Source: Algisphaera agarilytica
GTDB taxonomy: Bacteria > Planctomycetota > Phycisphaerae > Phycisphaerales > Phycisphaeraceae
Assembly: GCF_014207595.1 (NCBI RefSeq)
Contig: NZ_JACHGY010000001.1
Coordinates: 3,292,836 to 3,356,835, forward strand
Length of the DNA stretch: 64,000 nt
Reading direction: 5' to 3'
A program made the translations under genes and the position numbers. Within the stretch, counting starts at the first letter, position 1, and each line of letters begins with the position of its first letter. This document shows, one piece after another, positions 1 to 64,000 of the stretch. A model generated the notes under the pieces. The model was not told the origin of the DNA. It searched no databases and saw only the letters and a program-made list of their open reading frames with translations.

Positions 1-29
1 GATTCAGTAGCACCGCGCCAGGGCGATTC

Positions 30-1271
30 TCACCACATCTGCCCGCCGGGGTGGGGGTTGTGGTGGTTGAGGTGGTCGATGCCCGCCTGGACCGCGGCTT
101 CGGTCTGCGAGGTGAATGCGCCCACCGCGGCCCGCAGCTTGGGGTGTTCGGTCAGCAGATCGGAGACGTCGATGGGGGCGTTGAAGTGCACATAGGCGTG
201 CCGTCGGCACATGGGTGCGGGCATGCGGGTCAAGAGGTCCTCTTCCAACTTCTCGACGGTCTCGCTCACGCGGTCGAGCGTCGGCTTCTCGGCGGCGTAG
301 CCCATGGGGTAGCTGGCGATCCGGTACGCCAGCATCGCTTCGTCCGCCCAGGTCGCAGCGGCGGCGTGGTCCACCGCACGCTCGGGATCGATACGCACCT
401 CGTGGATCAACCGGCGGGCCGAGCGTACGCGGTCGAGCAGCGAGTCCTTGGGTTTGGGCGTGACTTCGAGCTTGGCTTCGAGGCGTTCGAGGACGTTCGT
501 CGCGGCCTGCTCGACCAGCGAACCCAGGTCCGGGGCGTCGGGCACATCGAGCCCGCGTTGCTTGAGGTTGCGGTGCAGCGCGATCTCGGCCGCCTGATAC
601 ACGGCCTTGATCGGCTCGGCGTGAAAGTCCGCCTCGACGCCGAGCTGATTACCCAACGGCTCGAATCGCTGGGTGACTTTCATCCGGGCGTTGGTCAGGT
701 GGGTCGCTTTGATCGACACCGGCACCGCGAGGATGCGCCCCGAGGTGTCGTCGGCCTTCTGCAACGCCTGCTGCGCCTTGAGCGCGATAAACGCCGCGCC
801 ATCCATGAACGGCGTCACCCGGTCGTTGGTCAGATACACGTTCCCCTCGGGGAAGATCGATAGCGCGTGCTTGCCCGCTTCGAGCGTGGCGAGCGCCTGC
901 TTCATCGGCTTGGGGTCGCTGCCGTCACGATCCACGGCGAACGCGCCCATGCGCTGCATCGTGAAGCGGTGGACCCGGCCGCGGAGGAACACGTCGTAGG
1001 CCGCCATCAGCAGGCTGCTGATGCCGAGCTGCCGCAGGGCTTCGAGGAAGATCGCCGCGTCGGCGTGGGTCGAGTGGTTGGGCAGGAACACGAGCCGATC
1101 GCCGGGCTTGAGTTGTTCGAGCAGCTCGTCGTGGCCCGAGGGGACGACCTCCATGATCTGCTGCGTCCCGGGCAGGTGGCGGGTGCGGTTGTGGTAGAGC
1201 AGCAGGGCCGACCAGAAGCGGGAGTGCTTGGGCGGGAAGTATTGGTAGGGCTGGTCAGAAAAATCGAGCAT
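30..1271 (-). CDS. PlsC-like 1-acylglycerol-phosphate acyltransferase family protein
   Basis: This 413-residue protein belongs to the glycerolipid acyltransferase (PlsC/LPLAT) family, which moves an acyl chain to a glycerol-phosphate-type acceptor at the inner membrane. The catalytic HX4D motif is visible as HSTHAD at residues 66-71 and the substrate-binding motif as FPEG at 140-143. Homology is confined to roughly residues 50-210; the C-terminal 200 residues are helical, charged and unassigned, which makes the protein longer than the usual 240-residue PlsC. No signal peptide or clear membrane segment is seen, so peripheral membrane attachment is inferred. It is followed upstream on the same strand by a methyltransferase 41 bases away, so the three genes from 3531 down to 30 may be one transcript. 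The exact acceptor is unknown. Confidence 0.75.
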   Translation of the reverse strand: MLDFSDQPYQYFPPKHSRFWSALLLYHNRTRHLPGTQQIMEVVPSGHDELLEQLKPGDRLVFLPNHSTHADAAIFLEALRQLGISSLLMAAYDVFLRGRVHRFTMQRMGAFAVDRDGSDPKPMKQALATLEAGKHALSIFPEGNVYLTNDRVTPFMDGAAFIALKAQQALQKADDTSGRILAVPVSIKATHLTNARMKVTQRFEPLGNQLGVEADFHAEPIKAVYQAAEIALHRNLKQRGLDVPDAPDLGSLVEQAATNVLERLEAKLEVTPKPKDSLLDRVRSARRLIHEVRIDPERAVDHAAAATWADEAMLAYRIASYPMGYAAEKPTLDRVSETVEKLEEDLLTRMPAPMCRRHAYVHFNAPIDVSDLLTEHPKLRAAVGAFTSQTEAAVQAGIDHLNHHNPHPGGQMW

Positions 1272-1312
1272 AGCGCGTTATCTACGCGATCGGTTGTTGG
1301 GGCCTGCGGGGT

Positions 1313-2197
1313 TTAGGCTTTTCGTCGCAGGATGCACTCGATGCGGTGGCCGGTGTGCGTGGCGCGGGCGATGTGCGAGACGATTTTTTCGTAGGAGCGG
1401 GCGACGCCGTTGATCTCGTTCTCGTCGCGCTGCGGCCGGGGGCGGAAGCCGCGGGTGGTGCGGAACACGAACTCCAGGCCGCAGTGCTCGAGGTAGTGGT
1501 CGAAGCTCAGACGCGTCGGCACGAACTGGTGGCCCAGCGCAAAATAGATCCAACCCGTCGGCTGGGCGTGGAGCGACAGACACTGGGCGTTGAGCGTTTG
1601 CAGGTAGATCACGCCGCCGGGGCGGAGCGCTTTTGCTGCGGTGTGCAGCACGTGGCGGGGGCGGGTGAGGTGCTCGAAGAGGTTGTCCATGATGACCAGG
1701 TCGTAGGCGCCTTCTTCGAGCTGCATCTCCTCGGCCGGGCCGACCTGCACGGGGATGCCGGTGCGGGCGGTGGTCTGCTCGGCGGCGTAGGGCGAGAACT
1801 CGATCCCCTCGGGCTGCCAGCCCATATCGCGGGCGATCTCGACGACGGGGCCCAGGCCGGTCGCAATCTCGAACATCCGGCCGTGGGTGCGGTAGGGCTC
1901 GAAACGCTCGAGCAGTTCGCGGGCCGAGCGTTTCTGACGGTCGGTGGGTTCGCCGCGCTCGACCATCTCTTTCCAGTGCCCGTCGTACTCGTGCGGCTGC
2001 GGCGGGACCTGGACCGTGTGCTCGAGCTGGCCGGTTTCGGAGCAGACCCAGTAGTCCCCGCCGTCGGTCTTCACGAGGCGGTGCATTGTGGGGTGGTCCA
2101 ACGCGTCGGAGGTGCGCATCGTTTCCGAAGACGGTTCGGTCAGCGACCACAAGCGGGTCAGCGTGCGGGGGAAAGTCGAGGTGGGGCGTCGGCTCAT
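1313..2197 (-). CDS. class I SAM-dependent methyltransferase
   Basis: A 294-residue predicted cytoplasmic methyltransferase. The SAM-binding motif I reads FEIATGLGP at residues 109-117, a variant of the usual acidic-loop glycine motif, and the motif IV region reads YDLVIMDNLFEHL, followed by LRPGG. The pattern resembles methyltransferases of surface-glycan and hopanoid clusters, but the substrate cannot be read. An N-terminal segment near residues 48-60 (GDYWVCSETGQLEH) may be a substrate-binding extension. Its ATG overlaps the TGA of the upstream hydrolase gene (ATGA), so the two are translationally coupled. A later in-frame ATG exists at residue 27, but the overlap favours the first. Confidence 0.72.
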   Translation of the reverse strand: MSRRPTSTFPRTLTRLWSLTEPSSETMRTSDALDHPTMHRLVKTDGGDYWVCSETGQLEHTVQVPPQPHEYDGHWKEMVERGEPTDRQKRSARELLERFEPYRTHGRMFEIATGLGPVVEIARDMGWQPEGIEFSPYAAEQTTARTGIPVQVGPAEEMQLEEGAYDLVIMDNLFEHLTRPRHVLHTAAKALRPGGVIYLQTLNAQCLSLHAQPTGWIYFALGHQFVPTRLSFDHYLEHCGLEFVFRTTRGFRPRPQRDENEINGVARSYEKIVSHIARATHTGHRIECILRRKA

Positions 2198-3531
2198 TCG
2201 GCGGGGCGGTTGTCGGCGTACTCGGCGAGCAGGCCGTTGAGGGTTTCAATGGTCTGCGGGTCACGCAGTGTACCCATATGCGTGGCGTAGTTGCTGTGTA
2301 GCGAGGTCGTTTGCGCGACGGCCGAGCGTTGCAGCTGGCTGTCGAGCGAGACGGTTTCGTCGTTGAACGCGGATGGGTCTACCTTGGCGAGCTCCGCGTC
2401 GAGTGTGTCCTTGGGAACGGGAAGAGAGACCTCTTGCCCTTCGACCACCCCGTAGAACAAGTGATACGGAATCGAAGCGGGAAGCGGTTCTTCGTACACC
2501 GTCGCGATGAACTCGCTGCGCGGATCCAGGTCGATCCAGCAGTTCATCACGACCGGCGCGTGGTCCACGCCCGCAGCCGCGCTCGACATCCCGCCGAGCG
2601 GCGAATGGATCGTGACGAAGAAATCGATGTACGGCGTGGGGCTCTGCTTGAGGTGCGCCCGAACCCCCGCCCACGACACCAACCCGCCCATGCTATGGCT
2701 AACGATCGCGACGTTCTTGTAGCCGTGCTCCGCCCGCATACGGTCGAGGCAGACCTGCAGGTAGTCGCCGAGCTCTTGCAGCCGCATCGCCGAGGGGTAG
2801 TAGAAGACCCAAGGCTGAAAACGCTCGCGGTCCATCTGCTCGATGATCGTGGTGAAGTGCCGGGGCGAGCCGCCGATGCCGTGCACGAAGACGACCGGCT
2901 TCTTGGCCGGGTCGTATTCCTCGAGGACGTACATGCCCGCGTTGTTGCCGTGGATGAAGTGGGCGGGCTGCCACATCCCGGTGCGGGCGACCTCGCGCTC
3001 GAAGCGTGGGTCGTCGAGGGTGATGAGCTTCCCGAAATTCGCCAGCCGCTCCGACACCTCGACCCCGCGCTCCTGCAACGCCTTGGGCGTCCACAGGTCC
3101 GGCATCACCGCCACGTCCAGCGACAGCGTCAGGTCTTCGATCACCCGGCCCGCCCAGAGCTCGATCGGCTCGGGTTGGCCGTAGGCCGCGAACGGCTCGG
3201 ACTCGTCGTACTTCTTGTTCTCGTTGACGTCCTGGAACGCCACCACCAGGTAGTTGCCCTCGGGGGCCCGCAGCTCGATCTGCTGGCTGCCCGGCATGAC
3301 CCCGTAGGTCTCGACGGTCACGGCCATCATGCTGTCCCCCGGCTCGCGGACCAGCGCCGCGTACACCGGGTGATCGGCAAACCGCTCGCCCTCGACCCGC
3401 AGCTTGACCCAGCCCGCCCGGTCGATCTCCTTCTGATCCCGGTTGAGGTCCCGAAAAGCACACCCTTGAACCATCAAAATCAGCCCCATGGCCACGGCCG
3501 ACCACCCGATTGTTTGTACCACCCGACCCAT
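2194..3531 (-). CDS. lipoprotein alpha/beta hydrolase (lipase/esterase-like)
   Basis: A 445-residue protein with a signal peptide ending in a lipobox (VQGC, Cys24), so it is probably a membrane-anchored lipoprotein facing the periplasm. Residues 210-400 have an alpha/beta-hydrolase fold signature: an oxyanion-type HGIGG at 217-221 and the nucleophile elbow SHSMGG with Ser280. Residues 40-145 form a separate domain with an acidic loop (DVNENKKYDE) resembling calcium-binding beta-sandwich loops. A lipase or esterase function is inferred; the substrate is unknown. A ribosome-binding site AAGGG lies 6 bases before the ATG. It is divergent from ilvC and coupled to the downstream methyltransferase. 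Confidence 0.72.
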   Translation of the reverse strand: MGRVVQTIGWSAVAMGLILMVQGCAFRDLNRDQKEIDRAGWVKLRVEGERFADHPVYAALVREPGDSMMAVTVETYGVMPGSQQIELRAPEGNYLVVAFQDVNENKKYDESEPFAAYGQPEPIELWAGRVIEDLTLSLDVAVMPDLWTPKALQERGVEVSERLANFGKLITLDDPRFEREVARTGMWQPAHFIHGNNAGMYVLEEYDPAKKPVVFVHGIGGSPRHFTTIIEQMDRERFQPWVFYYPSAMRLQELGDYLQVCLDRMRAEHGYKNVAIVSHSMGGLVSWAGVRAHLKQSPTPYIDFFVTIHSPLGGMSSAAAGVDHAPVVMNCWIDLDPRSEFIATVYEEPLPASIPYHLFYGVVEGQEVSLPVPKDTLDAELAKVDPSAFNDETVSLDSQLQRSAVAQTTSLHSNYATHMGTLRDPQTIETLNGLLAEYADNRPAE

Positions 3532-3561
3532 CTGAACCCTTTCAATTGACCCGCCGACCGT

Positions 3562-3590
3562 TTGACCGGCCCGTGGCGCACCATTAGATT
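3562..3590 (+). promoter_or_regulatory. predicted sigma70-type promoter of ilvC
   Basis: TTGACC at 3562-3567 and TAGATT at 3585-3590 are separated by 17 bases, upstream of ilvC and within the divergent gap to the lipoprotein gene. The -35 is close to consensus and the -10 is weak (4 of 6). The leader to the ATG would be about 73 bases. Confidence 0.4.
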
Positions 3591-3669
3591 ACTCGGCTCG
3601 GCTCACGCCGAACAACCTCAAAACCCTTTTTTCGCCCCCTTTACGCCCCGCGACCGGAGTTCCCGCCCC

Positions 3670-4698
3670 ATGGCCATCGAAACCCTTTACGACAAAGACG
3701 GCAGCCTCGCACCCCTCCAAGGCAAGACCATCGCCGTCATCGGCTACGGCTCGCAGGGCCACGCCCACGCCCAGAACCTCCGCGACTCGGGCCTCACCGT
3801 CATCGTCGCCAACCGCAAAGAGTCCACCAACGGCAAGCTCGCCATTGAGCACGGCTTCGACCCGCTGCCCGTCGATGAGGCTGTGAAGCAAGCCGACCTG
3901 ATCGCCATTGCGTTGCCCGACGAAGTGCAGCCCGATGTCTACGAAGCCTCGATCGCCCCGAACCTGACCGCGGGCAAGACCCTGCTGTTCACCCACGGCT
4001 TCAACGTCCACTTCGGCACCATCACCCCCCCGGAAGATGTCAATGTGGTGATGGTCGCTCCCAAAGGTCCGGGCCACACCGTGCGTTGGGAGTACGAGCG
4101 AGGCGGCGGCGTGCCCACCCTTATGGCCGTCCATCAAGACGCCACCGGTGACGCCAAAGACCAGGCTCTCGCCTACGCCATCGGCAACGGCGGCGGCAAG
4201 GGCGGCATCCTCGTCACCAACTTCAAAGACGAGTGCGAGACCGACCTCTTCGGCGAACAGGTCGTCCTCTGTGGCGGCCTCAGCGAATCGATCAAGAAGG
4301 GCTTCGAAGTCCTCACCGAAGCCGGCTACCCCCCCGAGCTGGCCTACTTCGAAGTCTGCCACGAGCTCGAGCTGATCATCAACCTGATCAAGCGCGGCGG
4401 CCTGGACTACATGCGTTACAGCATCTCCAACACCGCGGAGTTCGGCGACTACTACACCGGCCCTAAGATCTGCGACGACGACACCAAGAAGCGCATGGAA
4501 GCCGCCCTCAAGCACATCCAGGACGGCAGCTTCGCCAAGGCCTTCCGCGACGACTACGCCAACGGCTTCAAGTGGTTCAAGCAGCAACGTGCGGAGAATG
4601 CGGGTCACGGCGTCGAAAGCGTCGGCAAAGAACTCCGCCGCATGATGCCCTGGCTCAAGCCTGTCGAGCTGAGCGACGGCGGCCCGGTTGAGGTTTAA
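3670..4698 (+). CDS. ilvC: ketol-acid reductoisomerase (NADP-type)
   Basis: KARI converts 2-acetolactate or 2-aceto-2-hydroxybutyrate to the dihydroxy acids of valine, isoleucine and leucine synthesis. The 342-residue length fits the short class I enzyme. The Rossmann dinucleotide motif GYGSQG is at residues 25-30, followed by the cofactor-specificity loop ANRKEST. The knotted C-terminal domain carries KGPGHTVR, FGEQVVLCGG and SNTAEFGDY, the region of the two metal-binding acidic residues. The start at 3670 was chosen because it matches the family N-terminus and has GGAG 10 bases upstream; the open frame extends 36 codons further. It stands alone, without ilvB/ilvN neighbours, and its stop overlaps the convergent stop of the orphan gene at 4695. 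Confidence 0.96.
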   Translation: MAIETLYDKDGSLAPLQGKTIAVIGYGSQGHAHAQNLRDSGLTVIVANRKESTNGKLAIEHGFDPLPVDEAVKQADLIAIALPDEVQPDVYEASIAPNLTAGKTLLFTHGFNVHFGTITPPEDVNVVMVAPKGPGHTVRWEYERGGGVPTLMAVHQDATGDAKDQALAYAIGNGGGKGGILVTNFKDECETDLFGEQVVLCGGLSESIKKGFEVLTEAGYPPELAYFEVCHELELIINLIKRGGLDYMRYSISNTAEFGDYYTGPKICDDDTKKRMEAALKHIQDGSFAKAFRDDYANGFKWFKQQRAENAGHGVESVGKELRRMMPWLKPVELSDGGPVEV

Positions 4699-5441
4699 TC
4701 CGACAAATACGATCCATAGATTTTTGACATAACATCGTCGAAATCGAAGGTTTCATTGCTGATGGGCTGGAATTCTCCGAATTCCTCCCCATATCTGTAT
4801 GTTTCGCAGCTGCATTCTGCTTCGCCTTCACCGCAATCAAGGCATATCGGATTACAGTACTCGATCATTTGGTCGATTGGATCTTCCTCCTCGAAAGGTG
4901 AATGGTCGGGTGGACCCCAATCCCCAAAGGCGAATTCTCTGACCTGATCTAAATCATAGAATTCAACGTCGATTAGCGATTCCAGAATTGGGCGGATAAC
5001 GACTCTCGAGTAATCGAAGCGATAATTGGCGAGTTGGCAGAAGATTGTTTTGTTCTGTTCTGAGAGACAACGGAACGTGATTGGGCCATATTTTTGGATC
5101 AGTTCTTGGTATCGCTTAGAGTCTAGCTTGATGTGTTTCAACGCATTGTTGGTAGCGTCTATGAGTCGAAATTTTCCATTCAAAAGCTTGGCACCTTCGA
5201 TATAGAAAACTTCATCGAAACTCTTGACGAATTGTGTCCTTGTTATTGAATCTCCGTGTGCCTGCCGAATTGCAATTAAGTAGTCGATTGCTTGGCCTGT
5301 AAATGTGCTGATGCTGAAAGCTTGGTGTAGTTGAGTTGATTCCGACTCCATCGATAGTCGATATGACTCCGCAGCTGGACGCAGGATTGTGTCTAAATAA
5401 ATTCTGTAATCCATGCAGGCTGCTTGGCACGTTTTATTCAT
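4695..5441 (-). CDS. AT-rich orphan protein with a Cys-rich segment
   Basis: I do not recognise this 248-residue acidic protein. It is clearly less GC-rich than its neighbours, visible in its A/T-ending codons, which suggests recent acquisition or a different selective history. The N-terminal two thirds look helical and globular. Near residues 191-208 a Cys cluster ([17 protein letters not shown]) could bind zinc, followed by a very acidic tail. Its ATG overlaps the TGA of pfkA (ATGA), so it may be translated by coupling to pfkA. A second Met at residue 10 (MDYRIYLD) is an alternative start. Its stop overlaps the end of the convergent ilvC. Confidence 0.6.
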
Positions 5442-6598
5442 ATTGATAGTGACCTATTGTGGCTTGGTGCTGCTGATTCATCCCCAAGGCACGTCCCCAC
5501 ACGCCGGGCGGTTTCGAGCCAGGGGTGGTCGAGGGGGACGAGTTTGCGGTTGCCGGCTACTTCGGTGAGCGGGACCGGGACGGCGTCGTGTCCACGGGCG
5601 GCGATCATGACGCCGAACTGTTCTTCGTTTAAACATTCGGCGGCCTTGGTGCCGAGTTGGGTGGCGAGCAGGCGGTCGGCGGCGCTGGGGGTGCCGCCGC
5701 GCTGGAGGTGGCCCAGGATCGTGAGCCGTGCTTCCATGCCGACCAGTTCTTCGAGCAGGTGGGTGAGGTGGACGGTGTGATCGCCGCGGGCTCGGTCGAG
5801 GCTGGCCAGCTCGGCCTTGATCTTCTGCTTGGTCTCTTTGTCCGGGGCTTCCTGCTTACGTTTCTTGGCCGCGGCGAACTCGGCGTGTTCCTTGGTCGAC
5901 ATCGCGCCCTCGGCGACAGCAACGATCGAGAAACGCTTGCCGGACTTGGTGCGTTTCTTGATCGCCTCTGCGACCCGTTCGAGGTCGTAGGGGATCTCGG
6001 GGATCAGCACCACGTCGGCCCCGCCCGCGACGCCCGCGCCCAGGGCGAGCCAACCGGCGCGGTGGCCCATGATCTCGACCACGATGATGCGGTGGTGGCT
6101 GGTCGCGGTGGAGTGGAGCTTGTCGATCGCGTCGGTGGCGATCTCGAGCGCGGTGTCGAAGCCGAAGGTGATGTCGGTCAGGCCCACGTCGTTGTCGATG
6201 GTCTTGGGCAGGGTGATGACGTTGAGGCCTTTGTCCATGAGGAGCTTGGCGTTTTTCTGTGTGCCGCCGCCGCCGAGGCAGATCAGGGCGTCGAGGTGGT
6301 GGCGGTCGTAGGTCTCGACCATGACGTTGGTCATGTCCAGGACCTGGTCGCCGACGGGCATCTTGTTGGGCTTGTCGCGTGAGGTTCCCAGGATCGTGCC
6401 GCCTTGGGTGAGGATGCCCGAGAGCAATTCGTCTTCGAGGCGGAGCGTGCGGTCTTGCATGAGCCCACGGAAGCCGTCGCGGAAGCCGATGGCTTGGAAG
6501 TCGAAGCGGTTGATGGCGGGCTTGCACACCCCGCGGATGGCGGCGTTGAGCCCGGGGCAGTCGCCCCCGGAAGTGAGGATGCCGAGGTTGCGAGACAT
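5438..6598 (-). CDS. pfkA: 6-phosphofructokinase
   Basis: Phosphorylates fructose 6-phosphate to the 1,6-bisphosphate, the committing step of glycolysis. The family signatures are present: [12 protein letters not shown] near residues 11-22, PKTIDNDVG at 131-139 containing the catalytic Asp135, [11 protein letters not shown], and [11 protein letters not shown]. Length is 386 residues. The nucleotide loop reads GGGGT at 109-113 where the ATP enzyme of E. coli has GGDGS, so the Asp103 equivalent is Gly111; Gly112 and Lys132 correspond to positions 104 and 124. In the family, Gly104 with Lys124 usually goes with ATP use, not pyrophosphate. The start at 6598 has AAAGGA 8 bases upstream; the longer frame to 6772 is not supported. 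Confidence 0.92.
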
Positions 6599-6776
6599 AG
6601 GGACGGTCCTTTCCCAAGATGTGTGAATCAGTCCTCTGGCCAGTGTGCGCGGGGAGATGCGGTAACGCAACAACTCGATGGCTCTGAAGATCAGTGGCGC
6701 GGGGTACACGCTGCGGCTAGCGTGCTGAATGAGTTCCGATTGGAGGTTGGGGGGAGTTAGAGGTTTGCGCAAATTA

Positions 6777-6804
6777 TTGCCTTGTTTGCGCGATTGCGTA
6801 AAAT
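6777..6804 (+). promoter_or_regulatory. predicted promoter giving a possibly leaderless transcript
   Basis: TTGCCT (6777-6782) and TAAAAT (6799-6804) with a 16-base spacer lie directly before the ATG at 6811. The -10 ends 6 bases before the start codon, and no Shine-Dalgarno sequence is present, so the mRNA may begin at or next to the ATG. Confidence 0.45.
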
Positions 6805-6810
6805 GTCTGC

Positions 6811-8757
6811 ATGAAGCCTGCCCAACCCGTTCTGTCGTGCCTGTTTGCTTGCTCGCTTAGTTCGTCTCCTGCGCTCGCGGAGGTGGTGCTGTCGGATGAA
6901 CGGCCGGTGCTGTTCTTCGATGTCTCGGCACACGTCGGGCTCATCACGCAGCCCAACACGAAGTACGGCGGGCCGTCCATCGCGGACTTTGACAACGACG
7001 GGCGGTACGACGTGGCGGTGTTCGACCACAATCAGACGCCGGTGATGTTCTTCCGCGGGCATGAGGACGGGCAGTTCACCCGCGAGAAGGATATGTTCCG
7101 GGTCGCCGACATCCACGGCGTGGCGCCGGGTGACTTCGACCGCGACGGCGACCTCGACGCTTTGATCTCGTTGGGCGGGGGCAGCGGTGCTAAACCGCAG
7201 CCGCCGCGCATGCTCCGGAACGACGGCGAGGAAGGCTTCACCGACGTCACCGAACTCGCGGGTATCTCAGCGATGGGCGCACGCGGCAGGGCGGTGCGGT
7301 GGCTGGACCTCGACCTCGACGGGTATCTCGATTGTGTCACGGTGAACGCGCCGCAGACCATCCGCCCCGATTGGCCGCGCAACATCATGTACCGCAACCT
7401 CGGCGACGGTACGTTTGAGTACGTCAAGAACGAGGTCTTTGAGAACATCCATGCAGAGAAGTCTTTGGTGACAGACTTCGACGGCGACCATCGGCCGGAC
7501 CTGCTGACGTTTGGCCCGCACGCAGGTTTTTCGTTTTACCGTGGCCTGCCGGAGATGGGGCTGGAGGATGTGGGCGAGCAGGTGTTACCCGAGGCGCTGC
7601 GTGACATCAGCGGGGTGAACGCGGCGGCGTACGCCGACATCGACGGCGATGGCGACCTGGATTACTACCTCGCCCGGGGCGGGCTGATCCACGACATCGC
7701 GATGTGCGAGGACGGCTGCGATCGGCTGGACGTGGCATTCAAGCTGTGGGAGAAACAAACCCAATCGCTGACGTTTGAAGCGGGCAACACGCTGCACCTG
7801 ACCGACTTCTCGATCGTGGACCGCGGACACAAGATGCCCGACGGGATGCCGATTTTCCTCGGAGCCGAGAAGAAGAAAATGAACCCGCCGGATCGGCTGA
7901 AGAAGTGGGTGTGGGGCCACGAATCCCAAGGCTTCCCCGAAGAGATGGACCAGAACGGCTGGTACCTGGGTTACCTGGGCGATCGCCAATGGAAGCTGGC
8001 GTACTTCATGGAGAGCACGAACCTGGCGTGGACCATGCAGGGCTCGATCCGCGGCATCGATTCGTTTGAGCCGGGCTGGGAGATGAACGATCCCAACCTG
8101 CCGGACGTTCTGCTACGGAACGATGACGGCGTGTTCACCGATATCTCGTCGGTACTCCCGCCCGAGACCGGCGGGATCAGCCGCGGCGTGACCCCGGGCG
8201 ACTTCAACAACGACGGCCTGGAAGACTTCATGGTGTTTCGCTACGGCGGGCTGAGCACACGCGTACCCGATGTCGTGTTGCTCAACCGCGGCGACGGCAG
8301 TTTCGAATCGTTCACCAACCACGGCGGCAACGACCTGGGCGCGATCGCGCACGGCGACATGGGCGTGGCCTTCGACTACGACTTCGACGGCGACATCGAT
8401 GTGGTCGGCGGCGACGAGGGCGGGTCGTGGCGGCTGTTTGCCAACCGCTTGCGGGACGAAGTGGCCGACCCGGAGAACCACCACTACATCCTGATCCACG
8501 TCGGCTACTCGGCCGAGACCGGCATGGACCCCATCGGCGCCAAGCTCTCGCTGACCTCCGCCTCCGGCACGCAGACCCGCGTCGTCGGCTCGGGCGCGAC
8601 CGCGTTCTCCCAGAGCCTGCTCAACACCGCACACTTCGGCTTGGGCAGCGATTCGCAGGTCGAGAGCGTGAAGATCGTCTGGCGGGACGGCTCGGAGCAA
8701 GCCGTCAGCAACCTCCAAGCCAACCAGAAGATCGAGGCCGGTAAGGATCGGCCTTGA
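6811..8757 (+). CDS. secreted FG-GAP/VCBS repeat protein with ASPIC/UnbV domain
   Basis: A 648-residue exported protein. A signal peptide ends near residue 23 (SPALA/E). At least seven Asp-rich calcium-binding FG-GAP loops of the form DxDxDGxxD are visible, among them [45 protein letters not shown] and DYDFDGDID, which predict a beta-propeller. The last 90 residues match the ASPIC/UnbV domain ([15 protein letters not shown] to [11 protein letters not shown]). Such CRTAC-type proteins are abundant in Planctomycetota and are thought to act outside the cell in adhesion or carbohydrate binding; the exact role is unknown. Its 3-prime end overlaps the open tail of the convergent YqaE-like gene. Confidence 0.85.
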
Positions 8758-8978
8758 GGCAGAGTTGAATGTGGCGGGGGCGTGTCACCCAGCGGCCGGC
8801 ATGCCGGGCGGGAGGGCGGTCGCTTTTTGATGATCACCCACAGCGCATGGATCGTGCCCGGCAGGAAAAACAGCAGAGCCAGGATCAGGTTGATGACAAA
8901 CGTCATCCCCAGGCCCTTGTGCAGGAACACCGCGAGCGGGGGGATGAAAATCGCGAGGATGATTTTGAGCAGGTCCAT
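8505..8978 (-). CDS. YqaE/Pmp3-family small membrane protein with abnormal C-terminal tail
   Basis: Residues 1-55 are a typical YqaE/Pmp3 (UPF0057) protein: two hydrophobic helices (IILAIFIPPLAVFLHKG and VINLILALLFFLPGTIHALW) ending in IIKK. Members are stress-related proteolipids of about 52-60 residues. Here no stop follows; the frame runs another 100 codons, the last 84 or so antisense to the 3-prime end of the convergent FG-GAP gene. The tail (SRPACRPLGDTPPPHS onward) has no family resemblance, so either the stop was lost by mutation or the frame is real but the tail is junk. The membrane part can be trusted; the end coordinate cannot. Confidence 0.65.
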   Translation of the reverse strand: MDLLKIILAIFIPPLAVFLHKGLGMTFVINLILALLFFLPGTIHALWVIIKKRPPSRPACRPLGDTPPPHSTLPQGRSLPASIFWLAWRLLTACSEPSRQTIFTLSTCESLPKPKCAVLSRLWENAVAPEPTTRVCVPEAEVSESLAPMGSMPVSAE

Positions 8979-9181
8979 CTTCCGAGTATAGCCCTGGGCA
9001 GGGTCGCTCTAAATCATGGCTTCCAGCAGGTTTCATTCGCTTTATCCCTGATGATCGGTGGGGTGAAGTGGCATTTCTGCCCCATAGGTGGGGTGAATTG
9101 TTGCCGAAATCCACTGGCCAATTGACGGAAAAAATGTAAAATGTTGACAAATTGCGTCATCATCCGTCACGGAGTCTCATC

Positions 9182-10576
9182 ATGTTCAAATGGGTCACAC
9201 TGTCCTTGATCGTCTTAACGCTTTGTTTTTCAGGCTTTGCGTCTGCTGAAAAGCCCAATATTGTCCTGATCTTTGCCGACGACATGGGCTACGGCTGTGC
9301 CGGGTCCTACGGCGACACGGGGCTGGTGCCCACGCCCAACATCGACCGCCTCGCCGCCGAGGGCGTGCGGTTCACCGACGGCTATGTCACCGGCCCGGCG
9401 TGTGCCCCTAGCCGATACGGCCTGCTCATGGGTGCCTACCAGCAACGCATCGGTGTGCAGGGCACCTGGGACGCCTACGTCAATCTTCAGGACGGCAAGC
9501 CACGCGATACCCCGGAGAATAACCGCGTGCCCAGCACCCACAAGATGGTGCACCAGACGCTGTCGGGCGCGGGCTACCGCAGCGCGGTGGTCGGCAAGTA
9601 CAACCTGTCGAGCTACCCCAAGACGACCTTCGACGAGGGCCACTCGGTCATGATGTTTGCCGGGGACTACTTCCCCGATGAGACCGGCTACTACGGCGGG
9701 GTGGGTTACATGCTCGCGCCCGGCACCTACAAGCGCATCCTCTGGGGGCCCGAACGCCCCGGCGACGAATACCTCACCGACCGGCTTGGCCGACAGTCCG
9801 TGGAGTTCATGGAGCGTGAACACGAGAGGGGACGCCCGTTCTTCCTCTACCTCGCCTTCAACGCGCCGCACAGCCCGATGCAGGCCAAGAAGGAAGACCG
9901 CAAAGTCGTGGAACACCTCGAGACCGAGGCGACCAAGATGTACGGCGCGATGCTGCACTCGATGGACGAGAACATCGGAAAGGTGCTCGATGCGCTCGAC
10001 CGTATGGGGATCGCAGACAACACGATCGTGGCGTTTGCCAGCGACAACGGGCCGTCGTTTGCGTACCGGGTCGATTGGCCCGAAAACTGGCCGCGCGAGC
10101 TGCTGGGGAGCGCTGGTCCGCTGCGGGGCCACAAAGGCATGTTCACTGAGGGCGGTATCCGCGTGCCCTACATCATCCGCTGGCCCGACGGCCTCCAGGC
10201 CGGTCAGGTCTACGAACGCCCGGTCAGCACCATGGACTTGTATCCCACGTTCTGCGCCGCGGCGGGCATCCCCATCCCCGAGACAACCAAGCTCGACGGC
10301 GTGAACCTGCTGCCGTACCTGCGCGGCGAAGTCGAGGGCGACCCGCACGACGTCCTGTACTGGAGCATCCGCAACCGCGGCGCGGTCCGCCAAGGCGACT
10401 GGAAGCTCTACGTCGATGGCAAACCCCAGCTGTACAACCTGGCCAACGACATCGGCGAAACCACCGACCTCAGCAAGCAACACCCCGAGATCACCCGGGA
10501 ACTCAATCAGAAGTTCCAGGCCTTCCTCGAGATGCAGCCGCCCAAGCTCTACAAGGGCAAGACGCCGTTCGATTAA
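9182..10576 (+). CDS. secreted type I sulfatase
   Basis: A 464-residue arylsulfatase-family enzyme (formylglycine-dependent, sulfatase family S1) that would hydrolyse sulfate esters, probably of algal polysaccharides. A signal peptide covers residues 1-22 (FSGFASA/E). The metal-binding DD is at 33-34 and the maturation motif CAPSR at 74-78, where Cys74 would become formylglycine. DNGPS and the C-terminal GDWKLY/LYNL segment are typical. The start at 9182 was preferred over 9152 because it begins the signal peptide and has an ACGGAG site just upstream. The next gene is a second sulfatase, separated by an inverted repeat. Confidence 0.9.
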
Positions 10577-10586
10577 GGCGTTTTGT

Positions 10587-10652
10587 GTAGGTCAGGCATG
10601 CCTGCCTGACAAGTTTTTTCTCGCCAGCGTCAGGCAAGCATGCCTGACCTAC
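10587..10652. repeat. 24-bp inverted repeat between two sulfatase genes
   Basis: Arms at 10587-10610 and 10629-10652 are complementary at 23 of 24 positions around an 18-base loop. The arms read GTAGGTCAGGCATGCC and onward. This is longer than a normal terminator and has no clear T-run immediately after it, so a dispersed palindromic (REP-like) unit is more likely, though it may also end transcription. Confidence 0.75.
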
Positions 10653-10725
10653 GCATCATCCGATTCATTTTGCGGGCCGTTGCAGTTCGCCCCAAACCCG
10701 ACACCAGTCTCCCCCGAGGACTCTC

Positions 10726-12324
10726 ATGCCGCGCTACATTCTCGCACTCTTCGCTGCCACGCTGATGCTAGCCCCCACGCTCCACGCGGCCGAACCCGGC
10801 AGCCAGCGTCCCAACGTCATCTTCATCATCACCGATGACCTCAACGACATGATCGAGGGCTACGACGGCCACCCGCGGGTCATCACGCCCAACCTCGCCA
10901 AGCTCGCCGCCACCGGCACGAGCTTCACCCACGCCTACTGCACCACCGCCATCTGCGCCCCCTCGCGGACCAGCATGATGACCGGCATCCACGGCCACAA
11001 CTCCGGCAGCCTCTGGTTCGACACCTGGTGGAAGAACGAAACGCTGGCCAACTCCCACACCATCGGGTCCTTCTTCCGTGAAAACGGCTACCACACCGCG
11101 GGCTCGGGCAAGGTCTCCCACGTCCCGCACCACAAACGCTGGGACGAGTGGCACAAAGACCCCAACTACGGCCCCCACGCCTGGAACGGCAAAGAGCGCG
11201 TGGGCAACCCCCACCTCCCCGCGCCCTTCAACACCCTCGGCAAAAACAACGGCGGCTTCGGCCCGACCTCGCTCGTCCCGTGGGACGGCGAAGATGGCAA
11301 GGGCTGGGTCGCCTCGCCCGGCAGCACCCCGCCGCTTTGGCGTTACGTCAACGAAGACGACCGCGACCCCACCCCCGACGAGGCCAACGCCCAGTGGGCC
11401 GCCGACTTCCTCGACGCGTATCCCTCGCGCGACATCGATAAGCCGTTCTTCCTCGCGGTCGGCCTGATCCGTCCGCACTCGCCGACGCACGCTCCCGACC
11501 GCTTCTTCGACATGTACCCGCTCGAAGACGTTGAGCTCTTGCCCAACAAGCCCAACGACATGGACGATACCGGCTACCCCGCGGTCTTCCCCCTCGACAA
11601 ACGTGGCTACCACATCGCCTACCAACACCTCATCAATTCATACAGCACCGCGGCCGAAGGCCTGCAGCGCTTTGTTCAGTCCTACCTCGCTTGTGTGACC
11701 GCGATGGATGAAAACGTCGGCCAGGTCCTCGACGCCCTCGAACGCAGCCCCTACCGCGACAACACCATCGTCATCTTCACCAGCGACCACGGCATGCACC
11801 TGGGCGAGAAAGACCACCTCTTCAAGCTCACCTTGTGGGAAGAAAGCGTCCGGATCCCGCTGATCGTCTACGCGCCCGGCCTCACCCCCGCGGGCTCCAA
11901 GGCCTCGGCCCCGGTCTCGCTGATCGACCTGTTCCCGACCCTGATCGACCTCTGCGACCTGGAAGGCGATACCCGCATGTCCGACAAGGGCCTGCCGCTC
12001 GACGGACACAGCTTCAAGCCGCTGCTCAAAGACCCCGAAAACGGCACGTGGGACGGCCCCGACGCGGCGCTGTCGTTCCTCTACTCCGGAGGCTGGGCTG
12101 AGGACAGCCACCACAATTGGTCGCTGCGCACCGAAGACTTCCGCTACATCCGTTACCGCGACGGCGGCGAAGAGCTCTACGACCACCGCGTCGACCCGCA
12201 GGAGTGGACCAACCTCGCGTCCGACCCCGAACACGCCGACACGATCGAAGCGTTCCGTGCTCGCCTCGAAGAGCAGGTGCCCGAGGCGTGGGTGCCGATG
12301 CTGCCTAAATCGGCGAGAAACTAA
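10726..12324 (+). CDS. secreted type I sulfatase, iduronate-2-sulfatase-like
   Basis: A 532-residue sulfatase with a signal peptide (cleavage near LHAAE, residues 20-23). The metal-binding DD is at 37-38 and CAPSR at 77-81, with Cys77 the predicted formylglycine. The layout, including ITDDLNDMIEGYDGHP near the N-terminus, RPHSPTHAP in the middle and SDHGMHLGEKDHLFK later, follows iduronate-2-sulfatase relatives acting on sulfated glycans. Length is close to that subgroup. It probably works with the preceding sulfatase on extracellular polysaccharide. The true substrate cannot be read from the sequence. Confidence 0.9.
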   Translation: MPRYILALFAATLMLAPTLHAAEPGSQRPNVIFIITDDLNDMIEGYDGHPRVITPNLAKLAATGTSFTHAYCTTAICAPSRTSMMTGIHGHNSGSLWFDTWWKNETLANSHTIGSFFRENGYHTAGSGKVSHVPHHKRWDEWHKDPNYGPHAWNGKERVGNPHLPAPFNTLGKNNGGFGPTSLVPWDGEDGKGWVASPGSTPPLWRYVNEDDRDPTPDEANAQWAADFLDAYPSRDIDKPFFLAVGLIRPHSPTHAPDRFFDMYPLEDVELLPNKPNDMDDTGYPAVFPLDKRGYHIAYQHLINSYSTAAEGLQRFVQSYLACVTAMDENVGQVLDALERSPYRDNTIVIFTSDHGMHLGEKDHLFKLTLWEESVRIPLIVYAPGLTPAGSKASAPVSLIDLFPTLIDLCDLEGDTRMSDKGLPLDGHSFKPLLKDPENGTWDGPDAALSFLYSGGWAEDSHHNWSLRTEDFRYIRYRDGGEELYDHRVDPQEWTNLASDPEHADTIEAFRARLEEQVPEAWVPMLPKSARN

Positions 12325-12333
12325 ACGGCGGAT

Positions 12334-13011
12334 TTACTCCGGCTCAGTGACCGGCGTTTCGTTTTTGCTGGTGATCGAGAAGCCGCTGAAGCCCGCGTAG
12401 TCGTCGGGGTTGCCGTAGTTGATGGTCACCTCGTCGACGCCGTCGACCTTCGTGAAGGTGAACGTGGCGAAGGCCTCGGCCTGGGGGACGCCGTGGACGA
12501 CGGTTTGCTTCGAGGACTCGACGCCGTCGTAGGTGATCGAGAAGATCGTGTCCTGTCCGGGCTTGTCGCCGCCGCCCCAGGCCGCGACGGTGACGGTGGA
12601 CCCCGCTTCGATTTCTTCGAGGCTGCTCACGGTGACCGACGAGGAAGTCTTTTGGACATAGAGGTAGGAGTTGAGGATCGGCGTCTTGCCGTAGTCTCCG
12701 CCGAACGCGCCGTAGCCCACCAGGCGTTTGAACGTGACCTCCGCGACGATGCCCACGCCCTCCAGCTCGGTGTCGTTGTCCTTGGCACGTGCGGGGGCCA
12801 TGTTAAGGAGCATGTTGTTGACCTGGGCCTGCGGGTCCACCTGCGGGTCGGCGAGGGCGAAGTCGTCCGTCGACGCCTGGGGTTTTTTCTGGTTGCCCGC
12901 GTTTTTGTCGCCGGTCTTGAACGGCCCGAAATCCACCAGCAGCGTGACCCCCGCCGACGACGTGCCGCAGATCATGGAAAGACTCAGAATCGCAAAAGCA
13001 AAAAGACGCAT
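12334..13011 (-). CDS. secreted protein of unknown function
   Basis: A 225-residue protein with a clear signal peptide (MRLFAFAILSLSMICGTSSAG, cleavage near residue 20). The mature part is rich in Thr, Ser, Val and Gly with predicted beta-strands and no Cys, suggesting a single beta-sandwich domain in the periplasm or outside. It ends in TEPE without a PEP-CTERM helix or lipobox. I recognise no family. It lies convergent to the sulfatase, 9 bases from its stop, and its promoter would lie in the long gene-free region above 13012. Confidence 0.65.
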   Translation of the reverse strand: MRLFAFAILSLSMICGTSSAGVTLLVDFGPFKTGDKNAGNQKKPQASTDDFALADPQVDPQAQVNNMLLNMAPARAKDNDTELEGVGIVAEVTFKRLVGYGAFGGDYGKTPILNSYLYVQKTSSSVTVSSLEEIEAGSTVTVAAWGGGDKPGQDTIFSITYDGVESSKQTVVHGVPQAEAFATFTFTKVDGVDEVTINYGNPDDYAGFSGFSITSKNETPVTEPE

Positions 13012-13821
13012 GGGACGTGACCTCGGGGGTAGAAAGAGCGAAGTGGGGATCGTTGCCTTCGGTTTTATCGACGCTCAGGCGGTATTCGATTAACGACATT
13101 GTAGCCCAACGCCCGCCCGGCCCGGGCAACGGGGGCGGGGTGATGAGGAGGCCGCGACACGTTGGTGCGCACAGAACCTCGGCGTCTGATCCGAAAAATC
13201 GGAAAAACTTAAAAATGATTTTGCCGGTGAAAACGCGAGGTTTTTCGTGGGTGGGCCACCAACAGCGACGAGCCCGTGCGCACCGCCCAAGCGCCGGGGC
13301 CCATGGTGTCGGCCCCCGGTGGTATTCCAGGCGTGAAGGTTGCACAGGCAAGGCGCCAAGCACGCCCATATCCGGGAGCGCCGGGCTGATGGCCCGAGCG
13401 GACGTGGCGATGCCATGGGTACCACCTTGCCGGGAACCCCATGGGTCGGAGCCGTGACGGGAAGGCGGTCGAGGGTTTGGATTCGGGAAGGCGGTTTCAT
13501 CCACCGATTAAGACGATTGAAACCAGATTCCAAGGTAGTAATTCCGTGTTTTTAATCTTGCTCCAATCGTCTTAATCGGTGGATCAAATGTCTTTCACCC
13601 GCTGCACCACGCGTGCCACAACGTGCCCCGCCACCGGAGACGGACGGGGATCGAGGTGCGGCGGGGAATCTGAAGCCCGCTCTTTGACAATCGAACCTTG
13701 CGCACCAACCGAGGACCAAGGCGAGTCCGCAGATTTGTTAGCAAAGTGCTAGATTTATGGGATTAATGAGGTTCGTAAGCGGGTTGGCTGGGTATCTCAG
13801 TTTTGCTACAAGGAGCGTGTC
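13012..13821. other. 810-base gene-free region
   Basis: No credible coding frame is present: the open frames here overlap each other on both strands and lack family-like sequence. The left part (13090-13450) is very GC-rich with many short self-complementary runs, and could encode a structured RNA on either strand, but I could not match it to RNase P, SRP, tmRNA, 6S or a known riboswitch. The middle holds a perfect inverted repeat (13499-13584). The right end serves as the leader of the Pit gene. Confidence 0.6.
13499..13584. repeat. perfect 21-bp inverted repeat with 44-base spacer
   Basis: The arm at 13499-13519 (ATCCACCGATTAAGACGATT and G) is an exact reverse complement of 13564-13584. 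The repeat is AT-richer than its surroundings. No transposase lies nearby, so a small non-autonomous element or a large hairpin are the main readings. Confidence 0.8.
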
Positions 13822-14934
13822 TTGCTGGAAATGGTGTTGATCGGGGTTGTGGTCGGAGCGGCAATCGCACTGGCGTTTGCTAACGGAGCCAACGACAACG
13901 CCAAGGGTGTCGCCACGCTCATCGGCAGCGGGCTGGTCAAGATCAAGCCCGCGGTGGTCTACGCCGCGGTGACGACAGCGATGGGGTCGGTCGCGGCGAT
14001 CTGGATCGGCGCGGAACTGGCCAGCAAATTCAAAGGCAAAGGCATCGTGGCCGACGCGATCTGGCAATCGGGCAGCTTCGCGGCCTGTGTCGGTTTGGCG
14101 GCGGGGGGGACGGTCTTGCTCGCCACCCGGCTGGCCCTGCCGATCTCCACCACCCACGCGATGGTTGGCTCGATCATCGGCATCGGCGCCGCGGGCGGCG
14201 GGCTCGAATGGGCCGCAGTGTGGAAGAAGTTTTTCTATCCGCTGATGGCTTCGCCGTTCATCGCCCTGGCGTTGGCGGCGCTGCTCTACCTGCTATTCAC
14301 CGGGATCCGGCGGCTGGCCCGGATCAATCGAGAGACGTGCCTGTGCGTCGGCCAGGAAGTCGTGCCCCTGTCTATTGGCGGGGACGGCACGCTGGCGATG
14401 GCCAGCACCGGCGTGACGCTGACCGCCGACCAGGCCGAGCAGTGCGAACAGCGGTACACCGGCCGGTTCCTCGGGATCAGCGCCCAGACGGTGCTGGATC
14501 GCTGCCACTTCCTCACGGCCGGGGCGGTGAGCTTCGCCCGCGGCCTCAACGACACGCCCAAGGTCGCGGCGCTCATGATCGGGCTGAGCTTCATGACCGA
14601 CTGGCAGGCGGTGGTGGTCGTCGGTATCGGCATCGCGGCCGGCGGCTTGCTGGCGGTCCGCCGTGTGGCCCAGACCATGAGCCACCGCATCACGGGGATG
14701 AATGACGGCCAGGCGTTCACCGCAAATCTGAACACCGCGTTTCTCGTGATCGTCGCGAGCAAGTGGGGCGTTCCCGTGAGCACGACGCACGTGAGCTGCG
14801 GCAGCCTGATCGGCATCGGCGCGGTCAGCGGGCAGGGCCGGTGGAAGATGATCGTTACAATTGTGTTAGCGTGGGTCGCTACCCTGCCCGTGGCGGCGGT
14901 TTTGGGTGCACTGTGCTGGACGCTGTTGGGATGA
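13822..14934 (+). CDS. Pit-family inorganic phosphate (arsenate) transporter
   Basis: A 370-residue integral membrane protein of the PiT family, low-affinity metal-phosphate symporters. Both inverted signature halves are visible: GANDNAKGVATLIGSG near the N-terminus with STTHAMVGSIIGIGA, and RGLNDTPKVAALM with STTHVSCGSLIGIGA in the second half. A TTG start at 13822 is preferred over the ATG at 13831 because AGGAG at 13811-13815 gives a 6-base spacing. It is followed after 18 bases by an aquaglyceroporin and then ArsM, so in this place it may handle arsenate or balance phosphate against it. That role is inferred from context only. Confidence 0.9.
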   Translation: MLEMVLIGVVVGAAIALAFANGANDNAKGVATLIGSGLVKIKPAVVYAAVTTAMGSVAAIWIGAELASKFKGKGIVADAIWQSGSFAACVGLAAGGTVLLATRLALPISTTHAMVGSIIGIGAAGGGLEWAAVWKKFFYPLMASPFIALALAALLYLLFTGIRRLARINRETCLCVGQEVVPLSIGGDGTLAMASTGVTLTADQAEQCEQRYTGRFLGISAQTVLDRCHFLTAGAVSFARGLNDTPKVAALMIGLSFMTDWQAVVVVGIGIAAGGLLAVRRVAQTMSHRITGMNDGQAFTANLNTAFLVIVASKWGVPVSTTHVSCGSLIGIGAVSGQGRWKMIVTIVLAWVATLPVAAVLGALCWTLLG

Positions 14935-14952
14935 TCCGACACAATCCCCCGC

Positions 14953-15780
14953 GTGAATGATCAGAAACCATACGGGCGGTGGATCGCGGAAGCGGTGGGG
15001 ACCTTTCTTTTGGTGCTCTTCGGTACGGGCGTGGTGCACGTGGCGGTGTTCAGCGGCGCGTTGCAGGGGCTTGGCCAGGTCGCGGTGGCGTGGGGTATCG
15101 GGATCGGCTTGGCGATCTACGCGACGGCTGCCGTGAGCGGGGCGCACCTGAACCCGGCGGTGACTTTGGCGCTGGCGATCTGGCGGGGGTTCTCTTGGAA
15201 GCAGGTCGGGCCGTATGTCGCGGCGCAGTTCGTTGGGGCGTTTGCGGCGGCGGCGACGTTGCACGGTTTGTTCCACAACTGGATCGCTCACTTCGAGACG
15301 GCCAACAACATCACCCGCGGCGAGCCGGGCAGCCAACGCTCGGCGATGGCCTACGGCGAGTACTTCCCCAACCCCGACTTCGGCACCGACGCCGAGGCGT
15401 TCGAGTTAGTCAGCCACGTCCAGGCCTTCGGGGCCGAGGCGTTGGGAACGGGGCTGCTGGTGTTTTTCATCTTTGCGTTGATCGACCCCCGCAACCGTAA
15501 CGCGCCTTTGGGCAGGGCGGTCGCGTTCCCGATCGGGCTGGTGGTCACGGTGCTGATCTGCCTGCTGGCGGTGCTGACCCAGGGTGGCTTCAACCCGGCC
15601 CGGGACTTCGGGCCGCGGGTATTCGCGTTCCTGGCCGGCTGGGGCGAGATCGCCATCCCCGGGCCACGCGGCGGTTTTTTCACGGTGTACATCCTCGCCC
15701 CGCTGGTGGGGGCGGTGATCGGTGGAGCGGCGTTCGATTTCCTGATCCGCCCGCACCTGCCCAAGGCTGAGCAAGACTAG
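14953..15780 (+). CDS. MIP-family aquaglyceroporin (GlpF/AqpS-like)
   Basis: A 275-residue major intrinsic protein with six predicted helices and two NPA half-helices: HLNPAV at residues 65-70 and FNPARD at 213-218. The Asp following the second NPAR is typical of glycerol-type channels, which also pass arsenite and methylarsenicals. Residues 106-157 form an unusually long loop between the halves. GTG is the start; no in-frame ATG is near. Position 18 bases after Pit and 78 before arsM suggests an arsenic-efflux role like that of AqpS, though glycerol uptake is equally possible from sequence alone. Confidence 0.88.
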   Translation: MNDQKPYGRWIAEAVGTFLLVLFGTGVVHVAVFSGALQGLGQVAVAWGIGIGLAIYATAAVSGAHLNPAVTLALAIWRGFSWKQVGPYVAAQFVGAFAAAATLHGLFHNWIAHFETANNITRGEPGSQRSAMAYGEYFPNPDFGTDAEAFELVSHVQAFGAEALGTGLLVFFIFALIDPRNRNAPLGRAVAFPIGLVVTVLICLLAVLTQGGFNPARDFGPRVFAFLAGWGEIAIPGPRGGFFTVYILAPLVGAVIGGAAFDFLIRPHLPKAEQD

Positions 15781-15797
15781 TGGGAATAGAATTGGTG

Positions 15798-15821
15798 AGC
15801 GTACGGTTAATCCCGTACGCT
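15798..15821. promoter_or_regulatory. 9-bp perfect palindromic arms upstream of arsM
   Basis: AGCGTACGG (15798-15806) and CCGTACGCT (15813-15821) flank a 6-base loop, in the 78-base gap before arsM. There is no T-run, so a repressor site or an RNA hairpin is favoured over a terminator. Confidence 0.5.
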
Positions 15822-15858
15822 GATTTATGCCTGTAACCCTCTGTCTTGGAATCAACCT

Positions 15859-17103
15859 GTGAATAAACCCGCTGCCGACGCTCCCGCCCGCCCGACCTCT
15901 TCGACCGGCGAGACGCCCCGTTCATCCGATTCGGCATCCGGCGATCAGCCGTACAACGTCGAGCAGGAAGTGGTGACCCGCTACGCCGCCGGGGCCGAGG
16001 CGGTGGAGGCCGCGTTGTGCTGCCCGACGAGCTACGACCCTAAGTACCTCAAGATCCTGCCCCAGGAAATTATCGAGAAGGACTACGGCTGCGGCGACCC
16101 GTCGGAATACGTCGGTGAAGGCGAGGTCGCACTGGACCTGGGCAGCGGCGGCGGCAAGATCTGCTACATCCTCTCGCAGAAGGTCGGGGCCGAGGGCAAG
16201 GTCATCGGCGTCGACATGAACGACACGATGCTGGCCCTCGCGGAGAAGTACAAAGACGAGATGGCTGAGAAGATCGGCCACGCCAACGTCGAGTTCCGCA
16301 AGGGCCGTATCCAGGACCTCGGGCTGTCGTGGAACAAGGCCCAGGCGTACATCGACGCCCACCCGATCACCGACATGGCGGGCGTGGCGAGCTACGAGGC
16401 CGAGTGCGACCGGCTCCGCAAGGAAGAGCCACTGGTCGAGTCGGACAGCGTCGATGTGATCGTCAGCAACTGCGTGCTCAACCTCGTGGCCACCGAGCAG
16501 AAGAAGCAGCTGTTCAACGAGATGTACCGCGTGCTCCGCAACGGCGGCCGCTGCGTGATCAGCGATATCGTCTGCGACGAAGACCCCACCCAGAAGATCC
16601 TCGACGACGGCGACCTCTGGTCGGGCTGCATCAGCGGCGCGTTTCGCGAGGACCTGTTCGTCAAGATGTTTGCCGACGCGGGCTTCCACGGCATCGAGAT
16701 TCTCAAGCGCGAAGAAGAGCCTTGGCAAACGATCGACGGCGTCGAGTTCCGCTCGATGACCATCCGGGCGTACAAGGGCAAGCAGGGCCCGTGCTTCGAG
16801 CGCATCCAGGCCGTGGTGTACAAGGGCCCGTGGAGCCAGGTGCGCGACGATGACGGTCACGTCTTCAACCGTGGCGAGCGCATCGCGGTGTGTGACAAGA
16901 CCTTCAAGCTGCTGACACGGGGCGAGAGTCCTTACGCAGGGCACCTGATCCCGATCGAGCCGTTGGAAAGTATCCCGCTCGAGGGCGCCGAGCCGTTCAA
17001 CTGCAGCCGTACAGTCAAGCGCCACCCGCGCGAAACCAAGGGCCAGGACTACGACGCGACGACCGAAGCCAGCGACTGCTGCGGCACCGATGGCTGCTGC
17101 TGA
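15859..17103 (+). CDS. arsM: arsenite S-adenosylmethionine methyltransferase
   Basis: ArsM methylates As(III) to mono-, di- and trimethylarsenicals. The SAM motif LDLGSGGG is at residues 92-99. Cysteines placed like the arsenic-binding set are visible: CCPTSYD at 54-60, Cys78 in DYGCGDP, Cys205 in SNCVLNLV and Cys257 in DLWSGCISGA. The protein is 414 residues, with an insertion around 158-192 and a Cys-rich tail (SDCCGTDGCC) that may bind metal. Start is GTG at 15859. It follows an aquaglyceroporin and a Pit transporter, consistent with a detoxification module. No ArsR gene is present nearby. Confidence 0.85.
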   Translation: MNKPAADAPARPTSSTGETPRSSDSASGDQPYNVEQEVVTRYAAGAEAVEAALCCPTSYDPKYLKILPQEIIEKDYGCGDPSEYVGEGEVALDLGSGGGKICYILSQKVGAEGKVIGVDMNDTMLALAEKYKDEMAEKIGHANVEFRKGRIQDLGLSWNKAQAYIDAHPITDMAGVASYEAECDRLRKEEPLVESDSVDVIVSNCVLNLVATEQKKQLFNEMYRVLRNGGRCVISDIVCDEDPTQKILDDGDLWSGCISGAFREDLFVKMFADAGFHGIEILKREEEPWQTIDGVEFRSMTIRAYKGKQGPCFERIQAVVYKGPWSQVRDDDGHVFNRGERIAVCDKTFKLLTRGESPYAGHLIPIEPLESIPLEGAEPFNCSRTVKRHPRETKGQDYDATTEASDCCGTDGCC

Positions 17104-17145
17104 TCGCTTGGCATCGGACTTTCAATCAGAAGTAATTACGAACGC

Positions 17146-17829
17146 CTAAGTATCGGCGGAGTTTTCGCGCACGCCGTTGCGTAGCAACGCGATCGCCATG
17201 TCGCGGATCATGGTTTGGAACTCGATGCCCATGTGGGCGAGTCGCGGGTCTTTCAAAGCTTCCGCGACGGGGTGGCTGGGGTGGCCGTGCGGCCAGGCGC
17301 CCGCGACGGCGATGCCCCATTGCCAATAGATCGCCATCGCGGCTTCGGTCGGAATACCGAGTTTGTCCGCCATCGCTTGGAGCAGCGGGGCGGTCGCTTC
17401 GTGGATGGTCAGCTTGAACGTGATGATGGTCTCGGTCGAGACGTTGCGTTCGAGCACGGACGCCAGGCTGTGTAGCAGCTGAGCGAGGCGGGGCTGGGCG
17501 GTCAGTGTGGCCGCGAGACGGTCCGCGATCTCCAGGCAAGCGGCGTCCGCGTCGGACGGCGACAGGGCCCCTATCTCTTTGGCGGTGGGCTCAACCCATC
17601 GGTCGTAGTCACGCAGCACGAGCTCTAGCAGCACGGCCTCCCGGCTCTCGAAATACAGGTACAGCGTCGGCTTGGACAGCCCGGCCTGACGCGCGATCGC
17701 GTTGAGGCCGGCGTTCTCAACACCGCCTTCATCAAGGAGTTGCGCCGCAGCGTCGAGGATCGCTTCGCGTCGCTGGGCCCGCTGTTCGTCGCTGCGGGCT
17801 CGCTGCCAGGTGGGGTCGGATTCGGTCAT
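17146..17829 (-). CDS. TetR/AcrR-family transcriptional regulator
   Basis: A 227-residue one-component repressor. The N-terminal helix-turn-helix is typical (ILDAAAQLLDEGGVENAGLNA, read in two parts, then IARQAGLSKPTLYLYFESRE at about residues 44-63). The C-terminal ligand domain is generic and its inducer unknown. It is divergent from two reductase genes (17951-19888) and the gap contains a clear promoter overlapped by paired palindromic sites, so it probably represses that operon and perhaps itself. Confidence 0.88.
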   Translation of the reverse strand: MTESDPTWQRARSDEQRAQRREAILDAAAQLLDEGGVENAGLNAIARQAGLSKPTLYLYFESREAVLLELVLRDYDRWVEPTAKEIGALSPSDADAACLEIADRLAATLTAQPRLAQLLHSLASVLERNVSTETIITFKLTIHEATAPLLQAMADKLGIPTEAAMAIYWQWGIAVAGAWPHGHPSHPVAEALKDPRLAHMGIEFQTMIRDMAIALLRNGVRENSADT

Positions 17830-17854
17830 TTCTCAGAAAATCATACCTTGTGGG

Positions 17855-17896
17855 TTGACATGTTACCAGTGGAATATTATTATCCTACCAGTGGTA
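17855..17896 (+). promoter_or_regulatory. sigma70 promoter overlapped by two probable TetR operators
   Basis: TTGACA (17855-17860) and TATTAT (17878-17883) are 17 bases apart, an almost ideal promoter for the reductase operon. TACCAGTGG occurs in the spacer (17864-17872) and again as TACCAGTGGTA (17886-17896), a TACCA/TGGTA palindrome just after the -10. The two copies start 22 bases apart, two helical turns, so a bound repressor pair would sit on one face and cover the promoter. Confidence 0.72.
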
Positions 17897-17950
17897 AATA
17901 ATCGGTCGGCTAAGCCCGTCAATTCACCCCAACCCGAAAGCGAGAACCCC

Positions 17951-18769
17951 ATGAACACGATCATGATCACCGGCTCCTCCAGCGGCATCGGCAAAGCCAC
18001 CGCGATCTACTTCCAGCAGCAAGGGTGGAACGTCATCGCCACGATGCGTAAACCCGAGAACGAAACCGAGCTCACCGAACTCGACAACGTGTTGGTGACC
18101 CGGCTGGACGTGTTGGATCAAGCCTCGATCGACGCCGCCGTGGCCGCGGGCATTGAAAAGTTTGGCCGGATCGATGCGCTACTCAACAACGCGGGCTACG
18201 GCGCGTACGGCCCGCTGGAAACCTTCCCCATGGAAAACATCCGACGCCAGTGGGACACCAACGTCCTCGGGCTCATCGCGGTGACCCAAGCGGTGCTCCC
18301 GCGCATGCGGGCGAACAAGTCGGGCGTCATCGCCAACGTCTCGTCGGTCGGCGGCCAGGTCACCTTCCCCCTCGGCGCGTTGTACCACGGCACAAAGTTC
18401 GCGGTGGAGGGCTTGTCCGAATCCTTGCACTACGAACTCGAACCGCTGGGCATCAAGGTCAAGATCATCGAGCCGGGCGCCATCGCGACGGACTTCATCG
18501 ATCGTTCGTTCGATTTTTATCACGACGAATCGATCGAAGAGTACCAGCCGATCGTGCAGAAGATGCTCTCGAATTTCGAGCCGATCATGGACACCGCTTC
18601 GCCGTCGTCGGACTGCGCGGAGGTGATTTACAACGCCATCACCGACGGCACGCCGCGGATGCGTTATCTCGCCGCCGGGGGTGCTGAGGAATTTATGGCT
18701 CTGCGTGAGGGCGTTGACGACGCGGCGTTTTTCGCGCGGATCAAGGAAATGATGGGCTTGCCTGCCTAA
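17951..18769 (+). CDS. short-chain dehydrogenase/reductase
   Basis: A 272-residue classical SDR oxidoreductase. The cofactor motif TGSSSGIG is at residues 7-14, NNAG at 79-82, and the catalytic residues are Ser131 or Ser132 with Tyr145 and Lys149 in ALYHGTKF. The substrate is unknown. The start at 17951 follows family length and a GCGAGAA-type site; the open frame extends upstream through the promoter and is not coding there. It is the first gene of a probable two-gene operon with the reductase at 18821, controlled by the divergent TetR protein. Confidence 0.88.
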   Translation: MNTIMITGSSSGIGKATAIYFQQQGWNVIATMRKPENETELTELDNVLVTRLDVLDQASIDAAVAAGIEKFGRIDALLNNAGYGAYGPLETFPMENIRRQWDTNVLGLIAVTQAVLPRMRANKSGVIANVSSVGGQVTFPLGALYHGTKFAVEGLSESLHYELEPLGIKVKIIEPGAIATDFIDRSFDFYHDESIEEYQPIVQKMLSNFEPIMDTASPSSDCAEVIYNAITDGTPRMRYLAAGGAEEFMALREGVDDAAFFARIKEMMGLPA

Positions 18770-18820
18770 ACCGTGATCGAAATAACCCTGCCGATGGTGG
18801 GACCACTCAGGAGATGAATC

Positions 18821-19888
18821 ATGTTGCAATACCCCGAAAACAAAACGGCTCTGGTCACCGGCGCGACCGGCTACGTCGCGGGCTGGGTGGTGAAACGCCT
18901 GCTCGAAGAAGGCTTCACGGTCCACGCCGCGGTGCGTGACCCGCAGAAGATCGACAAGCTCCGCTACCTCGATGCGCTGGCGGAAGAATTGCCCGGCAGC
19001 ATCAAGTACTTCCGCGGCGAACTCACCACCCCGGGCTCCTACGCCGAGGCGATGGATGGCTGCTCGGTGGTATTCCACACCGCCTCGCCGTTCGCGATCA
19101 GCGTGGATGACCCGCAGAAAGACCTGGTCGATCCCGCGCTCCTTGGTACTCGCAACGTGCTGGAGCAGGCGAACCAAACGCCCAGCGTGAAACGCGTCGT
19201 GGTGACCAGCAGCGTCGCCGCGATTATGGGCGACAACATCGACGTGAAGAAAACACCCGACGGCAAATTCACCGAAGAGCAGTGGAACACGACGTCGTCG
19301 CTGGACTACAACCCCTACCTGTATTCCAAAACGGTCGCGGAAAAGGAAGCCTGGAAGATCGCCGAGGCCCAGTCGCAGTGGACGCTCGGTACGGTGAACC
19401 CGTCCTTCGTGCACGGGCCGGCAATCAACCCGCACGCCGGTGGCGAGTCGATGGAGTTCATCCGGCAGAACGGCGACGGCACCATGAAGAGCGGCACGCT
19501 CCGCCTCGGGATGGGCGTGGTCGATGTCCGCGACGTCGCGGAGATGCACATGCGGGTGGCGTTCCACCCCGGGGCCAACGGGCGGTACATCGCCTTGGGC
19601 CACAACACCGATTTCTTCGAGATCGCACAGGTCCTCCGCAAGGCGTTCGGCGAGGGGTATCCGTTCCCGAAACGCGCGGTGCCGAAGTGGCTGGCGTGGC
19701 TTGTCGTGCCGTTCGTCGACAAACGTATGACCCGGACCATGATCAGCCGCAACGTCGACGTAAAGTGGATCGGCGACAACAGCAAGAGCCAACGCGATCT
19801 GGGTATGACGTATCGCGACCTCGAAGACACCTTGCGTGATGCCTTTCAGCAGCAGGTGGATGCTGGCGAATTGAAGCCCGCAGCATGA
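18821..19888 (+). CDS. NAD(P)-dependent aldehyde/dihydroflavonol-reductase-like epimerase-family protein
   Basis: A 355-residue extended SDR. The nucleotide motif TGATGYVAG is at residues 13-21, Ser130/131 precede the catalytic YLYSK at 166-170. The sequence around HTASPF and VVVTSSVAAIMGD resembles dihydroflavonol-4-reductase and bacterial aldehyde reductases, which reduce carbonyl compounds. It sits 51 bases after the SDR gene, preceded by an AGGAGA ribosome-binding site, and probably shares its TetR-controlled promoter. Detoxification of reactive carbonyls is a guess based on this pairing. Confidence 0.85.
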   Translation: MLQYPENKTALVTGATGYVAGWVVKRLLEEGFTVHAAVRDPQKIDKLRYLDALAEELPGSIKYFRGELTTPGSYAEAMDGCSVVFHTASPFAISVDDPQKDLVDPALLGTRNVLEQANQTPSVKRVVVTSSVAAIMGDNIDVKKTPDGKFTEEQWNTTSSLDYNPYLYSKTVAEKEAWKIAEAQSQWTLGTVNPSFVHGPAINPHAGGESMEFIRQNGDGTMKSGTLRLGMGVVDVRDVAEMHMRVAFHPGANGRYIALGHNTDFFEIAQVLRKAFGEGYPFPKRAVPKWLAWLVVPFVDKRMTRTMISRNVDVKWIGDNSKSQRDLGMTYRDLEDTLRDAFQQQVDAGELKPAA

Positions 19889-19920
19889 GTTGAGTCGCGG
19901 AAACCAGCAGGTCGATGAGA

Positions 19921-21291
19921 TCAGCTGCGATCGCCGCAAGACGCCAGCATCTGCTCGGCGGTGTCATCGCCGTAGCGTTGGGCAAAGTGCGAGAGGTGTT
20001 TTCGGTGTTCAGCGAGAACGCCACCGTAATCACCATCTTCGGCCAGGTTTTGCATCTCGCCGGGGTCTTGCTCGAGGTCGAACAAGGATTCATACCGCGG
20101 CCCGACGCTGTAGAGGCAGTATTTGTACCTCGCGGTACGGACCATGCGTCCGTCCGGTGCGAAGGGCTGGTCGAAGATGTCTGCGCCTTGGACCGCCTTG
20201 TTCTCGCAAACCAAGTACTCCGCCGTTTCGGTGGCAGTCCCGTGTGCGGCGTTTACGAGGCTCATGCCAGGTAGGCCTTGAGGCAGCTCAACCCCGGTGA
20301 GTTCACCCAAAGTGGGCAACGTATCCACGCCGAAGTTGACCAGGGCGTTGGATCGACCCGGCGACAATCCGGGGGCGTTGAGGATATAGGGCACGCGGGT
20401 GGATTCTTCGTAAAACACGGTTTTCTGGTTCCACCCGTGGGCGCCTCGGCATTCGCCGTGATCGCTGAGGAGCAAGATGATGGTGTTGTCGTATTCACCG
20501 GAGTCGTGTAGCGCGGTGAGGACTTCGCCGATGCGTTGATCGACGAGTTCGATCATGCGGTAGTAGGCCCAGACGAGTTCTCGCCATTGGGCTTCGCCAT
20601 AATCACCGACCGGAAACATGGGGTTGGCTTGATAGGCTTGCTTGGCGAGGCTGACGGCAGTGGCTTCGCTTTGCGTCTCGGCGAGATTGGAGCGCAGGGG
20701 AGGGCACTGGTGTAACGGAGGCGGCGTGCCGACATCACCGTCGGGCAGTTCGCGGTCGCCTCGCGCCCACTCACAGATGTTGTGGGGGTTGTTGAACGAA
20801 GCGACCAGGAAGAAAGGGGTTTCGCGTTTGGCACGGATGAAAGACGCGGCGAGTTGTGGCGTGATCAGGTCGATGCCGTTGGCGGGCAACGTGTCGGAGA
20901 CAGCTTGAAATCCGTGCAAGGAAGTGTCGGCATAGGGGAATTGAAGGTGCCACTTGCCGAAATACGCGGTGTCGAAACCCGCGTCGCGGAAGTAGGTGCC
21001 GAGGCAACGGAAGCGATTGGGTTCTTGGGGGACCGAGTTGGTCTGCAGCCCGATCTCGTGCGGGTAGCGCCCCGTGAAGAGCGAGGCACGTGCGGGAGCG
21101 CACAGGGGGTTGGGCGTGTAGGCCCGGTCAAACACCACCCCGCTTGCGGCCAGCGCGTCCATATTTGGAGTGTGCAGATGCTCACGGCCGAGCACGAAGC
21201 TCATGGCCTCGGCGGACTGTTGATCGGTCATCAGGATTAAGACGTTGGGGGTGGCCATCACGCTATCTTCACCGAAAAGTTCGTCGCCCAT
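19921..21291 (-). CDS. sulfatase lacking a signal peptide
   Basis: A 456-residue type I sulfatase with the alternative maturation motif CAPAR at residues 64-68 (Cys64 as formylglycine) and the metal-binding start LMTDQQS, closer to choline-sulfatase and phosphonate-hydrolase-like members than to the secreted enzymes in this window. There is no signal peptide, so it would act in the cytoplasm on an imported sulfate ester. Two starts are possible: residue 1 or Met12 (MATPNVLI), the latter at 21258 matching the family N-terminus better. It is followed by nothing co-directional for 2 kb downstream except the divergent reductases. Confidence 0.85.
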   Translation of the reverse strand: MGDELFGEDSVMATPNVLILMTDQQSAEAMSFVLGREHLHTPNMDALAASGVVFDRAYTPNPLCAPARASLFTGRYPHEIGLQTNSVPQEPNRFRCLGTYFRDAGFDTAYFGKWHLQFPYADTSLHGFQAVSDTLPANGIDLITPQLAASFIRAKRETPFFLVASFNNPHNICEWARGDRELPDGDVGTPPPLHQCPPLRSNLAETQSEATAVSLAKQAYQANPMFPVGDYGEAQWRELVWAYYRMIELVDQRIGEVLTALHDSGEYDNTIILLLSDHGECRGAHGWNQKTVFYEESTRVPYILNAPGLSPGRSNALVNFGVDTLPTLGELTGVELPQGLPGMSLVNAAHGTATETAEYLVCENKAVQGADIFDQPFAPDGRMVRTARYKYCLYSVGPRYESLFDLEQDPGEMQNLAEDGDYGGVLAEHRKHLSHFAQRYGDDTAEQMLASCGDRS

Positions 21292-21307
21292 GGCTTTCGA
21301 CTATTGC

Positions 21308-21982
21308 TCAGTCGATCAACACCAGCGTGTTGGGGTGTTCGTTGGTGTCGTCTTCGTCTCGGGGCAGTGCCTCGAGGTGCTGCCCCGCGCGGCGGATGGT
21401 TTGGCACAGGGCTTCGGCGGCGTCGGTCTCGGCGAGCAGTTTGGTGAGGTCGCGGCAGAGGGTGTCGAGGGTGGTTTGCGATAGCGCTTCGAGCACGGCT
21501 TCGTCGGCGAGGATGACCGCACGGCGTTCGTCCATCGAGAGGTAGATCAGCAGCCCCGTGCCTGCGCGGGTGTGGTGTAGGGATTGATCGAAGAACGCGG
21601 CGCTGGCGGCGTGGCTGACGTTCTCACGCTGCTCGGACTTGGGGACGAACGGGCGACGCAGGGGCCAGGCGTGCGAGGCCCACACGGTGCCGAGGACGAA
21701 ACCGCCGAGCACGGCGAGTGCCATGAAGGCGATCTTGGTCGTGGGGGTGTAGCCCGCCCAGGTGTCGCCGCCGGGGACCGCGTCGGGCAGGAAAATCCAG
21801 ACAAGCCCCGCGGCGATCATGCCCAGGAGCAGGCCGAAGATGTCCTCGGCCCGGTCGTATCGGCCCGAGGATGCGGCCGCGACACACACGATCTCGGCCG
21901 AGGTGATTTCCTCGACCTCGCCGATCGCGGTGTTGACGCGTTGGACGTCCTGTTCGTCGAAATGGCGTTGCATCCGTGACAT
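21308..21982 (-). CDS. TPM-domain membrane protein
   Basis: A 224-residue protein with an N-terminal half TPM domain (EVEEITSAEIVCVAAASSG), two predicted membrane helices around residues 48-65 and 83-101, and a C-terminal continuation (TGLLIYLSMDERRAVILAD) that completes the TPM pattern. TPM proteins occur in thylakoid PSII-repair factors and in bacterial envelope proteins of unknown biochemical role. The gene starts 4 bases beyond the stop of the other TPM gene, so the two form one operon. Confidence 0.78.
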   Translation of the reverse strand: MSRMQRHFDEQDVQRVNTAIGEVEEITSAEIVCVAAASSGRYDRAEDIFGLLLGMIAAGLVWIFLPDAVPGGDTWAGYTPTTKIAFMALAVLGGFVLGTVWASHAWPLRRPFVPKSEQRENVSHAASAAFFDQSLHHTRAGTGLLIYLSMDERRAVILADEAVLEALSQTTLDTLCRDLTKLLAETDAAEALCQTIRRAGQHLEALPRDEDDTNEHPNTLVLID

Positions 21983-21985
21983 GAC

Positions 21986-22801
21986 TTACCAGCTCCCGCT
22001 CGCGCCGCCCCCGCCACCGAAAGATCCGCCGCCTCCGCCGAACGAACCCCCGCCGCCACTGCTCCACCCACCTCGGTCGGAGGAAGACCAACCCGACGCA
22101 GTCCAACGGCCGTCCGGCCTCTGGCGTAATCGAAATAGCACGAAGCCGATGAACACCAGCACCGTGCCCCAGAACAGCCAGGCCCAGCCGGAGCTGCCTC
22201 GCCTGAACAATGACACCACCGTAAAGATCGCCAGCCCCGCAAACCCCGCCCACCAGATGTACGTGCTGCGTGACACCGGCCGGGCGGGCACCGCTTCGCC
22301 CCGGGCCATCTTGTCTAACGCGTTGACCCCGGCCACAATCCCCGCCGCGTAGTCCCCGGCCCGGAACGCGGGCAAGAGGTGCTGGTCCATGATCCGACGC
22401 GACGCGGTGTCCTTGCTGCCGGCCCAGGTGCGTCCGAGCTCGATCCGGGCGGCGCGGTCGTCCAGAGCTATCACGAGGAGGATGCCGTTGCGCCAGTCGT
22501 GGTCCTGGTTGAGCGGGTGGGCGTCGCCGATCTCTTCGAAGAGGGTGCGGGCGAAGGTTTCGATGGTCATGCCCTTGCCGCCGTGATTGCTCATGGCGTC
22601 GATCGTGAGCACGAACATCGGGACGCTGGTGTCGTTGAGCAGGGTTTCGCAGCGCTGGTGGAGCTGGCGGACTTCGCCCGGCGAGAGGACGCCGACGGTG
22701 TCGCGGACGAACTCGCGGTCGTCGGGTCGGGCGATCGTGAGCGGCGAGGCGGTGGCTCCCACGGCGAACAGGAGCAGCAAGATGGAGACGAGTCGCTGCA
22801 T
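21986..22801 (-). CDS. YgcG-type secreted TPM-domain protein with Gly-rich C-terminus
   Basis: A 271-residue protein: signal peptide (residues 1-18, ends GATAS), TPM domain at about 25-165 (VGVLSPGEVRQLHQRCETL, RIELGRTW, MDQHLLPAFRAGDYAAGI), two membrane helices near 190-220, and a tail of repeated GGGGSFGG ending in GASGSW, the hallmark of the YgcG family. Members usually sit beside lemA, which is absent here; a second TPM gene lies 3 bases downstream instead. Envelope location is predicted, function unknown. Confidence 0.82.
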   Translation of the reverse strand: MQRLVSILLLLFAVGATASPLTIARPDDREFVRDTVGVLSPGEVRQLHQRCETLLNDTSVPMFVLTIDAMSNHGGKGMTIETFARTLFEEIGDAHPLNQDHDWRNGILLVIALDDRAARIELGRTWAGSKDTASRRIMDQHLLPAFRAGDYAAGIVAGVNALDKMARGEAVPARPVSRSTYIWWAGFAGLAIFTVVSLFRRGSSGWAWLFWGTVLVFIGFVLFRLRQRPDGRWTASGWSSSDRGGWSSGGGGSFGGGGGSFGGGGGASGSW

Positions 22802-22865
22802 CGAGAGCTTTATCGGCAGTGGGGCGGTGAAGACTCCGCTTTAGGTTGGCTGCAGCGAACAGGGT

Positions 22866-24494
22866 TTAGGCCGGCTCGGCCTGGCTCTGCACGATCGCGT
22901 AGGCGACGTGGGTCACGCAGCTGTTGATTCGACGCAGGTGCGTGAGGATGTCGAGGTGGACGGAGCTCGACTCGTGAGACTGGGTCTGGCCCTGACGCAG
23001 CCGGGTGAAGTGGCTGTCGCGGAGCTGTCGCTCTTCTTCGCCCAGCGCCTGCTTGTGACGCAGGAGGCGTTGGGCAAGGATCTGATCGCGGGTGGCGAAG
23101 GCGGTTTCGGCGATGAGCAGGTTCTCCGCGACCTTCTTGTAAAAACTGTCCAGCTCGGCCCAGCCGTCGTCGGAGAACCAGATGTCTGTCTCCGCGCGCT
23201 TCACGACCAGCTCGGCGAGGTTGCGGTCGATGATGTCGCCGATGGTTTCCAATTCGTTGGTGTAGCGCAGCTGGGCCATGACCTCGGCGGACGTATCGGC
23301 GTCGGCGTCTTCCCCGGCGATGCGAGCGAGGTAACGCTTGATCTCGCGGTCCAGCAGATCGACCTGGTCGTCGCGTTCTTGAACCGACTGAGCGAGTTCG
23401 GGGTCGCGCTTCTGCAGGGCCTGCCACAGGTCGTCGAGCATCCCGCGGACCATGGCCGAGACACGCATGATCTCTTGGCGGGACTGGCCGGTGGCGATCG
23501 CCAATCCGTCGATGTGTCGGTTGTTCAGGAACCGTGGGCCGAACTCCCGTTGCTGGGCTTCGGGGGGATCGGGGGCGATTCGATTCACCAGGTAGTACAC
23601 CGGGTTGACCAGCGGCAGGAAGCAGGCGGCCATGACGAGGTTGAACCCGCTATGCGACACCGCGATCTTGCGGTCCAGGTTCAACGGCAGCCCATCCACG
23701 AAACGGATCACCCAGGCCGACAACGCCAGGAGCATCACCGCGGTTGTGAGTTTGCAGATCAGGTTGCCCAACGCCAGCCGACGCGCCGCGGGTTGCGAGC
23801 CCGCGATGATGAGCAGGGTGACGCCAACCCCGACGTTGGCCCCGATGACCACGGGCACGGCAAACGACATCGGGTTGAGCTCGCCCAGGTCCGCCGCCGC
23901 CAAGCCCATCGCCAGGCCGATCGATGCGGTTGAGGATTGCAACGCGATCGCCAGGACCGCCGCGATCGCGGCGAGCAGGAAGGGGTAACGCGCGGCGAGC
24001 GTCAGCAATTCGAGCAGGTCCCCGTCGGGCTGGACCGAGGACGCGGCCGAGGAGATGGTCATGATGCCCAGGAAGATAAAACCAAGGCTGAGGACGACCT
24101 GCCCGATGCCCCGGCTCCGGCTCGACCGAGTGAACTGAAACAACGCAACGCCGATGGCCACGAATCCCGCGGCGTATTGATCCAAGCGCAACGCGATGAG
24201 CAGGACCATCATCGTGAGTCCGATGTCGGCCCCCAGGATCACGGCCAAAACTCTGCGCGGGGGCAGGTGCCCGTCGCGCACCGTCTGAACCGCGAGGACG
24301 GACATGGTGGTCGAAGACGGGGCGATCACCGCCACGCCGATGCCTGCGAGAAACGCCTTGATGCGAGACCTCGCGAACCGTTGCATCACCGGGCCCAGCC
24401 GATCGCCGAGCAGGCGGTCAAGCCCCTTCCGCAGGAACCGGACACCGAACAGAATCAGCGCCACACCCCCCGCGATATTCAGCAGTAAAACCAT
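22866..24494 (-). CDS. Na/Pi-cotransporter family protein with PhoU-like C-terminal domain
   Basis: A 542-residue NptA/YjbB-type transporter. Two inverted membrane halves are visible, with the substrate-site repeats APSSTTMS and ALQSSTASIG. From about residue 340 the protein is cytoplasmic and helical, resembling PhoU repeats (residues with RVSAMVRGMLDDLWQAL and YTNELETIGDIIDRNLAEL). Known members export or import phosphate. The start at 24494 (MVLLLNIAGG) matches the family and removes 16 residues of upstream frame. It lies in a minus-strand run after the purH-like gene and before the TPM genes. Confidence 0.85.
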   Translation of the reverse strand: MVLLLNIAGGVALILFGVRFLRKGLDRLLGDRLGPVMQRFARSRIKAFLAGIGVAVIAPSSTTMSVLAVQTVRDGHLPPRRVLAVILGADIGLTMMVLLIALRLDQYAAGFVAIGVALFQFTRSSRSRGIGQVVLSLGFIFLGIMTISSAASSVQPDGDLLELLTLAARYPFLLAAIAAVLAIALQSSTASIGLAMGLAAADLGELNPMSFAVPVVIGANVGVGVTLLIIAGSQPAARRLALGNLICKLTTAVMLLALSAWVIRFVDGLPLNLDRKIAVSHSGFNLVMAACFLPLVNPVYYLVNRIAPDPPEAQQREFGPRFLNNRHIDGLAIATGQSRQEIMRVSAMVRGMLDDLWQALQKRDPELAQSVQERDDQVDLLDREIKRYLARIAGEDADADTSAEVMAQLRYTNELETIGDIIDRNLAELVVKRAETDIWFSDDGWAELDSFYKKVAENLLIAETAFATRDQILAQRLLRHKQALGEEERQLRDSHFTRLRQGQTQSHESSSVHLDILTHLRRINSCVTHVAYAIVQSQAEPA

Positions 24495-24623
24495 ATCTCG
24501 ACTCTCTGGCGCCCTCATCCATGTATGAGCGCAAGAGGCCATCCTAACAAAAGATTAGGGAATTGTAAGTTTTATGAGAGTATTTGAGCGTTCATCGGCT
24601 CTGCGTCCCACGCCATTGCATTG

Positions 24624-24647
24624 AAAAAGCGCCACGGTCGGGTGGCG
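24624..24647 (-). terminator. intrinsic terminator of the IMP cyclohydrolase gene
   Basis: On the minus strand a CGCCAC/GTGGCG stem (24630-24635 with 24642-24647) and 6-base loop is followed by five T residues (24624-24628). It lies 75 bases past the stop at 24722. Confidence 0.6.
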
Positions 24648-24721
24648 TTATTCGGGACAGATATTTTGGGTTTTTTGCGGCCGCGATGCCTCAGAGGGGC
24701 ACCGACGTCACGCCGATCGGA

Positions 24722-25327
24722 TCACTTGAACCGGGTGGTGAGCCAAGTGGAGATCGCGGTGTCGTATTCCGCGGTGCGGGTGAAGGCGGCGGCGGCGAGG
24801 TGTTGACGCAGGGCCAGGGTGGTCGCGCCGTCGTTGGCCTTCAGGGCATTGGTGACGGTGTCGTACTGCTTGGGGTCGGTGACGATGGTCACGTAGCGGT
24901 GGTTCTTCGCGGCCGAGCGCACCATGGACGGGCCGCCGATGTCGATCTGCTCAATCGCTTCGGGCGTGCTGACCTCGGGGTCGGCGACGGTACGCTCGAA
25001 AGGGTAGAGGTTCACCACGACCAGGTCGATCGGGGTGATGTCGTGTTCTTCGAGCGAGGCGGCGTGGTCGGGCTTGTCGCGGAGGGCCAGGAGGCCGCCG
25101 TGGACCTTGGGGTGCAGGGTCTTGACGCGGCCGTCCATCATCTCGGGGAAGCCGGTGACTTCTTCGATGCCGGTGACGGGCAGGTCGGCCTCGGCCAGGG
25201 CTTTCTTGGTGCCGCCGGTGGAGATCAGCTTCACGCCCAGCTCGTTGAGTCGGCGGGCGAAGGGGATGAGGTCGGTCTTATCGGAGACCGAGAGCAGGGC
25301 GGTCTTGATGGGGATCGCTTGGTCCAT
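24722..25327 (-). CDS. purH: stand-alone IMP cyclohydrolase (PurH N-terminal domain)
   Basis: A 201-residue protein matching only the IMP cyclohydrolase (MGS-like) domain of PurH, which closes the purine ring to IMP. Visible signatures: ALLSVSDKT at the N-terminus, [29 protein letters not shown] and [11 protein letters not shown], then [15 protein letters not shown]. Bifunctional PurH is about 520 residues; the AICAR formyltransferase domain is missing, and the frame ends at the natural domain boundary ([12 protein letters not shown]) followed by a terminator, so this looks like a true split rather than a frameshift. The formyltransferase must be encoded elsewhere. Confidence 0.88.
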
Positions 25328-25382
25328 GGGTATAAATGGTTGTTGCTCGGCTCAACCTGCCGAGAGGGTGGAGACTTAAGAC

Positions 25383-26501
25383 TCAGGGCCGGGGGTCGAT
25401 CCGCATGATCTCGCCGCTGGGGGTGACCATGAGCAGGCTTTGTCCGGGGCCGGGCTCGAAGATTTCGATCTCGCGGGTGGGCACGGTCTGGATGACGTCA
25501 CCGGTTTCCGGGTTGATCTTGCTGAGGGTTTGGTCGGCGTAAGCGACGACCTTGCCACCCACTTCGGCGATGGGCTGCATCGACGCTTCCGACTTCCACA
25601 GCGGCTTGCCGGTCCGGGCGTTGATCGCGGTCAGCCCGATGCCCGGCTCAACCACGTAGATCACATCGCCGAACGCGGCGGGTGTCTGGCTTAGGGGGAC
25701 TTCGGAGCGGTAGACGGGCCAACGGTATTCGCCGGTGTTGGCGCGGAGGCTATAGAGGGATTGGTCGTCGCTGGCGATGACCACGTCCAACGCGTGACGG
25801 ATGGGTTCTGAAGACAGCTGGCCGTAGGTGGCGCCGCGCCAACGCAGGTCACCGGTCTTGGCGACGAGCATGGCGTAAGAGCCATTGGAGTCGGACACGA
25901 AGACCGATTCGCCATCACTCAACGGCGTGGACATGATGCGGCCATCAAGGCCGTACATCCACTTGCGGTAGCTGTCGACGACGTCGTAGCCGTAGACGTT
26001 ACCGTTGATCGAGCCGAAGACCGCGATGTCATCCACGAGCAGCGGGGACATCGTGACCGGCAGGGGCAGGTCGTAAACCTGCGCGATCTGGCCGTTGCTG
26101 CGGAAGAGCTTGAACAGGCGGCGGCTGGAGTTGACGAAGATATAGTCGTCGTTGCCAAACGCGGCGTAGAACGTTTCCAGGGGTTCGCCGATCACCGCTT
26201 TCCAAGCGAGCGAGCCGTCGTCCGCATTGAGGGCGGTGATGAAGCTGCTGGGGCGTTCGACGGTGACAATCAGGTCGCCGATCGTCCGGACCGCGTAGAT
26301 GGATTGCTTCTTGGACAACTCCAGCGAGCGTGCCCAGCGGTGGGAATAGCCGAACTGGTGGGCGTAGCCGGGTTCAAAGGGCAGCCCGGTACGGAACTCG
26401 GCCCCGGGTGGTACCAAGCCGCTGGTTTCGGATTTCTTCGCGGTGGAACAACCCACCATCACGAGGGCGGCCAACAAAACTAAACACCGGCTAACGTTCA
26501 T
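25383..26501 (-). CDS. BamB-like PQQ beta-propeller lipoprotein
   Basis: A 372-residue lipoprotein: signal peptide with lipobox MVGC (Cys18), then repeated PQQ-like blades such as ALNADDGSLAWKAVIG, AKTGDLRWRG, ANTGEYRWPVY and NARTGKPLWKSE, predicting a beta-propeller in the periplasm. BamB scaffolds the outer-membrane beta-barrel assembly machine; many planctomycete PQQ-repeat proteins have other roles, so the name is provisional. It is upstream of purH on the same strand, 55 bases away. Confidence 0.75.
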   Translation of the reverse strand: MNVSRCLVLLAALVMVGCSTAKKSETSGLVPPGAEFRTGLPFEPGYAHQFGYSHRWARSLELSKKQSIYAVRTIGDLIVTVERPSSFITALNADDGSLAWKAVIGEPLETFYAAFGNDDYIFVNSSRRLFKLFRSNGQIAQVYDLPLPVTMSPLLVDDIAVFGSINGNVYGYDVVDSYRKWMYGLDGRIMSTPLSDGESVFVSDSNGSYAMLVAKTGDLRWRGATYGQLSSEPIRHALDVVIASDDQSLYSLRANTGEYRWPVYRSEVPLSQTPAAFGDVIYVVEPGIGLTAINARTGKPLWKSEASMQPIAEVGGKVVAYADQTLSKINPETGDVIQTVPTREIEIFEPGPGQSLLMVTPSGEIMRIDPRP

Positions 26502-26617
26502 TCGCAGTCACTCCGAGAGGGGGCGGGGAGAGCAAGTATCAAGCAGCGCCGGGGCTGGGTCAAGCGTTGTGTCGCATCGGGGGGGATTCCCCGGGAGCCG
26601 GATGACCCCGAGGCGAG

Positions 26618-26649
26618 AAAAAAGGCCACGCCTGGTGGCAGGCGTGGCC
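26618..26649 (-). terminator. strong intrinsic terminator of tal
   Basis: On the minus strand a 10-bp perfect stem (GGCCACGCCT, 26624-26633, with 26640-26649) and 6-base loop is followed by six T residues (26618-26623), 34 bases past the tal stop. Confidence 0.85.
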
Positions 26650-26682
26650 CATGGGGTATCGACAGAGTTTGGCCGAGGACGC

Positions 26683-27735
26683 TCAGGCGCCGGCCAGCGC
26701 GCTGCGCTTGTCGGCGATGGTTTGGATGAGCGCCTTGTGGGGGTCGGCGAATTTCGCGGTGCCCTCAGCCATCAGCTGGTCTTCCATCTTCTGGATGTCA
26801 ATCGTGGCGAACTCGTCGAGGATCGCTTGGTCGGGCAGGGTGCGAGAGGTGGGTTCGTAAACCCGGCCGATCTCGTCGAGCGCGGCGTTGGTGGCGGGGG
26901 GGTTGGTCTGGATGTCCGAGCCGGCCAGTGCGTCGACGTAGAAGTCCTTGGGCAGCTCGGGCTTCTTGGTGCCGGTGGAGGCGAAGATCATCTCCTGATC
27001 GAGCTTGAGACCCTTGTCGGCCCAGAACTCGTGGTTCTTGAGCCCGATGAGCTTGGCGTTGAGGATGCCGACTTGGCCCTGCAGGTCCGCGCTGAGTCCG
27101 GGGAGTTCTTTCTCGGTGTAGACATCGACGCGGGAGACGAAGATGGAGTACACGCTCTTAAACTCGTCGAGCTTGCCGTAGCGCTGCCGGCCCTTCCACA
27201 CCGCATCACGGGCGGCGAGGTACTGGCGTTCGCTGAAGATCAGGGTGACGTTGAGCGTGATGCCGGCGGCGGCGAGCTCTTCGAGTGCACCGAGGCCCGC
27301 TTCGGTCGCGGGGACCTTGATCATGCGGTTCTGGTGGCCTTCGTTCCACTTCTTGCCGAGCTCGACGTATTTGGCCGAGCGTTCTTCGACCGACAGCGGG
27401 TTGGCGGTGTCTTCGAGCAGAGGGTCGAGCTCGAAGCTGATCCAGCCGTCGTTGCCCTGGGTGTCCGCCCACACGCCGGTGTACTCCTTCTGGGCTTCGA
27501 CGACGAGATGGTCGGTCATGGCCCAGGTGAGGGCTTCGTCGTCCAGGCCCTGCTCGATGAACTCGTTGATCTTGTCGTCGAATCGTCCCGACTGCACGAG
27601 GTCCGCGATGATGCTGGGGTTCGAGGTGCAACCCGTGACGCCGGCGGTCTTGTTTTTGATGACTTCTTCGGGGTCGACGGAGTCGAGCCAAACGCGGGTG
27701 CCGGAGTCGATGAGCGAACGGAGGCCGGTGGGCAT
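26683..27735 (-). CDS. tal: transaldolase
   Basis: Transaldolase moves a dihydroxyacetone unit between sugar phosphates in the non-oxidative pentose phosphate pathway. The signature TGCTSNPSI is at residues 34-42, the Schiff-base Lys is Lys140 in MIKVPAT, and FASTGTK follows later. At 350 residues it resembles the longer transaldolases that carry an extended C-terminus (as in cyanobacteria and actinobacteria). ATG at 27735. A strong terminator follows, so it probably forms a transcript of its own or with the thioredoxin gene upstream. Confidence 0.93.
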
Positions 27736-27783
27736 GGGGGTGATCCTTGAGCGGGGGGATAATCGAAAAAGCTGGCCGAGTCG

Positions 27784-28401
27784 TCAGTTTATCGATTCCA
27801 TGTGAGAAATGGGTAATCCCCCTGAGGTGTCATCGGCCGGCTGTGCGCCGGATTCGATCTGCTCCCACTGATCCCAGCCCCGGTCGAGCCATTCAAGGAA
27901 ATCCTGGGCATCGACATCCCGGTCGAGCCGGGCGAGTTCTTGGCCGTTTGCGTCGGTGATCAAGAGTGTCGGCAGGTAGGCGATCCGGTAACGGTCGGCG
28001 ATCACGTTTTCATCGACGCCGGGGGAGGTGAGGTCCACGCTGTAGGCGTCAAAGCGGTCGTGGATGGCGTCCGCGACGTCGTCCTTGGAGAACACCCGCT
28101 TACTCATCGAATTGCAGGGCGGGCACCAGTCGGCGGTGAAGCGGATGAGCCGAGGCCGGTTGTCCGGGAATTCCCGCGCGGCGGAAGCGTAGGCCGACGA
28201 CACCGGGTCGATGTGGCGGGAGGGCGTCTCGGCAGGGGTGAGCGTGGCCCACTGGACCTTCTCGGAAATCAGCGCCTGCCGACCCAGATCGATGATCAAC
28301 GCCGAGCCCAACCCGATCAGCACCACCAGGGCCCACCGGGACGCAACCCGGGCCGGCGATCGGCGGTTCGAGGGCGGGTTTGTTTCAGACGTTGCCTGCA
28401 T
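27784..28401 (-). CDS. membrane-anchored thioredoxin-fold protein
   Basis: A 205-residue protein with an N-terminal membrane anchor (residues 22-39) and a periplasmic thioredoxin fold. The active site is WCPPC at 92-96 (Cys93, Cys96) and the cis-Pro loop is YLPT. It resembles the C-terminal domain of DsbD and other thiol:disulfide relay proteins, and would pass reducing equivalents in the envelope. The C-terminal 40 residues are acidic and unassigned. It is 48 bases upstream of tal. Confidence 0.82.
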   Translation of the reverse strand: MQATSETNPPSNRRSPARVASRWALVVLIGLGSALIIDLGRQALISEKVQWATLTPAETPSRHIDPVSSAYASAAREFPDNRPRLIRFTADWCPPCNSMSKRVFSKDDVADAIHDRFDAYSVDLTSPGVDENVIADRYRIAYLPTLLITDANGQELARLDRDVDAQDFLEWLDRGWDQWEQIESGAQPADDTSGGLPISHMESIN

Positions 28402-28479
28402 GGATCAACAACGTCCGGCGCAGGCAGAATGTTCCCGAAAAAGACGGGATTCGCCGGAAGCCAAGCAGAAAAACCGCGA

Positions 28480-29733
28480 TTAGAGCATGGCGTTGGCCAG
28501 GAGCAACGCGATAAACATCATGACCGCTACAACCCAACCCGAGAGGGCCAGCCAGAACTCAGGCAGGGCGGTTAGGGGGTCTTCCTCAGGGATGGCGTTG
28601 ACCTGCTCTTCTTCGGTGGAAGCGAGGGTCGCCAACGCTCCGACATCGAAGACCTTGCGGGCCTGCATGGGGGCTTCGCCCCGCTGGATGGATTGCAGGT
28701 CTTCGAGCATGTCCGCGGCCGAGGCGTAACGCTTGCTCCGGTCCTTGGCCATGCAGACTTCGATGACTTCGGAGATGCCGCTGGACAGCGACTTGTTGAG
28801 GTGATCCGGGGGCACCAGCGCGTTCTTGAGGTGCTTGTGCATGACCGTCGAGGGGTTGGCCCCGTCGAAGGGCACCTGGCCGGTGACCATGTGGTACATC
28901 GTGGCGCCCAGCGAGTAGATGTCGGCGCGGGCGTCGACGTCAACCTCGCCGCGGATCTGCTCGGGGCTGATGTAGTACGGCGTGCCGTAGGCTTTGCCGG
29001 CCTCGGCCTCGGCGGCCTCGACATCCGACACCGCACGGGCCAGGCCCATGTCGGCCAGCTTCGAGCCGTTGTCGGCGTTGGCCATCATGATGTTCTTGGG
29101 CTTCACGTCCCGGTGGATGAAGCCCTGCTTGTGGGCGTGGTCCAGCGCCTTGGCACACTCGATGCCGATGCGGACCGCGTCTTCTTCGGAGTAGACACCC
29201 TGTTCGGTGATGTCGTCGTAGACGGTGCGGCCGTCCACGAATTCCATCACGAAGTAGTGGTAATCGCCGCTCTTGCCGACGTCGAACGCCTGGACGATGT
29301 TGGGGTGGTTCAGCTTGGCCGCGGCTTTGCCTTCGGCGTAGAACCGGGCGACGAAGTCGGGGTTGTTGGTGAATTTCTGGGGCAGCACCTTGATCGCGAC
29401 CATGCGGTCCAGCGAGATCTGCTTGGCCAGGAACACCCGGGCCATCGCCCCGGCCCCGAGCTGACGGATGATCTGATACCCCGGGATCTGGGCCCCGGCC
29501 CGCCGCTCCTCGAGCTCGGGCTTGAGACGATCCAGTTGCTTCTGCGTGACCAGCCCCTCGGCGATGAGCATGCTCGCCAGGCTGCCTTGTTTCGAATCGC
29601 CCGATGCCCCGCCGATCGACGACCCTTGCTTCACCCGCTCGAGCAGGCGGTTGACGTCCTGCTGGGCCGCCAAGCCTTTTTCGACGACCAGGCGGCCGAC
29701 GGTCGAGTCCAGGTTGCTTTGGGTCTGTTCCAC
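28480..29733 (-). CDS. membrane-anchored Ser/Thr protein kinase with N-terminal T2SSE_N-like repeats
   Basis: A 417-residue PknB-type kinase. The kinase domain runs from about 86 to 345: glycine loop GAGAMARV at 93-100, Lys115 in VAIKVL, HRDVKPKN at 207-214, DMG (for DFG) at 228-230, and SPEQIRG. A single helix near the C-terminus (WVVAVMMFIALLLANAML) anchors it. Before the kinase, two short repeats (GRLVVEKGLAAQQDVNRLLE and SLASMLIAEGLVTQKQLDRL) resemble the N-terminal helical domain of GspE/PilB ATPases, an unusual pairing. Start is GTG. Targets are unknown. Confidence 0.88.
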   Translation of the reverse strand: MEQTQSNLDSTVGRLVVEKGLAAQQDVNRLLERVKQGSSIGGASGDSKQGSLASMLIAEGLVTQKQLDRLKPELEERRAGAQIPGYQIIRQLGAGAMARVFLAKQISLDRMVAIKVLPQKFTNNPDFVARFYAEGKAAAKLNHPNIVQAFDVGKSGDYHYFVMEFVDGRTVYDDITEQGVYSEEDAVRIGIECAKALDHAHKQGFIHRDVKPKNIMMANADNGSKLADMGLARAVSDVEAAEAEAGKAYGTPYYISPEQIRGEVDVDARADIYSLGATMYHMVTGQVPFDGANPSTVMHKHLKNALVPPDHLNKSLSSGISEVIEVCMAKDRSKRYASAADMLEDLQSIQRGEAPMQARKVFDVGALATLASTEEEQVNAIPEEDPLTALPEFWLALSGWVVAVMMFIALLLANAML

Positions 29734-30023
29734 GGTGGAAGAAATCCGAGGGCGAGTGAGAAAACGAACAGGTCAGACGCAGCGCGGAAGTTGCGCCTCC
29801 ACGCGAAGTGTAACCGCATTATGTCGTCTCGGCACCTAAAAACACCGCCGAGACGCGCGGACCCGTTGCTTCGCGGCGACGCAACGCCGAGAACCTTCCG
29901 ATAACCGATCGCCTCGGTCCGGTCCGATCACTCTGTTTCTATCGAGCGTTGTCCGAGGCGACTTGACTCGGGGTTATGCCCATTGGTGTCACAAAGCCGA
30001 GGAAACGCCTAAGCTACAGAGAC

Positions 30024-31046
30024 ATGCTTTTACTGTCCCCCAACGACGGCGAGATCCACGCCACCCTGACGCAGCGACTGGCCCAGGTCGAATCCCGGTT
30101 CCGGGCCGAGCTGCTCAGCGACTTGCCGAACGTGAACACGCTCGCCGAACATGTCGAGCGCTACCGCGGCAAGATGCTCCGGCCGACGCTGGTTCTGGTC
30201 TCGGCCATGGCCGCCTACCCCGAGCGGGACGAGGACGAGCAGTTTCAGGACTGGGTGACCACCGTCGCCACCGTCGCCGAGATGGTCCACATGGCCACGC
30301 TGGTGCACGACGACATCCTCGACGAGGCCGAGATGCGTCGCCGCGGGGCGACGATCAACCACCTGCGCGGCAACGAGGCCGCGGTGATGCTCGGCGACTA
30401 CCTCATCAGCCACGCCTATCACCTGTGCAGCGCGATCCCGCTTCCCGCCGCCTCGCGGGCCATCGCCGCGGCGACCAACACCGTGTGCGAGGGCGAGCTG
30501 CTGCAGCTGCACCACCGCGAGGACTGGGAGCTCGGCGAGCGCACCTATTTCGAGATCATCCGCCGCAAGACCGCGAGTTTGTGTGGGGTGTGCTGCCAGA
30601 TGCCCGTCGTGCTGGAGACCGGCCAGGTCGACAGCGGCGCCGCGGTGGGGCAGACCCTCTTCGAATTCGGGCAGAAGCTCGGCGTGGCGTTCCAGATCAT
30701 CGACGATGTGCTGGACCTCACCGGCAACCCCGAGGAAGTCGGCAAGACCCTCGGGCGGGACCTGGCCAAGGGCAAACTGACTCTGCCGTTGATCCACCAC
30801 CTCGCTTCGGTGGGGGCTTCGGAGCGGGAAGCACTCGTGGCTGACCTGAAGCGGGGTGTGGACGACGATGCGGTGGCCCGTCTGCGTGAAGCAATCCGCG
30901 AAGGCGAAGGGCTGGATTACGCCAGGCAGTGGGCCGAGCGTTTGGTCGGCGATGCGAAGAGTTCGATCGAGATGCAGCTGCCGCCTTCAGACGCGAGGCA
31001 GCTGTTGGTAGGGATGGCCGACGCGGTGATTTCGCGGCGTTTCTAG
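30024..31046 (+). CDS. polyprenyl diphosphate synthase
   Basis: A 340-residue trans-isoprenyl diphosphate synthase that extends allylic diphosphates with IPP, most likely to make the side chain of menaquinone (the window also has mqnE). The aspartate-rich motifs are LVHDDILDEAEMRR and IIDDVLDLTG, with GKMLRPTL and a DLAKGKLTLPL tail typical of octaprenyl/heptaprenyl (IspB-like) enzymes. Chain length cannot be read. The start at 30024 fits the family; a frame opening at 29976 adds 16 basic residues and has no usable ribosome-binding site. Confidence 0.9.
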   Translation: MLLLSPNDGEIHATLTQRLAQVESRFRAELLSDLPNVNTLAEHVERYRGKMLRPTLVLVSAMAAYPERDEDEQFQDWVTTVATVAEMVHMATLVHDDILDEAEMRRRGATINHLRGNEAAVMLGDYLISHAYHLCSAIPLPAASRAIAAATNTVCEGELLQLHHREDWELGERTYFEIIRRKTASLCGVCCQMPVVLETGQVDSGAAVGQTLFEFGQKLGVAFQIIDDVLDLTGNPEEVGKTLGRDLAKGKLTLPLIHHLASVGASEREALVADLKRGVDDDAVARLREAIREGEGLDYARQWAERLVGDAKSSIEMQLPPSDARQLLVGMADAVISRRF

Positions 31047-31260
31047 GGTTTTTTGGAACAGAATCTGGAACACTGGGGTATTCGCCGTATATCGTTTGAG
31101 CCGATAAAAATTTGGCAACTGTTTCATTTTTTGTAATACGAAACCTCCTATCATATTCTCCATAGGTGCTCGGCTTCGGTCGATACCTGTAGTACCGCCG
31201 CGACGTGCGGCAAATATGGCTGAATTACCCTGAATCGAGGCCGGGGGTGGATCTCGAGCC

Positions 31261-32958
31261 ATGAGCGATTCCAGAAAACGAGTCCTGATCTTCGGTAGCG
31301 ACGTCTCGGCTAACGTGCCGGTGACGCAGATGCTGTCCGAGCACTTCGATGTCACCGCGACCGAGTCGATCGATGAGGCACTCGCGGCGCTTCGAGCCGA
31401 CGAGTACCACGCGGTGTTTGCCGAGGCGGGGGACTTCCTGCCGCTCGAGCGCGGTCTGGTCGGCGACAAGTCCAGCGTGATCCTGAACACCATCGGCGAG
31501 GGCGTGTGCATCGTCGACGCCGACGGCCGGATGAGCTGGTCTAACAAGACCATGCGGGGCTTCACCCCCGAGACCACCGAACACACCAAGCGCATCTGCC
31601 GGCAAGCCCTGCAGATCTTTAAGTCCCAGGTGAGCGCGGCCGGCGAAACCTCGCAGCGCCGCTCCAAGAAGTTCACCTTCCAGGACAAAGAGAACTACTA
31701 CGAGATGATCTGCTCGCCGGTCATCAACGACCGTGGCGAGGTCGAGCAGGTGGTCGCGGTCGTGTGGGACGCCAGCAGCGGCAAGCGTCTGCAGAGCAAG
31801 ATCGACGCGATCGATGCCTCGGGCCGGGAACTCGCCCGCATCCAAGGCGAAGCCGTCGCCAGCAAGACGCCCGCCGAACGGCTGAAACTGCTGCAAGAAA
31901 AGATCATCAAGTACTCCAAGGACCTGATGCACTTCGACCACTTCGCGATCCGCCTGCTCGACAAGCGGACCAACAAGCTCGAAGTCGTCATCGCTGAAGG
32001 GCTGCCGCCCGAAGCGCTCGAAATCGACCTCTACGCCCAGCCCGAAGGCAACGGCATCTCCGGCTACGTCGGCGCGACCGGCCGGTCGTACATCTGCCAC
32101 GACGTCGAGAAAGACCCGCGTTACGTCCTGGGCCTGCAGCACTCCAAGAGCTCGCTGACCGTGCCGCTCATGCTCTTCGACGAAGTCATCGGCGTGTACA
32201 ACGTCGAGTCCGAAGAGATCGGCACCTTCAACGAAGACGACCGCCAGTTCGTCGAGATCTTCGGCCGATACGTCGCGATGGCGCTGAACATCCTCGACCT
32301 GTTGGTCGTCGAACGCTTCACCACCAGCAACACCATCACCGACAGCGTCATCCACGAGATCGAGGGCCCGCTCGATCAGATCGTGACCGAGTCGCAGAAC
32401 CTGATGGAAGAGTACATCGGCGACGACGCCATGCGTGCCCGCCTCAACAAGGTGCTCTCCGGCGTCGAATCGATCCGCGACTCGATCAAGAACGTCAAGG
32501 CCGGCCCCGCCGCGGTCATCGGCTGCGACAAGGTCGAAGAAACCCAGACCGATCCGCTGCTCCACGGCAAGCGCATCCTCATCGCCGACGACGAGCCCAA
32601 CATCCGCAAGACCGTCAAGGAAGTTCTCTCCAAGTTCGGCTGCGTCTGCACCACCGCGAAAGACGGCTACGAGGCGTGCAGCCTGCTTGACCAGGACCCG
32701 TTCGACCTGGTGATCTCCGACATCAAGATGCCGTACCGCAACGGCTACGAGATCTACGCCTCGGCCCAACGCGCCCGCGAAGGCATGCCCGTCGTCCTCA
32801 TGACCGGCTTCGGCTACGACCCGCACCACTCGATCGTGCGTGCGTCGCAGGAAGGGCTTTCGACCGTGCTCTTTAAGCCGTTCAAGGTCGACCAGTTCCT
32901 CGAAGAGGTGCGCAAAGCACTCGACCCGGCGACGCAAGACGCCGCAACGGTGGAATGA
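31261..32958 (+). CDS. PAS-GAF-receiver signalling protein lacking a kinase domain
   Basis: A 565-residue signalling protein. Residues 1-60 resemble a degenerate receiver; 72-172 look like a PAS domain (ILNTIGEGVCIVDADGRMSW); 200-350 a GAF domain (GISGYVGATGRSYICHDV); 350-412 is helical with VIHEIEGPLDQI, reminiscent of a histidine-kinase H-box around His365; and 436-555 is a complete receiver with acidic Asp443/444, phospho-acceptor Asp487, Thr515 and Lys539. There is no HATPase domain, so it cannot be an ordinary histidine kinase. Cytoplasmic. GGGGGTGG upstream supports the start. Confidence 0.82.
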   Translation: MSDSRKRVLIFGSDVSANVPVTQMLSEHFDVTATESIDEALAALRADEYHAVFAEAGDFLPLERGLVGDKSSVILNTIGEGVCIVDADGRMSWSNKTMRGFTPETTEHTKRICRQALQIFKSQVSAAGETSQRRSKKFTFQDKENYYEMICSPVINDRGEVEQVVAVVWDASSGKRLQSKIDAIDASGRELARIQGEAVASKTPAERLKLLQEKIIKYSKDLMHFDHFAIRLLDKRTNKLEVVIAEGLPPEALEIDLYAQPEGNGISGYVGATGRSYICHDVEKDPRYVLGLQHSKSSLTVPLMLFDEVIGVYNVESEEIGTFNEDDRQFVEIFGRYVAMALNILDLLVVERFTTSNTITDSVIHEIEGPLDQIVTESQNLMEEYIGDDAMRARLNKVLSGVESIRDSIKNVKAGPAAVIGCDKVEETQTDPLLHGKRILIADDEPNIRKTVKEVLSKFGCVCTTAKDGYEACSLLDQDPFDLVISDIKMPYRNGYEIYASAQRAREGMPVVLMTGFGYDPHHSIVRASQEGLSTVLFKPFKVDQFLEEVRKALDPATQDAATVE

Positions 32959-33051
32959 TTCAACTGAGCAAACGGACCGAATAGCCGGGACCTAACAGGT
33001 CCCGGTGCCGCGGCTACGGTCTACACCTAAGCGCGAGTTTGAGCTGCGGCC

Positions 33052-33079
33052 CCGGGGGCTGTTAGCCCCCGGCTGTTTT
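33052..33079 (+). terminator. intrinsic terminator after the GAF/receiver gene
   Basis: CCGGGGGCT (33052-33060) pairs with AGCCCCCGG (33064-33072) over a 3-base loop, followed by CTGTTTTG. A second stem, CGGGACCT/AGGTCCCG at 32986-33004, lies just upstream. Both sit between the receiver gene and rsmB. Confidence 0.65.
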
Positions 33080-33131
33080 GTTGTGCGTATTGATTTCAGT
33101 ATTCGCAACGCTCTGACGCTATCGTGTGCCC

Positions 33132-34400
33132 ATGTCTCGTACCGCACGTTCTGCCGCCATCCAAGCTTTGATCCCCGCGGTTGAGCGGTTTCCCGATCTG
33201 CCGCTCGTTGAGCCGGACCTCGAAGGGCTGTCGCCTGCGGATGCGCGGTTGGCCACGGCGATCCACCGCACGACGATCCAGCGTTGGCTCACGCTCGAAC
33301 ATCTGCTCAAACGCCACCTCAAGCAGCCCATGCGGAAGATGCCCGCGGAGACCGTGGCGATCCTGCTGGGCGGGGCGGCGCAGCTCGTGTTGATGGATCG
33401 CCTGCCGGCGTATGCCGTGATCGACGAGAGCGTGCGGCTGACGCATGTGTTCGAGGTCAAGCGGACGTCGGGTGTGGTCAACGCGGTGCTGCGCAAGATC
33501 AGCGATTCGGTGGTGGGGCCGAGCGACGAGCCGTGGGCCGCGGCGCCCGATGGCTTGCCCGCGGCGGACGGCACCACGATCAAGCTCAAGGGGAAACTGC
33601 TGCCCAAAGCGGACAACTTGCTCGCGCACCTCGTCGTGGCGACAAGCCATCCGATGCCGTTGCTCCAACGCTGGTTCAAGCAGCACGGCCGCGAGCGTGC
33701 GACGGCCATCGCCCTGAATAGCCTGCAGAACCCGCCGACGTTTGTCGTTGAGAACGAGGCGTCGCAGCGGTGGGGCGGTTCGCACGCCGAGTTGGTCGAC
33801 TGGCTGGCGGAAGATTCGAGCCGTCGCGTGCAGGACCCCGCGTCGCTGGCGTCGGTCGCGGCGTTGAATGGGCTTGATTTCCAGCCGCGCACGATCTTGG
33901 ACCTGTGTGCAGGCCGGGGGACCAAGACGCGTCAGCTTCAGCAGGTTTATCCCGAGGCGGCGATCACCGCACACGACCCGGACGACGATCGCCGGGCGGA
34001 CTTGGAGCAAGTCGAGGGCGTCTCGGTGGCCGAGCCCAAGCCCGGGCATCTGTTCGATTTGATCGTGCTGGACGTGCCGTGCTCGAACACGGGGGTGCTG
34101 GCCCGCCGCCCCGGGGCCCGCTACCGGGCGACCGAGGCGAATCTGAAATCGCTGGTGCAGTTGCAGCGAGAGATCGTCACCCGGGCCCTGGGCCACCTCG
34201 CCCCCGGCGGACGGCTGCTGTATTGCACCTGCTCGATCGAAGCGGAAGAAAACGACCAGCAGGCCCGCTGGATCGTCGACCAGGCCCCGGGGCTTTCGCT
34301 GGATAAGGAATCCACGATTTTGCCAGAATCCAGCATCCAGGGGGGGTCGGATGGCCATGACGGCAGCTATCATGCGGTGGTCGGCCACACACCGTCCTGA
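33132..34400 (+). CDS. rsmB: 16S rRNA (cytosine-5)-methyltransferase RsmB-like
   Basis: A 422-residue RNA m5C methyltransferase. The N-terminal NusB-like helical domain covers about 1-135, the Rossmann methyltransferase domain the rest. The SAM loop is DLCAGRGTK near 257, and the two catalytic cysteines are in DVPCSNTG (Cys317) and YCTCSIEAEEN (Cys367), as in RsmB/NOP2 enzymes. The SAM loop reads AGRG where many have APGG. The expected target is C967 of 16S rRNA; other m5C sites are possible. The ATG has no Shine-Dalgarno site and a TATCGT hexamer ends 6 bases before it. Confidence 0.85.
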   Translation: MSRTARSAAIQALIPAVERFPDLPLVEPDLEGLSPADARLATAIHRTTIQRWLTLEHLLKRHLKQPMRKMPAETVAILLGGAAQLVLMDRLPAYAVIDESVRLTHVFEVKRTSGVVNAVLRKISDSVVGPSDEPWAAAPDGLPAADGTTIKLKGKLLPKADNLLAHLVVATSHPMPLLQRWFKQHGRERATAIALNSLQNPPTFVVENEASQRWGGSHAELVDWLAEDSSRRVQDPASLASVAALNGLDFQPRTILDLCAGRGTKTRQLQQVYPEAAITAHDPDDDRRADLEQVEGVSVAEPKPGHLFDLIVLDVPCSNTGVLARRPGARYRATEANLKSLVQLQREIVTRALGHLAPGGRLLYCTCSIEAEENDQQARWIVDQAPGLSLDKESTILPESSIQGGSDGHDGSYHAVVGHTPS

Positions 34401-34462
34401 GTCTAATCAGGCCTCTTCGCCCGTGTGCTGTGCTTTTCGGCCGAGATTCAAAGGGACGTTCG

Positions 34463-34885
34463 ATGCAGATTCAGATGGAACTCGCCCGCATCCTGATCAG
34501 CGAGACCGAGGACACCCACTACCTCGAGCTCCGCGAAGTCGAGCCCGCCTCCGGCGAGCCGCGCAAGTTCCCCATACTCATCGGTTTCAACGAGGCGGCG
34601 GCCATCGAACGCCGTCTGATGGGCCAAGTCCCGCCCCGGCCGCAGACCCACGAGCTGCTCGCCAGTGTGGTGGAAGAACTGGGTTACGAGCTGGAGCGGG
34701 TGGAGATCAGCGATCTCTCGGATCACACGTTCTTTGCCAAGCTGCACTTGCGTTCGATTTCCGATGAAAACGACGTGCGGGAGGTCGATTCTCGGCCGTC
34801 GGACGCGATTGCACTGGGCGTGGCCAATTCCGTGCCGATTTACGTCGCCGAGGCGGTTCTGGACGAGGTTTGCCGGACGCCGTAA
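34463..34885 (+). CDS. bifunctional nuclease (BFN, DUF151) family protein
   Basis: A 140-residue member of the bifunctional nuclease family: LELREVEPASGEPRKFPILIG, then RPQTHELL and the signature SRPSDAIALGVANSVPIYVAE. Family members have been reported with DNase and RNase activity, but the bacterial role is not established. The start at 34463 matches family length (the frame opens 11 codons earlier) and has AAAGGGA upstream. It sits directly before the promoter of the ribosomal superoperon. Confidence 0.85.
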   Translation: MQIQMELARILISETEDTHYLELREVEPASGEPRKFPILIGFNEAAAIERRLMGQVPPRPQTHELLASVVEELGYELERVEISDLSDHTFFAKLHLRSISDENDVREVDSRPSDAIALGVANSVPIYVAEAVLDEVCRTP

Positions 34886-34981
34886 CCGGATGCGGCGGGG
34901 CGGTTTGGGGCCGCGGTCGGGGGAGGGTTGGAGTTTTCCCCAAAACGGGCTCGGGGGATGAATTTTTTGTTCACGTCCGGT

Positions 34982-35009
34982 TTGACAGAGGGCTGAGGGT
35001 CTGTACACT
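34982..35009 (+). promoter_or_regulatory. predicted promoter of the ribosomal superoperon
   Basis: TTGACA (34982-34987) and TACACT (35004-35009) with a 16-base spacer, 75 bases before rpsJ. The stretch from 34886 to 35083 contains no gene. The perfect -35 makes this the likely start of the S10-spc-alpha transcript. Confidence 0.6.
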
Positions 35010-35083
35010 GTGCGGCTCGCCTCAATCGGCTCGTGCCGACCAGAGGTATCCGTACCGCTACTTGCTCAGGGCAAACGACAAGC

Positions 35084-35392
35084 ATGGCTGCAGGACAGAT
35101 CCGAATCCGAATGGAAGCTTACGACCACCAGGCGCTCGACGCCTCCGCCAAGGAGATCGTCGATCACGCCAAGCGTACCAACGCCAAGGTCGCGGGCCCC
35201 GTGCCGCTGCCCACCCGCATCGAGCGCTACACCGTGCTCCGCTCGCCGCACATCGACAAGAAGTCGCGTGAGCAGTTCGAGATCCGCACGCACAAGCGGA
35301 TCATCGACATCAAAGAGCCCAACGCCCGTACGGTCGAAGCTCTGAACCGCTTGGTGGTCCCCGCCGGTGTGTTCGTCAAGATCAAGGCGTAG
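35084..35392 (+). CDS. rpsJ: ribosomal protein S10
   Basis: uS10 of the 30S head, also NusE in transcription antitermination. The 102-residue sequence has the family motifs [30 protein letters not shown] and the loop [13 protein letters not shown]. The start at 35084 (MAAGQIRIR) was chosen over the frame opening at 35033 by family length. First gene of the superoperon; the usual upstream str genes (rpsL, rpsG, fusA, tuf) are not adjacent. Confidence 0.97.
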
Positions 35393-35495
35393 TTGAAGTA
35401 ACGAATCGTTTTAGAACTCAATTTGCTCAAACAGGGACTCGGTCCTCTGCCCCAAAGCAAGACCGGCTGAAAAGCCCTCCCCGGAGATCAGAACC

Positions 35496-36179
35496 ATGCC
35501 GAAAGCAATCCTCGGCCGCAAAATCGGAATGACCCGCCTCTACGACGGCGAAGGCGCCAACGTGCCCGTCACCGTCATCGAAGCGGGCCCGTGTTTCGTC
35601 AGCCAAGTCAAGACGCAAGAGACCGACGGCTACGACGCCATTCAAATGGCGTTCGAAGACGTCAAGGCTCGTAACTCGACCTTCCAGGTCATCGGTCACG
35701 ACGCCAAGGCCGGTCTGGCTCCCAAGCGTTTCCACAAGGAAGTCCGCCTGGACGAGTCGGAAGTCGCTGAATACGAAGCCGGTCAGGAAATCAACGTGGA
35801 GTCGTTTGAGTCGACCGTGTTTGTCGACGTCACCGGCACCAGCAAGGGCAAGGGTTTTCAGGGCGGCATGAAGCGTCACGGCTTCGCCGGTCAGGAAGCC
35901 AGCCACGGCGTTGAGCGTAAGCACCGCTCGCCCGGTTCGATCGGCGGCCGTTCGTCGAACCTCGGTACCGGTAAGCCCAAGAAGGGCATCCGCATGGCGG
36001 GCCACATGGGTGCCGAGCAAGTTACCGTCCGCTCGTTGAAAGTGGTCGGCGTTGATAAAGAAAAGAATCTCCTGCTGGTGAAGGGCCCGGTCCCGGGTCC
36101 GAAGCAGGGTTTGATCTTCATTCGGGAGGCCAAGCGGCTTTACAAAGGTAAAGCCAAGCTCGCTGCTGCGGCAGGATAA
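35496..36179 (+). CDS. rplC: ribosomal protein L3
   Basis: uL3, an early-assembling 23S rRNA-binding protein whose loop reaches the peptidyl-transferase centre. The 227-residue sequence starts KAILGRKIGMTR and contains GTSKGKGFQGGMKRHGFAGQ and GRSSNLGTGKPKKG, both family landmarks. CCGGAGA precedes the ATG. Gap of 103 bases from rpsJ and 224 bases to rplD, far wider than in most bacteria. Confidence 0.97.
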   Translation: MPKAILGRKIGMTRLYDGEGANVPVTVIEAGPCFVSQVKTQETDGYDAIQMAFEDVKARNSTFQVIGHDAKAGLAPKRFHKEVRLDESEVAEYEAGQEINVESFESTVFVDVTGTSKGKGFQGGMKRHGFAGQEASHGVERKHRSPGSIGGRSSNLGTGKPKKGIRMAGHMGAEQVTVRSLKVVGVDKEKNLLLVKGPVPGPKQGLIFIREAKRLYKGKAKLAAAAG

Positions 36180-36192
36180 GTCGGGTGAGGTG

Positions 36193-36249
36193 TGAGGCAT
36201 AAGGGCCGAGGTTTGAGTTTGTTGCTCAACCCTCACTGCTCAAGCCTCA
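36193..36249 (+). repeat. imperfect inverted repeat in the rplC-rplD gap
   Basis: TGAGGC (36193-36198) pairs with GCCTCA (36244-36249), and TTGAG (36213-36217) with CTCAA (36225-36229). The rest of the 224-base gap is G/C-rich and gene-free. It may be part of a leader controlling L4, but it does not match a known L4 leader. Confidence 0.4.
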
Positions 36250-36403
36250 GTCCTCCGAATCGAAACTGTCTTGCCAAGACAACTGGGCCTCACCGAGTTC
36301 TCCAGGAGCTCAAACCGACCACGGCGGATGCCGCGGCGGGGCGGCTTCTTCACCGAGGGCGAAAAGCACGCAGTTGCAACACCGCAACCCGTAGGTAACG
36401 AAA

Positions 36404-37063
36404 ATGATCGAAATCCCCATCTACAACACGTCGGGCGACCAAACCGGCACGTACACCATCGATCCGAGCTTGCTCGGAGGCGAGGTGCGTCCTGCGTTGC
36501 TCAAGCAGGCCTTTGTCCGCTTCCACGCCAACCGCCGCTCGGTCAACGCGACCACCAAGTCGCGCAGCATGGTCAACGGCTCGGGCAAGAAGCTCTACAA
36601 GCAAAAAGGCACCGGCAACGCTCGTCGTGGCGACAAGAAGGCCAACATCCTCCGCGGCGGTGGTAACGCCCACGCCAAGGTCGGCCACTCGTGGCGTCAA
36701 GGCATGCCGACCAAGATGCGTCGCCTGGCCAACCGCAACGCTCTCTTGGCCAAGGCCGTCGACGGCGAAATCAAGCTGATCGACGACGCGGGCAAGTTTG
36801 AAAAGCCCAGCACCAAGCAATTCGCCTCGCTCCTCTCCGCCCTCAAAATCGACCGCACCTGCCTGGTCGCCCTCGCCGATGTGACTTCCGCCGAAGCCAA
36901 GTCCGCGAAGAACCTCGACAACATCGACACCACTCAGATCGACCGCCTCAACGCGTTCGACCTGCTCAACCACCGCTACCTTGTCGCCCACAAGGACGCT
37001 TTCGAAGCGTACGTCACCAAGGTGACCCAGGGTGTCAAGGCTCACACCGTGGAGGCTGCGTAA
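36404..37063 (+). CDS. rplD: ribosomal protein L4
   Basis: uL4 lines the polypeptide exit tunnel; in some bacteria it represses its own operon. The 219-residue sequence contains the tunnel loop region RSMVNGSGKKLYKQKGTGNA and ARRGDKKANILRGGG, with a family-like C-terminal Rossmann-type fold (LVALADVTSAEAKSAKNL). It is separated from rplW by only 4 bases, so translation is probably coupled. Confidence 0.97.
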   Translation: MIEIPIYNTSGDQTGTYTIDPSLLGGEVRPALLKQAFVRFHANRRSVNATTKSRSMVNGSGKKLYKQKGTGNARRGDKKANILRGGGNAHAKVGHSWRQGMPTKMRRLANRNALLAKAVDGEIKLIDDAGKFEKPSTKQFASLLSALKIDRTCLVALADVTSAEAKSAKNLDNIDTTQIDRLNAFDLLNHRYLVAHKDAFEAYVTKVTQGVKAHTVEAA

Positions 37064-37067
37064 TCCC

Positions 37068-37355
37068 ATGGCATACATTGAAGCCACCGACATCGTGAAG
37101 AAGCCGCTCATCACCGAGAAGACCACCTGGGAATCCGGCGACCGCAACCGCTACTCGTTTGAAGTGGCGATGAAGGCCCGCAAGCCCCAGATCAAAGCGG
37201 CCATCGAGAAGCTCTACGGCGTCCGCGTCGAGCGCGTCTCGACCCAGATCCGCAAGGGCAAGTACTTCCGCACCCGCTTCGGCCCGGCCAAGAGCTCGGA
37301 CTGGAAGAAGGCCACCGTGCAGCTGCACGAAGAAGACCGCATCGAACTGTTCTAA
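37068..37355 (+). CDS. rplW: ribosomal protein L23
   Basis: uL23, at the tunnel exit, docking site for trigger factor and SRP. 95 residues with DIVKKPLITEKTT and a loop VSTQIRKGKYFRTRFG that is family-typical. The start at 37068 (MAYIEATDIV) lies 4 bases after the rplD stop; a 12-codon upstream extension overlaps rplD and is discarded. A long hairpin follows before rplB. Confidence 0.95.
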   Translation: MAYIEATDIVKKPLITEKTTWESGDRNRYSFEVAMKARKPQIKAAIEKLYGVRVERVSTQIRKGKYFRTRFGPAKSSDWKKATVQLHEEDRIELF

Positions 37356-37363
37356 TTAATCCG

Positions 37364-37413
37364 TTAGCCCTGGGCTCTGCCCAGGGACGTCCCCGGGCAA
37401 AGCCCAGGGCTAA
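37364..37413 (+). repeat. nested hairpin between rplW and rplB
   Basis: TTAGCCCTGGGCT (37364-37376) is perfectly complementary to 37401-37413, with a second TGCCC/GGGCA stem inside. It occupies nearly the whole gap and starts 9 bases after the rplW stop. It begins with TTAGCC, like the hairpins in later gaps of this operon. Confidence 0.7.
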
Positions 37414-37425
37414 AGGGCACTTACC

Positions 37426-38283
37426 ATGGCCATTCGCAACTACAAACCGACTACGCCCAGCCGGCGCGACGCTTCGGTCAACCTCTACTCCGAGGTGACC
37501 AAGACCAAGCCCGAGAAGACGCTCCTCTCCAAGAAGCGTAAGTTCGGCGGTCGCAACAACCAGGGCAAGATCACCGTCCAATCGCGCGGCGGTGGCAACA
37601 AGCAGCGTTACCGTCGGATCGACTTCGCTCGCAAGAAGGACGACATACAGGCGACCGTGGTCGGCATCGAATACGACCCCAACCGCTCGTCCAACATCGC
37701 TCTGCTCGAGTACGCCGACGGTGAAAAGCGTTATATCATCGCTCCCATCGGCCTGACCGACGGCATGACCGTCGTCTCCTCGGCCGAGAAGGCTGAGCCG
37801 GTCGTGGGCAACAGCATGCCGCTGGGCAAGATCCCCACCGGTCTGAACGTGCACTGCATCGAGCTGGTCCCCGGCAAGGGCGCTCAGCTCTGCCGCTCGG
37901 CGGGCACCTACGCTCGCCTGACCAACCGCGAAGGCCAATGGGCCACCCTCGTCTTCCCCTCGGGCGAAGTTCGTCAGGTGTCGGTCGAATGCCGGGCCAC
38001 CCTCGGCCAGGTTGGCAACACCGACCACAACAAGACCAGCCTGGGTAAGGCCGGTAAGTCCCGCCACCTCGGCAAGCGTCCCCACACCCGTGGTATGGCC
38101 AAGAACCACCACGAACACCCCATGGGCGGTGGTGACAATAAATCGTCGGGTAACCGTCCCCCCGCTCAGCGGTCCGGCACCCTCGCGAAGGGCGGCCGCA
38201 CCCGCAAGAACGGCAAGGCCTCGAACAAGCGGATCATCCGCCGCCGTGTCTCGAAGCGTTACGGTCAACTGAAACTCAAGTAA
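37426..38283 (+). CDS. rplB: ribosomal protein L2
   Basis: uL2, essential for subunit joining and peptidyl-transferase integrity. The 285-residue protein has the family N-terminus (RNYKPTTPSRR), KRYIIAPIGL, and the C-terminal GGG-type loop HPMGGGDNKSSGNRPP where the functionally important His lies within NHHEHPMGGG. A 12-base run (GGCTAAAGGGCA) with AAAGGG serves as ribosome-binding site. Confidence 0.97.
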   Translation: MAIRNYKPTTPSRRDASVNLYSEVTKTKPEKTLLSKKRKFGGRNNQGKITVQSRGGGNKQRYRRIDFARKKDDIQATVVGIEYDPNRSSNIALLEYADGEKRYIIAPIGLTDGMTVVSSAEKAEPVVGNSMPLGKIPTGLNVHCIELVPGKGAQLCRSAGTYARLTNREGQWATLVFPSGEVRQVSVECRATLGQVGNTDHNKTSLGKAGKSRHLGKRPHTRGMAKNHHEHPMGGGDNKSSGNRPPAQRSGTLAKGGRTRKNGKASNKRIIRRRVSKRYGQLKLK

Positions 38284-38340
38284 TCGGAAGCAAACCCGGT
38301 GTTTGGACGTTGAGCCAAACGCCTTCTACGGAACACCACC

Positions 38341-38631
38341 ATGCCACGCAGCCTCAAAAAAGGTCCCTACGTCGACTTCAAGCTCTACCGCAAGGTCGAG
38401 AAGCTGAACCAGATGGACCGCAAAGAGCCCATCAAGACCTGGGCCCGCAACTGCACCATCGTGCCCGAGTTCGTTGGCCACACCTTCCTGGTCCACAACG
38501 GCAAGGCTCACCTGAACGTGTTCGTCACCGAAGACATGGTCGGCCACAAGCTCGGCGAGTTCAGCCTGACCCGTATGTTCCGTTCGCACACCACCGGCAC
38601 CAAGGCCCAACGGGCCGCCATGGGTCGTTAA
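38341..38631 (+). CDS. rpsS: ribosomal protein S19
   Basis: uS19 of the 30S head, contacting S13 and tRNA. 96 residues: [33 protein letters not shown] and [17 protein letters not shown] are the standard signatures (FSLTR replacing the more common FAPTR). 57-base gap from rplB. Confidence 0.97.
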
Positions 38632-38649
38632 TCACACTGGAAACCACTT

Positions 38650-38670
38650 GCCGCTTGCGGCTTAGCCACG
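38650..38670 (+). repeat. GCCGC-TT-GCGGC hairpin before rplV, copy 1
   Basis: A GCCGC/GCGGC stem with two-base turn followed by TTAGCCACG. The same 21 bases recur with one change before rplQ (50904-50924). Confidence 0.65.
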
Positions 38671-38680
38671 AGAACAAGCA

Positions 38681-39010
38681 ATGCCTTACACCAACGTCCA
38701 CCGCATGGCCCGCATCAGCCCGCAGAAAGTTCGACTTGTCGTCGATCAGATCCGCGGCAAGAGCTACGCCGACGCCCTGACCACCCTCGAGCTCTCCAAG
38801 CTCCGTGCCGCCGTCCTGGTCAAGAACGCTCTGGTCGCCGCGTACAACAACGCCGACCAGGCCGAGGCCAACACCCGCAGCCTCAAGGTCAGCGAAGCCC
38901 GCGTCGATGCCGGCCCGACCATCAAGCGGTTCCAACCCAAAGACCGTGGCCGCGCTCACCCCATCCTGAAGCGCACCAGCCACATCACCGTGAGCGTCGA
39001 CGAAGCGTAA
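38681..39010 (+). CDS. rplV: ribosomal protein L22
   Basis: uL22, whose beta-hairpin lines the exit tunnel. The 109-residue sequence includes RMARISPQKVRLVVDQIRGK and the tunnel hairpin RFQPKDRGRAHPILKRTSHI. Length is normal. An RBS is weak (ACAAGCA), and the hairpin at 38650-38670 lies directly upstream. Confidence 0.96.
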   Translation: MPYTNVHRMARISPQKVRLVVDQIRGKSYADALTTLELSKLRAAVLVKNALVAAYNNADQAEANTRSLKVSEARVDAGPTIKRFQPKDRGRAHPILKRTSHITVSVDEA

Positions 39011-39040
39011 ACCGACCCGGACGTAAAAGAACCTGATCCC

Positions 39041-39069
39041 GTTTAGCCGTCGATCGCAGATCGACGCTC
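39041..39069 (+). repeat. TTTAGCC hairpin, copy before rpsC
   Basis: GTTTAGC, then the perfect 8-bp stem CGTCGATC/GATCGACG (39048-39055, 39059-39066) closed by loop GCA, then CTC. It lies in the 80-base gap between rplV and rpsC. Confidence 0.85.
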
Positions 39070-39090
39070 CCGAAACGAAAGAGACCCACC

Positions 39091-39798
39091 ATGGGACAAA
39101 AAGTACACCCCTTCGGCTTCCGCGTCGGCATCACCGAAGCTCACCGCAGCCGCTGGTACGCACCGACCAAGGCCTTCTACGGCGAACTGCTCATCGAGGA
39201 CCAGCGCATCCGCAACTACCTCGACAAGCAACTCAACCGTAAGCCCCCGTTCGCGGCCGTGTCCGACATCCACATCGAGCGCACCCGCGAAGAGCTGAAG
39301 ATCATCATCAAGACCGCTCGCCCCGGCTTGGTCATCGGCCCCAAGGGCGCCGAGATCGACCGCCTCACCGGCGACCTGCAGCACCTGACCGGCCGTAACG
39401 TGTCGATCAACTGCATCGAAGTCAGCAACCCCGACGCCGACTCGAAGCTCGTCGCCGAGTCGATCGCCGAGCAGCTCGCCAAGCGGGCCAGCTTCCGCCG
39501 CGTCATGAAGATGAAGGCCGAAGCCGCGATGACCGCCGGTGCCAAGGGTGTGAAGATCATGCTCTCGGGCCGCCTGGGTGGCCACGAAATGAGCCGCAGC
39601 GAAGACATCCGCATGGGTGCGATTCCGCTGCAGACCCTTCAGGCTGAGATCGACTACGGCTTCGCCGAGTCGAACACCACCTACGGCATCATCGGTGTCA
39701 AGGTGTGGATCTACAAGGGCATGTACCACGAAGTCGCCGAAGGCGAAATCGAATCCAAAGCCGCCGGTGCCCGTCCCCGTGCCCGTGGCCGCCGTTAA
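39091..39798 (+). CDS. rpsC: ribosomal protein S3
   Basis: uS3 of the 30S mRNA entry site. 235 residues with GQKVHPFGFRVGI at the N-terminus, a KH domain (GPKGAEIDRLTGDLQ, in place of the usual GxxG register PKG), and SGRLGGHEMSRSEDIRMG. The C-terminal RPRARGRR tail is basic. Gene flanked by TTTAGCC hairpins on both sides. Confidence 0.97.
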   Translation: MGQKVHPFGFRVGITEAHRSRWYAPTKAFYGELLIEDQRIRNYLDKQLNRKPPFAAVSDIHIERTREELKIIIKTARPGLVIGPKGAEIDRLTGDLQHLTGRNVSINCIEVSNPDADSKLVAESIAEQLAKRASFRRVMKMKAEAAMTAGAKGVKIMLSGRLGGHEMSRSEDIRMGAIPLQTLQAEIDYGFAESNTTYGIIGVKVWIYKGMYHEVAEGEIESKAAGARPRARGRR

Positions 39799-39821
39799 TC
39801 GAAACTGAAACGAACCGAATT

Positions 39822-39850
39822 GTTTAGTCGTCGATCATTGATCGACGCTC
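39822..39850 (+). repeat. TTTAGCC hairpin, copy before rplP
   Basis: GTTTAGT, stem CGTCGATC/GATCGACG (39829-39836, 39840-39847), loop ATT, then CTC. It lies in the 68-base gap between rpsC and rplP. Confidence 0.85.
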
Positions 39851-39866
39851 CCAACGGAGCAACCCG

Positions 39867-40286
39867 ATGCCTCTTCTTCCCAAACGCGTCAAATTCCGCA
39901 AGCAGCAACGCGGCACCCTCAAGGGCAACGCCCAGCGTGGCAACAAGGTCTCGTTCGGCGACTACGCCCTGCAAGTCACCGAAGGTGGCTGGCTGACCGC
40001 CCGTCAGATCGAGGCCGGCCGTATCGCCGCTCGTCAGTACGTCGCCCGTGAAGGCAAGCTGTTTGTCCGCGTCTTCCCCGACAAGCCGATCTCCAAGAAG
40101 CCTCTGGAGCAACGGATGGGTAAGGGTAAGGCCGAGCCCGAGTACTGGGTGGCCCGCGTGAAGCCCGGCACCGTGGTGTACGAGCTGGCCGGCGTCCCCC
40201 GCGACATCGCCAAGAAGGCGTTCGTCCGCGTGGCTCACAAGCTGCCGTTCAAGTGCCGCTTCGTGGAGCGTCGTAACCACCTTTGA
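39867..40286 (+). CDS. rplP: ribosomal protein L16
   Basis: uL16 of the A-site region of 50S. 139 residues: [15 protein letters not shown]-like start (here [13 protein letters not shown]), [12 protein letters not shown], and [20 protein letters not shown], the rRNA-contacting loop. A CAACGGAG site precedes the ATG. Confidence 0.97.
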
Positions 40287-40300
40287 TCCCTGCATAAAGC

Positions 40301-40317
40301 CGCGGATGCCATCCGCG
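40301..40317 (+). repeat. hairpin before rpmC, same architecture with different stem
   Basis: AAAGC followed by CGCGGAT, loop GCC and ATCCGCG (7-bp stem), then ATC. Same place and 3-base loop as the TTTAGCC hairpins, but a different stem sequence. Confidence 0.6.
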
Positions 40318-40333
40318 ATCTTGGAACCGAACC

Positions 40334-40543
40334 ATGAAAGCCAACGAAGTCCACAAAATGAGCGACGCCGAGCTGGTCGAAACCGTCGGCCAACTGCGCA
40401 GCCGCCTCTTCGAGCTCCGCACCCAGTCGGTGACCGAGAAGCTCGAGAACCCCAAGGAGCTGGGCAACATCCGTCGTGACATCGCCCGTGTGCTCACCGA
40501 AAAACGTACCCGCGAAATCGCATCGACCCAGGAGTCGAACTAA
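40334..40543 (+). CDS. rpmC: ribosomal protein L29
   Basis: uL29, a two-helix protein at the tunnel exit. 69 residues with the family pattern EVHKMSDAELVETVGQL, LRTQSVTEKLENPKEL and IRRDIARVLTEKR. Three bases separate its stop from the rpsQ ATG, so the two are probably translationally coupled. Confidence 0.95.
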   Translation: MKANEVHKMSDAELVETVGQLRSRLFELRTQSVTEKLENPKELGNIRRDIARVLTEKRTREIASTQESN

Positions 40544-40546
40544 GCC

Positions 40547-40891
40547 ATGACCACCGAAACCCCCACCAACGATCGTCCGCTGCTCGGTACCAAGGTCGGC
40601 GTCGTCACCAGTGATAAGCGTGACAAGACCCGCACCGTGGCCGTGGCCTACAAGGTTCAGCACCCCAAGTACGGCAAGTTCATCAAGAAGACCCAGAAGT
40701 TCCAGGTCCACGATGAGCAGAACGACTGTAAAGAAGGCGACCGCGTCCGCATCGCCCGCTGCCGTCCGCTGAGCAAGACCAAGAGCTGGCGTCTGGTGGA
40801 AGTCGTTGAGTCGGCCCTCCCCCCGGTCACCAACGTGCCCGCCCCCGAAATCGAAGAACTCGCCCCCGCCGCCGAAGAGTCGGCTGAGTAA
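40547..40891 (+). CDS. rpsQ: ribosomal protein S17 with acidic C-terminal extension
   Basis: uS17, a primary 16S rRNA-binding protein. Family core at residues 14-90 ([43 protein letters not shown]). At 114 residues it is about 30 longer than usual; the extra C-terminus is Ala/Pro/Glu-rich ([16 protein letters not shown]). A short N-terminal extension is also present. Confidence 0.95.
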
Positions 40892-40903
40892 GCAACCCTT
40901 AAC

Positions 40904-40932
40904 GTTTAGCCGTCGATCGACGATCGACGCTC
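40904..40932 (+). repeat. TTTAGCC hairpin, copy before rplN
   Basis: GTTTAGC, stem CGTCGATC/GATCGACG (40911-40918, 40922-40929), loop GAC, then CTC. It fills most of the 70-base gap between rpsQ and rplN. Confidence 0.85.
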
Positions 40933-40961
40933 TCCCCGGCAAGACCGGCAGGAAGTAAGTC

Positions 40962-41348
40962 ATGATCCAAGTTGAATCCAGAGTCGATGTGGCCGACAAC
41001 TCCGGCGCCAAGATCGCTTACGTGATCCGCGTCCTGGGGACCTCGACCGCCCGTGGCAAGACCACCCGGCCGACCGCGACCGTGGGCGACAAAGTCGTCT
41101 GCTCGGTGAAGAAGTCCCTGCCCGGCAGCGACATGAAGACCGGCACGATCGTCAAGGGTGTCGTCGTCCGCACGAACTACCCCGTGCGTCGTAAGGACGG
41201 CAGCTACGTCCGCTTCGACAAGAACGCGATCGTCCTCATCGACGACGAAGGCAACCCCCGCGGTACCCGCATCTTCGGTGCGGTCGCCCGTGAGCTGCGT
41301 GAACAGAACTACATGAAGATCGTTTCCCTCGCGACGGAGGTCGTGTAA
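40962..41348 (+). CDS. rplN: ribosomal protein L14
   Basis: uL14 at the subunit interface. 128 residues: [36 protein letters not shown] and [14 protein letters not shown] are family signatures. Slightly longer than the usual 122. GGCAGGAAG upstream is a good ribosome-binding site. Confidence 0.97.
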
Positions 41349-41377
41349 GCCCTTAGCGGTTTTACGAAAGAACAGCC

Positions 41378-41728
41378 ATGCCAAGACACATCCGCAAAGG
41401 CGACAACGTGATCGTTCGCACCGGCAAGGACAAGGGCCGTACCGGCGAAGTCCTCCGCGTCCTGACTGACAAGCAAGACCCCGGCGCCGAGCGCGTCGTG
41501 GTCAAGGGCGTCAACGTCCGTGTGAAGCACATCAAGCCCAGCCAAGCCAACCCGCAGGGCGGCACCGTCAGCCTGGAGATGCCCATCCACATCTCCAACG
41601 TCAGCCCCGTCGACAACGCCGGCAAAGCCACCCGCGTCCGCTACGAAACCAAGGACGACGGCAGCAAGATCCGCGTCGCCGCGACCACCGGCGAGCAGAT
41701 CGGCCCCGAACTGAAGAAGGCTAAATAA
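41378..41728 (+). CDS. rplX: ribosomal protein L24
   Basis: uL24, an assembly initiator of 50S. 116 residues: HIRKGDNVIVRTGKDKGRTG (KOW motif), NVRVKHIKPSQANPQGG and SNVSPVDNAGKATRVRYE. 29-base gap from rplN. Confidence 0.96.
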   Translation: MPRHIRKGDNVIVRTGKDKGRTGEVLRVLTDKQDPGAERVVVKGVNVRVKHIKPSQANPQGGTVSLEMPIHISNVSPVDNAGKATRVRYETKDDGSKIRVAATTGEQIGPELKKAK

Positions 41729-41738
41729 CCAGACACCC

Positions 41739-41767
41739 GTTTAGCCGTCGATCGTTGATCGACGCTC
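41739..41767 (+). repeat. TTTAGCC hairpin, copy before rplE
   Basis: GTTTAGC, stem CGTCGATC/GATCGACG (41746-41753, 41757-41764), loop GTT, then CTC. It lies in the 58-base gap between rplX and rplE. Confidence 0.85.
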
Positions 41768-41786
41768 TCAAGAAAGAGAACACACC

Positions 41787-42359
41787 ATGCCTCCTCGCAT
41801 GCAAGAAAAATTCAACGGCCCCGTGACCGAGAAGATCAAGGCCGAGTCCGGCATCACCAACCCCATGGCGATGCCCAAGCTCGACAAGATCGTCGTCAGC
41901 GTGGGTATGGGTAAGCTCATCGAGGGCACCAAGCTCAACGCCCGTGCCAAGGAACAGGTCGTCAAGGACCTGGCCCTGATCACCGGCCAGAAGCCCATCA
42001 TGACCGTCGCCAAGAAATCCGTGGCGAACTTCAAGGTCCGTGCGGGCTACGAGAACGGTGCGATGGTCACCCTCCGCGGCCCCCGCATGTGGGAATTCTT
42101 TGATCGCCTGGTCAGCCTGGCCATGCCCCGCATCAAGGACTTCCGCGGCTTCAAGGACAAGTCGTTCGACGGCCGTGGCAGCTACTCGTTCGGTCTAACC
42201 GAGCAGGGCATCTTCCCCGAAGTCGACATGGCCAACGCCCAGCACACCTTCGGCATGCACATGACCCTGGTGTTCAAGAACTCCACCGATGAGATCAGCC
42301 GCGTGGCTCTGGCCGAGCTCGGCTTCCCCTTCGTCAAGCCCGAAAAGAAGAACGGCTGA
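41787..42359 (+). CDS. rplE: ribosomal protein L5
   Basis: uL5 of the central protuberance, binds 5S rRNA. 190 residues with MPKLDKIVVSVGMG, GQKPIMTVAKKSVANFKVR, MVTLRGPRMWEFFDRL and GLTEQGIFPEVD. RBS AAAGAGAA. Normal length and order. Confidence 0.97.
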   Translation: MPPRMQEKFNGPVTEKIKAESGITNPMAMPKLDKIVVSVGMGKLIEGTKLNARAKEQVVKDLALITGQKPIMTVAKKSVANFKVRAGYENGAMVTLRGPRMWEFFDRLVSLAMPRIKDFRGFKDKSFDGRGSYSFGLTEQGIFPEVDMANAQHTFGMHMTLVFKNSTDEISRVALAELGFPFVKPEKKNG

Positions 42360-42410
42360 ACCGAACCTGATTTTTAACCGCCGTGACGCACGGCCGAATG
42401 AGACAAGACT

Positions 42411-42680
42411 ATGTCCTCAAAATCCACCATCGTCCGCAACGAACGGATCGCCAAGACCGTCGCCAAGTACGCCGAGAAGCGTAAGCAGCTCAAGAAGGAA
42501 GGCAACTACGCCGCCCTCGCGCAGCTGCCCCGCGACGCGAGCCCGACCCGGCTCCGCAACCTGTGTGCCCTGACCGGCCGCAGCCGCAGCGTCTACCGCA
42601 AGTTCAAGCTTTCCCGCATCAAGCTGCGTGAACTCGCCCTCGAAGGCAAGGTTCCCGGCATGCGTAAATCGTCCTGGTAA
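42411..42680 (+). CDS. rpsN: ribosomal protein S14 (zinc-independent form)
   Basis: uS14 of the 30S head. 89 residues: the long, zinc-free type, with [38 protein letters not shown] and [22 protein letters not shown]; there is only one Cys and no CxxC pair. Gap of 51 bases from rplE. Confidence 0.96.
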
Positions 42681-42707
42681 GTCCGCAAGGAAACTCCCAG
42701 GTTCACC

Positions 42708-42729
42708 CGCCGATCAATGTGAATCGGCG
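42708..42729 (+). repeat. additional hairpin in the rpsN-rpsH gap
   Basis: CGCCGAT (42708-42714) pairs with ATCGGCG (42723-42729) over an 8-base loop. It lies immediately upstream of the diverged TTTAGCC hairpin. Confidence 0.6.
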
Positions 42730-42736
42730 ACCCAAC

Positions 42737-42765
42737 GTTTAGCCGTCGGCCAATGACCGACGCAT
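42737..42765 (+). repeat. TTTAGCC hairpin, diverged copy before rpsH
   Basis: GTTTAGC, then CGTCGG and CCGACG arms (42744-42749, 42757-42762) around CCAATGAC. Compared with the other copies, the stem A-T pair has become G-C on both sides. Confidence 0.75.
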
Positions 42766-42788
42766 CCCTCAGAACGAGAAGAACAAGT

Positions 42789-43187
42789 ATGGCTCTCAGC
42801 GACCCTATCGCCGACATGCTCAACCGCCTCCGCAACGCCTCGCGCAACGGCTTCGCCACCGTCGACTGCCGCAACTCGAAGGTCTGTGCGGGCATCGCCG
42901 CCGCTCTGCAGCACGAAGGCTACGTCAACGGCCACACCGTCATCGACGACGGCCGCCAAGGCATCCTCCGTGTCGAACTCCGCTACGGCCCCAACGGCGA
43001 GAAGCTGTTCCACACCATGAAGCGCGAGTCGAAGCCCGGCTGCCGCGTCTACACCAAGGTCGCCGACCTGCCCCGTCCCCTAGCCGGCCTGGGCGTCTGC
43101 ATCCTCACCACCCCCAAGGGTGTGCTGTCCGACCGTCAGTGCCGCGAACAAAACGTCGGCGGCGAGATGATCTGCACCGTCGAGTAA
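42789..43187 (+). CDS. rpsH: ribosomal protein S8
   Basis: uS8, a primary 16S rRNA binder; in E. coli a translational repressor of the spc operon. 132 residues with SDPIADMLNRLRNA, SKPGCRVYT, LGVCILTTPKGVLSDRQCRE and GGEMICTVE. The start at 42789 removes 12 codons that lie inside the hairpin region. Confidence 0.96.
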   Translation: MALSDPIADMLNRLRNASRNGFATVDCRNSKVCAGIAAALQHEGYVNGHTVIDDGRQGILRVELRYGPNGEKLFHTMKRESKPGCRVYTKVADLPRPLAGLGVCILTTPKGVLSDRQCREQNVGGEMICTVE

Positions 43188-43258
43188 TCCAAATTATTCA
43201 ACCCACGTTTTGCATTAAGGCGAAACATACAGACGCCTGAAAGAAACGAGAGAACACT

Positions 43259-43810
43259 ATGTCACGTATCGGTAAAAAACCTGTCGACCTCGCCGGCGCC
43301 ACCGTCAAAGTCAACGGCCGTGAAATCTCGGTCAACGGCAAGGGTGGCACCCTGACCATGGAACACCGCCCCGAGGTGTCGGTCCGCGTCGATGAAGAAG
43401 CCAAGCAAGTCGTCGTCGAGCGTGACGGCGACTCTCGCACCGCCAAGGCGATGCACGGCCTGACCCGCTCGCTGATCGCCAACATGATCGAAGGCGTCAC
43501 CAAGGGCTACGAAGTCAACATGGAAGTCCACGGCGTGGGCTACGGCGCCACCGTCCAGGGCAACAAGGTCAACCTGAAGCTCGGCTTCGCCGACACCCGT
43601 GTCGTGCCGATTCCCGCAGGTGTCACCGTTGAAGCCAAGAGCAGCTCGAACCTCACCGAGGTCAGCGTCAAGGGCATCGACAAGCAGCTCGTCGGCCAAA
43701 CCGCCGCAGCGATGCGTCAACACCGCAAACCCGAGCCCTACAACGGCAAGGGCGTCCACTACAAGGGCGAGCAGATCATCCGCAAGCAAGGCAAGGCCTT
43801 CGGCAGCTAA
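43259..43810 (+). CDS. rplF: ribosomal protein L6
   Basis: uL6 near the sarcin-ricin loop. 183 residues: [29 protein letters not shown] and the C-terminal [20 protein letters not shown]. An AACGAGAGAA stretch serves as RBS. Small AGGCG/CGCCT stem in the upstream gap. Confidence 0.97.
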
Positions 43811-43884
43811 TCAAAACGATATTTTTCTCCTCCAAGCCGTGGGCTGCGGAGCAACCCGACAACGCCCCGGATCGGATATCAATC

Positions 43885-44241
43885 ATGGAAAAGAACAAAC
43901 TCAAAACCCTCCGCCGCACCCGCCGCAAGACCGGCATCCGCAAGCGCATCTTCGGCAGCCCCGAGCAGCCGCGCCTGTCGATCTTCCGCAGCAGCAAGCA
44001 CGTCTACGCCCAGGTCATCGACGATTTCGCCGGCAAGACCCTGGCCGAGGCCAGCACCGTGTCGGCCAAGCTCGAGAAGGGCTGCACCACCGAAGCCGCC
44101 GCTGAAGTGGGCAAAGCCATCGCCGAGAAGGCCAAGGCCGCCGGCATCGAAACCGTCGCGTTCGACCGCAACGGCTTCCGCTACCACGGCCGCGTGAAGG
44201 CCCTGGCCGACGCCGCCCGTGAGGGTGGCCTGAAGTTCTGA
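43885..44241 (+). CDS. rplR: ribosomal protein L18
   Basis: uL18, which binds 5S rRNA with L5. 118 residues: [38 protein letters not shown], and [20 protein letters not shown]. 74-base gap from rplF. Confidence 0.96.
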
Positions 44242-44344
44242 TTTTTCCGGACGCCAACGCGTCTAAACATTCACAGAAAGCCCTGCGTCAGAGACCAGGC
44301 AAGTCCGTCCCGGCGAATGCTGGGGAAACCAAGAAAGAAACCCA

Positions 44345-45115
44345 ATGGCTGAATTCCTCGAAGATTCCAACGCACTCGAATCGACCACCGTCGCGATTAA
44401 CCGGACCGCCACCACGGTCAAGGGCGGCCGCCGCATGAGCTTCTCGGCCCTCGTGGTCGTGGGCGACCGCAACGGCAACGTCGGCGTCGGCTACGGCAAG
44501 GGCCGTGGCGTTCCCGCCGCGATCGAAAAATCGCAGAAGGACGCGAAGAAGAACCTCTTCGCCGTCAAGCTCCGTGCCGGCACCCTGCCCCACGAAGTGA
44601 AGGGACGTTCGTGTGCGTCGTCCGTCAAGCTGATCCCCGCCGCGCCCGGTACCGGTGTTATCGCCGGTGGTACCGTCCGTGCGGTGCTCGAGATGGCTGG
44701 CGTGAAGGACTGCCTGACCAAGGCCTACGGCTCGACCAACAAGATCAACCTCTGCCGTGCGGTGATCGATGCCCTGAAGCACCTGCGGACCCGTGAAGAG
44801 ATCGCGGCCCTGCGTGGTGTGGACATCGAGTCCAGCACCGTCGACGAAATGCTCTCCGCTGCGAAGCGTTTCATGACCGAGGCCGAAACCACGACCTCGA
44901 AGACCAAGGCCGTCGCCCCGACCAACACCGTGGGCAAGGGCAAGGGCAAGGGCGGTCGTCGCGACCGCAACGACCGCGGCGGCAAGAAGCCCGAAGCTGC
45001 ACCGGCCCCCGCCGAAGCTGAAGGCGGCGTCGCCGTCGCCGAGGCTCCCGCCCCGGAAGCCGCTCCCGAAGCCCCGGCCGCCGAGGCTCCCGCACCCGAA
45101 GAAAAGTCTGAGTAA
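44345..45115 (+). CDS. rpsE: ribosomal protein S5 with long acidic C-terminal tail
   Basis: uS5 at the mRNA entry channel, involved in decoding fidelity. Core residues 10-170 contain VVVGDRNGNVGVGYGKGR, RAVLEMAGVKDCLTKAYGST. The protein is 256 residues against the usual 165-170; residues 175-256 are a basic patch (KGKGKGGRRDRNDRGGKK) followed by an Ala/Pro/Glu-rich acidic tail. In E. coli the following gene is rpmD (L30); here rplO follows directly after 78 bases. Confidence 0.95.
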   Translation: MAEFLEDSNALESTTVAINRTATTVKGGRRMSFSALVVVGDRNGNVGVGYGKGRGVPAAIEKSQKDAKKNLFAVKLRAGTLPHEVKGRSCASSVKLIPAAPGTGVIAGGTVRAVLEMAGVKDCLTKAYGSTNKINLCRAVIDALKHLRTREEIAALRGVDIESSTVDEMLSAAKRFMTEAETTTSKTKAVAPTNTVGKGKGKGGRRDRNDRGGKKPEAAPAPAEAEGGVAVAEAPAPEAAPEAPAAEAPAPEEKSE

Positions 45116-45193
45116 GTTCTCGTAATTGCAACCCGCCGTTGGGCTAAGCTCAACGCCACCCCGGCACGACGCCGGCCCCCGGAGTAATCCGCC

Positions 45194-45688
45194 ATGATGA
45201 TCCACGAAATCACCGAAAAAGTTGGCCGCCACAAGCAGCGTAAGCGCATCGGGCGCGGCGTCGGCTCGGGCTACGGCAAGACCGCTGGTCGCGGCCACAA
45301 GGGCTACGGCGCCCGTGCGGGTAACAGCAACCCCCACGAGGGCGGCGCGATCCCCATGTGGAAGCGTTTCCCCAAGCGTGGCTTCTCCAACGCCGAATTC
45401 ATGACGCACTACGCCGTGGTGAACATCAAGGCGATCGAAGCTCGCTTCCAGGACGGCGAAGAAGTCAACGCCGAATCGCTGGCCAAGCTCGGCCTGATCC
45501 GCGACACCAAGCTCCCGGTCAAGGTCCTGGGCGAAGGCGAACTGACCAAGAAGGTCACCGTCACCGCGGACAAGTTCAGCAAGTCCGCTTCTGAAAAGAT
45601 CACCGCTGCGGGCGGCTCCGTGACGGTCATCGAACCCGTCGGCCGTCGCCCCAAGGGTGTGAAGAAGGCCGACGCGAAAGCGGAGTGA
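45194..45688 (+). CDS. rplO: ribosomal protein L15
   Basis: uL15, an assembly protein of 50S. 164 residues: GRHKQRKRIGRGVGSGYGKT, RGHKGYGARAG and EGGAIPMWKRFPKRGFSN (the common form reads GGQMPLxRRLPKRGF). GGAGTAATCCGCC upstream provides the RBS. Confidence 0.96.
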   Translation: MMIHEITEKVGRHKQRKRIGRGVGSGYGKTAGRGHKGYGARAGNSNPHEGGAIPMWKRFPKRGFSNAEFMTHYAVVNIKAIEARFQDGEEVNAESLAKLGLIRDTKLPVKVLGEGELTKKVTVTADKFSKSASEKITAAGGSVTVIEPVGRRPKGVKKADAKAE

Positions 45689-45744
45689 TCCGTCACCGGC
45701 AGGACGCCTGATCGCGATCAACCCCAACCCCGGTTCAGCTCACC

Positions 45745-47175
45745 ATGCTCCAAGCTTTTTTCAACATCTGGCGGATCAAAGAGCTGCGTAACAAGCTGCT
45801 CTTCACCATGTCCATGCTGGTGATCTACCGCATCGGCTTCTTTATTCCGCTGCCCGGGGTCGACCAGTCGGCGCTCAACGAGTGGGCCGAGTCTGCCGCG
45901 AGCGGGGCGGTGGGCAACCTGATCAGCTACGTCGGCATCTTCACCGGCGGCTCACTATCGCAATCCACCATCTTCGGTCTGGGCATCATGCCCTACATTT
46001 CCGCGGCGATTATCTTCCAGCTGCTCGCCTCGGTATCCGAGCGTCTCAAGGCCATCCAAAAAGAAGGCCCCGCCGGTCGGCAGAAGATCCAGGAATATAC
46101 CCGTTACGCCACGCTGGGCCTCTGTTTGGTGCAGTCGGCGTTCTGGCTGAGCTTCCTGCAGCAGGGCGGCGAGGGCGGTTTGGTTTACGCGAACTACCGT
46201 GGCACGGCCGTGTTCTGGGCGTGTGGCGTGCTGGGTCTGACCGCGGGCACCATCTTCCTGATGTGGCTCGGTGAGCAGATCGACAAGTACGGCATCGGCA
46301 ACGGTATCTCCCTCATCATTACCGCGGGCATCATCGCCTCGATGCCCGGCGCGATTACCCAGATCGTTACCGGTTTCTCGGTCAGCGGTGGCGACGCCGC
46401 GAAGCCCTACGGCATCGACACGGTGATCTTCCTGGTCGTGGCGTTCATCGTCGTGGTCGCGGGCTCGATCGTGATCACCCAGGGCCAACGCCGTATCCCG
46501 ATCCAACAAGCCAAGCACACCCGTGGCCGTCGCGTCTACGGTGGTCAGAAGAGCTACCTGCCGCTGCGTGTGAACCACGGCGGCGTGATGCCGATCATCT
46601 TCGCGTCGTCGCTGATGATCTTCCCGTCGATGCTGTTCAACTGGACCGGCGCGGCGATGCCTCCTAAGGAAGACGCGGGAGCGGTTTACGGCTTCTTCGC
46701 GGGTTTCCTGACGCTGCTCCAGAGCGAGTTCGCGAACATGAACGGCTACCTCTACGCCCTGATCTACATCGGGCTGATCTACTTCTTCGCCTACTTCTGG
46801 ACGACCGTCCAGTTCCAGCCGAAGGAGATGGCCACACAGCTACGTGACAACGGCAGCTTCATCCCCGGCCTGCGGCCCGGCCCGCGGACGGCGGACTACC
46901 TCGAAATCGTGATGGAACGCATCACCTACGTCGGGGCGGGCTTCCTGGCGGTGATCGCGGTCATCCCGACCATCGTGTCGGGCCTCTTTGGCATCCCGTT
47001 CACGGTGACCCAGTTCCTCGGCGGCACCGGCCTGCTCATCGTGGTCAGCGTCATGCTCGACTTCGTCCAGCGGATTGAAGCCAACCTGATGATGCGAAAC
47101 TACTCGGGCTTCCTCGGCGGCGGCGGCCCCGGCGGCGGCGGCCCCAAGATCCGGGGGGCTCGTGGCGGGGCGTGA
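45745..47175 (+). CDS. secY: protein translocase subunit SecY
   Basis: Central channel of the Sec translocon, ten membrane helices. 476 residues: FTMSMLVIYRIGFFIPLPGV, IFGLGIMPYISAAIIFQLL, YGIGNGISLIITAGI, RVNHGGVMPIIFASSLM, FIPGLRPGPRTADYLE. The C-terminus after the last helix is Gly-rich (GGGGPGGGGPKIRGARGGA), unusual in sequence though short. adk, which commonly follows, is missing; map follows. Confidence 0.97.
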   Translation: MLQAFFNIWRIKELRNKLLFTMSMLVIYRIGFFIPLPGVDQSALNEWAESAASGAVGNLISYVGIFTGGSLSQSTIFGLGIMPYISAAIIFQLLASVSERLKAIQKEGPAGRQKIQEYTRYATLGLCLVQSAFWLSFLQQGGEGGLVYANYRGTAVFWACGVLGLTAGTIFLMWLGEQIDKYGIGNGISLIITAGIIASMPGAITQIVTGFSVSGGDAAKPYGIDTVIFLVVAFIVVVAGSIVITQGQRRIPIQQAKHTRGRRVYGGQKSYLPLRVNHGGVMPIIFASSLMIFPSMLFNWTGAAMPPKEDAGAVYGFFAGFLTLLQSEFANMNGYLYALIYIGLIYFFAYFWTTVQFQPKEMATQLRDNGSFIPGLRPGPRTADYLEIVMERITYVGAGFLAVIAVIPTIVSGLFGIPFTVTQFLGGTGLLIVVSVMLDFVQRIEANLMMRNYSGFLGGGGPGGGGPKIRGARGGA

Positions 47176-47202
47176 TCGGGCTGCCCGACGCCTTTCGCGA
47201 GT

Positions 47203-47231
47203 TTGTCAAGATGGCGGAACAAGCGTATAAT
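47203..47231 (+). promoter_or_regulatory. internal sigma70 promoter before map
   Basis: TTGTCA (47203-47208) and a perfect TATAAT (47226-47231) with a 17-base spacer, between secY and map. It would let map, infA, rpmJ, rpsM, rpsK, rpoA and rplQ be transcribed independently of the S10 promoter. Confidence 0.7.
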
Positions 47232-47296
47232 CATCGATTCACCGAGATCGGCTCGGTTGGCGGATTCTCTAAGTCTTTGTGCCGGGAGATGTTCCG

Positions 47297-48085
47297 GTGA
47301 AAAAGGCAAGTATCCGTCTGAAATCCAAAGAAGAGATCGAGAAGATGCGCGTCGCGGGTCGCATCGTTCGGCAGGTTCACGACATGTGTCGTGAGATGTG
47401 CAAGCCGGGCGTGACGACCCAGGAAATCGACGACGCGGCCGACGCACTGATTCGTGAAAAGGGCGGCATCGGGTTGTTCAAGAACTACCCGACCTATCGC
47501 CCCGGCGAAGGTTTCCCCGCCACCTTGTGCATCAGCGTCAACGACGTGGTCGTGCACGGCATCGCGGATGATCGGCCGATCGAAGACGGCGACGTGGTCG
47601 GGATCGACTGCGGCGTCAAGTACGACGGCTGGTGCGGGGACGCGGCGAACACCATCTTGGTGGGCAACGTCGACGAAGAAACCCGGAAGATGTGCGAAGC
47701 GACGCAGCACTGTTTGCAGATCGCCATCGACCAGATCAAGCCGGGCAAGCGTTGGAGTCAGATCGCCCGCCTGATGCAGAAATACGCCGAGGACCGCGGG
47801 TACGGCGTGGTGAAAGATTTTGTCGGGCACGGCATCGGCTCGAACATGCACGAAGAACCCAAGGTCCCCAACTTTGTCAGCCGGGACCTGATCAAAAACG
47901 ACATCCTGCTGAGAGAAGGCATCGTCCTTGCCATCGAACCGATGCTCAACCTCGGCACCCAGGAAGTCAAAACGCTGAAAGACGGCTGGACCGTCGTGAC
48001 CATGGACGGGAAACCGTCGGCCCATTACGAACACACCGTCGCCGTGACCGCCGACGGAGCCGACGTCCTGACCGACGGCCGGTAG
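47297..48085 (+). CDS. map: type I methionine aminopeptidase
   Basis: Removes the initiator Met from nascent proteins. 262 residues from GTG at 47297, supported by GGGAG 8 bases upstream; an earlier in-frame GTG at 47279 lacks an RBS. The five metal ligands are visible in order: Asp in GIDCGVKYDG, Asp in CGDAANT, His in GHGIGSNMHEEP, Glu in AIEPML, and Glu in HYEHTV. No N-terminal SEC-C zinc extension. Confidence 0.95.
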   Translation: MKKASIRLKSKEEIEKMRVAGRIVRQVHDMCREMCKPGVTTQEIDDAADALIREKGGIGLFKNYPTYRPGEGFPATLCISVNDVVVHGIADDRPIEDGDVVGIDCGVKYDGWCGDAANTILVGNVDEETRKMCEATQHCLQIAIDQIKPGKRWSQIARLMQKYAEDRGYGVVKDFVGHGIGSNMHEEPKVPNFVSRDLIKNDILLREGIVLAIEPMLNLGTQEVKTLKDGWTVVTMDGKPSAHYEHTVAVTADGADVLTDGR

Positions 48086-48121
48086 ACCAAACGACCCGAA
48101 CGTAACCCCACAGAGATCCAC

Positions 48122-48337
48122 GTGCCTAAAGAAGACATGCTCCAGTTTGACGGCGAAGTGCTCGAATCATTGCCCAACGCAATGTTCCGGGTCAAGCTGG
48201 AAAACGACCACGAGATCATCGCCCACATCTCCGGCAAGATGCGCAAGTTCTACATCCGCATCCTCCCCGGCGACCGCGTGACCGTGGACATCAGCCCCTA
48301 CGATCTGACCAAAGGCCGCATCACCTACCGCCACTGA
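48122..48337 (+). CDS. infA: translation initiation factor IF-1
   Basis: A single OB-fold S1-type domain that binds the 30S A site in initiation. 71 residues from a GTG start: [60 protein letters not shown]. 36 bases after map. Confidence 0.97.
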
Positions 48338-48417
48338 TCCATTGAGAACCGAACAACAATCACGCCGACGCTGAGCGAGGTCTTCCCAGCGAGGCGTCAG
48401 GTACGAAAGGTAACCCC

Positions 48418-48531
48418 ATGAAAGTCCGCTCCTCCGTTAAACGCATCTGCGAAAACTGCAAGATCATCCGCCGCAAGGGCGTCGTCCGCGTCGTCTGCAC
48501 CAACCCCAAGCACAAGCAACGCCAGGGTTGA
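48418..48531 (+). CDS. rpmJ: ribosomal protein L36
   Basis: bL36, 37 residues, the zinc-binding form: [19 protein letters not shown] with Cys11 and Cys14, then [13 protein letters not shown] with the third Cys and the His. GAAAGG lies 8 bases before the ATG, and a GACGC/GCGTC stem sits upstream in the gap. Confidence 0.95.
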
Positions 48532-48599
48532 TCCGCTAACGATTTTGCACTGAACCGTACCACACCGCGATCGTCCTTCGCGGTCTACAAAGAACCACC

Positions 48600-48660
48600 C
48601 CCGAAGCCAGGTTCCCGCCACGCTGTGTGGAAAGTGGAACCGCCTCAACTTCAAGGAAAC
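48600..48660 (+). repeat. structured element before rpsM (copy 1 of a pair)
   Basis: CCCGAAGCCAG followed by outer stem GGTTCC/GGAACC (48610-48615, 48636-48641), inner stem CCAC/GTGG (48618-48621, 48627-48630), then CAACTTCAAGGAA containing the ribosome-binding site of rpsM. A homologous element with matched base changes lies before rpsK. Confidence 0.8.
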
Positions 48661-48664
48661 GATT

Positions 48665-49048
48665 ATGCCCCGTATCGCCGGTACCGAAATCCCCGACAAC
48701 AAGCCCAACCGCATCGCGCTGACCTACATCTACGGGATCGGCCCGAAGTTCTCGATGGACATCTGCAACGAGCTCGGCCTCGACCCGCAGCAACGCGCTA
48801 AAGAGCTGAACGAAGACCAACTCGCTGCGATCGCCAACCTGCTCGAAGCCAAGTACGTCATCGAAGGTGCCCTGCGTCGTCAGGTCCAGCAAGACATCGC
48901 CCGTCTGCGTGACATCCGCAGCTACCGCGGCGACCGTCACCGCCGCGGCCTGCCCGTGCGTGGTCAACGCACCCAGACCAACGCCCGCACCCGTAAGGGC
49001 CGTAAGAAGACCGTGGCCGGCAAGAAGTCGGTCAAGGGCATGAAGTAA
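48665..49048 (+). CDS. rpsM: ribosomal protein S13
   Basis: uS13 of the 30S head, contacts P-site tRNA and L5. 127 residues: PRIAGTEIPDNKPNRIALTY, YGIGPKFSMDIC and RSYRGDRHRRGLPVRGQRTQ, TNARTRKGRKKTV. AAGGA 7 bases upstream lies at the end of the paired RNA element. Confidence 0.97.
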   Translation: MPRIAGTEIPDNKPNRIALTYIYGIGPKFSMDICNELGLDPQQRAKELNEDQLAAIANLLEAKYVIEGALRRQVQQDIARLRDIRSYRGDRHRRGLPVRGQRTQTNARTRKGRKKTVAGKKSVKGMK

Positions 49049-49093
49049 CACAACGTGTTACTCGACGCGCACGCGTCGGGTTGCAACGCAACC

Positions 49094-49122
49094 CGTTAAC
49101 CGTCGATCTTGAATCAACGCTC
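49094..49122 (+). repeat. TTTAGCC-type hairpin, degenerate copy before rpsK
   Basis: CGTTAAC then CGTCGATC, TT and GAATCAACG, then CTC: the TTTAGCC hairpin with a weakened stem. It precedes the second structured element in the same gap. Confidence 0.6.
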
Positions 49123-49163
49123 TTCACACTAGTACCAACTCCCGCACGACCCACCTCGTGCCA

Positions 49164-49224
49164 CCCGAAGCCAGATTCCCGCCGCACCGTGCGGAGAGCG
49201 GAATCGCCACCAACTTCAAGGAAC
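49164..49224 (+). repeat. structured element before rpsK (copy 2 of a pair)
   Basis: CCCGAAGCCAG, outer stem GATTCC/GGAATC (49174-49179, 49200-49205), inner stem CCGC/GCGG (49182-49185, 49191-49194), then CAACTTCAAGGAA. Compared with copy 1, one pair in each stem has changed on both sides (G-C to A-U outside, A-U to G-C inside). Confidence 0.8.
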
Positions 49225-49231
49225 CCGTCCG

Positions 49232-49609
49232 ATGGCCAAGAAATCCAAGAAAGTCCGCAAGAACGTGACCCGCGGCATCGCCTACATCAAGGCGACCTTC
49301 AACAACACCCTCGTCACCATCACCGACGTCAACGGCGAAACCCTCTGCTGGGGCTCGGCCGGCACCGTCGGCTTCAAGGGCTCGCGGAAGTCCACCCCCT
49401 TCGCCGCCACCCGCGCCGCTGAAGAGGCAGCCGGCCAGGCCAAGAAGTACGGCATGGTCGAGCTCGAAGTCCGCGTCCGCGGCGCCGGCCCCGGCCGTGA
49501 GTCGGCCGTCACCGGTCTGGCCCACTCGGGCATCAAGATCACCGCGGTCGAAGACCACACCCCCATCCCGCACAACGGCTGCCGCCCCAAGAAGAAGCGT
49601 CGCGTGTAA
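49232..49609 (+). CDS. rpsK: ribosomal protein S11
   Basis: uS11 of the 30S platform. 125 residues: [51 protein letters not shown] and [10 protein letters not shown]. The usual next gene rpsD (S4) is absent; rpoA follows after a 199-base gap filled by an inverted repeat. Confidence 0.97.
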
Positions 49610-49613
49610 GTCG

Positions 49614-49709
49614 ATTTCGGATTGGGGAATTCGGATTTCGGAATCCCCAGCCGTATCGCTTTGAATACTCGGACGATTGTTCCGAAATCCGCAATCCTAA
49701 ATCCGAAAT
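49614..49709. repeat. nested inverted repeat between rpsK and rpoA
   Basis: GGATTTCGGAA (49633-49643) pairs with 49680-49690, and ATTTCGGATT (49614-49623) pairs with 49700-49709. The arms are built from repeated TTCGGATT units, and the middle loop is about 36 bases. It takes the place where rpsD is found in many bacteria. Confidence 0.7.
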
Positions 49710-49808
49710 TCCCCCCGGTTCAGAAGCCACGCGGGCTATGCAGCAAACCCGTTACGAGCGTGAAGCCGAGGACAGTTTCCCCCAACCGCTGCACTTTTGG
49801 AGATAGCT

Positions 49809-50804
49809 ATGCGTATTCGCTGGCGTGGCCTCGAACTTCCCCACCGCGTGACCCTGGACCAGGAAACCGCGTCGGACACCTACGGCAAATTCACTGTCGA
49901 GCCCTTTGAACGCGGCTTCGGTACCACGGTGGGCAACTCGCTCCGCCGTATCCTCCTCTCGTCGCTCGAAGGCGCCGCCATCACCGGCGTGAAGATCAAG
50001 GGCGCTCCCCACGAGTTCACCAGCCTCGAAGGCGTTCAGGAAGACGTCACCGACATCATCCTCAGCGTCAAGAACATGGTCGTGTCCTCCGAAGCCGACG
50101 GCGAAAAGACCATGCGTCTGCAAGCCGAGGGCCCCGGTGAAGTGACCTGCGACCTGATCGAAGCCGACACCTCGATCACCATCCACAACAAAGACATGAT
50201 CCTGGCGACGTTGACCAAACAGGTCGACTTCGACATGGAGTTCATCGTTGAGAAGGGCCGTGGCTACGTCCCCGCTTCCGAGCAGTACGACGCCAACGAA
50301 GACCAGGAAGTCGGTCTGATCCCCGTCGACGCGACCTTCTCCCCGGTCACCCGCGTCCGCTACAAGGTCGAAGACACCCGCGTCGGCCAGAAGACCAACT
50401 ACGACAAGCTGACCCTCGAGGTCTGGACCAACGGCACCGTGACGCCCGAGATGGCCGTCGTCGAAGCCGCCAAGATCCTGCGTAAGCACCTTAACCCGTT
50501 CGTGCAGTACTTCGAGCTGGGCACCGAAGTCGCCAGCGAGTCGGCCGCCGCCGCCGCCCGCGTCGACGAAGAGTTGATCCGCAAGCTGCAGATGTCGCTC
50601 AACGAACTCGACCTGTCGGTCCGTGCGAACAACTGCCTCGAGTCGGCCAAGGTCACCAGCGTCGCCGACCTGGTCAGCCGTCAGGAAGCCGACCTGCTGA
50701 AGGTCCGCAGCTTCGGCAAGACCAGCCTCCGCGAAGTGAAGCGTAAGCTCGCCGACCTGGGCCTGGAGCTGGGCATGGAACTGCCCACCGAAGTCGAAAT
50801 CTAA
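49809..50804 (+). CDS. rpoA: RNA polymerase subunit alpha
   Basis: Assembly and activator-contact subunit of RNA polymerase. 331 residues: FTVEPFERGFGTTVGNSLRR, ILLSSLEGAAITGVKI in the N-terminal domain, and the C-terminal helix-hairpin-helix domain LDLSVRANNCLESAKVTSVA, LVSRQEADLLKVRSFGKTSL. The start at 49809 has GGAG 7 bases upstream; the TTG 4 codons earlier is rejected. Confidence 0.97.
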   Translation: MRIRWRGLELPHRVTLDQETASDTYGKFTVEPFERGFGTTVGNSLRRILLSSLEGAAITGVKIKGAPHEFTSLEGVQEDVTDIILSVKNMVVSSEADGEKTMRLQAEGPGEVTCDLIEADTSITIHNKDMILATLTKQVDFDMEFIVEKGRGYVPASEQYDANEDQEVGLIPVDATFSPVTRVRYKVEDTRVGQKTNYDKLTLEVWTNGTVTPEMAVVEAAKILRKHLNPFVQYFELGTEVASESAAAAARVDEELIRKLQMSLNELDLSVRANNCLESAKVTSVADLVSRQEADLLKVRSFGKTSLREVKRKLADLGLELGMELPTEVEI

Positions 50805-50903
50805 GTCGAATCCAAACGCCGAGCGGTGAAAGCCGCCCGGCGTCTTTTGCGGCCCCCGATAGCCGCGGTCCGGCGTACGGACCTACATTTGCCACCCGAG
50901 TTC

Positions 50904-50924
50904 GCCGCTTGCGGCTTAGCAACG
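50904..50924 (+). repeat. GCCGC-TT-GCGGC hairpin before rplQ, copy 2
   Basis: Differs at one base from the copy at 38650-38670. It is enclosed by an outer TTGCCAC/GTGGCAA stem (50889-50895, 50930-50936). A GGTCCG/CGGACC stem lies just upstream in the same gap. Confidence 0.65.
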
Positions 50925-50988
50925 GGTGAGTGGCAAGACCCACCGGCCGTTTCACCGAGCGGGTCACGTCAAGAAAAGGAGACTCAAC

Positions 50989-51660
50989 ATGAAACACGGC
51001 GTCTACGGTCGCAAACTCGGCCGCAAAACCAACCACCGCATCGCCATGTGGCGTAACATGGCCACCGCGCTGTTCACCCACAACCAGATCACCACGACCA
51101 TCCCCAAGGCCAAGTCCTTGCAGCCGTTCGTGGAGAAGCTCATCACCGCCGCGAAGAAGGGCGACCTCGCCTCGCGTCGTCGCGTCATCGCCAAGCTCGG
51201 CGGCGACACGATCATGATCCGTGACGAGGACGACGAAAACGTCGAACGCAACAAGTACGGCGAAGTCACCGGCGGCACCAAGATCGTCAAGCACCTGTTC
51301 GACGAGATTGCCCCGCGCTACGCCGACCGCAACGGCGGCTACACCCGCATCATCAAGCTGGGCATCTCCCGTATCGGCGACGGCTCGGACCTCTGCGTGA
51401 TCCAGCTCGTCGGCACCGAAGAGGCCGGCCCGCAGGTCTCCGGCAGCAACTCGCGTCGCCGTGACAAGGCCAACAAGCGGATGGAATTCGCCGCGAAGCT
51501 CCGCAAGGGCGACGCCGAAGAGGCCGCTGAAGAAGAAGCTCCCGCTGAAGAAGCCACCGCCACTGCGGTCGCCGAAGCCCCGGAAGCGGAAGCCCCCGAA
51601 ACCGAAGCCCCTGCTGAAGAAGCGGCGGCCGAGGAAACCGAAGAGAAGAAGGGCGAGTAA
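50989..51660 (+). CDS. rplQ: ribosomal protein L17 with acidic C-terminal tail
   Basis: bL17 at the tunnel exit region of 50S. Family core of about 160 residues: MKHGVYGRKLGRKTNHRIAM, FTHNQITTTIPKAKSL and YTRIIKLGISRIGDGSD. Total 223 residues; the last 50 are Glu/Ala/Pro-rich. The start at 50989 has AAAGGAGA 8 bases upstream. It ends the superoperon before a strong terminator. Confidence 0.96.
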   Translation: MKHGVYGRKLGRKTNHRIAMWRNMATALFTHNQITTTIPKAKSLQPFVEKLITAAKKGDLASRRRVIAKLGGDTIMIRDEDDENVERNKYGEVTGGTKIVKHLFDEIAPRYADRNGGYTRIIKLGISRIGDGSDLCVIQLVGTEEAGPQVSGSNSRRRDKANKRMEFAAKLRKGDAEEAAEEEAPAEEATATAVAEAPEAEAPETEAPAEEAAAEETEEKKGE

Positions 51661-51690
51661 GCCCGGACGCTTCGATCCAAAATTGAATCT

Positions 51691-51722
51691 AAAAGCCGGC
51701 CTGGAAACAGGCCGGCTTTTTT
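51691..51722 (+). terminator. terminator of the ribosomal superoperon
   Basis: A perfect 13-bp stem (51691-51703 with 51708-51720; core AGCCGGCCTG/CAGGCCGGCT) with GAAA tetraloop runs into TTTTTT. Located 31 bases past rplQ. Confidence 0.95.
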
Positions 51723-51803
51723 ACGCGCGCCTTGCTCTGAGGTCCCGGTGAGTTCACCCGGAGAACATCCAATCAATCAACATGAAAAATGGATAAATTA
51801 GTC

Positions 51804-51809
51804 TATAAT
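51804..51809 (+). promoter_or_regulatory. perfect -10 hexamer 6 bases before nnrS ATG
   Basis: TATAAT at 51804-51809 precedes the ATG at 51816 with no Shine-Dalgarno site between them. A -35 at the expected place (51781-51786, CATGAA) is poor, so the promoter would need an activator or be of the extended type. Confidence 0.5.
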
Positions 51810-51815
51810 TACCCC

Positions 51816-53060
51816 ATGATCGAGCTCACCGTATTGGGACAAGGCGAAAACCAGGAAAAACATGGCCCGGCGATCTGGGACGCGGGGTTCCGCCCGTTCT
51901 TCTTCGGCGCGGCGGCCACGGGCGTGGTGAGCATCTTGCTATGGGCGTGGGTCTACGCGGCGGGGGGGCGTGTGCCGCTGCAGGGGATGACCAGCTTCGA
52001 CTGGCACGGCCACGAGATGGTGTACGGCTACACGCTGGCGGTCATCGCCGGGTTCCTGCTGACGGCGGTGGAGAAGTGGACGGGCGTGCCGCTGGCAGTG
52101 TTGGCGGGGCTGTGGCTCGGCGGTCGGCTCTGCATGTTGCCCGGCACAGCGCTGATCGCGTTTGCCGTGTTCTTCGACATGCTGTTCGTGTTCGGGCTGT
52201 TTGGGATGATCCTCTGGCCTATCGTGCAAGCGCAGGCCTGGGCCAAGTGCGACATCCTTGGCAAGCTGGCCGTGTCTGTGGTCGGGCAGTGCGTCTTTTC
52301 CTTCGGGGTCTTGCTGGACCGGCCCGACTGGGTTCGCTTCGGGTTGTGGGCGGGGCTGCTGATGTCGGTGGGGCTGACGATCGCGGTAGCGCGGAAGATC
52401 GTGCCGATCTTCATCAAGTACGGGCTGGAGAACGCCAAGCCGGTGCGCAACATCCGGGCCTTGGACTGGTCGTCGTTGTTGTTGTTCACGGTGTACTTTG
52501 TCGCGGATTTAACGCGGGCGAGCGGAGCCTGGATCGCCTGGCCTTGTCTGGCATTGTTCGTCGTGCTGACAGCGCGACTGCTGCTGTGGCACCAGTTCGG
52601 CATCTGGCGCAAGCCGCTGCTCTGGGGCATCTGGCTGGGGCTGCTTTGGATCAACGTCGGCTTCCTGCTGCGGGCGCTCGGAGCCTGGGGCATGGTCATC
52701 CCGGCGCTGGCGATCCACGCCTGGGCGTACGGCGGGATGGGCCTGACCATCCTGGCGATGATGGGGCGGGTCAGCCTGGGACACACGAACCGCAGTGTCC
52801 ACCGCCACCCGGTACTCACCGGCTGGATGATCGCCGCGCTAACCCTGGGCAGCGTCGTACGAGTCGTGTTCCCGATGGTGTGGATCGAGCACTACCTGAC
52901 CTGGGTCGTCGTGGCGCAGGTGTTGTGGGTGGTCAGCCTCGTGTTCTTCCTGATCGCCTACGGCCCGATGCTGTGGCGGCCCGATGCCGAGAGCGACGCC
53001 CACATCCCGAAACGCTCTTGCGGGGCCAAGCCGGTGGGCAGGTTCGGCGTGGCGACGTAA
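51816..53060 (+). CDS. NnrS-family heme-copper membrane protein
   Basis: A 414-residue polytopic protein (about 12 helices) of the NnrS family, linked to nitric-oxide stress relief and found with denitrification genes. Family marks include AGFRPFFFGAA near the N-terminus, WHGHEMVYGYTLAVIAGFLL with the conserved His pair, and GRVSLGHTNRSV. It stands alone without nir or nor genes in this window. The start at 51816 (MIELTVLG) is chosen because the frame upstream overlaps the -10 hexamer. Confidence 0.85.
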   Translation: MIELTVLGQGENQEKHGPAIWDAGFRPFFFGAAATGVVSILLWAWVYAAGGRVPLQGMTSFDWHGHEMVYGYTLAVIAGFLLTAVEKWTGVPLAVLAGLWLGGRLCMLPGTALIAFAVFFDMLFVFGLFGMILWPIVQAQAWAKCDILGKLAVSVVGQCVFSFGVLLDRPDWVRFGLWAGLLMSVGLTIAVARKIVPIFIKYGLENAKPVRNIRALDWSSLLLFTVYFVADLTRASGAWIAWPCLALFVVLTARLLLWHQFGIWRKPLLWGIWLGLLWINVGFLLRALGAWGMVIPALAIHAWAYGGMGLTILAMMGRVSLGHTNRSVHRHPVLTGWMIAALTLGSVVRVVFPMVWIEHYLTWVVVAQVLWVVSLVFFLIAYGPMLWRPDAESDAHIPKRSCGAKPVGRFGVAT

Positions 53061-53108
53061 GCGGACGCGCGGGATGTTCTTGCGGTGACGAGTGATCTTG
53101 GTGAAAGG

Positions 53109-54575
53109 TCACCGGTCACGGTTGCGCCGCCGCGGCTGATCCGCAGTGTCGGGATCGTAGTCTGGGTTGGCGGCGGGTACGTCGGCGTCGGTGGCCTTGA
53201 GCCATTTCTCGAGCTCACGCTCCAGTGAACGAACCGTCGTGGTTTTCGACTTGGCAAGGTCTTTGGACTCACCCAGGTCGTCAGCAATGTTGTAGAGCTC
53301 GGATTCCTTGCTCTCGAAATCGTAGAGCAGCTTCCAATCGCCTTTGCGGACAACGGCACGCGGGCCGTGCGAGATCGAGCCGCGGGGCGTGGTGCTGTAG
53401 GTGGGGATGTACCAGACCAGGGGCCGGTTCTCGTTGAGTGATGATTGGCCTTCGAGTATGGGACGCCAGCTTTCGCCGTCCACCGCTTGCTGCCGCGGTG
53501 CTTTGGCCCCGGAGAGATCGAGGAACGTGGGGTACAGGTCGAAGAGCAGCACGGGCTCGTCGGTCTTGCGTCCCGCCTCCACGACGCCGGGGTAGTGCAC
53601 GACGCAGGGGATGCGCACGCCGCCTTCGTACAGCGATCCCTTGCCGCTGCGGAGCGGGGCATTGTTGGTGGTGCGATCGCTGCCGCCGTTGTCCGAAACG
53701 AAAACCACGACGGTGTTGTCCGCTAGGCCTTGGGCATCAAGCGACTCCATGATCCGCCCGACGCTGTTGTCCAGCGAGACCAGCATCGCGGCGTACTCGG
53801 CGTTGTCGTGTTGCTCATCCGTGGGCCAGCGGTTCACGTCTCTGAGCACGGCCGGATCGGGTTCGATGGGGTTGTGCACCGCGTAGTGCGCGAGCCAGAG
53901 GAAGAACGGCCCGCCTTTGTTTTCTTCGATAAAGCCAACCGCTTCGTCGGTGAGCCGGTCGGTGATGTACTCGCCGTCCTTGGCGGTCTCGTCGAGGTCG
54001 GCGATGCCGTAAGGGGCATAGTAGGTCCGCGTGCCGCCGCCGCGGGAGGCGCCGACGCTGGTGTCGAAACCATGCGACGTCGGCCCAGTGCGTCCCGAGG
54101 TACGGCCCAGGTGCCACTTGCCGACGTGGCCGGTGGTGTAGCCCGCTTGCTGCAGCGCCTCGGGCAGCGTGGTGATGTCCGAGTCCAATGACGATTGATT
54201 GCGTGGCGTGGTCAGCGCGAGTTTGCTGAGGTCAGGCCCGTCGGATTGCCCGCGTCCGCCGCCACCGCCAACGGTGTACACCCCGGTGCGTGGGCTGTAC
54301 ATCCCCGAGAGGATCGCGGCACGGGTGGGGGCGCACATCGGCGCATTGGCGTAGGCCTGGGTGAACACCAGCCCTCCGGACGCGAGACGATCGAGGTGGG
54401 GCGTGCGGTGGTAGTCGCTGCCCATGAACCCCAGGTCCCGCCAGCCGAGGTCGTCGGCGACGATCACAATGAAATTAGGCTGATCCTTCGCGGCGGCGTT
54501 TGAGATCGGCAATGCGGCGAACAGAACAGCTAAAGCTAAAAGGCATGCCCAGGGGCAGCGGGAGTCGTATTTCAT
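53109..54575 (-). CDS. secreted type I sulfatase
   Basis: A 488-residue sulfatase with a signal peptide (residues 1-29, AALPISNAAA/K). Metal-binding DD at 41-42 and maturation motif CAPTR at 81-85 (Cys81 as formylglycine). A Gly-rich insertion (VGGGGGRGQS) follows the active-site helix, and an Arg-rich tail (QPRRRNRDR) ends the protein. It would act on extracellular sulfated glycans. The start at 54575 begins the signal peptide; an upstream extension to 54713 overlaps mqnE. It follows mqnE on the same strand by 95 bases. Confidence 0.9.
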   Translation of the reverse strand: MKYDSRCPWACLLALAVLFAALPISNAAAKDQPNFIVIVADDLGWRDLGFMGSDYHRTPHLDRLASGGLVFTQAYANAPMCAPTRAAILSGMYSPRTGVYTVGGGGGRGQSDGPDLSKLALTTPRNQSSLDSDITTLPEALQQAGYTTGHVGKWHLGRTSGRTGPTSHGFDTSVGASRGGGTRTYYAPYGIADLDETAKDGEYITDRLTDEAVGFIEENKGGPFFLWLAHYAVHNPIEPDPAVLRDVNRWPTDEQHDNAEYAAMLVSLDNSVGRIMESLDAQGLADNTVVVFVSDNGGSDRTTNNAPLRSGKGSLYEGGVRIPCVVHYPGVVEAGRKTDEPVLLFDLYPTFLDLSGAKAPRQQAVDGESWRPILEGQSSLNENRPLVWYIPTYSTTPRGSISHGPRAVVRKGDWKLLYDFESKESELYNIADDLGESKDLAKSKTTTVRSLERELEKWLKATDADVPAANPDYDPDTADQPRRRNRDR

Positions 54576-54670
54576 GGATGCACAACGTCTGGGATGTGAG
54601 GCTATTGCAGCACGACCCTTCGACTTCGCGGAAGTCGTGGAAACGCTGTGCCGGATATTGGGCTTGTGGA

Positions 54671-55849
54671 TTAAGCCGTCACCGCTTGTCCTGCATCTTC
54701 CGCGACCTTCCACATCGCCCCGTCCCGTTCAACGTGGCGGTACAGCGTGTCGCGTTCGACGGGGGTGTAGCCCGCTTCGTGGATCGCGCGTTTGAGGTCG
54801 GACACGGTGACTTCCTGGTGGGTGTCGGTGCCTTCGACTTTGGTGATGTCGTACCAGACGACGGTGCCGTCGATGTCGTCGGCGCCGTGGTCGAGCATGA
54901 CCTGGGCCATGGGCAGCGTTTGCATGATCCAGAAGGCTTTTACGTGGGGGAAGTTGTCGAGCATGAGTCGGGCGACGGCGATCATGCGGAGGTTGTCGAC
55001 GCCGGACGGGCCGGGCAGGTGCTGGAGTTCGCTGCCGTCCGGGAAGAACGGAAGGGGGATGATCGTTTGGAATCGGCCCTTGAAATTGTTCTCGATCGCG
55101 TGGTCTTGTTCCTCGCGGAGCATGCACAGGTGGTGGATGCGGTCTTCGAGCGACTCGACGTGGCCGTAGAGCATGGTGGCGTTGGTGAACAGGCCGAGCT
55201 CGTGGGCGGTGCGGTGGACGGTGAGCCATTCGTCGCTGCGGATCTTGCCGCGGAAGGCCTCGTCGTGCACGCGGTCGTCGAAGACTTCTGCACCGCCCCC
55301 GGGCATCGAGCCGAGGCCCGCTTCGATCAGGTCTTCAAACACCGCACGCACCGCCCCGGCAAAATCCTTACGGACCGCGCGTTTGCTGATGCGCGCGAGG
55401 TGCACGATCTCCACGGCGGTGAACGCCTTGATGTGGACCTGCGGCGCGGTCTCGCGGATCGCGCTGAGCATGTCGGTGTAGTAGGAGAAGGGCAGCTTGG
55501 GGTGGAGCCCGCCGACGATGTGCATCTCGGTGGCCCCGGAGTCGACGGCGGTTTGGGCCTGCTTGCGGATATCGTCGAGGGAGTACTCGTAGGCCCCGTC
55601 CTGGCCGGGCTTGCGGTGGAACTCGCAGAACTTGCACGAGAGGATGCAGAGGTTCGAGTAGTTCATGTGGCGGTTGACGTTGTAGTAGGCCGTGTCGCCG
55701 TGGAGGGAACGGCGGACGAAGTTGGCCAACTCGCCGAGCGTGTGCAGGTCGCGGGTCTGCAGGAGCACCATCCCGTCCTCGGCGCTGAGGCGGGTTCCGG
55801 CGTAGACCTTTTCGGCGATGGGGGCGAGGGCGGGGTCTTGCATAGCCAT
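54671..55849 (-). CDS. mqnE: aminofutalosine synthase (radical SAM)
   Basis: MqnE makes 6-amino-6-deoxyfutalosine from chorismate-derived enolpyruvoylbenzoate and SAM, in the futalosine route to menaquinone. The cluster-binding motif CILSCKFC gives Cys68, Cys72 and Cys75 (CX3CX2C). GGLHPKLPFSYYTDML, GLGSMPGGGAEVFDDRV and PLPFFPDGSEL are typical of MqnE rather than MqnC. 392 residues. The start is 3 bases after the stop of a small membrane protein gene, so they are cotranscribed. Other mqn genes are not in the window. Confidence 0.93.
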   Translation of the reverse strand: MAMQDPALAPIAEKVYAGTRLSAEDGMVLLQTRDLHTLGELANFVRRSLHGDTAYYNVNRHMNYSNLCILSCKFCEFHRKPGQDGAYEYSLDDIRKQAQTAVDSGATEMHIVGGLHPKLPFSYYTDMLSAIRETAPQVHIKAFTAVEIVHLARISKRAVRKDFAGAVRAVFEDLIEAGLGSMPGGGAEVFDDRVHDEAFRGKIRSDEWLTVHRTAHELGLFTNATMLYGHVESLEDRIHHLCMLREEQDHAIENNFKGRFQTIIPLPFFPDGSELQHLPGPSGVDNLRMIAVARLMLDNFPHVKAFWIMQTLPMAQVMLDHGADDIDGTVVWYDITKVEGTDTHQEVTVSDLKRAIHEAGYTPVERDTLYRHVERDGAMWKVAEDAGQAVTA

Positions 55850-55852
55850 ATG

Positions 55853-56131
55853 TTAGGGCTTCTGCGTGGGCTTTTCGGCCTGACGGCGTAGGGAATACTT
55901 GAAGAAATCCCACAGCCCTGCGAAGCGGTAGTCCGGATCGACGTAGTGCTCGATCACGTAAAACGCGAAGTAGTAGAACCGAGCGAAGCACCAGACGGCC
56001 AGGCCCAGCAGCAACGCGGTTTTCCAGTGGAAATGTTCAATGAGCAGAGCGGCCGAGGCGAGGAGGCCGCCAAGAAGAAAAAGCCAACCCTTGAGCAGGA
56101 TCAGAATCTTGCTTTGGAGGTCGGGTCCCAT
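55853..56131 (-). CDS. small membrane protein, unknown
   Basis: A 92-residue protein with two predicted membrane helices (ILLKGWLFLLGGLLASAALL and ALLLGLAVWCFARFYYFAFY) and a basic C-terminal tail. I recognise no family. It lies in a minus-strand operon between a zinc-ribbon protein gene (41 bases upstream) and mqnE (3 bases downstream), which suggests a link to the envelope or to quinone metabolism, but that is only context. Confidence 0.65.
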   Translation of the reverse strand: MGPDLQSKILILLKGWLFLLGGLLASAALLIEHFHWKTALLLGLAVWCFARFYYFAFYVIEHYVDPDYRFAGLWDFFKYSLRRQAEKPTQKP

Positions 56132-56172
56132 GATTGGATTTTAACTTGAGCCGACCGCAGCTCCGCCAAGAA

Positions 56173-56460
56173 TCAGAAGACGAAAACGAGCAGTGGGAGC
56201 AGCGAGACAAGCAGCTGGATCGCCACGATGATCACGACCAGGCGGATCGCCATTTTGCTTCTTCGTTGGCGTTCAGCGGTGCTCAGGGGCGAGGCATCGA
56301 AGGCGGTGCCGCACTCGGGACACGTGTCTCGGTCGAGGCCCTTTTTGGGGTAGTGGCAAGCGGCGCAGTGAGTCGGATCGACGCTTGCCTCGAGGACAGC
56401 GTCGGCCGGGGGGTGGCCGCGTTGGGGGATTGGGCGAATTGAAACAGGTGGCGACTTCAC
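56173..56460 (-). CDS. zinc-ribbon protein with C-terminal membrane helix
   Basis: A 95-residue protein: two CxxC pairs (Cys32/Cys35 in HCAAC, Cys47/Cys50 in CPEC) form a zinc ribbon, followed after a basic linker (STAERQRRSK) by one hydrophobic helix (VVIIVAIQLLVSLLPLLVFV). Such short ribbon-plus-helix proteins are common in Planctomycetota and unassigned. Start is GTG. It is divergent from acpS with only 17 bases between start codons. Confidence 0.7.
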   Translation of the reverse strand: MKSPPVSIRPIPQRGHPPADAVLEASVDPTHCAACHYPKKGLDRDTCPECGTAFDASPLSTAERQRRSKMAIRLVVIIVAIQLLVSLLPLLVFVF

Positions 56461-56477
56461 TTCGCTAAACTCTAGGC

Positions 56478-56873
56478 ATGCGAATCATCGGCCACGGCGT
56501 GGACATTGTCGAGAAGTCTCGGATCGAGCACATGATCGAAGATCATGGCGAGCGGTTCCTTAATCGCTGTTTCACCGAGGCGGAACGGGCGTACTCGGAT
56601 GGCAACACCAAGCGGCGGATGGAGCACCTGGCGGGGCGGTTCGCGGCCAAGGAGGCGATCCTCAAGGTGCTGGGCACCGGCTGGAGCGGCGGGATCGCGT
56701 GGACCGACGCGGAGGTGGTCCGCGAGCCATCGGGCCGGCCGACGGTGGCGCTGCACGGCAAGTGTGCCGAGGTGGCGGCAGAGCTGGGCATCACCGAGTG
56801 GTGGCTGAGCATCTCCCACATCGAGACCCATGCGGTGGCCAGCGCGATCGGTGTCGCGACGGGCGAGTCGTGA
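56478..56873 (+). CDS. acpS: holo-[acyl-carrier-protein] synthase
   Basis: Transfers phosphopantetheine from CoA to the ACP serine, essential for fatty-acid synthesis. 131 residues: the Mg-binding Asp9 in GHGVDIV and Glu59 in GRFAAKEAILK, with CFTEAERAY. The C-terminal SISHIETHAVASAI is typical. No Shine-Dalgarno site; TAAACT ends 6 bases before the ATG, so a leaderless transcript is possible. Confidence 0.93.
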   Translation: MRIIGHGVDIVEKSRIEHMIEDHGERFLNRCFTEAERAYSDGNTKRRMEHLAGRFAAKEAILKVLGTGWSGGIAWTDAEVVREPSGRPTVALHGKCAEVAAELGITEWWLSISHIETHAVASAIGVATGES

Positions 56874-57000
56874 GCTCGGCGGGGCAAAAACCGCAATCTG
56901 AGAGAAAAACGCCGGCCCCGCCTTGACGCGGCCCGGTTCATCGGGCATTTTTGCAAACTATTCGTTCCAGGATCCGGGTAAGCCCGATAAAGTAGAAGCT

Positions 57001-57870
57001 ATGGGTCGCAGACAAGGACGGACGCCGCCTTACGAAATCATGCAGAACGTGGGAAGCGGTACGCCGTTGCCCCGTTCGGGCGTGAGACGTGTGCGTGGCG
57101 GGAGCGTCGGCTTGCTGGGATTAACCTGGGGAGGGATCAAGTCCATCGGCGGGTGGTTTGCGGGATTGGGCGGTTTTATCGCCGATTTCCGAGGTTTTTC
57201 GTCCATTTCTGAGCGATTTGGAGGGGGACGGGGCACAAATACGGTTGAAGTCCGCCTCCCGTGGCCGGTGCTGGTGCTGCTGGGTGTGGTGGGGCTGGCG
57301 GCGATGGGCTTGATGTTCCAGATCGGGCACCACGTGGCGGGGCGGTCGGCGGTGCCGGCCGAACAGCAACAGGCTTCGGCGCAAGACGAGCAACAGCAGG
57401 CACTTGCTGTGGAATCAACGATCGAGGGTGGCATGAACCAGGCCGAATCCCTCGGGCCGGTGGTCGAGATGGGCTCGGCCCCCGTTGAGCCGGTTCAGCC
57501 GCTGGGTGGGGCCAAGGCCCAGGACCCGCGTCTGAAGGGCTTGAACTACTTCGTCCTGGCGACGGTGCGTCCCAGCGAGGTCACCAGTGAGGTCAACGGG
57601 ATCTGGGCGCTCCAGGAGTTTCTCGCGGAGCACGGGGTTGCAACTTTTCTCGATAGTACTAATAATGATGCGTTCCGCGTGCTGGTGGATGTCTCACGCG
57701 GATACACCGCCGAAGAAGTGCGGAACGTGGCCTACGCCGAGCACGAACACTACCTCCGGTCCTTGGGCCGTGAGTGGAAGAAACTGCAAGGCGGCATCGG
57801 CACCGATCTGAGTGACATCTACCGGGACCGCTACGAAGGCGGCCCTTCGACCCCAACCGACCCCCAATAA
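57001..57870 (+). CDS. membrane protein with C-terminal SPOR-like domain, unknown
   Basis: A 289-residue protein. The N-terminus (MGRRQGRTPPYEIMQN) is basic and Gly/Arg-rich, followed by one membrane helix around residues 84-104 (VLVLLGVVGLAAMGLMFQIG), a Gln/Ala-rich and Glu/Pro-rich linker, and a globular C-terminal domain from about 175 (KGLNYFVLATVRPSEVTSEV, FLAEHGVATFLDS, FRVLVDVSRGY) that looks like a SPOR-type fold. A link to peptidoglycan or division is possible but not proven. The start at 57001 is chosen over 56923 because the upstream residues look non-coding. It precedes the PVC small basic protein. Confidence 0.72.
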   Translation: MGRRQGRTPPYEIMQNVGSGTPLPRSGVRRVRGGSVGLLGLTWGGIKSIGGWFAGLGGFIADFRGFSSISERFGGGRGTNTVEVRLPWPVLVLLGVVGLAAMGLMFQIGHHVAGRSAVPAEQQQASAQDEQQQALAVESTIEGGMNQAESLGPVVEMGSAPVEPVQPLGGAKAQDPRLKGLNYFVLATVRPSEVTSEVNGIWALQEFLAEHGVATFLDSTNNDAFRVLVDVSRGYTAEEVRNVAYAEHEHYLRSLGREWKKLQGGIGTDLSDIYRDRYEGGPSTPTDPQ

Positions 57871-57893
57871 ACCCTCTTCACTGAGAAACCATC

Positions 57894-58094
57894 ATGAGCC
57901 TCGATGCATCCCTGAAATCCGGCGGCGGCCTCTCGCGTCACCGCAACGTCCTGACCCGTGCCGAGCGTATCGCCAAGCTGGCCGAGAACGGCGAGTTCGA
58001 TACCGAGCAAGACAACCCGCTGGGTATCCGCAAGGTCGGCAACCGCAAGCTGGTCACCGGCAAGAGCTCGAAGAAGAAGAAAGAAGCGGAGTAA
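57894..58094 (+). CDS. small basic protein unique to the PVC superphylum
   Basis: A 66-residue protein of the family conserved in Planctomycetes, Verrucomicrobia, Lentisphaerae and Chlamydiae (TIGR04137 type): SLDASLKSGGGLSRHRNVLT, RAERIAKLAENGEF, and a Lys-rich C-terminus (SSKKKKEAE). It is thought to be nucleic-acid-binding and linked to ribosomes, and it is a strong taxonomic marker. Preceded by an unusual start context (CATC before ATG). Cotranscribed with the SPOR-like gene 23 bases upstream. Confidence 0.9.
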   Translation: MSLDASLKSGGGLSRHRNVLTRAERIAKLAENGEFDTEQDNPLGIRKVGNRKLVTGKSSKKKKEAE

Positions 58095-58163
58095 TTCCGC
58101 TCGGCTGGTCTGCCATACGGTTCGGCTAGCGCTCTTTCTCAATGCTCGACGAAAACGAATTGG

Positions 58164-58195
58164 CCCACCCGGTGTTTACGGGTGGGTTATTCTTT
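58164..58195 (+). terminator. intrinsic terminator after the small basic protein gene
   Basis: CCCACCCG (58164-58171) pairs with CGGGTGGG (58179-58186) over a 7-base loop, followed by TTATTCTTTG. Confidence 0.6.
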
Positions 58196-58208
58196 GGTTG
58201 ATTTGTAA

Positions 58209-58237
58209 CGCGGCGATTCAAGATCGCCGGCTAACGG
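58209..58237 (-). repeat. TTTAGCC-type hairpin outside the ribosomal operon, minus strand
   Basis: Read on the minus strand: CCGTTAGC, then CGGCGAT, loop CTTGA and ATCGCCG. It matches the ribosomal-operon hairpins with a T-A pair exchanged for G-C on both sides. It lies between the small basic protein terminator and the aminotransferase. Confidence 0.65.
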
Positions 58238-58285
58238 GTAAATCGTGACACCGGTTTTACCTATCTGTTTGAATTGGATCACACG

Positions 58286-59440
58286 ATGCTTAACCCTGAT
58301 CGCTTCATCACCGACCGACTCCGCGCTATCGACGCCTCGGGCATCCGACGCGTCTTCGACTTGGCCGCACAGCTCGAGGACCCGATCAATCTGTCGATCG
58401 GTCAGCCCGATTTCGACGTGCCCGAGCCGATCAAGAAGGCGGCGGCGGACGCGATCGATCAGGGGTTCAACCGCTACACGCAGACCCAGGGCATCGCCGA
58501 CCTGCGGGCCAAGCTCACCGCGGACCTCTCTGCCGAGTTCCCCGAGACTCTGGGCCAGGCGCTCACCTCCGGCGACGCGTCGCTGCTGATCACCTCCGGC
58601 GTGTCCGGCGGGTTGATGCTGGCGATGATGACCTGCGTCGGCCCGGGCGACGAGGTACTGATCCCCGACCCGTACTTCGTGATGTACAAGCACCTGGTCA
58701 CGCTGGCGGGCGCGACGCCGGTGTTTGTCGATACCTACCCCGATTTCCAGGTGACGCCCGAGCGGCTGGCCGAGAAGGTGACCGAGCGGACGAAGCTGGT
58801 GCTGTTCAACACGCCGAGCAACCCGACGGGCGTGATGGCAACGGCGGAGATCTGCGAGGCGGTGACGCAGTTCTGCGCCGAGCGTGAGCTGCTGCTGCTC
58901 AGCGACGAGATCTACGACGTGTTCCAGTACACCAGCGACGCGACCATGCCTTCGCCGGTGCGTTCCTCGGCGGATGCGCTGCTGATGCGTGGCTTCTCGA
59001 AGACCTACGGCATGACCGGTTGGCGGTTGGGATATGTCGCGGGGCCGACGCCGATCGTGGAGCAGATGACCAAGCTGCAGCAGTACAGCTTCGTGTGTGC
59101 GCCGTCGATGACGCAGCTCGCGGGGACCCTGGCGCTGGATGTGGACATGAGCGAGCACGTCGCGGCGTATGCCCGCAAGCGTGACCGTGTGGTTGAGGTG
59201 CTCAGCCCGCACTTCGAGCTCGCCGTCCCCGGCGGGGCGTTCTACGCCTTCCCCAAGGTGCCCGAGCACCTGGGCTTGACCGGCACGCAGTTCGTCGAAG
59301 CCGCGGTCGCCCGGAACCTGCTCATCATCCCCGGCAACGTGTTTTCGCAACACGACACCCACTTCCGTTTGAGTTACGCCTGCGACGACGCGACCCTGGA
59401 ACGGGGGTTGGAGATCCTGGTGGAGTTGGCGAAGACTTAA
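58286..59440 (+). CDS. class I/II aminotransferase (PLP)
   Basis: A 384-residue fold-type I aminotransferase. The PLP Lys is in GFSKTYGMTGWRLGYVAGP; FNTPSNPTGV and SDEIYDVF are standard contacts, and the C-terminal FRLSYACDD carries the substrate carboxylate Arg. The sequence is closest in style to aspartate/tyrosine-type and MalY/LL-DAP-type aminotransferases; the true substrate is not clear. ATG at 58286 is preferred to the TTG at 58274. Confidence 0.88.
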   Translation: MLNPDRFITDRLRAIDASGIRRVFDLAAQLEDPINLSIGQPDFDVPEPIKKAAADAIDQGFNRYTQTQGIADLRAKLTADLSAEFPETLGQALTSGDASLLITSGVSGGLMLAMMTCVGPGDEVLIPDPYFVMYKHLVTLAGATPVFVDTYPDFQVTPERLAEKVTERTKLVLFNTPSNPTGVMATAEICEAVTQFCAERELLLLSDEIYDVFQYTSDATMPSPVRSSADALLMRGFSKTYGMTGWRLGYVAGPTPIVEQMTKLQQYSFVCAPSMTQLAGTLALDVDMSEHVAAYARKRDRVVEVLSPHFELAVPGGAFYAFPKVPEHLGLTGTQFVEAAVARNLLIIPGNVFSQHDTHFRLSYACDDATLERGLEILVELAKT

Positions 59441-60228
59441 GGCAGCTGCGGGGCGTTTTCGAGCGTGCCGCCGTCTTGTGCGTGGTCGAACCGGATGAGG
59501 ATGTTGTCGGTGCGGGTCAACATTCCTTGGAGTGTTGGGTAATCGGACTTCCGGAAAAGGACGTGCTCTTCCTCGTAAGGAATAGACTCGGCGTGACCGT
59601 CGATGTAGAGCGAGTTTGTCACGGTGCCTCTGTGATTGAGATTGAACTGCTCGGGTATGCCGAAGACGTTCGTGGCGGGAACATCCATCGCGACATCCCA
59701 CATCAACATTGATGCCCGTCCGCCCAATTGATTGGTCCCAAGATCTTCAATCTTGTCGTTGGTTGTTTCGTCAAGGTTGCGGAAGGTATAGGCGACCGCG
59801 ACGACGGCCCCGGGAGTACCGATGTCTTCAAGTGTGCCGGGGGTCATTTTGGGCTCGGGCCCATCGGGGCAATCAAGGACTTCCGGGCTGGAGACATAGT
59901 CATTGGTAATGAGCACCCCATGTGATGCATAGGTACTGATAAACCAGAGGTAATTGTTGGCGGTATTTTCAAGTGTAACGCCCGGGGCCCCCAAGTTGAC
60001 CGCACTGCTGCCCCTTGGAATAGCACCGTCGTGGTCTGCGGCGTAGGCGAAAAGACCGATGCCGACCTGCCTTTGGTTGGACAAGCATTTAGTCGCGAGT
60101 GCGGAAGTTCGAGCTTTGGCCAACGCGGGCAGCAGGATGCCGATGAGCAGCGCAATAATGCTGATCACGACCAGCAGCTCGATCAGGGTGAAGCCCGGAA
60201 AAAGCGTTGGCTTGCCAGAATTTCTCAT
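59437..60228 (-). CDS. prepilin-type (DUF1559-like) secreted protein
   Basis: A 263-residue pseudopilin. The prepilin peptidase site is G12/F13 followed by TLIELLVV, with the conserved Glu17 at position +5, then a long hydrophobic helix. The remainder is the large globular head common in planctomycete DUF1559-type proteins. The family C-terminal H-X9-DG motif is altered: NHRGTVTNSLYIDGH has ten residues between His and DG. One Cys pair may form a disulfide. A GAGGGG site lies upstream. Its stop overlaps the convergent aminotransferase by 4 bases. Confidence 0.82.
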   Translation of the reverse strand: MRNSGKPTLFPGFTLIELLVVISIIALLIGILLPALAKARTSALATKCLSNQRQVGIGLFAYAADHDGAIPRGSSAVNLGAPGVTLENTANNYLWFISTYASHGVLITNDYVSSPEVLDCPDGPEPKMTPGTLEDIGTPGAVVAVAYTFRNLDETTNDKIEDLGTNQLGGRASMLMWDVAMDVPATNVFGIPEQFNLNHRGTVTNSLYIDGHAESIPYEEEHVLFRKSDYPTLQGMLTRTDNILIRFDHAQDGGTLENAPQLP

Positions 60229-60384
60229 AGGAATAACCGGATTCCCCTCGGCGATGACATCATATCGACCGAGGGGTTCAATGTCTGCTAGTTTTATGCT
60301 TTCAACGCGGCGAAACGTTCATCGGTACCGTGAGCGGGCGATGGTTAGTTTCAATTAGGGGTTTTGGCCCGGATAGGCAATACG

Positions 60385-62730
60385 ATGGCGGACTCACCAC
60401 ATCACGCGGAGTTGATCAACGAGGACGGCTCGTGGAAGTACACCAACGCGCTGGCCATGGAAACCAGCCCGTACCTTCGGCAGCACGCCCACAACCCCGT
60501 GGATTGGGTGCCGTGGGGCGAGGCGGCGTTTGCGGAGGCGGCCCAGCGCGACGTGCCGATCTTCCTGTCGATCGGGTACTCGACCTGCTACTGGTGCCAC
60601 GTCATGGAGCGGCAGGTCTTCGAGAACCCCGCGATTGCGAAACAGATGAACGAGCAGTTTGTCTGTGTGAAGGTCGATCGCGAGGAACGGCCGGACGTGG
60701 ACGACATCTACATGACCGCGACGCAGCTGCTCACGGGAAGCGGCGGCTGGCCGATGTCGGTGTTCCTCACTCCCGCAAGTCCAGAAAGCGAGGCAGGCGG
60801 CCTGCTCCCGTTCTGGGCCGGGACGTACATCCCGCCGACGCCCGCCTACGGCCGACCGAGCTTCCCGCAGGTGATGGACGCGATGAGCGGGGCGTGGCGC
60901 GACGAGCGTGACCACGTCATCGAGCAGTCTCAGCGTGTGGCCGATGCGGTCCGGCAGCAGGTGGCTCAGGGCGGAGCGAGCAGCAGCGGCGGGGCGGTGA
61001 GCTTGGAGATGGTCGAACGCACGGCCGGGCAGCTCCGCCAGCGCTACGACCCGACCCACGGCGGCTTCTCCGGCAACGACGGCCCCAAGTTTCCCACCCC
61101 CAGTACCGTCGCCGTCCTGCTCGATGTCTATCAGCAGGAGCCCGACGAAGAGCTGGCGGAGCAGATCCGGCACACGCTCGACCGGATGGCCCTGGGCGGG
61201 ATGTACGACCAAGTCGGCGGCGGGTTCCACCGCTACAGCGTCGACGAGAAGTGGCTGGTCCCGCACTTCGAAAAGATGCTCTACGACAACGGCCAGATGC
61301 TTGAGCTATACGCCCAGGCCTACGAAGAATGGCAAGGCGAACGCGCGGCGGCGCTGTACGCCCGGGTGATGCATGAGACGGCGGACTACCTGCTGCGGGA
61401 GATGCTCGATGCGACCGGCGCGTTTTGGTCGGCCCAGGACGCCGAGGTGAACACCAAAGAGGGCGAGAACTACGTCTGGAAACCCGAGCAGGTCGGCGAG
61501 GCGTTGGCGGACGAAGACGACGCTGAGCCGCTGACCGCGTTGGCCATGGCGATGTATGGGCTTGACCTGGGCACCAACTTCCAGGACCCCCATCACGCGG
61601 ATGCCGAGGCGGTAAACGTGTTGTTCATGCCACGCACGATGTCCGAGCTCGTGGGGTTTGCCGACGGGGATATGGGCGGGGTGATGCGGATGCGCGAGCG
61701 GATCAACGCGGCGCTGCTGAAGGTGCGCGACACCCGGGACCAGCCGGGCACGGACGACAAGGTGCTCACCTCCTGGAACGGTCTCGCCATCGCGGGGCTG
61801 GTCGAAGCGGGACGGCTGTTGGAAGAGCCCCGCTTCATCGACGCGGCGCGGAACGCCGCGGACGCCGTGCTTCAGCACATGAGCGAATCGGGCGGCGGGT
61901 TGCTGCGGTCCATGCGCGGCGACGAGGCCAAGATCCCCGCCTTCCTCGAAGACTACGCGTTCTTCATCCACGGGCTGCTCAAGCTGCACCAAACCCAGGA
62001 AGATTCCCATGGTGACCGCTACCTGGCCGAGGCGGCGCGTCTGAACGAAGTCGTGCAGGACCGTTTCGCGGCTGCCAATGGCGGGTATTTCGACACGCTT
62101 GAGGACCAGGCCGACTTGTTCGTGCGGACCCGCTCGACGTACGACGGGGCGATTCCGTCGGGCAACAGCCAGATGATCCACAACCTGCTGGCGCTGCACC
62201 AACTCACGGACGACGAGGCCCACGCCCGGCGGGCGGTATTGGACCTGCGTAGCTTCGCGTCCCCTTTGGCTGAGAGCGGCTTGGGGATGACGCATATGCA
62301 GCGGGCGGCGCTTCGGGCGCTCAGCGACCTGCCCGCGGAATGGGCGTCGGCCCTCGAAGAGGACGGCCCGGCCGAGGCGAGCGGCGGCCGGCCGGTCGTG
62401 GTGCAGGTCCGGCCCATCGAGGGCGAGGCGAATGCCTACCGCGTGGTGCTGTCGATCGTTGAGGGGTATCACATCAATGCCAACCCCGCGTCGATGGAGG
62501 GGCTCGTGTCCACCGCGGTTTCCGCCGAGGGCGTGGAGTTGGAGGTCACCTACCCGTCGCCGATGACCGAGACGTATCTGTTCACGGACGAGCCCTTGTC
62601 GGTTTACGAGGGCAGGGTGGAGATTATCGTGCGGGCGGATCAGCCGATCGAAGCGTTGACGCTGCAATACCAGGCCTGCACCGACTCGGCTTGCCTCGAG
62701 CCGGTGACGCGGTCGATCAAACTGCGGTAA
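60385..62730 (+). CDS. YyaL-type thioredoxin/(alpha/alpha)6 protein fused to a DsbD-alpha-like domain
   Basis: A 781-residue protein. Residues 20-190 are the DUF255 thioredoxin-like domain, with the motif STCYWC (Cys68, Cys71) and [11 protein letters not shown]. Residues 200-640 form the (alpha/alpha)6 glycosidase-like toroid of the YyaL/SSP411 family ([36 protein letters not shown]). The last 115 residues ([28 protein letters not shown]) resemble the immunoglobulin-like DsbD alpha domain, with Cys in [11 protein letters not shown]. This fusion suggests a disulfide-relay role. No signal peptide. ATG at 60385 has no strong RBS. Confidence 0.82.
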
Positions 62731-62770
62731 AGTCCCGGCTCGGCTCCGCTCCTAACGCGTTCACCCGATC

Positions 62771-63571
62771 ATGATCGACACCCACTGCCACCTGACCTAC
62801 GACGGCCTGCACGAGCGCGTTGATTCCGTCATCGAAGCGGCTCAACGCAACGGCGTCGATCGCATGATCACCGTCGGCACCACCCCGAACGACGCCGCCA
62901 AGGCGGCGGCGCTGGCCGAACGCTTCGACAACGTGTTCTTCACCGCGGGGCTCCACCCCGGCTACAGCGGCAATGTGACGGACCACGCTGCGTTGAAAGA
63001 CGGCCTGCGGCAGCTGCTGGCCCACCCACGCGTCGTCGCCGTCGGCGAGATGGGGCTGGACCAGCACTACCCCGACCCGCCGATGAGCAGCCAACGGCCC
63101 GCGTTCGCGGCGCAGCTCGAGCTCATGAACGAGCATGCCGAGCAAGGCAATCCGTTCCCCGGCGTCATCCACAACCGCAAGGCGACGGACGAAACCCTGG
63201 CGATGATCCACGACCACGGGGTGCCCGGAGAGCGTTTGGTGTTCCACTGCTTCACCGGCTCGGTCGAGGAAGTCGAACAGATCCTGGCGATCGGGGCGAT
63301 GGTAAGCTTCACCGGGATCACGACGTTCAAGGGCGCCGCAAGCGTGGCCGAGGCGTCGGACCGCGTGCCCCTGGATCGGCTGATGATCGAGACCGACAGC
63401 CCGTACCTGACGCCGGCGCCGTACCGCAAGGTGAAGACCAACGAGCCGAAGTTCGTACGCCACGTCGCGGAGTTTTTGGCCGAGCGGCGTGGGCTGTCGC
63501 TGCGTGAATTCGTCGCGGCGGTGGATGCCAATGCCGAGCGTTTCTTCCGCCTGCCTGAAGTCACTGCATAA
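62771..63571 (+). CDS. tatD: TatD-family deoxyribonuclease
   Basis: A metal-dependent hydrolase of the TatD family (DNA 3-prime exonuclease and repair-related). 266 residues: the metal site begins MIDTHCHL with His5 and His7, followed by AGLHPG, GEMGLDQHY, VFHCFTGS and the catalytic Asp in IETDSPYLTP. The gene is 40 bases after the YyaL-like gene and may be cotranscribed with it. Confidence 0.94.
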   Translation: MIDTHCHLTYDGLHERVDSVIEAAQRNGVDRMITVGTTPNDAAKAAALAERFDNVFFTAGLHPGYSGNVTDHAALKDGLRQLLAHPRVVAVGEMGLDQHYPDPPMSSQRPAFAAQLELMNEHAEQGNPFPGVIHNRKATDETLAMIHDHGVPGERLVFHCFTGSVEEVEQILAIGAMVSFTGITTFKGAASVAEASDRVPLDRLMIETDSPYLTPAPYRKVKTNEPKFVRHVAEFLAERRGLSLREFVAAVDANAERFFRLPEVTA

Positions 63572-63605
63572 AAACGCCCGGCATGCACTTGCACGCCGGG
63601 CGTTT
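63572..63605. terminator. bidirectional terminator between tatD and the PilZ gene
   Basis: AAACGCCCGGC (63572-63582) pairs with GCCGGGCGTTT (63595-63605) with a 12-base loop. Its A-run and T-run serve both strands between two convergent genes. Confidence 0.85.
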
Positions 63606-63632
63606 GGTAAGGAGTAATATTGGGGTGTCGCT

Positions 63633-64000
63633 TTACGCGGCGATCTTGAGGCCGTGGTTGCCGAGGTAGCCGAGGAGGCGGTCCTGATCGACTTCGCTGT
63701 GGAACTGCTCGAAGACCATGCCCATACGGGTGGGGCCGAGTTCGGGTTCTTCGTCGTGGAAGCGGACGATCTTGCCGGTGGCCTGGAAGGTGACGTGTTC
63801 CTGCCCGGGGAGGATGCCGCGGACTTCGATGTCGGTGCCGGGCTCAAGGGGCTGGTCGAGTTCGAAACGCATGCCGCTGAGGCTGACGTCGTAGATGTGG
63901 CCGGTCCAGCAGTAGCGGTCGGCCCCGGCGGGGCGGACGCGGACGAGGCTGTACATCGCGGGGATCTTCAATCGGGGCTGCCGCCGCGCTTCGGTCTTAC
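63633..64000 (-). CDS. PilZ-domain protein, N-terminus beyond the window
   Basis: A PilZ c-di-GMP-binding domain. Reading the minus strand in frame from the window edge gives RRQPRLKIPAMY, the RxxxR motif, and then YDVSLSGMRFEL, the DxSxxG motif, 30 residues later; both are the c-di-GMP contacts. The apparent TTG start at 63971 is therefore internal, and the gene begins outside the window. The visible part is a single-domain PilZ of at least 122 residues. It would act as a c-di-GMP receptor linked to motility, adhesion or exopolysaccharide. Confidence 0.85.
   Translation of the reverse strand, partial: KTEARRQPRLKIPAMYSLVRVRPAGADRYCWTGHIYDVSLSGMRFELDQPLEPGTDIEVRGILPGQEHVTFQATGKIVRFHDEEPELGPTRMGMVFEQFHSEVDQDRLLGYLGNHGLKIAA

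Follow-up and report, generated by a model that had tools for sequence, protein, structure and literature searches.

A short inverted repeat on the minus strand of the Algisphaera agarilytica genome, placed between a small-protein gene and an aminotransferase gene, had been likened to hairpins in the gaps of a ribosomal operon, and it raises the question of what kind of element it is. We analysed it within a 64,000-nucleotide stretch of contig NZ_JACHGY010000001.1 (hereafter the window) and against the rest of the genome and related genomes; the features discussed are collected in Table 1. With a probability of roughly 0.8, we read 58206-58236 as a diverged REP that stands alone, from a family whose foot is GTTTAGC and whose stem is based on GATC...GATC; copies of this family would have spread through intergenic DNA by the action of a RAYT transposase.

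Table 1 Features of the window discussed in the text (window coordinates)
Feature	Position	Strand	Basis or remark
Diverged REP-like copy (the element under study): foot CGTTAGC, stem-loop, CGTTA	58206..58236	-	17.2 bits, model without window copies
5' stem arm CGGCGAT	58223..58229	-	sequence, fold
Loop CTTGA, 5 nt	58218-58222	-	sequence, fold
3' stem arm ATCGCCG	58211..58217	-	sequence, fold
Upstream gene, small basic protein TIGR04137, 66 aa	57894..58094	+	family match
Terminator-like hairpin after upstream gene, before the REP	58161..58189	+	terminator scan
Downstream gene, aminotransferase	58286..59440	+	many aminotransferase models match, none of the 25 shown above cut-off
REP copy before rpsC, GTTTAGC CGTCGATC GCA GATCGACG CTC	39041..39071	+	48.1 bits, R2
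REP copy after rpsC, GTTTAGT variant	39822..39852	+	33.3 bits, R2
REP copy, ribosomal gap	40904..40934	+	39.1 bits, R2
REP copy, ribosomal gap	41739..41769	+	42.6 bits, R2
Diverged REP copy, ribosomal gap; both sides of inner stem altered	42737..42767	+	17.1 bits, R2
Relative of the 58209 copy in letters (4/27 mismatches)	49093..49124	+	no stable fold; missed by R2
Inverted doublet with CCTGGGC stems; other family sharing the TTAGC foot	37363..37413	.	sequence

Read from 58237 to 58206, the minus strand consists of CCGTTAGC, CGGCGAT, CTTGA, ATCGCCG and CGTTA, with 58229-58223 paired to 58217-58211 in a stem of 7 bp. Folded as single-stranded DNA, the hairpin reached -8.2 kcal/mol (z -2.5), and 5 of 200 shuffled sequences folded equally well. 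Letters and fold are as the earlier note had stated for a minus-strand hairpin with a short loop, and the exchange of a T-A for a G-C pair that it reported relative to the ribosomal copies is real (CGTCGATC against CGGCGAT). The copy has the foot CGTTAGC where the family has GTTTAGC, its loop differs as well, and it stands as a singlet with no partner repeat adjoining.

We compared the 27-mer at 58209 with the rest of the window without gaps. Its nearest relative was the site at 49093, with 4 mismatches, against best distances of 6-10 in 60 simulated windows, whereas the four listed ribosomal copies lay 7-9 mismatches away, a distance reached by chance in the simulations. A resemblance to both the ribosomal hairpin and a degenerate copy at 49094 had been claimed; the likeness to the family goes beyond chance, but the element is not a close copy of the ribosomal hairpin. 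The site at 49094 is alike in letters yet forms no stable hairpin (-1.3 kcal/mol, z 0.37), for which it was rejected as one. The bare word TTAGCC was not enriched in the window (15 occurrences against 10.6 expected, a number reached in 13 of 100 shuffles).

Two models of the family were used. R1, made from seven window copies including 58209 itself, found further copies across the genome; the 38.4 bits that it assigned to 58209 were set aside because R1 had been trained on that site. R2 was built from 34 copies, none of them from the window, and, with gaps allowed, gave 58209 a score of 17.2 bits; the E-value was 0.056 for the window and 3.67 for the whole genome, where such a score would not suffice by itself. 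The site at 49094 was absent from the matches of R2 in the window. Across the genome, R2 returned at least 44 places scoring no less than 32.7 bits, among them its 34 training rows and four window sites. Of 2990 and 7439 candidates in the two model searches of this genome, 150 each were scored, and the counts are thus lower bounds.

Such a score would suit a chance hairpin with a chance likeness, in a genome that does hold a REP family of which 58206-58236 is no member; the ungapped distance to the ribosomal copies, the foot short of one T and the other loop point the same way. Against this reading, the pattern CCGTTAGCCGGCGATNNNNNATCGCCG, taken from 58209, found 19 matches genome-wide at up to 3 mismatches, compared with 1 for the reversed control. 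Two were exact at all 22 fixed positions, namely the 58209 site and 344131-344157 on the minus strand, a twin in a convergent gap that differs from the 58209 hairpin at two loop bases only. GTTTAGC stands in all of the remaining 17, of which three have 2 mismatches. Together with the closeness to 49093, which no simulated window equalled, these matches make a coincidence unlikely. As judged by sequence comparison, the likeness of 58209 to the family exceeds chance, yet the copy is diverged.

The position of the hairpin between two genes, 50 nt ahead of the aminotransferase start and antisense to that gene, together with its good fold, also suggests a local control hairpin of one of the two genes, either a terminator or a 5' UTR element. 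The intrinsic terminator scan, however, called 58161-58189 and not 58206-58236, and visual inspection of 8 relatives showed a hairpin similar to the called one, with a T run, in 7. All 8 of these relatives, drawn from 46 others having the aminotransferase gene, have the small-protein gene ahead of it, and in none of them was the repeat seen by eye before the aminotransferase gene; one of the genomes, G016, has two GCTAAAC strings there without this hairpin. The near-identical sequence at 344131-344157 lies in a convergent gap. A search of 57850-58450 found no sigma-70-like promoter. A known RNA family was ruled out as the identity of the hairpin, no Rfam family matching above threshold in 36800-59000 or at E <= 1 in 58100-58350. 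On these data, a local control function is very unlikely.

The family itself is dispersed throughout the genome. The pattern GTTTAGCNNNNGATCNNNGATC, with up to 2 mismatches, had 57 matches (29 on the plus and 28 on the minus strand) against 2 for the reversed pattern, and 38 exact matches against none in the control. We chose 50 copies by hand from both model searches, the GTTTAGCNNNNGATCNNNGATC matches and the window, omitting weak model matches and 11 matches with two mismatches (at 323006, 434179, 1017211, 1065251, 1425688, 1504504, 2259819, 2862000, 2866552, 2956992 and 2960911). Genes were called with a codon-score script, and a copy was counted as outside a gene if it overlapped by no more than 6 nt. 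By this measure, 0 of the 50 overlapped a called open reading frame, compared with 85.5% of random 28-mers in a control limited to the window. Tandem gaps contained 20 copies oriented with the genes and 8 oriented against them (58209 included); 16 copies lay in convergent gaps, 5 in divergent gaps and 1 at an edge, while intergenic random 28-mers of the window fell into tandem, divergent and convergent gaps at 69%, 21% and 10%.

Among the copies from both model searches and the GTTTAGCNNNNGATCNNNGATC matches, there were ten inverted doublets with feet pointing outward and 64-96 nt from foot to foot, where 0.01 were expected. All 34 rows of the alignment carry the GTTTAGC foot, a foot that the searches choosing the rows favour. 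Of the stem cells of these 34 copies, 33 of them distinct and none located in the window, 97.4% were paired, and the stem covaries: 14 cells were changed on both sides, against 2.6 after shuffling, a number reached in 0 of 500 shuffles. The three outer pairs hold this signal because the search had fixed GATC. Other measures of covariation were weak, both for pairs with changes on both sides (3 against 1.6; 18 of 500 shuffles) and for further pair types (4 against 3.1; 170 of 500).

Short palindromes in many copies outside genes, and inverted doublets, are traits of REPs and REPINs that this family displays; the foot expected of them, GTAG or GTGG, was not found, the family foot being GTTTAGC. 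The earlier note had described a dispersed, REP-like repeat present in both orientations, and this description holds. It had also named the outcome that would speak against it, a lack of copies beyond ribosomal operons; this did not occur, most of the examined copies lying elsewhere. Other hairpins were noticed alongside. A sister family, GTTTAGCGGGCGACGC-GAA-GCGTCCCGCG, has the same foot and another stem, with some copies in doublets (on G000:C1, the contig of the window's genome, at 3438681, 630256, 1601053, 2858009, 1685112, 2848370, 3856379 and others). A GCCGCTTGCGGC hairpin, perhaps of another repeat family, lies next to TTAGCC at 38650-38668 of the window and also beside the copy at 2306805.

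We then consider the ribosomal operon, where four strong copies lie within 2.7 kb, all in gene direction, and the genome average predicts 0.03. This clustering would be expected of a ribosomal RNA element serving in processing, stabilisation or attenuation, with 58209 as a stray copy. Most examined copies, however, lie elsewhere and in both orientations. The GTTTAGC-GATC hairpin was not found around rpsC in seven relatives (G011, G022, G023, G024, G025, G002 and G003), five of which carry the GTTTAGC family elsewhere; the regions of G025, G002 and G003 stop at a contig end 4-6 kb past rpsC. In these regions, G011, G025, G002 and G003 each have one other TTAGC-footed hairpin, four in all, and none belongs to the GTTTAGC-GATC family. 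Among 46 genomes with rpsC, we read by eye the gaps of the window's genome and 29 relatives: several had repeat-like hairpins of other kinds there, and the ribosomal gaps of congeners showed no hairpin of the GTTTAGC-GATC kind. Since no family hairpin was found around rpsC of the relatives, the ribosomal copies look private to this genome. These observations bear out the earlier suggestion that a purely ribosomal function is weakened, and together with the lack of an Rfam family they make an element of the ribosomal operon very unlikely. The ribosomal copies are probably insertions of one subfamily of the repeat and not an ancestral ribosomal device; their clustering may reflect local movement, copying inside the operon or local tolerance of insertions.

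Of 51 genomes from the bacterium's own family, 11 contained exact GTTTAGCNNNNGATCNNNGATC matches: 38 in the window's genome, 97 in G011, 75 in G022, 54 each in G023 and G025, 33 in G024, 29 in G026, 23 in G027, 37 in G032, 3 in G013 and 1, which may be chance, in G001. Two congeners, G002 (91% complete) and G003 (78%), had no exact match. This patchy distribution agrees with gain by transfer, or with loss. In G011, five copies of the repeat stand in tandem at a spacing of 117 bp (G011:C43:17634-18123).

A search for a companion RAYT-type transposase had been proposed. NF047646 finds five RAYT-like genes in the window's genome, two scoring above its cut-off, and GTTTAGC repeats were not seen in the inspected flanks of any of the five; these genes were accordingly rejected as partners. 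The known copy closest to one of them lies at 314399, about 3 kb from 317416. The two genes above the cut-off, G000:C1:317416 and 666982, are flanked by GTAG-footed hairpins, identified by eye, and ordinary GTAG REPs thus live alongside the GTTTAGC family in the same genome. At another RAYT-like gene, G000:C1:846589, TTTAGCCCCGGGC-type hairpins stand two on each side of the matched domain and resemble the 37363-37413 doublet.

The companion was found in relatives. GTTTAGC repeats lie on both flanks of a RAYT gene in G011 (L117) and G025 (L108), and on one flank in G023 (L107), where the other is cut off 58 nt away by the contig end. The G023 and G025 proteins share 58% and 57% identity with that of G011, and the nearest protein of the window's genome shares 49%. 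All three genomes with a RAYT at 57% identity or more have the repeat, which has a chance of 0.008 given 11 of 51; one of the three is the query's own genome and two share a genus. Nine genomes contain at least 23 exact copies; six of these, including the window's, gave no RAYT at this identity. The window's genome would have received or kept the repeats, but a matching RAYT appears to be missing from it at present.

We characterised the clade of L117 in 13 of its proteins. PF01797 matched all 13 at E <= 0.1, and the core of a Y1 transposase is present: H-x-H, W and Y---NP are invariant in 13 of 13, and in none does Q follow either conserved W. Against solved structures, the profile of the clade matched 4er8 (TnpA_REP) at 4e-6 over 66-188 and the other transposases 2ec2 and 2xm3 at 5.7e-7 and 3.8e-6 over 65-133, TnpA_REP being about equally good. 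For the member L033, the RAYT model gave 59.1 bits and the IS200 model 17.6. The three linked proteins stay below the NF047646 cut-off of 80 bits (L117 56.7, L107 62.4 and L108 61.6).

The foot recurs at further RAYT loci. We inspected 80 loci, the best 80 of 274 relatives of this RAYT clade in named genomes, 6 of which have a flank shorter than 250 nt; all but two are planctomycete by title, and those two are titled Vicinamibacteraceae. A TTAGC-footed hairpin lay within 250 nt at 38 of the 80 loci, on both sides at 20, compared with 1 of 80 at 750-1000 nt. Among 120 random five-letter words with two G/C, TTAGC included, the next best foot reached 8 loci and the mean was 1.7. When no foot was prescribed, the letters before perfect hairpins were TTAGC at 28 loci, TTTAG at 24, GTTTA and CGTTT at 23 each, TAGCG at 15 and TGTTT at 13; words off that string reached at most 7 loci, the distant control at most 3, and 35 of the 80 loci had no perfect hairpin nearby. 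The 42 loci without a TTAGC-footed hairpin within 250 nt include some with other feet such as GTTTCGC; this second foot precedes hairpins at several RAYTs of the same clade (L307, L337, L347 and L348). With TTAGC-footed hairpins near 38 of 80 loci, (G)TTTAG(C) takes the place of GTAG as the tag.

Under this one foot, the stems vary between RAYTs. The five RAYTs with GATC stems required 2 changes on the tree against 4.9 after shuffling (0 of 500 as low); they fall in two places of the tree, and two are near relatives. It is an even call whether Planctomycetota have a separate REP system, in which a RAYT clade with the YGFWLPNDPRGSWS motif would read TTTAG in place of GTAG while the stem that follows is free to vary from one transposase to another, and in which the families of the window's genome that share the foot but differ in the stem would be parallel products of this code.

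Compared with known systems, the likeness to the GTAG/GTGG REPs and REPINs with their RAYT (TnpA_REP), as far as these are described in the accessible parts of the sources, includes a short intergenic palindrome, a conserved 5' tag and both orientations (PMC2817692, PMC3116915, PMC8266576, PMC6006769), as well as inverted doublets, a Y1 HUH transposase flanked by copies, and stems that differ between transposases. The tag is what differs, being (G)TTTAG(C) here. According to the accessible text of PMC8266576, the REP/REPIN tag is "most often GTAG" and is crucial for cleavage in E. coli, with other systems tolerating mutations better. In the available portion of PMC6006769, W94 and Q95 are well conserved in the GTAG-associated subclasses 2.2, 2.4, 2.5 and 2.7, whereas in 13 of 13 proteins of the L117 clade the residue following one conserved W is K, R, C, A, I or S and that following the other is A or S, if the W residues are taken as equivalent.

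Two further groups of tagged hairpins are of interest. The accessible part of PMC3733652 reports that Planctomycetes contain both GTAG and CGTC repeats; the latter are likewise short tagged palindromes, but their tag is another one and a dedicated transposase is apparently missing. Class 3 TnpA_Y1, known from Planctomycetes, Acidobacteria and Proteobacteria with the foot CnGA, shares with the present family part of its phylum range, a non-GTAG foot and high-copy hairpins; its signature in the available text is Y----Q, while the L117 clade has Y---NP in 13 of 13, the class 2 form (PMC6006769). A TTTAG tag was not met in the accessible text of the REP literature on Planctomycetes, as searched by matching word starts, which could miss a tag inside a longer sequence; the TTTAGC in the accessible part of PMC2817692 is a portion of a Haemophilus stem.

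By analogy with the GTAG repeats, the RAYT would recognise the 5' tag TTTAG and the hairpin in the single-stranded repeat, and would cut and rejoin it, so that copies enter intergenic DNA in either orientation. The copy at 58209 would have inserted downstream of the small-protein gene's terminator and ahead of the aminotransferase gene, and its foot and loop may have been altered later.

To a REP/RAYT picture that, in the accessible literature, holds GTAG-type tags for RAYT-linked repeats and CnGA for a rarer class, the present data add a tag and a transposase clade. As the same catalytic core occurs with a different tag, the rule of tag recognition would become testable by swaps of residues and bases. 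The hairpins in the ribosomal gaps, in turn, would be explained as insertions instead of a ribosomal device.
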